16,297 nucleotides of DNA from Candidatus Zixiibacteriota bacterium (GTDB taxonomy: Bacteria; RBG-13-66-14; B26-G2; WVWN01), in NCBI GenBank assembly GCA_030613505.1, contig JAUWLW010000058.1, positions 1-16,297 of the forward strand. The letters are read 5' to 3'. The notes under the pieces are model-generated. The model was not told where the DNA came from. It saw nothing but the letters and a program-made list of their open reading frames with translations, and did no database searches. A program made the position numbers and the translations under genes. Shown here in pieces: positions 1-16,297 of the stretch; position 1 is the stretch's first letter; every line of letters begins with the position of its first letter.

Positions 1-124
1 GCCCCACGTCGCCGGCGTCACGCCGTACTACTGGGAGAGGATGGCCAAGCTCTTCGTCGACAACTTCCAGAAATTCCTGGCCGGCGAAGAGCTACCCGCC
101 AAAGTCGACAAGGAGCGGGGGTAA
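1..124 (+). CDS. D-2-hydroxyacid dehydrogenase family protein, C-terminal end (partial)
   Basis: The reading frame is open from base 2 to the TAA at 122-124 and gives the last 40 residues of a protein that starts outside the window. The segment begins PHVAGVTPYYWERM and ends LAGEELPAKVDKERG. This matches the C-terminus of NAD-dependent D-isomer-specific 2-hydroxyacid dehydrogenases (phosphoglycerate, glyoxylate/hydroxypyruvate and lactate dehydrogenase relatives). In that family the His of the PHxAG motif is the catalytic acid/base, and the tail (FxxNxxxFLxGExLPxxVDxxRG) packs against the catalytic domain. These enzymes are cytosolic. The substrate cannot be named from this tail. The stop codon overlaps the ATG at 124 (TAATG), so the next gene is probably translationally coupled in the same operon. 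Confidence 0.85.
   Translation, partial: PHVAGVTPYYWERMAKLFVDNFQKFLAGEELPAKVDKERG
110..115 (+). promoter_or_regulatory. Shine-Dalgarno site for the ATG at 124
   Basis: AAGGAG lies 8 bases before the ATG at 124, inside the end of the dehydrogenase gene. It supports 124 as the true start of the following gene even though that frame soon becomes nonsense. This is the main evidence that the next gene is frameshifted and does not start at the internal GTG at 387. Confidence 0.6.
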
Positions 125-300
125 TGCCGACGGAGCGCCAAGGGGGGTCACTATTGTTCAAACCGGCCATCGGGTTGGCGTTAGTCTCGACGGCCCACGC
201 CGCGGCCCCGGCGCCCGGGCCCCCCCCCGCACGGGCCACCCCCGCGGCGGGCGGCGCCCCCACGCCCCCAACCGCCGCGGCGGCCCGGTCGGCGCGGCGC
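124..300 (+). pseudogene. N-terminal (signal-peptide) part of a frameshifted exported hypothetical protein
   Basis: The ATG overlaps the upstream stop and has a good ribosome-binding site. The first residues (MPTERQGGSLLFKPAIGLAL, then VSTAHAAAPAP) look like a signal peptide with an Ala-X-Ala type cleavage region, followed by an Ala/Pro-rich linker. After about base 290 this frame turns into a run of Arg and other residues that do not look like protein. A convincing sequence appears in another frame (see 387-635). The two parts are best read as one gene broken somewhere between about 225 and 320. Restoring the frame needs one added base (or two removed). The run of nine C at 220-228 and the GC-only stretch 280-315 are candidate sites. 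It may be a sequencing or assembly error or a real mutation. I do not recognise a family. Confidence 0.45.
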
Positions 301-386
301 CGGCGGCGGGACCGGCCCGCGGCGAGGCCCGCGAGGGCTACTGGGGCGACTTCGAAAATGAGGGGGGGGTTGACGCGACCTACGAA

Positions 387-635
387 GTGCCCGACGAGGA
401 GGGCGAGGGAGGCCACGACGTCGCGTTCGAGTTCAAGGTCGGCGAACAGTACGTAATATTCGGCCGGCGCGACTTCGGCGGCCTGTACCGGCCCTTCCTC
501 TTCTGGAACACGCGCTGGGGCGTCGCGAACGTGGCGGAGGGCGAGCTCGACCTCGCGCGCTTCGCCGAGGGGCCGCGGCGCATCCCCCTCGCCGAGTTCC
601 GCGAAACGGTGCGCGAGATCAAGTGGGGGATGTGA
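387..635 (+). CDS. C-terminal part of the same exported hypothetical protein (frameshifted gene)
   Basis: A convincing protein sequence in a different frame from the ATG at 124. The GTG at 387 is only the first start-like codon. The same frame is open upstream and already looks protein-like from about 324 (EAREGYWGDFENEGGVDATY), so the true product is longer and probably begins at 124. The visible part has a low-complexity acidic stretch (PDEEGEGG), then a beta-rich segment (FEFKVGEQYVIFGRRDFGG), and ends FRETVREIKWGM. I do not recognise the family. Its last 44-52 bases occur twice more downstream (1103-1154 and 1362-1405). The TGA is directly followed by the GTG of the DUF4258 gene, and the G run before the stop may act as that gene's ribosome-binding site. 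Confidence 0.6.
   Translation: MPDEEGEGGHDVAFEFKVGEQYVIFGRRDFGGLYRPFLFWNTRWGVANVAEGELDLARFAEGPRRIPLAEFRETVREIKWGM
584..635 (+). repeat. Direct repeat copy 1: 3' end of the exported hypothetical gene
   Basis: The last 52 bases of the gene ending at 635, coding ...EFRETVREIKWGM-stop. It matches 1103-1154 at 49 of 52 positions by eye, with differences at 590, 591 and 620. A shorter stretch (592-635) matches 1362-1405. This copy is the only one attached to a recognisable gene body. Confidence 0.85.
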
Positions 636-869
636 GTGAAAGCCGAAAAGGGTAATGACGTCGTTTTATCCTCGCACGTAATCAGGAGAATGGCGTATCG
701 GAGCATTACGGAAGAACAAGTCATCGACGTATTAACTCGGCCCGAACATACCGAAAAAGCCGATTTCGGCTATACGGCCTATTATAAAAAAGTAGGAAGA
801 AGGCGTTTGAAGGTAATAGCAAAAAAACGAGGTAAAAGATATTACGTCTTAACGGCGTTCCCGGAGTAA
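636..869 (+). CDS. DUF4258 family protein (RelE-like toxin candidate)
   Basis: 77 residues from a GTG directly after the previous TGA; GGGGGA just upstream can serve as ribosome-binding site. The pattern fits DUF4258: SSHVIRRMAYRSITEEQV (the usual H...R...R.I..E.V motif), then a Pro near the end of the helix (LTRPEHT), an aromatic strand (GYTAYYKKVGRRRLKVIAKK) and YYVLTAFPE at the end. DUF4258 proteins resemble the RelE/ParE fold and are often found as the toxin-like half of small two-gene modules. The protein is very basic, as expected for an RNA- or ribosome-binding member. The gene is 4 bases from the DUF2283 gene, so the two form one unit. Toxicity is inferred from family context. Confidence 0.8.
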   Translation: MKAEKGNDVVLSSHVIRRMAYRSITEEQVIDVLTRPEHTEKADFGYTAYYKKVGRRRLKVIAKKRGKRYYVLTAFPE

Positions 870-873
870 CGTT

Positions 874-1086
874 ATGAAAATAACTTACGACAAAGAGGCC
901 GATGCGATGTACATCCAGATCCGCGAGGCCGAACACGGTTCGACGCAAGAAGTAGCGCCGGGGTTAATTTTGGATTTAGATGCGGCGGGCGAAGTTACCG
1001 GCATCGAGCTGTTATACGTGAGCGAGCGGATCCCGATAAAAGAATTATTGGATATTAATATCCAACTCGCCGTCGGCAAGAAATAA
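874..1086 (+). CDS. DUF2283 family protein (antitoxin-like partner of DUF4258)
   Basis: 70 residues starting MKITYDKEADAMYIQIREAE, the diagnostic opening of DUF2283, with the later hallmark GEVTGIELLYVSERI. GGAG in the end of the upstream gene lies about 9 bases before the ATG. DUF2283 is a small beta-rich family of unknown biochemical role and is repeatedly found beside DUF4258 or other RelE-like genes, so an antitoxin or accessory role is the usual guess. Length is normal for the family and the gene looks intact. Spacing to the DUF4258 gene is 4 bases. The next repeat of the upstream gene end starts 16 bases after its stop codon. Confidence 0.85.
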   Translation: MKITYDKEADAMYIQIREAEHGSTQEVAPGLILDLDAAGEVTGIELLYVSERIPIKELLDINIQLAVGKK

Positions 1087-1102
1087 AAGTGGTTTAAGCA
1101 CG

Positions 1103-1154
1103 CCCCCTGCCCGAGTTCCGCGAAACGGTGCGCGAGATAAAGTGGGGGATGTGA
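1103..1154 (+). repeat. Direct repeat copy 2: orphan 3' gene end
   Basis: Near-identical to 584-635 (49 of 52 by eye) but with no gene body in front of it, only 16 bases after the DUF2283 stop. It still reads EFRETVREIKWGM-stop. A HicB-like gene with its own ribosome-binding site begins 10 bases later. The pattern looks like a boundary duplication left by an insertion or recombination. Confidence 0.85.
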
Positions 1155-1164
1155 AAGGAGTTAT

Positions 1165-1344
1165 ATGAAATTCAAAGTCCACATCGAACCGGACGAGGAC
1201 GGCGTCTTCGTCGCGACGGTCCCGGCTCTGCCCGGTTGTATCTCCCAGGGGAAGACGGAAGAGGAAGCCGTCGCGAATATTCAGGAAGCGATAGCTCTTC
1301 ACCTCGAGTGTATGGCCGAGGACGGCGCGCGGGTCGCGCCGTAA
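1165..1344 (+). CDS. HicB-like antitoxin-family protein 1
   Basis: 59 residues starting MKFKVHIEPDEDGVFVATVP, then ALPGCISQGKTEEEAVANIQ and EAIALHLECMAEDGARVAP. This is the classic HicB N-terminal fold: two beta strands with D/E-DG-.-.VA, PxLPGC..QG.T.EEA..N..EAI. The ATG is preceded by AAGGAG (1155-1160). There is no C-terminal HTH or RHH DNA-binding extension, so it is the short HicB form. No hicA (double-stranded-RNA-binding-like toxin with a GSH-H motif) is visible next to it on either strand, so it is an orphan. HicB proteins normally neutralise HicA mRNA interferases. What this one binds is unknown. The 3' end of another gene lies immediately before it. Confidence 0.85.
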   Translation: MKFKVHIEPDEDGVFVATVPALPGCISQGKTEEEAVANIQEAIALHLECMAEDGARVAP

Positions 1345-1361
1345 TACTAAAGCCGTCCCGG

Positions 1362-1405
1362 CCGCGTTCCGCGAGAAGGTGCGGGAGATAAAGTGGGGGA
1401 TGTGA
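1362..1405 (+). repeat. Direct repeat copy 3: orphan 3' gene end, diverged
   Basis: Matches copy 2 at 40 of 44 bases by eye and reads AFREKVREIKWGM-stop. The differences include one synonymous Arg codon change and conservative substitutions (Thr to Lys), as if this end came from a paralogous gene and not from simple decay. It sits between the two HicB-like genes. Confidence 0.75.
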
Positions 1406-1430
1406 GGTTAACCCTAAAGGAGCCGACGCT

Positions 1431-1610
1431 ATGAAACTTTTAATAACCTTATATCAAGACGAAGACGGCGTTTATATCGCGGAGTGCCCGGCCATCCCCG
1501 GCTGCGTGAGCCAGGGGGCGACGGAGGAAGAGGCCGAGGCAAATATTAAACAAGCGATCGAAGAATGCCTCGAGGTCCGCGCCGAAAAGGGTATGCCGCT
1601 CGCGGCCTAG
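1431..1610 (+). CDS. HicB-like antitoxin-family protein 2
   Basis: 59 residues starting MKLLITLYQDEDGVYIAECP, then AIPGCVSQGATEEEAEANIK and QAIEECLEVRAEKGMPLAA. It has the same HicB signature as the gene at 1165 and exactly the same length, but differs throughout, so it is a diverged paralogue and not a recent duplication. AAAGGAG at 1416-1422 lies 8 bases before the ATG. No hicA partner is visible and there is no DNA-binding tail. It is followed, 28 bases later, by the nuclease-like gene, which has its own strong ribosome-binding site. The partner could be encoded elsewhere or be non-canonical. Confidence 0.85.
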   Translation: MKLLITLYQDEDGVYIAECPAIPGCVSQGATEEEAEANIKQAIEECLEVRAEKGMPLAA

Positions 1611-1638
1611 GGGTGCGGATTAGGGAAAAGGAGGAAAT

Positions 1639-2154
1639 ATGGCGGTAAGTTATCTTGAGTCGCTGGCGTGGGAGTATTGCGAGTTCGTAAAAGGTTATTA
1701 CGTAAAAAGGAACGTATCCATCAAGAAATACACACACAAGCCGGGGCCCGATTTGGAATTAGATATAATAGCATACGACGAAGAGAGGGGAATACACATA
1801 ATATACGAATTATCCGAAGGTTGGAACGTATCTTGGTCGGAGTTCGTAAACGAGATGGGAAAAAAATGTGCCAAGATTTTAGAATTAGATATCGGCGCTT
1901 CAGAGGTATTTTTTGTTTCGGGTTATGCTAAGAGACCTAGGTTTAATATTAACGAAGAAATATCCTCACTCAACCGTAAGTTCCGTGACCGGGGATTGTC
2001 GATTTCTTATTTAAACGTTCCGACTTTCCTAGGTTCCGTTATTACCGGGGTTAGAGATAAACTACGTACCGTTAAATCGATCCCGACAATATATCCTTCG
2101 CTTAGGTTAATAGAGCTCCTTATCGAAAACAATTTCCTAGTTGAAGAAAGCTAG
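1639..2154 (+). CDS. Restriction-endonuclease-like (PD-(D/E)XK-type candidate) hypothetical protein
   Basis: 171 residues with AAAGGAGG 4 bases before the ATG. The N-terminal half, LESLAWEYCEFVKGYYVKRN followed by ELDIIAYDEERG and HIIYELSEGWN, resembles a widespread family of small uncharacterised proteins with the layout of PD-(D/E)XK nucleases: an early helix, then Asp42 in E-L-D, then Glu57 in Y-E-L-S. The usual Lys after the second acidic residue is replaced by Ser59, so catalysis is uncertain. The C-terminal half has alternating strands and helices (VFFVSGYAKRPRF; RLIELLIENNFLVEE) and no recognised domain. The gene is clearly more A+T-rich than alaS, which fits acquisition. It opens a run of three larger accessory genes. 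A role in defence or DNA processing is inference. Confidence 0.6.
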   Translation: MAVSYLESLAWEYCEFVKGYYVKRNVSIKKYTHKPGPDLELDIIAYDEERGIHIIYELSEGWNVSWSEFVNEMGKKCAKILELDIGASEVFFVSGYAKRPRFNINEEISSLNRKFRDRGLSISYLNVPTFLGSVITGVRDKLRTVKSIPTIYPSLRLIELLIENNFLVEES

Positions 2155-2171
2155 TAGGTTTTCTAATCCAT

Positions 2172-2185
2172 ATCCGTACACGGAT
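2172..2185 (+). promoter_or_regulatory. Palindrome in the 174-base gap before the YaaC-like gene
   Basis: ATCCGTACACGGAT is a perfect inverted repeat (6-base arms, 2-base centre). It could be an operator. It is followed by CGATTTTT, so a weak terminator for the gene at 1639 is the other reading, with a short 5-base stem and 4-base loop. The rest of 2155-2328 shows no convincing gene. Confidence 0.3.
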
Positions 2186-2328
2186 CGATTTTTCGGTATA
2201 CTCGCCCCGACCTATCATAAAATACGCCGGACACCAACACGGACACCTCGGCGGATTCTCCTAAGAAATCTCCGGAATTGGTTAAGCGAAGTCTTTAAAA
2301 AGGGAAGGAAACAAAATTAAACTTAAAA

Positions 2329-3288
2329 ATGCGCGATAAAATGGAAATAAGGTTCGACGAAAACCCCTTCCCGGAAAACGTCAGGGAATTAACCGAATAT
2401 CTTAGTAACCCTACCAATTTCGAGTACGCAATTAATAGGGCACTGAATAACGATTTCTACGGGTTAAAAGTTGACTCGATAATTGAACAAAAGAAAAAAT
2501 ATGCTTCCGAAAATTTAGAAACCCGGGTCGACATCCCGGCTAATATAACGCGAAACGACGTTGAAGAAGCAGCGCAAAAAGCGGTAACATCTTTTCGGCA
2601 GGCTAATGAATACTTTTTTGCGGCTGAAAACGTCTCCCTATTAACAAAACCTACGCTTATTTTCTACGGTATGGTTAACTACGCTAAATCCTTGATATTT
2701 TGTACTTATAAATACGAATCAGAAGTGGAGGGCCACGGTTTAACGTTCGCGAAAAAAGATAATTCCGTCACGATAGAAAAAGCAGGGGAATTTCCCCGTC
2801 TACATGATTGTTTAAGGTCGGAACTCTCGATTTATTTAACCCCAGCAAACGAGCCAAAAAATAATTTTACTTTAACGGAACTGCTAAGTTTAATGCCCCA
2901 CATCTCTGATAAAATAGGGTTGGGTGTAAAAGGGCTACCCGATTACGACCCTGGTAAACAAATAGGGGCCAAACCGGTATTCGAACTAGAAAAAATGGGA
3001 AGGCATTTTTCTCTCCATTACCCTCAAGGTAAAAAAGGTCGTATAGGTAATATTCCGTTGTTGGAAGTCCAGTATCTACTGGGTTTCGGATTATGTTCGC
3101 AAGCCCGATATCATGCCCCTGAATGGGTAAAGACTGTAGAATCCCCCCAATCTTACGCATATTCCGTATTATTAAATTATGCCTTAGTTAATTTCCCACT
3201 TTTAATAATGAGCGAATTATTAGGAACATACCTATATTACCTCCCAAAACCATATTTAGCCGGTAGTGCCGATGTAACTTTTGGTTAA
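2329..3288 (+). CDS. YaaC-like protein
   Basis: 319 residues, A+T-rich. The central signature (SFRQANEYFFAAENVSLLTK, then PTLIFYGMVNYAKSLI, then EGHGLTF) and the C-terminal SYAYSVLLNYALVNFPLLIM segment match my memory of the YaaC-like family, named after Bacillus subtilis YaaC and about the same length. Its biochemical function is unknown. Residues 225-230 read R-H-F-S-L-H, the spacing of a HEPN RNase motif (R-x4-H). Whether this is a real active site cannot be decided by eye. The start is uncertain: ATGs occur at 2329 and 2341, and the nearest purine-rich element (AAGG near 2304) is too far from either for a normal ribosome-binding site. The gene is isolated by a 174-base gap upstream. Downstream it is followed by a decayed alaS fragment. 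Confidence 0.6.
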   Translation: MRDKMEIRFDENPFPENVRELTEYLSNPTNFEYAINRALNNDFYGLKVDSIIEQKKKYASENLETRVDIPANITRNDVEEAAQKAVTSFRQANEYFFAAENVSLLTKPTLIFYGMVNYAKSLIFCTYKYESEVEGHGLTFAKKDNSVTIEKAGEFPRLHDCLRSELSIYLTPANEPKNNFTLTELLSLMPHISDKIGLGVKGLPDYDPGKQIGAKPVFELEKMGRHFSLHYPQGKKGRIGNIPLLEVQYLLGFGLCSQARYHAPEWVKTVESPQSYAYSVLLNYALVNFPLLIMSELLGTYLYYLPKPYLAGSADVTFG

Positions 3289-3324
3289 TTTAAACTTATA
3301 AACTAAACGATGTAAAATTCGTAT

Positions 3325-3405
3325 ATGGACTCCAAAACGCTACGCCAATCGTTCCTCTAGTTCTTCGCCGAGCGGGGACAAAAGAGCATCGGCCGGGCGC
3401 TCAGT
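3325..3405 (+). pseudogene. alaS: Decayed 5' fragment of an alaS gene
   Basis: Read from the ATG at 3325, the frame gives MDSKTLRQSFL, a TAG stop at 3358-3360, then FFAERGQKSIGRALS. It aligns without gaps to the start of the intact alaS at 4521 (MNSSDLRQSFLDFFVERGHK). The stop replaces the Asp codon. Many differences are in third codon positions (for example CTA/CTC, CGC/CGT, TCG/TCC), so the fragment is old or came from a related genome. Homology fades after about 27 codons, where the DUF2726-like gene begins in another frame. The 36 bases before the ATG (3289-3324) are A+T-rich, with no promoter I would defend. Confidence 0.7.
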
Positions 3406-4516
3406 GCAGAAAATACCATTTAACGTGACCCAAACGGAGAAGGCCCTAGGCCCGACGATAAGTCGAGCTATTAACGGTTCAGGTTATACCGTTAATCGGA
3501 GAACTAAAGTTAAATCCGTAATAGGGAAGCAGGAAAACGATCATTTGGATAGAAACGAGAAAAAAGCGTTCGAGGATGCAGAATTCGATTACGTTGTATT
3601 GGATGAAAAAACATACCCCGTCTTCGCGGTAGAATACGACGGGCCGTGCCACGAAAAACCCGAGAAAAAACGGGGCGACGCCCGTAAAAACGCGTGGTGC
3701 GCCGACGCCGGATTACCATTATTAAGAGTAAGTGATTGGGAGGTTACTAAAGAAGACCGGGATTTATTTATTACCTATTTAATAAAAAGGCATTTTGCTT
3801 ATCGGGAAGAACTCCCGCGTATTATTAGGAAGATCGAAGAACAATACGGCCAAGAAGAAATAGACCGGCGTTATGCCGAGGGTTTTATTAAGTGGGACAT
3901 GGACCCCAACCGCGTATTCGATTTAAGCTACCCGTTTCCGAGTTTTGATCACGTCCTTGAAAAAATAGCTAGCGATTTTAAAATATTCGTCCTTTTCCAA
4001 CCTCCAACGAAGGCTCTATTGGTTGAAAAACGGACCGCTAACGGACTTAGGTTAATACCCGTAGAGTTGGCGACGGAGACGGAAAAAAAAGAATACGGGA
4101 AACCCGGTTTAGCACGTTGTATTATAAACGGCGGGCGGTTATACGGCGAACCGGAAGGAACGAAAACGGTTTTTTCTTGTTGGTGGTATATTATTAGGCT
4201 TTCGGGTGCCGAACCCGGCGGATATAGTTTTTCCAACGTCGGCGGCCCTATCTCCGTTAGGGGCGGGTACGAGGTTATTAACCAGAATAGCGTTTCGTTA
4301 AAGCTCGATACTATCTTACGATTTGACCTTAATCGTGAACCTACTGCTATCAACATCGGGGAATGTTCGCGAAGAGGTCTCAATAACGCGCGTGTTTACG
4401 CCGGCTTACCCGGTTCGGAGTTTTTTTTCGTGAGCAATAGTTTCACGTGCTATTTAGCATCAAAAGCCGCGTACGAGTGTTTGTCCGAGAACGGATCTAT
4501 CTGGAAAGGTGAGTAG
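3404..4516 (+). CDS. DUF2726-like domain protein (nuclease-fold candidate) with unknown C-terminal domain
   Basis: 370 residues. The N-terminal ~140 residues fit DUF2726, a restriction-endonuclease-like domain. They have an opening helix (TQTEKALGPTISRAI), then Asp62 in FDYVVLDE, then Glu77-x-Asp79 in VFAVEYDG with His83, and then RGDARKNAWCADAGLPLLRV, the family's conserved RD..K...AGLPLLR helix-strand. The remaining ~220 residues (for example FKIFVLFQPPTKALL, TVFSCWWYIIRLSG) are unrecognised. The GTG start lacks a clear ribosome-binding site, but the DUF2726 homology begins near residue 10, so the N-terminus is probably complete. The gene is A+T-rich. It lies exactly between the alaS fragment and intact alaS, and its stop overlaps the alaS ribosome-binding site. 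A defence or DNA-modification role is inference. Confidence 0.65.
   Translation: MQKIPFNVTQTEKALGPTISRAINGSGYTVNRRTKVKSVIGKQENDHLDRNEKKAFEDAEFDYVVLDEKTYPVFAVEYDGPCHEKPEKKRGDARKNAWCADAGLPLLRVSDWEVTKEDRDLFITYLIKRHFAYREELPRIIRKIEEQYGQEEIDRRYAEGFIKWDMDPNRVFDLSYPFPSFDHVLEKIASDFKIFVLFQPPTKALLVEKRTANGLRLIPVELATETEKKEYGKPGLARCIINGGRLYGEPEGTKTVFSCWWYIIRLSGAEPGGYSFSNVGGPISVRGGYEVINQNSVSLKLDTILRFDLNREPTAINIGECSRRGLNNARVYAGLPGSEFFFVSNSFTCYLASKAAYECLSENGSIWKGE
4507..4512 (+). promoter_or_regulatory. Shine-Dalgarno site that decides the alaS start
   Basis: AGGTGA matches the anti-Shine-Dalgarno core and lies 8 bases before the TTG at 4521. The competing GTG at 4509 lies inside this element and has no properly spaced site of its own. 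The element sits within the last codons of the upstream gene, so the two may be translationally coupled. Confidence 0.55.
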
Positions 4517-4520
4517 TAAA

Positions 4521-7163
<2,643 letters not shown>

Positions 7164-7205
7164 GGTAAACTTCCCGAATACTCGGCCGGGACCCACGTTA
7201 AATAA

Positions 7206-7234
7206 TTGTAGCGCTGGTCGCCTTTATTTATTAT
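7206..7234 (+). promoter_or_regulatory. Probable sigma-70 promoter for the barrel-protein pair
   Basis: TTGTAG (7206-7211), 17-base spacer, TATTAT (7229-7234). The -10 box matches 5 of 6 consensus bases and the -35 box matches 3 of 6. It lies in the 118-base gap after alaS and about 48 bases before the ATG at 7282. Confidence 0.45.
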
Positions 7235-7281
7235 ATTCCGTTTGAAAAGTAATCGCTTGTTCCTAACGTCGGAGGTATCGT

Positions 7282-7794
7282 ATGTGTAAACGAGTTATCA
7301 TTCCATTCGCAATAACGGCGGCGGCCGCGGCGGCCGTGGCGGCGCCTGCCGGTTTATCGGGATTATCCGTGGGCATAGGCGCCGGCGGCCTTACCGAGGG
7401 TTTCATCCAGGGCGAGTACGACTTCACCCAATCGCAGTACGTATGCCTCGGGCCGGAGGTAATGCTGGGGTTCGGCGGCCCGGGCGCGATCTACGGCGGC
7501 GCGGCGGGAAGGTTTTACGTAATCCCCGACGAACATCCGATCTTCCAGCCGCACCTGGCGTTCGGCTTAGGCCTGGCGCACCGCTTCGACAAAGACGAAG
7601 ACGAACGGCGGCCAGAGGAAGCCAAAGGCGACACAAGCGCTACCGGCGCGTACATCAACTTCGCCTTCGGCTGCGACTTCGACATACCGCGGTCACCCGT
7701 ATCGCCCTACCTCGATTTGGGAGGCCTGTTCTTCGTCGGTTCTGACTCGGACGCCGACCTCAAAGTCGAGGTGGGGGTCCGCTTCGCCATATAA
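7282..7794 (+). CDS. Exported small outer-membrane beta-barrel-like protein
   Basis: 170 residues. A signal peptide (MCKRVIIPFAITAAAAAAVA, cleavage near AAP) is followed by Gly- and aromatic-rich alternating strands (GLSVGIGAGGLTEGFIQGEY; PHLAFGLGLAHRF; TGAYINFAFGCDFDI; SPYLDLGGLFFVG) and the end KVEVGVRFAI. These are typical of an 8-strand outer-membrane barrel or a related porin-fold protein. An acidic/basic charged loop (DKDEDERRPEEAKGD) is probably surface-exposed. GGAGG lies about 7 bases before the ATG. No specific family is recognised. It is the first gene of a two-gene unit: the next gene starts 37 bases downstream and is of the same type, and both end at the terminator at 8509-8535. 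Confidence 0.7.
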   Translation: MCKRVIIPFAITAAAAAAVAAPAGLSGLSVGIGAGGLTEGFIQGEYDFTQSQYVCLGPEVMLGFGGPGAIYGGAAGRFYVIPDEHPIFQPHLAFGLGLAHRFDKDEDERRPEEAKGDTSATGAYINFAFGCDFDIPRSPVSPYLDLGGLFFVGSDSDADLKVEVGVRFAI

Positions 7795-7831
7795 TTTCTA
7801 ATCCACTTATTACCAAACCAGGAGATATGAC

Positions 7832-8488
7832 GTGATGACGCGCGGGAAGTTAATATGGCCTGCGCTGATGGTAGCCGCGGCTTTAGCGCCGAGCGCCGCC
7901 GCCGTCGGCGTCTATTTCAACGGCGGCCTTGCGTCCTTCGGCGACCTGGAGACCGAGGTTGCCCTCCGGGGATTCTTGTGGAAGAATTACGAAGACCTGG
8001 GCGCGTCCTACTGGATAGGCGGCGGCTTCGTCGTGCCGGCGTGGCGTTATCCCGCGAAGGTATCGCCCTCCCTCGAGCTCGTCACCGACGTCGGCTTCAG
8101 CTCCCAGGCCAAGGAACTTGAAATCGAGCCGCTAAGGGGCTATGAATTGTCCTTCAAAGTTATCCCGGTGCGAGAGAACGTTATCTTCGGCGTCGCGGTC
8201 GGCCCCGCCAAGCCGTTCGTGGGCTTTTCCGCCGGCGTCGCCGTCGTCCCGTGGAAGGTTACCGGAATTTTGAGCGGGGTGGAAATCGACAGCCAGACCG
8301 AGGTCAAGGCGGCCCTCGGCATACCCTTCGGCTGCGAGTTCCGGCTTACGCCCAATTTAGCACTCGGCGCCCGGGCCGAATATTTGATCATCACCGGTGA
8401 GGTCACGCCGGAGTTACCGTATGAATACGTCCGCACGTTCATGCCGGACTCGTTTTTGCTTACCGGGGTGGCGCGCGTGGACTTCTAG
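7832..8488 (+). CDS. Exported outer-membrane beta-barrel-like protein
   Basis: 218 residues from GTG 7832. The ATG at 7835 is the alternative, and AGGAGAT at 7820-7826 suits either. A signal peptide (KLIWPALMVAAALAPSAAAV) leads into repeated amphipathic strands (VGVYFNGGLASFG; GASYWIGGGFVVPAW; VIFGVAVGPAKPFVGFSAGV; LALGARAEYLIITG). The protein ends SFLLTGVARVDF, where the terminal Phe preceded by alternating hydrophobics resembles the signal recognised by the barrel-assembly machinery. It is probably an outer-membrane protein of unknown role. It follows a gene of the same type, and together they look like a small envelope operon closed by a strong hairpin terminator. Confidence 0.72.
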   Translation: MMTRGKLIWPALMVAAALAPSAAAVGVYFNGGLASFGDLETEVALRGFLWKNYEDLGASYWIGGGFVVPAWRYPAKVSPSLELVTDVGFSSQAKELEIEPLRGYELSFKVIPVRENVIFGVAVGPAKPFVGFSAGVAVVPWKVTGILSGVEIDSQTEVKAALGIPFGCEFRLTPNLALGARAEYLIITGEVTPELPYEYVRTFMPDSFLLTGVARVDF

Positions 8489-8508
8489 CCGAAACGGACG
8501 GCGAATAC

Positions 8509-8535
8509 AAAAGCGCCCCGCGGGGCGCGTTTTTT
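8509..8535. terminator. Bidirectional intrinsic terminator
   Basis: AAAA, then the perfect palindrome GCGCCCCGCGGGGCGC (8513-8528), then G and six T. The hairpin is followed by U on both strands (six on plus, four on minus), so it can end the plus-strand barrel pair and the convergent minus-strand TPR gene. Confidence 0.9.
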
Positions 8536-8552
8536 CTACACCGCCATCTCCG

Positions 8553-10940
8553 CTACCACTCCTCGTAGAACTCGACGCCCTCGCGCTCCTGTGCCTGGAG
8601 GAGACGGTAGTGCTCGTATCCGTCCAGGAACTTGAGGATGAAGACGCGGTTCTCGGTCTCGGGGGCGAGGCCGAGGAATCTCCGGTAATAATCGGAGGCG
8701 TTCTCGTAATACTCGAGCTCGCGGTCGAAGCGGCGCCACTTCTTGGCCCCGGAACCCTTGATGCGGTATATGTCGCCCAACATCTCGTACGCGAACGGCT
8801 CGTCGGGTCTCTCGCGGCTGATTTCGTCGAAGAGCGCGAGGGCCTTGTCGAAGTCGGCGTTGTGGCGGTAGCACGTCGCGAGGGCCGTCTGGACGTCGTA
8901 GTTTTCGGGCGCCAGGCCGCGGGCCTTCTCGTAATACTTGATAGCCTCCGGGTACACCTCCATGTTCTCGTACGCGATGGCCAACAGGTAGTGGCCGTCG
9001 AGGTCCCTCTTGTCCAGCTCGCAGGCTTTCTTCAACACGGCCGCGGCGTCGTTGTACCGGTCTTTGCGGAGGTAAACGTAGCCGAGGTCGGTGCGCGCGC
9101 GCACGTGCTTACCGTTGAGCCACACCGCCTCCTCGTACTCGGCGACGGCGTCGTCCAGCCGGTCCTGCGCCTTGTACAGGCGGCCGAGCTGGTAATGGGC
9201 CTCGAACGATTCGGCGTCTATTTCGACCGCCCGCGTGAGCTCGCGCTCCGCCGGCTTCCAATCCTCCAGCGCGACGTACGAACGGCCCAGGCCGAGGTGC
9301 GCCTCTATTCGCCGGTCGTCGGCGTCTTTGGCGCGGACGTACGCGCGCACCGCGTCGGGCCAGCGTTTCATCTTCTCGTAAAGCTCACCCAGCGAGAGGA
9401 AAGCGTCTACCTTGTGGGGGTCAATTTCGGTAGCGCGCACGAGCGCCGGCTCGGCCTCGTCGTAATTTTCGCGGCCGAACTCCATCCGGCCGTGGTCGTA
9501 GAACGCCTCGTAGTAGCGCGGGTTCTCGGCCTCGGCCTTGCGGTAATACGTCGCGGCGGCGTCGAAATCTTTCAAGCCCTCGCCGGCCCGCGCCAAATAG
9601 TAGTATACGCCGTCCGCCAACTCGCGCGGCGAGCCCGCGGCCTCCAGCACCCGCCGGGCGTCGCGGTACTTCCCGCGGCCCACGTACGCCCGCCCCAGGC
9701 CGACGCGAGCTTCGACGTTGGAGGGCTCGGCCCTGATGACCTTCTCCAGACTGTCCTCGGCGGCCTCCATCCGGCCGGTAGCCGCGGCGGCGAGGCCCCG
9801 GTATAAGTGACCCCGGATATTGCCGCGCACCAGCCCCACCAGGCGGTCGGCGGATTGGAACGCCCGCTCGTAATTACCGTCGAGGTAGAGGAGTTCGCTG
9901 AAGCGCTCGAGCGCGAGTTGGTGGTTCTCGTCGCGCGCCAGCGCTTTCTCGAACGACGAACGCGCCTGGACGTAATCCCCCAGGCCCAATTGCGCGACGC
10001 CCAGCTGGCAATACGCCTCGGCGTCGCCGGCGCCGGCGTCCAGCGCATCCTTGAGGGTGCGTTCCGCCCGCGCGTAGTCGTCGGCACGGTTGTAAAGGGT
10101 GCCCAAAAGCACCAACGCCGCGCTGTCGCGGGGCCGCAACTTGACTACGCGCTCGAGCGCCTTGGTCGCGCCGAACTCGTCGTCGAGGGCGAGGCGGGCC
10201 TGGGCCAGATGCCAATACGCGTCTGCCTCGTCCGGCTCGAGCCGGCTCAGCTCCTCGTAATGCTCCGCGGCGCGCGCGTAATCGCCCCGGCCGAAGTATA
10301 TCGCCGCCAGCCGCTCGTGGCCCTGGACGTCGCGCGGCTCGGCCCGCAGCACCCTCTCGTATTCGGCGACGGCGTCGTCGACGCGGGCGAGTTTGTGCTC
10401 GTAGAGGCCGGCGAGCTCAAGGCGGTCGGCGGTATCGCCGGCCCGCGCGACGAGCTCCTCGAGCGCCTTGGCCTGGTTCTTGTAGTCGCTGCCGGCGGCG
10501 TAGAGGTCGGCCAGCGCGCGCCAAGCCTTAAGATTATTGGGGTCGCCCCTCACCACGTCTTCGTACGCGGCGACGGCCCGCGCCCGCTCGCCGAGCTTCT
10601 CGGCCAGGAAGGCGATCTTGTAGGATAGCTCCGCCGACTTCCCCGCTACGGCCTGGAGGCGGCCGTAGTAGTCGAGGGCGGCGCGGTCGTCGCCGGCGCC
10701 CTCGTGCGCCTCGGCCAGGCCGCGGAGCGCCTCGGCGTTGGCGGCGTCGAGGACAAGGGCGCGCTCGAACGCGCCGACGGCGTCGCCCCATTCCCGCGCG
10801 GCGAGGGCCGTTTGGCCCTCGTAGAGCAGCTCGCCCAGGTCCCCGCCCTGCTGGGCCGCCGCGGAGAAACACATAAAAGCCGCGGCCGCGAGTACCGTGG
10901 CCGCCCTACGGATCCATCTAAATACTATACCCGTCAACAC
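8553..10940 (-). CDS. Exported large tetratricopeptide-repeat protein
   Basis: 795 residues on the minus strand. An N-terminal signal peptide (RRAATVLAAAAFMCFSAAAQ, cleavage near AAAQQ) is followed by about 20 tandem 34-residue TPR units filling residues ~35-750, each with the W/L-G-Y/A-A-P pattern (for example EALRGLAEAHEGAGDDRAAL; YYEAFYDHGRMEFGRENYDE). The end is a charged helix (RLLQAQEREGVEFYEEW). It is probably a periplasmic or surface scaffold for protein-protein contacts. The start is GTG at 10940. No Shine-Dalgarno is possible because tRNA-Leu ends 4 bases upstream, and the next in-frame ATG (codon 23) would cut the signal peptide. It is probably co-transcribed with the tRNA and translated as a nearly leaderless message. 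It converges on the terminator at 8509-8535. Confidence 0.88.
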   Translation of the reverse strand: MLTGIVFRWIRRAATVLAAAAFMCFSAAAQQGGDLGELLYEGQTALAAREWGDAVGAFERALVLDAANAEALRGLAEAHEGAGDDRAALDYYGRLQAVAGKSAELSYKIAFLAEKLGERARAVAAYEDVVRGDPNNLKAWRALADLYAAGSDYKNQAKALEELVARAGDTADRLELAGLYEHKLARVDDAVAEYERVLRAEPRDVQGHERLAAIYFGRGDYARAAEHYEELSRLEPDEADAYWHLAQARLALDDEFGATKALERVVKLRPRDSAALVLLGTLYNRADDYARAERTLKDALDAGAGDAEAYCQLGVAQLGLGDYVQARSSFEKALARDENHQLALERFSELLYLDGNYERAFQSADRLVGLVRGNIRGHLYRGLAAAATGRMEAAEDSLEKVIRAEPSNVEARVGLGRAYVGRGKYRDARRVLEAAGSPRELADGVYYYLARAGEGLKDFDAAATYYRKAEAENPRYYEAFYDHGRMEFGRENYDEAEPALVRATEIDPHKVDAFLSLGELYEKMKRWPDAVRAYVRAKDADDRRIEAHLGLGRSYVALEDWKPAERELTRAVEIDAESFEAHYQLGRLYKAQDRLDDAVAEYEEAVWLNGKHVRARTDLGYVYLRKDRYNDAAAVLKKACELDKRDLDGHYLLAIAYENMEVYPEAIKYYEKARGLAPENYDVQTALATCYRHNADFDKALALFDEISRERPDEPFAYEMLGDIYRIKGSGAKKWRRFDRELEYYENASDYYRRFLGLAPETENRVFILKFLDGYEHYRLLQAQEREGVEFYEEW

Positions 10941-10944
10941 TTTT

Positions 10945-11029
10945 TGCCGAAGGCGGGACTCGAACCCGCACGAAGTAATCCTTCACTAGATCCTGAATCT
11001 AGCGCGTCTACCAATTCCGCCACTTCGGC
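10945..11029 (-). tRNA. tRNA-Leu (anticodon CAG)
   Basis: 85 bases on the minus strand. The acceptor stem GCCGAAG pairs with CTTCGGC, with discriminator A. The anticodon stem CTAGA/TCTAG encloses the loop TTCAGGA, anticodon CAG. A long variable arm follows (type II, as expected for Leu). The T arm is GCGGG-TTCGAGT-CCCGC. The CCA end is not encoded: AAAAG follows the discriminator. The gene has its own strong promoter (11044-11072) and lies directly before the TPR gene on the same strand. Confidence 0.96.
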
Positions 11030-11043
11030 CCGGTCGTCTTTAA

Positions 11044-11072
11044 ATTATATAGGGCCGGCGCGGCAAAGTCAA
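11044..11072 (-). promoter_or_regulatory. Strong sigma-70 promoter for tRNA-Leu and the TPR gene
   Basis: On the minus strand: TTGACT (11072-11067), exactly 17 bases, then TATAAT (11049-11044). This is a near-perfect consensus. The predicted transcript start is near 11037, about 8 bases before the mature tRNA 5' end. Confidence 0.85.
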
Positions 11073-11174
11073 GTTATTAACGGAAAGCGCCGCAGTCCTT
11101 GCTTTTCGGGGGCCGGTGTGATATTAATTTACGTTTCGGGGACGGCCTAATCTCGTAAAAAGGTAAGGTGACAT

Positions 11175-11741
11175 ATGCGTTACGTTTTAGTAATTCTCTC
11201 GGCCGCGGCGCCGGCTTCCGCGATGGTGTTGGGGCTGGGCGTGGGCGGCGGATTCGGCATGCCGGTGGGCGATTACGCCGAGCTCGTGGGGGCTTCCGCG
11301 GTAGTGGACGGCCGCGCCATCATATGCCTTACGCCCAACCTCAGCCTGACGGCCGGCGTCGGCTATCGCGTAAAACACGACCCCAAAGACTTCGAGGGCG
11401 CCGACGTCGCGAGCTACGACGTCATTCCCATCCTTCTCGGCGCGAACTACCGCTTCGACTACCTCCCGTGTATGCCGTACGTCGGCGGCGGCGCCGCGGC
11501 GGCCGTCTCCAAGGCGACCGTGCCGGCCGCGACCGGGCCCGGAGATTACAAAGCCACCCGCCTGGGCGCTTTCGCCGAAGGCGGGATGGAATACTACCTC
11601 GCCGAAAACTTCGGCTTCGATTTACGCGGCCGGTTCATAGCGACCCTAGGCGGCGACGCCGTCACGTACAACGACGCCCCGGTGGAAGCCGACAACTACA
11701 TGGCGTTCGACGCTTTGGTCGGCTTATTCTTCTATCCGTAG
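11175..11741 (+). CDS. Exported outer-membrane beta-barrel-like protein
   Basis: 188 residues. A short signal peptide (MRYVLVILSAAAPASAM) precedes barrel-like strands: LGLGVGGGFGMPVGDYAELV, then SLTAGVGYRVKH, VIPILLGANYRFDYLPCMPY, GAFAEGGMEYYLAENFGFDL and FDALVGLFFYP at the end. The layout, with paired strands and glycines at turns, fits the OmpW/OmpA-barrel-like class of small 8-strand outer-membrane proteins. A more precise family is not visible. AAGGTGA lies 4 bases before the ATG. The gene is divergent from the tRNA-Leu unit and is followed by a promoter-like site for the next gene, so it is probably monocistronic. It resembles the pair at 7282-8488 in type but not closely in sequence. 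Confidence 0.72.
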   Translation: MRYVLVILSAAAPASAMVLGLGVGGGFGMPVGDYAELVGASAVVDGRAIICLTPNLSLTAGVGYRVKHDPKDFEGADVASYDVIPILLGANYRFDYLPCMPYVGGGAAAAVSKATVPAATGPGDYKATRLGAFAEGGMEYYLAENFGFDLRGRFIATLGGDAVTYNDAPVEADNYMAFDALVGLFFYP

Positions 11742-11752
11742 GCCGCGCGGGT

Positions 11753-11782
11753 TTGACCTTGATTTAGCGCCGGGCGTATGTT
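11753..11782 (+). promoter_or_regulatory. Probable sigma-70 promoter for the GYF_2/AgmX-like gene
   Basis: TTGACC (11753-11758, 5 of 6 consensus), 18-base spacer, TATGTT (11777-11782, 4 of 6). It lies about 40 bases before the ATG at 11824 and just after the barrel gene. No terminator separates it from that gene. Confidence 0.45.
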
Positions 11783-11823
11783 AGCTTGCCGCGTTAGCGT
11801 CGGCAACCGCCGCTGAGTCGCAT

Positions 11824-13134
11824 ATGAACGAAAAAAAGGAAATCGAACTTTATATTCGCGTCGACGGCGCCGAACACGGCCCCCTCACCGTCGACGAGAT
11901 CAAGGCCTGGATCGACGACGGCAAGTTTCGCCAAACGGACTACATCCGGATGGCGGACAAGAAGGCCTGGGTCAAGGCCGAGAACCTGGTCCACGTCAAA
12001 GCGCTCTTCGACGAGGCGCGCGAGAAGAGTGAGCGCGGCGCCTTCGCCACGTGGCTCGGCAACATCCGGGAGGGCAAGCCGGCCATAGTGCTCACGCCCG
12101 TAGGCCGCGCCGAGGAGGAGAAGCGCATCGCCGCCGAGCGCGACGCCCTCGCCGAGGACCGGGCCGTGCTCGAGGAACAGGAAAAAGAGCTCCGCGACCA
12201 GCTCGAGAAGACCATCACCGAGCGCGAAGAAGAGCTCGCGCGGCTGGAGGCCGAACGGGAGGAAGAGCGCAAGCGCCTGGAGGCCGAGCGCGACGAGGAG
12301 GTTAGGCGCCTCGCCGCCGAGCGCGACGCTGAACGGCAGCGGCTCATAACCCAGTACGAAGAAGAGGTAAAGGACGCCAAGGAGGAGCGCGACGGCGAGG
12401 TCTCGCGGCTTTCCTCCGAGCGCGAGCGACTCGACGCCGAGCGCGTCCGCCTGGCCGACGAGGAGCGCGAGCTCGCGACGATGGGCAAAGCTATGAAGCG
12501 ACGCCGACGCCTGCCCTTCTTCGTAGCCGCCGGCGTGGTCGTGCTCGCGATAATTATAGCCGCGCCGTTGTATTATTTTAAGATATATCTGCCTGGCCAA
12601 GAACTAAGCGACAAACTCGCCCGTATTTCGGCCCTCGAAGACCGCATCGCGGGGTTGACCGCACAACTCGAGGCGGCGTTAAACGCTGGCGACATCGCCA
12701 AGGCCGAGGAGATCGCGGAAGAGATCGAAAAGGCGCGCATAGAGAAAGAAAAGCTGGCGGAAGAAGTCCCCGAGAAGAGGATGCCGACGACCCGGGGCAA
12801 GGCCAAGCTGGCGGGGCTGCTGCGGGCGGAGGGCGGCGGCGCCGAGGACCCGGCGCGCACCGGCGGCGCCATTACCGGCGGCCTGAGCGGCGCCATGGGC
12901 GGCGTACGCTCCACGTACAGCCGCGAGCTCGGCCGGACCCCCGGCCTTGAAGGCCACGTCATCGTGAGAATAAAGGTGGCCGCGGACGGAACCGTGACCG
13001 GCGCCAACGTCGTCTCCTCCACCATCGGCAACTCCGCGGTGGAGAGCGCCGTAACGGCCGCGGCCCGCCGCGCGCGCTTCCGCCCCGCCGCCGGCGACAC
13101 CTCCCTCACCTACAAGTTCGACTTCTCGCCGTAA
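11824..13134 (+). CDS. GYF_2 domain / coiled-coil / single-TM protein with AgmX- or TonB-like C-terminal domain
   Basis: 436 residues in four parts. Residues ~8-60 (LYIRVDGAEHGPLTVDEIKA ... KKAWVKAENL) match the GYF_2 (DUF4339) domain. Residues ~94-222 are a very charged Glu/Arg coiled coil. A transmembrane helix follows at ~230-255 (FFVAAGVVVLAIIIAAPLYY). After a second short helix and a Gly/Ala linker, residues ~355-434 (YSRELGRTPGLEGHVIVRIK; ADGTVTGANVVSSTIGNSAV; RARFRP) match the AgmX/PglI or TonB C-terminal fold. The expected topology is GYF_2 and coiled coil in the cytosol and the TonB-like domain in the periplasm, so it could link an inner-membrane complex to envelope partners. No exbB/exbD is nearby. 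The ribosome-binding site is weak. The next gene starts 25 bases after its stop. Confidence 0.8.
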   Translation: MNEKKEIELYIRVDGAEHGPLTVDEIKAWIDDGKFRQTDYIRMADKKAWVKAENLVHVKALFDEAREKSERGAFATWLGNIREGKPAIVLTPVGRAEEEKRIAAERDALAEDRAVLEEQEKELRDQLEKTITEREEELARLEAEREEERKRLEAERDEEVRRLAAERDAERQRLITQYEEEVKDAKEERDGEVSRLSSERERLDAERVRLADEERELATMGKAMKRRRRLPFFVAAGVVVLAIIIAAPLYYFKIYLPGQELSDKLARISALEDRIAGLTAQLEAALNAGDIAKAEEIAEEIEKARIEKEKLAEEVPEKRMPTTRGKAKLAGLLRAEGGGAEDPARTGGAITGGLSGAMGGVRSTYSRELGRTPGLEGHVIVRIKVAADGTVTGANVVSSTIGNSAVESAVTAAARRARFRPAAGDTSLTYKFDFSP

Positions 13135-13159
13135 AATGTTTTATTGAGGAGCGGGGAAA

Positions 13160-14872
13160 ATGGAAACGCTAAGAAACTTATTAATTACTGGTTTATTGAT
13201 AATATTACCTTTAATAGGAATCGCACAGGAAAAAGAGGAGACCGAAAAGAAAGAAAAGACCAGTACGAAAGAAACTAACTTTTCGCCGAAATTGGAAATT
13301 AGCCCCGAGCTAGAGCTCGGGTTTTTTTATCGTTCGGAAAAGTTCCACGAGCTAGACAAAGAAATAAATAACATTGATACTAAATTAGAAGCCACTAAAG
13401 ATTATTACGATAAATATTTCGAACTCTTACAAAAAGAAATCGATTGGCACGAAAGCCGGATACATATAATAATTAGCCTAGCTGGATTAATAATAGTTAT
13501 CCTTTTCGGAATAGATAAGTATCGCCAATATAAAACGGAAAAGAGATATTCCGATAGGCTAATGGAAATAGAACGAACCGTTGATAGGATAAAAACTTTA
13601 GAGCGAGAGACGGTAAAAAGGGTAGATCGTATAAAGGAAATCGAGAACACGTTTAGGAACACGACCCGGGGAGTACCTAATAAAGCACCGTTAGGAGACG
13701 ATATAACCGAAGAAAAAACGGATTTAATAAAAAAAATAATATATAACCTACCCAAAACGGTATCAGAAGCACGCTTTATATTAGCAGCCGCCGAAAATAA
13801 ATTTGTGGACGATTTGAATTTAATAAACAAAGCAGGGATAATCCTAGGATCCGCGGGAAACCACAAAGAAGCTTACCGTGCTTTCAAAATATGTTCGGAA
13901 ATAGCTAAAGACCCGGAGAATGAAGCCGGGAGTCTTTACAATATGAGTTATAGTTTAACCAAAATCGCCGCGCCGAAACTCGAAAAAAGCATAGAACTGA
14001 TAGAAAAAGCGATAGAAATAAAACCGAATTTTTACTCCGGTTATTTAAATAAAGGCTATACCCTAAGACAGTTTAAACCCCCTAGAATAGAAGAGGCTTT
14101 AAAAACTTACGATAAAGCTATAGAACTGGAACCGGAAAACCCAAAAGGCTACAATTTTAAAGGCAACGCTTTACGTGAGCAAAAGCCTCCGCGATTAGAA
14201 GAAGCTATAAAGTACTACGACTTAGCAATAAAAAAGGACAGGAATTACGCAAGCGCGTACAACAGCAAAGGCTTAGCCTTAAAAAGGGTTGACCCCCCTC
14301 GTCTAAAAGAAGCTATAAAGAATTTCGAAAAAGCTATACAAATTAGAACCGATTTATTGGAGGCTCACCTAAATCTTGCGTTAACGTATAGAGAAATCAA
14401 ACCTCCCCGACTACAGGATGCTCTCGAACATATAGATTTCGTACTAGAACGTAAAAACGACTACGCCGAAGCCTTTGTTGAAAAAGGTACTACACTCCTT
14501 TATCTAGAACCCCCCGACTTTCTAGAAGCTATGGATACGTTTAACCGCGCGCTAGAAATCAAACCCGATTTGCAAACAGCGTATAACGAAAAAGGCCAAT
14601 TATATGCGATTTTAACCCCTCCCGATTTGGAAAACGCATTAGAATCGTTTAATAAAGCAATAGACTTAAACCCGGAAATCGCCGAACCCCACTATAATAA
14701 AGCTCGCGTATTAGCCATACAAGGGCTTATTGAAGAATGCTACGAAGCCCTATCAAAAGCGGTAACGTTAAATCCCGAATTAAAACTTAAAGCTAAGCGC
14801 GATAAGGCTTTCGCGGACTATATTAAAAAGGGGGAAAAGTTTGCGAACCTCGTAAAAAATAACCCAAAATAA
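13160..14872 (+). CDS. Membrane-anchored TPR protein with 36-residue repeats
   Basis: 570 residues, with GAGGAG 8 bases before the ATG. The N-terminus is a signal peptide or anchor (NLLITGLLIILPLIGIAQ), followed by a charged region, a transmembrane helix at ~100-120 (IHIIISLAGLIIVILFGIDK), a coiled coil to ~165, and then TPR repeats to ~560. Seven consecutive repeats have an exact 36-residue period. Each carries a Pro pair before helix A' (PPRIEEAL, PPRLEEAI, PPRLKEAI, PPRLQDAL, PPDFLEAM, PPDLENAL; the first has AP), with Pro pairs at residues 307, 343, 379, 415, 451 and 487. It is much more A+T-rich than its operon partner upstream, which suggests foreign origin. Function is unknown; a scaffold role is inferred from the TPRs. 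A terminator starts at its stop codon. Confidence 0.82.
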   Translation: METLRNLLITGLLIILPLIGIAQEKEETEKKEKTSTKETNFSPKLEISPELELGFFYRSEKFHELDKEINNIDTKLEATKDYYDKYFELLQKEIDWHESRIHIIISLAGLIIVILFGIDKYRQYKTEKRYSDRLMEIERTVDRIKTLERETVKRVDRIKEIENTFRNTTRGVPNKAPLGDDITEEKTDLIKKIIYNLPKTVSEARFILAAAENKFVDDLNLINKAGIILGSAGNHKEAYRAFKICSEIAKDPENEAGSLYNMSYSLTKIAAPKLEKSIELIEKAIEIKPNFYSGYLNKGYTLRQFKPPRIEEALKTYDKAIELEPENPKGYNFKGNALREQKPPRLEEAIKYYDLAIKKDRNYASAYNSKGLALKRVDPPRLKEAIKNFEKAIQIRTDLLEAHLNLALTYREIKPPRLQDALEHIDFVLERKNDYAEAFVEKGTTLLYLEPPDFLEAMDTFNRALEIKPDLQTAYNEKGQLYAILTPPDLENALESFNKAIDLNPEIAEPHYNKARVLAIQGLIEECYEALSKAVTLNPELKLKAKRDKAFADYIKKGEKFANLVKNNPK

Positions 14873-14899
14873 AAACCCGACCTCCCGGGCGGGTTTTTT
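14871..14899 (+). terminator. Intrinsic terminator of the TPR gene
   Basis: AAAAACCCG and CGGGTTTTTT form the stem, with a 10-base loop (ACCTCCCGGG). The element overlaps the TAA stop of the gene at 13160 and ends in six T. It would also work on the minus strand, because A/T runs flank both sides. Confidence 0.85.
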
Positions 14900-14920
14900 A
14901 TTGTGGCCTGACCGCCCCGA

Positions 14921-14959
14921 CTATTTAAACAACGCCTTAACGCGGCCTAATGATGTAGG
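14921..14959 (-). pseudogene. Remnant 3' end of a second NHL-type gene
   Basis: On the minus strand it reads PTSLGRVKALFK-stop, almost the same as the end of the intact NHL gene (PSSLGRVKALFR-stop at 15251). Most codon differences are silent (TTA/CTC, GTT/GTG), and the last residue is Lys instead of Arg. No NHL repeat lies upstream of it. The frame runs back into the stop codon of the 53-residue ORF. It may be the leftover of a deleted paralogue or a duplicated gene edge. Confidence 0.6.
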
Positions 14960-14974
14960 GGAGGCGGGCGTATA

Positions 14975-15009
14975 AGCGGAGCCACACGGGGCCGAAGCTC
15001 GGCTCCGCT
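14975..15009. repeat. Inverted repeat / hairpin after the 53-residue ORF
   Basis: AGCGGAGCC (14975-14983) and GGCTCCGCT (15001-15009) are perfect 9-base arms around a 17-base G+C-rich loop. The hairpin overlaps the stop codon of the minus-strand ORF. No T run follows, so it is not a normal intrinsic terminator. It could stabilise or attenuate the transcript. Confidence 0.55.
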
Positions 15010-15169
15010 ACTTGGCGGCGTATTTAAGTTTTATTTCGGCAATCTTGGCGTCGTATTCCGCCTTAGCCGCGTCGCGCTTGGCCTCGCTTTCGGCCTTAGC
15101 CGCGTCGCGCTTGGCCTCGTATTCGGCCTTCGCGGCGGCTATTTCCTTTCCCTTTTCGTATTTATACAT
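15008..15169 (-). CDS. 53-residue Ala/Lys/Glu-rich repetitive helical protein (small ORF)
   Basis: Minus strand, ATG at 15169, TAG at 15010-15008. The sequence MYKYEKGKEIAAAKAEYEAK continues as tandem 11-residue units (AKAEYEAKRDA, AKAESEAKRDA, AKAEYDAKIAE) and ends IKLKYAAK. It has no membrane segment, no Cys and almost no bulky core residues. The 11-residue period suits a long amphipathic or hendecad helix, as in LEA-type or coiled-coil proteins. The ribosome-binding site is weak (GGAT 9 bases upstream). It is 81 bases downstream of the NHL gene on the same strand. Whether it is expressed is unproven, but the in-frame repeat with preserved coding sense favours a real gene. No function is assigned. 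Confidence 0.5.
   Translation of the reverse strand: MYKYEKGKEIAAAKAEYEAKRDAAKAESEAKRDAAKAEYDAKIAEIKLKYAAK
15061..15126 (-). repeat. Two tandem 33-base units inside the 53-residue ORF
   Basis: 15061-15093 and 15094-15126 match at 31 of 33 bases by eye. Each unit encodes 11 residues. The near identity at third positions shows a recent duplication. Confidence 0.85.
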
Positions 15170-15250
15170 TTACTTTATCCGGGTTTAGGCGGGGCGTTGG
15201 CGAACGCGAAAGCCGTTGCGGCAATTAAAACGGTCTTAATCTATTGGCCC

Positions 15251-16207
15251 CTACCTAAACAACGCCTTCACGCGGCCGAGGGAGGACGGGACGACATTAC
15301 TCGGCGATTCGCGGAAGTATTGGACACGAGGGTTATCTCGGTCGGTAACGTAAACGCGGGTGCCGTCCCAAGAAAGGCCCACCCTGGTAGGATACAGGAA
15401 CTGGCCTTTCCCGGTCCCTGTAGTACCCCACTGGCCCAAATAAGACCCTGTCGCCGTGAAGTATTGGATGCGGCGATTAAAGCAGTCGCAAACGAAAACG
15501 GTCCCGTCGGGCGCTACGGCGATACCGTTCGGGGCCGCGAATTGACCCGGGCCGGACCCTACGCTACCCCACTTGCCTAAAAAGGACCCCGTGGGCGTGA
15601 AGTATTGCACGCGGTGGTTGGAAGTATCTATAACGTAGACGTTACCGTTAGGACCCACTGCGACGGCGTAAGGGGCATCGAATTGGCCCTCACCGGACCC
15701 TAGGCCGCCCCACCGCCCCAGGTATGAACCGGTAGAGGTGAAATACGCTACGCCGTGAGCTTCCCATAATTCCGTTACGTAGACAGTTCCGTTTGCGGCG
15801 ACTGCGACGCCGTTGGGACGAGTGAGTTGGGCGGCAATAACGCCCAAAAAAGAACCGTTTGGCGTGAAATACTGAAACCGGAAATTACGTACATCGGCCA
15901 CGTAGACGTTGCCGTTAGGGGCGACCGCTACGCCGCACGGCCCGTCGAATTGGCCTTCCCCCTGGCCGTAGGAGCCCCACATGCCTAAGAACTTACCTTT
16001 AGGCCCGTAATAATGGACTCGGTCGAAGTAAGTGTTTGCTAGGTATATGCGGCCGTTGGGGGCGCCCGTAACGCCGACAGGGCGCGCGAAAGCTCTTGTG
16101 TTAGCCTTAGGCGACCGCCACTGGCCCTCGTACACCCAAGCGCCGTAAGCACAAAAGGCCGCCAGCGCGCCGAGCGCCGCGGCCGTAGTTATCGCGAGCT
16201 TACTCAT
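15251..16207 (-). CDS. Exported NHL-repeat beta-propeller protein
   Basis: 318 residues on the minus strand. AGGAGG (16222-16217) lies 9 bases before the ATG. A signal peptide or anchor (KLAITTAAALGALAAFCAYG) is followed by six NHL repeats between residues ~32 and ~303, each of the form GQF..P.GVAVAPNGNVYVAD, then N.RVQYFTP.GSFLG.WG. Six repeats would close a six-bladed propeller. The closing tail is SNVVPSSLGRVKALFR. NHL propellers bind proteins, peptides or RNA. An exported one with no catalytic domain probably acts in the periplasm or on the surface as a binding module. Partner unknown. The tail SLGRVKALF(R/K) recurs at 14921-14959. The gene is G+C-rich like the core genes. Confidence 0.9.
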   Translation of the reverse strand: MSKLAITTAAALGALAAFCAYGAWVYEGQWRSPKANTRAFARPVGVTGAPNGRIYLANTYFDRVHYYGPKGKFLGMWGSYGQGEGQFDGPCGVAVAPNGNVYVADVRNFRFQYFTPNGSFLGVIAAQLTRPNGVAVAANGTVYVTELWEAHGVAYFTSTGSYLGRWGGLGSGEGQFDAPYAVAVGPNGNVYVIDTSNHRVQYFTPTGSFLGKWGSVGSGPGQFAAPNGIAVAPDGTVFVCDCFNRRIQYFTATGSYLGQWGTTGTGKGQFLYPTRVGLSWDGTRVYVTDRDNPRVQYFRESPSNVVPSSLGRVKALFR

Positions 16208-16243
16208 TTCCCTTTACCTCCTCGGGCTACTGCCCTCTAATAC

Positions 16244-16272
16244 TAACTATAGCAGAAAATAACAAATAGTTA
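16244..16272 (-). promoter_or_regulatory. Inverted repeat and weak promoter before the NHL gene
   Basis: TAACTAT (16244-16250) and ATAGTTA (16266-16272) are 7-base arms 15 bases apart, in an A+T-rich block before the NHL gene. On the minus strand the same block holds TTTAAC, 17 bases, TATAGT (the -10 box matches 5 of 6). The arms overlap the promoter elements, as expected of an operator, but this is only pattern-based. Confidence 0.35.
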
Positions 16273-16297
16273 AAACAAAAAAAGACCGGCGCGAAGG
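16273..16297 (-). terminator. Possible 3' half of a terminator of an off-window minus-strand gene
   Basis: On the minus strand the window opens with G+C-rich CGCGCCGGTC followed by seven T. This looks like the descending arm and U tract of an intrinsic terminator whose other arm lies outside the window. Confidence 0.3.

Follow-up and report, generated by a model that had tools for sequence, protein, structure and literature searches.

Toxin-antitoxin-like genes alternating with copies of a gene's 3' end upstream of alaS: a slot probably filled by insertion with long target duplication

Insertion with long target duplication has been described for restriction-modification (R-M) genes in Helicobacter pylori (Nobusato et al. 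2000, Gene 259:99, as relayed in passages of PMC1643837, PMC3031569 and PMC3874152). Toxin-antitoxin (TA) modules are also known as intergenic insertions in E. coli, at relA-mazG, folA-apaH and dinB-yafP, and a 2020 review qualified the route of TA integration as 'unelucidated' (PMC7167474). The locus analysed here, a series of TA-like genes between a gene for a hypothetical exported protein (the host gene) and alaS, has in common with these E. coli cases that TA modules lie inside operons whose genes are intact, but mazEF, dinJ-yafQ, yafNO and mqsRA of strain K-12 showed no flanking target copies. With integron arrays it shares promoterless small genes, often TA genes, separated by repeats at a fixed site, with possible growth at one end. 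However, neither an integrase above cut-off nor a hairpin repeat was found here, and what is repeated is a protein gene's end, different at each locus. Integrative elements using gene 3' ends as attachment sites are likewise similar in that the host 3' end is restored, the original is displaced and end copies flank the insert. They differ in that the present units measure 0.2-0.7 kb and have no integrase, that 5' ends are used too and that the duplication length is variable.

The window, that is the whole stretch of DNA analysed, corresponds to the complete contig C67 of assembly G000 (16,297 bases; assembly of 2.86 Mb in 100 contigs). It was compared with G001, G002 and G003, which are sister species of the same genus; all these genomes are public assemblies, at least one of them a MAG. 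The following features were recognised from the host gene to alaS:

124..635, + strand: host gene, hypothetical exported protein; relatives without Pfam match; reading frame unbroken between 336 and the stop codon (635)
584..635 (core 591-635), + strand: repeat R0, native host 3' end (repeat finder, genome search)
636..869, + strand: DUF4258 protein, putative toxin partner of DUF2283 (PF14076, 3e-7)
874..1086, + strand: DUF2283 protein 'a', putative antitoxin (Pfam; its G001 orthologue has the same place in the array)
1103..1154 (core 1110-1154), + strand: repeat R1, orphan host 3' end (repeat finder, genome search)
1165..1344, + strand: HicB1, antitoxin-like, without HicA partner (PF15919, 1.6e-14)
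1354..1405 (core 1361-1405), + strand: repeat R2, orphan host 3' end (repeat finder, genome search)
1431..1610, + strand: HicB2, antitoxin-like (Pfam; G001 and G003 orthologues retain HicA, G003 also the distal repeat)
1639..2154, + strand: 171-aa ORF without Pfam match, low-GC insert region
2329..3288, + strand: YaaC-like gene (PF14175, 1e-23), low-GC insert region
3325..3407, + strand: orphan alaS 5' end (MDSKTLRQSFL*FFAERG); best aligned stretch 3340-3383 against 4536-4579 of functional alaS
3404..4516, + strand: DUF2726 gene between the orphan and functional alaS starts (Pfam)
4509..7163, + strand: alaS, conserved right border of the slot; first nine codons unlike those of relatives

The repeat finder detected the host-gene 3' end in three copies, R1 and R2 having 94% and 83% identity (over 52 nt) to the reference R0. 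The core of the repeat, 45 nt long, comprises the last 14 codons and the stop, and 43/45 positions in R1 and 40/45 in R2 are those of R0. Across the whole 2.86-Mb assembly only these three array copies were matched (E 7e-26, 5e-17 and 5e-11); chance was excluded because the next match had an E value of 0.04. An Rfam search of the repeats matched no RNA element. Pfam placed the small genes in the order DUF4258 (3e-7), DUF2283 (1e-16), HicB_lk_antitox (2e-14) and HicB_lk_antitox (3e-7), the first of them with a GTG start immediately after the host stop codon, and neither R1 nor R2 has a gene body. The earlier note had reported three host-gene ends alternating with small genes in this order, the second and third of them without a body, and both observations were confirmed. 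The HicA partner is absent for both HicB1 and HicB2 in the window, whereas HicB2 and HicA are paired in G001 (HicA, 7e-16) and in G003 (by similarity to G001). A single uninterrupted gene copy adjoins the inserts; separately, the host gene of the G000 assembly carries an upstream frameshift together with GC-rich low-complexity sequence at about 150-340 (noted within 124-386). This can reflect either a sequencing error or decay, the gene being intact in G002 and G003.

The host gene was found in all four genus genomes, with alaS downstream after a stretch of variable content, and comparison of this slot among sister species, which the earlier note had proposed, revealed 0, 2, 3 or 4 units. In G000 it reads R0-(DUF4258-DUF2283a)-R1-(HicB1)-R2-(HicB2), followed by three low-GC genes and alaS. 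The G001 slot, reached by both contigs C6 and C132, has four units and four gene ends: host-R0-(DUF2283a)-R1-(HicB1)-R2-(DUF2283b)-R3-(HicB2-HicA)-alaS. Two TA units and three gene ends are present in G003 (host-R0-(DUF2283b)-R1-(HicB2-HicA)-R2-alaS), and the arrays of G000 and G001 are without the distal repeat. One union order of units is consistent across species. The G002 slot comprises one gene end, an unrelated 173-aa ORF and alaS, with no TA insert, and a search of this genome (completeness only 78%) for the HicB, DUF2283, DUF4258 and HepT families gave no match.

We consider it likely that the slot separating the host gene from alaS repeatedly gained small addiction modules through insertion with long target duplication. 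Each event would set a nearly bare operon between two copies, about 45-52 nt long, of the host 3' end; the upstream copy would complete the host gene and the downstream copy would be left as an orphan, so that n inserts should leave n+1 gene ends. This count is observed at the array in G003, as well as at sat in G000, G001 and G003 (see below). The next insertion could reuse the same gene end, by which the array would grow, and TA pairs may later often be reduced to the antitoxin. In the array and at sat and gcvH, the first start codon follows the target copy at a distance of no more than about 0-27 nt, for which reason the modules presumably depend on transcription or translation of the host gene. 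Homologous recombination between the repeats would be expected to exchange sequence and to cause loss as well as gain or duplication of units.

The same scar was searched for by scanning 400 kb of G000 and by targeted reading of TA loci. The gene sat (ATP sulfurylase) provided a cleaner TA-free reference than the array slot, since the latter holds an unrelated ORF in G002: here, G002 has no TA genes and a channel gene directly follows sat. One MNT-HepT pair and two sat ends were found in G003, two MNT-HepT units and three sat ends in both G000 and G001, the duplication being about 52-62 nt long; in G001 the two MNT genes are almost the same (DNA identity 0.976). Across species, the distal sat ends are similar to one another and the last codons of the proximal end differ from them, so that the new stop seems to be supplied by the insert side. 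Array and sat scars were each seen in three separate assemblies; those at gcvH, rtcB and yebC come from one assembly each. The first 58 nt of gcvH are duplicated (57/58) around an MNT-HepT pair, the orphan fragment continuing as far as the MNT start, which it overlaps in ATGA. The rtcB 5' end has a 91-nt duplication (89/91), with a type II R-M pair between the copies; this insert, of GC 0.43 against 0.62, encodes a DNA methyltransferase (N6_N4_Mtase, 1e-52) and a BglII-type endonuclease (4e-21). At the yebC/comEC junction, 123 nt are duplicated around a 1-kb insert of GC 0.38 with two unidentified small ORFs, and yebC-comEC is uninterrupted in G001 and G003.

As far as insertion with long target duplication is set out in the passages cited above, these sites resemble it in several respects. 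Inserts lie between direct copies of the target, of 52 nt at 94% at the host gene, about 52-62 nt at sat, 58 nt at gcvH, 91 nt at rtcB and 123 nt at yebC/comEC, a variable length again; a single uninterrupted target exists in a relative (sat in G002, yebC-comEC in G001 and G003); the addiction cargo is free of transposase (HicB/HicA, DUF4258/DUF2283, MNT-HepT, methyltransferase with BglII-type endonuclease); and one case, rtcB in G000, is itself an R-M insertion. Compared with these descriptions, the cargo here consists mostly of TA modules, a single gene end has been used again, as many as four times, so that an array results, and insertion occurs at the 3' or 5' terminus of a gene, which is still functional. 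The earlier note had called such accumulation of tiny genes unusual, which is right only in part, because the insertion type had already been described for R-M genes. Its suggestion of a cassette process keeping the host gene whole is supported by the counts of 0, 2, 3 and 4 units among the sister genomes and by the same scar at unrelated genes.

Duplication length varies by event, from 45 to 123 nt, and target sequences differ between genes, which together argue against one site-specific recombinase. The observed product, in its 3' and 5' forms, is what would be expected if a small circle with part of a gene end had integrated by a single crossover (Campbell-type); a template switch or a long staggered cut could also lead to it. 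Gene ends may be over-represented among survivors because insertions elsewhere would destroy the gene. Strict 3'-end specificity was discarded in view of the 5' ends of gcvH, rtcB and alaS and of the gene-end counts: among 304 G000 genes tested, 3' ends were copied no oftener than 5' ends (four matches each, paralogues included). The gene 3' end named as the duplicated part in the earlier note therefore holds for the host gene but does not extend to a rule. A common recognition motif at target edges was also considered, as 'GCCGAGTTCC' recurs near the C95 DUF2283 gene and resembles the sat edge; it was absent from the gcvH, rtcB and yebC edges and was taken as chance.

In a flank-repeat test (200-nt flanks, score of at least 20), 18 of the 29 listed TA modules were positive versus 9 of 548 background genes; these 29 modules are not independent, orthologues and array units being counted separately, and the independent sites are fewer. 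In some of the positive modules the repeat is a REP or intergenic one and not a gene end, 11/29 modules have no strong flanking repeat, and gene-end copies were found at three TA sites, namely the host slot, sat and gcvH. The scar is rare, concerning about 1% of the genes in 400 kb.

The age of the units was approached through identity at 4-fold sites. Between G000 and G001 it was 0.72-0.74 for unit genes versus 0.75 for alaS, and between G001 and G003 it was 0.65 for HicB2 versus 0.64 for alaS. Since the unit genes have diverged between species to the same degree as alaS, the shared units are probably older than the species splits, as judged from these sequences. Repeats within a genome are alike (R0-R1 44/45 and R0-R3 43/45 in G001; R0-R1 43/45 in G000; overall 40-44/45), whereas the orthologous R1 of G000 and G001 agree at only 39/45 positions. 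Species-specific states are moreover common to several copies, such as GAA in R0 and R1 of G000 and CTG in R0-R2 of G001; the G003 repeats are diverged (34-38/45). We infer from this that the repeats exchange sequence, a suggestion no stronger than its per-pair binomial values of 0.01-0.40, which are not independent. Dating the order of insertions by repeat sequence was accordingly dropped, as the repeats appear to swap sequence. The mostly silent or conservative differences of the third copy would fit exchange with the coding copy, which would make it coding-like without any paralogue. Its origin from a paralogue, put forward in the earlier note, is not needed, and no full-length paralogue exists in the genome or the genus.

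In another explanation, the gene end was duplicated only once, in an ancestor, and the units then spread by tandem duplication and unequal crossing-over between the repeats, the small genes being diverged copies of one pair. HicB1 and HicB2 are indeed paralogues, as are DUF2283a and b, and the second sat MNT of G001 nearly copies the first. Protein identity within both pairs is only 54% against 40-44/45 for adjacent repeats, which would require strong homogenisation of the repeat and not of the genes, and the scars at gcvH, rtcB, yebC and alaS are left unexplained. As an account of the whole we find it unlikely, although tandem duplication or unequal crossing-over may well contribute at sat.

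A further explanation is site-specific integration, by which an integron- or phage-type recombinase acting in trans would insert circular cassettes of one repeat and TA genes, with the gene end as attachment site. In its favour, all four distinct left junctions of the repeat lie within about 7 nt of one position, nearly all right ends fall at the stop codon, the units are promoterless and cassette-like, and their presence or absence suggests growth at the host-proximal end. Integron integrase (TIGR02249) nevertheless reached at best 74.8 bits in the four genus genomes for a cut-off of 265, sub-threshold matches also being obtained in 14 control genomes. The repeat folds no better than its shuffles (z -0.51 to +0.81), giving no attC-like hairpin, and the target copies at the host gene, sat, gcvH and rtcB have neither sequence nor length in common. 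No recombinase was found inside the TA or R-M inserts; ordinary tyrosine recombinases do occur in the genomes. Such integration is therefore regarded as improbable.

Activity of REP/RAYT (IS200-like Y1 transposase) could produce gene-end duplications and carry TA genes along, and several G000 gene ends are in fact duplicated around REP elements, one of them around a RAYT gene (L072). Neither REP nor RAYT was seen on reading the sequence of the window array or of the sat, gcvH and rtcB sites, so that this origin appears very unlikely. The array of paralogues with bodies replaced by small genes, proposed in the earlier note, would account for the mostly coding-like pattern kept by the orphan copies, but it fails and is hardly credible any more, since each of the four genus genomes has one full host gene and no second one, with G002 showing only one gene end, an unrelated ORF and alaS.

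Repeated insertion with long target duplication thus being the preferred reading, it can be asked whether it is general. The genus might possess an active, general pathway that brings TA and R-M modules to ordinary gene ends while making or carrying a 45-120-nt copy of the end, reuse of which would lead to integron-like arrays without integrase; we put this forward tentatively, as a possibility that is more doubtful than probable. If true, TA modules would themselves qualify as mobile elements, marked by a scar that can be recognised. Within the searched literature, TA modules as cargo and the repeated reuse of one gene end to form such an array are new; the passages seen that cover both insertion with long target duplication and TA contain no TA insertions of this kind, and the full texts of Nobusato 2000 or Furuta et al. 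2010 may hold one. The reuse of one gene end shows a possible origin for an integron-like array without integrase. A scar common to TA and R-M modules, together with related species having 0, 1, 2 or more units, makes the question of TA entry testable by comparative genomics, and units inserted at gene ends offer a way to study how selfish modules enter genomes.

Several further observations were made on the right side of the window and elsewhere. The DUF2726 gene runs into the functional alaS start at 4509; this start is a GTG, with codons differing from those of the orphan start (window 3325-4579). The block at 1639-4516 (171-aa ORF, YaaC-like and DUF2726 genes) has a GC content of 0.43 versus 0.68 for alaS and looks foreign. 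A second yebC copy on another contig of G000 (C99, 318-602; L183) has 94% protein identity and different DNA downstream, and may be due either to a mixture of strains or to another insertion at this gene end. In G001 (L083, 1024-2928), an intergenic repeat of about 78 nt with a terminator-like hairpin occurs three times, and between its copies lie HicB-HicA and a 346-aa gene. In G000 (L072, 3438-5930), a channel gene and an adjacent 134-aa gene both have ends that recur in several copies around REP elements and a RAYT transposase, and rayT of E. coli K-12 (L195, 12459-13284) has direct repeats of 84 nt on either side, which were interpreted as its REPs. Repeats of the FlpD-like, C-terminal sorting-tag and tandem-paralogue kinds were discounted as false positives. 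Among these, a C-terminal tag like PASLGRVKALFR-stop yields false repeat matches; it is common to exported proteins (window 15251-16207 and many genes in L094, L142, L151, L164 and L169) and is probably a sorting signal.
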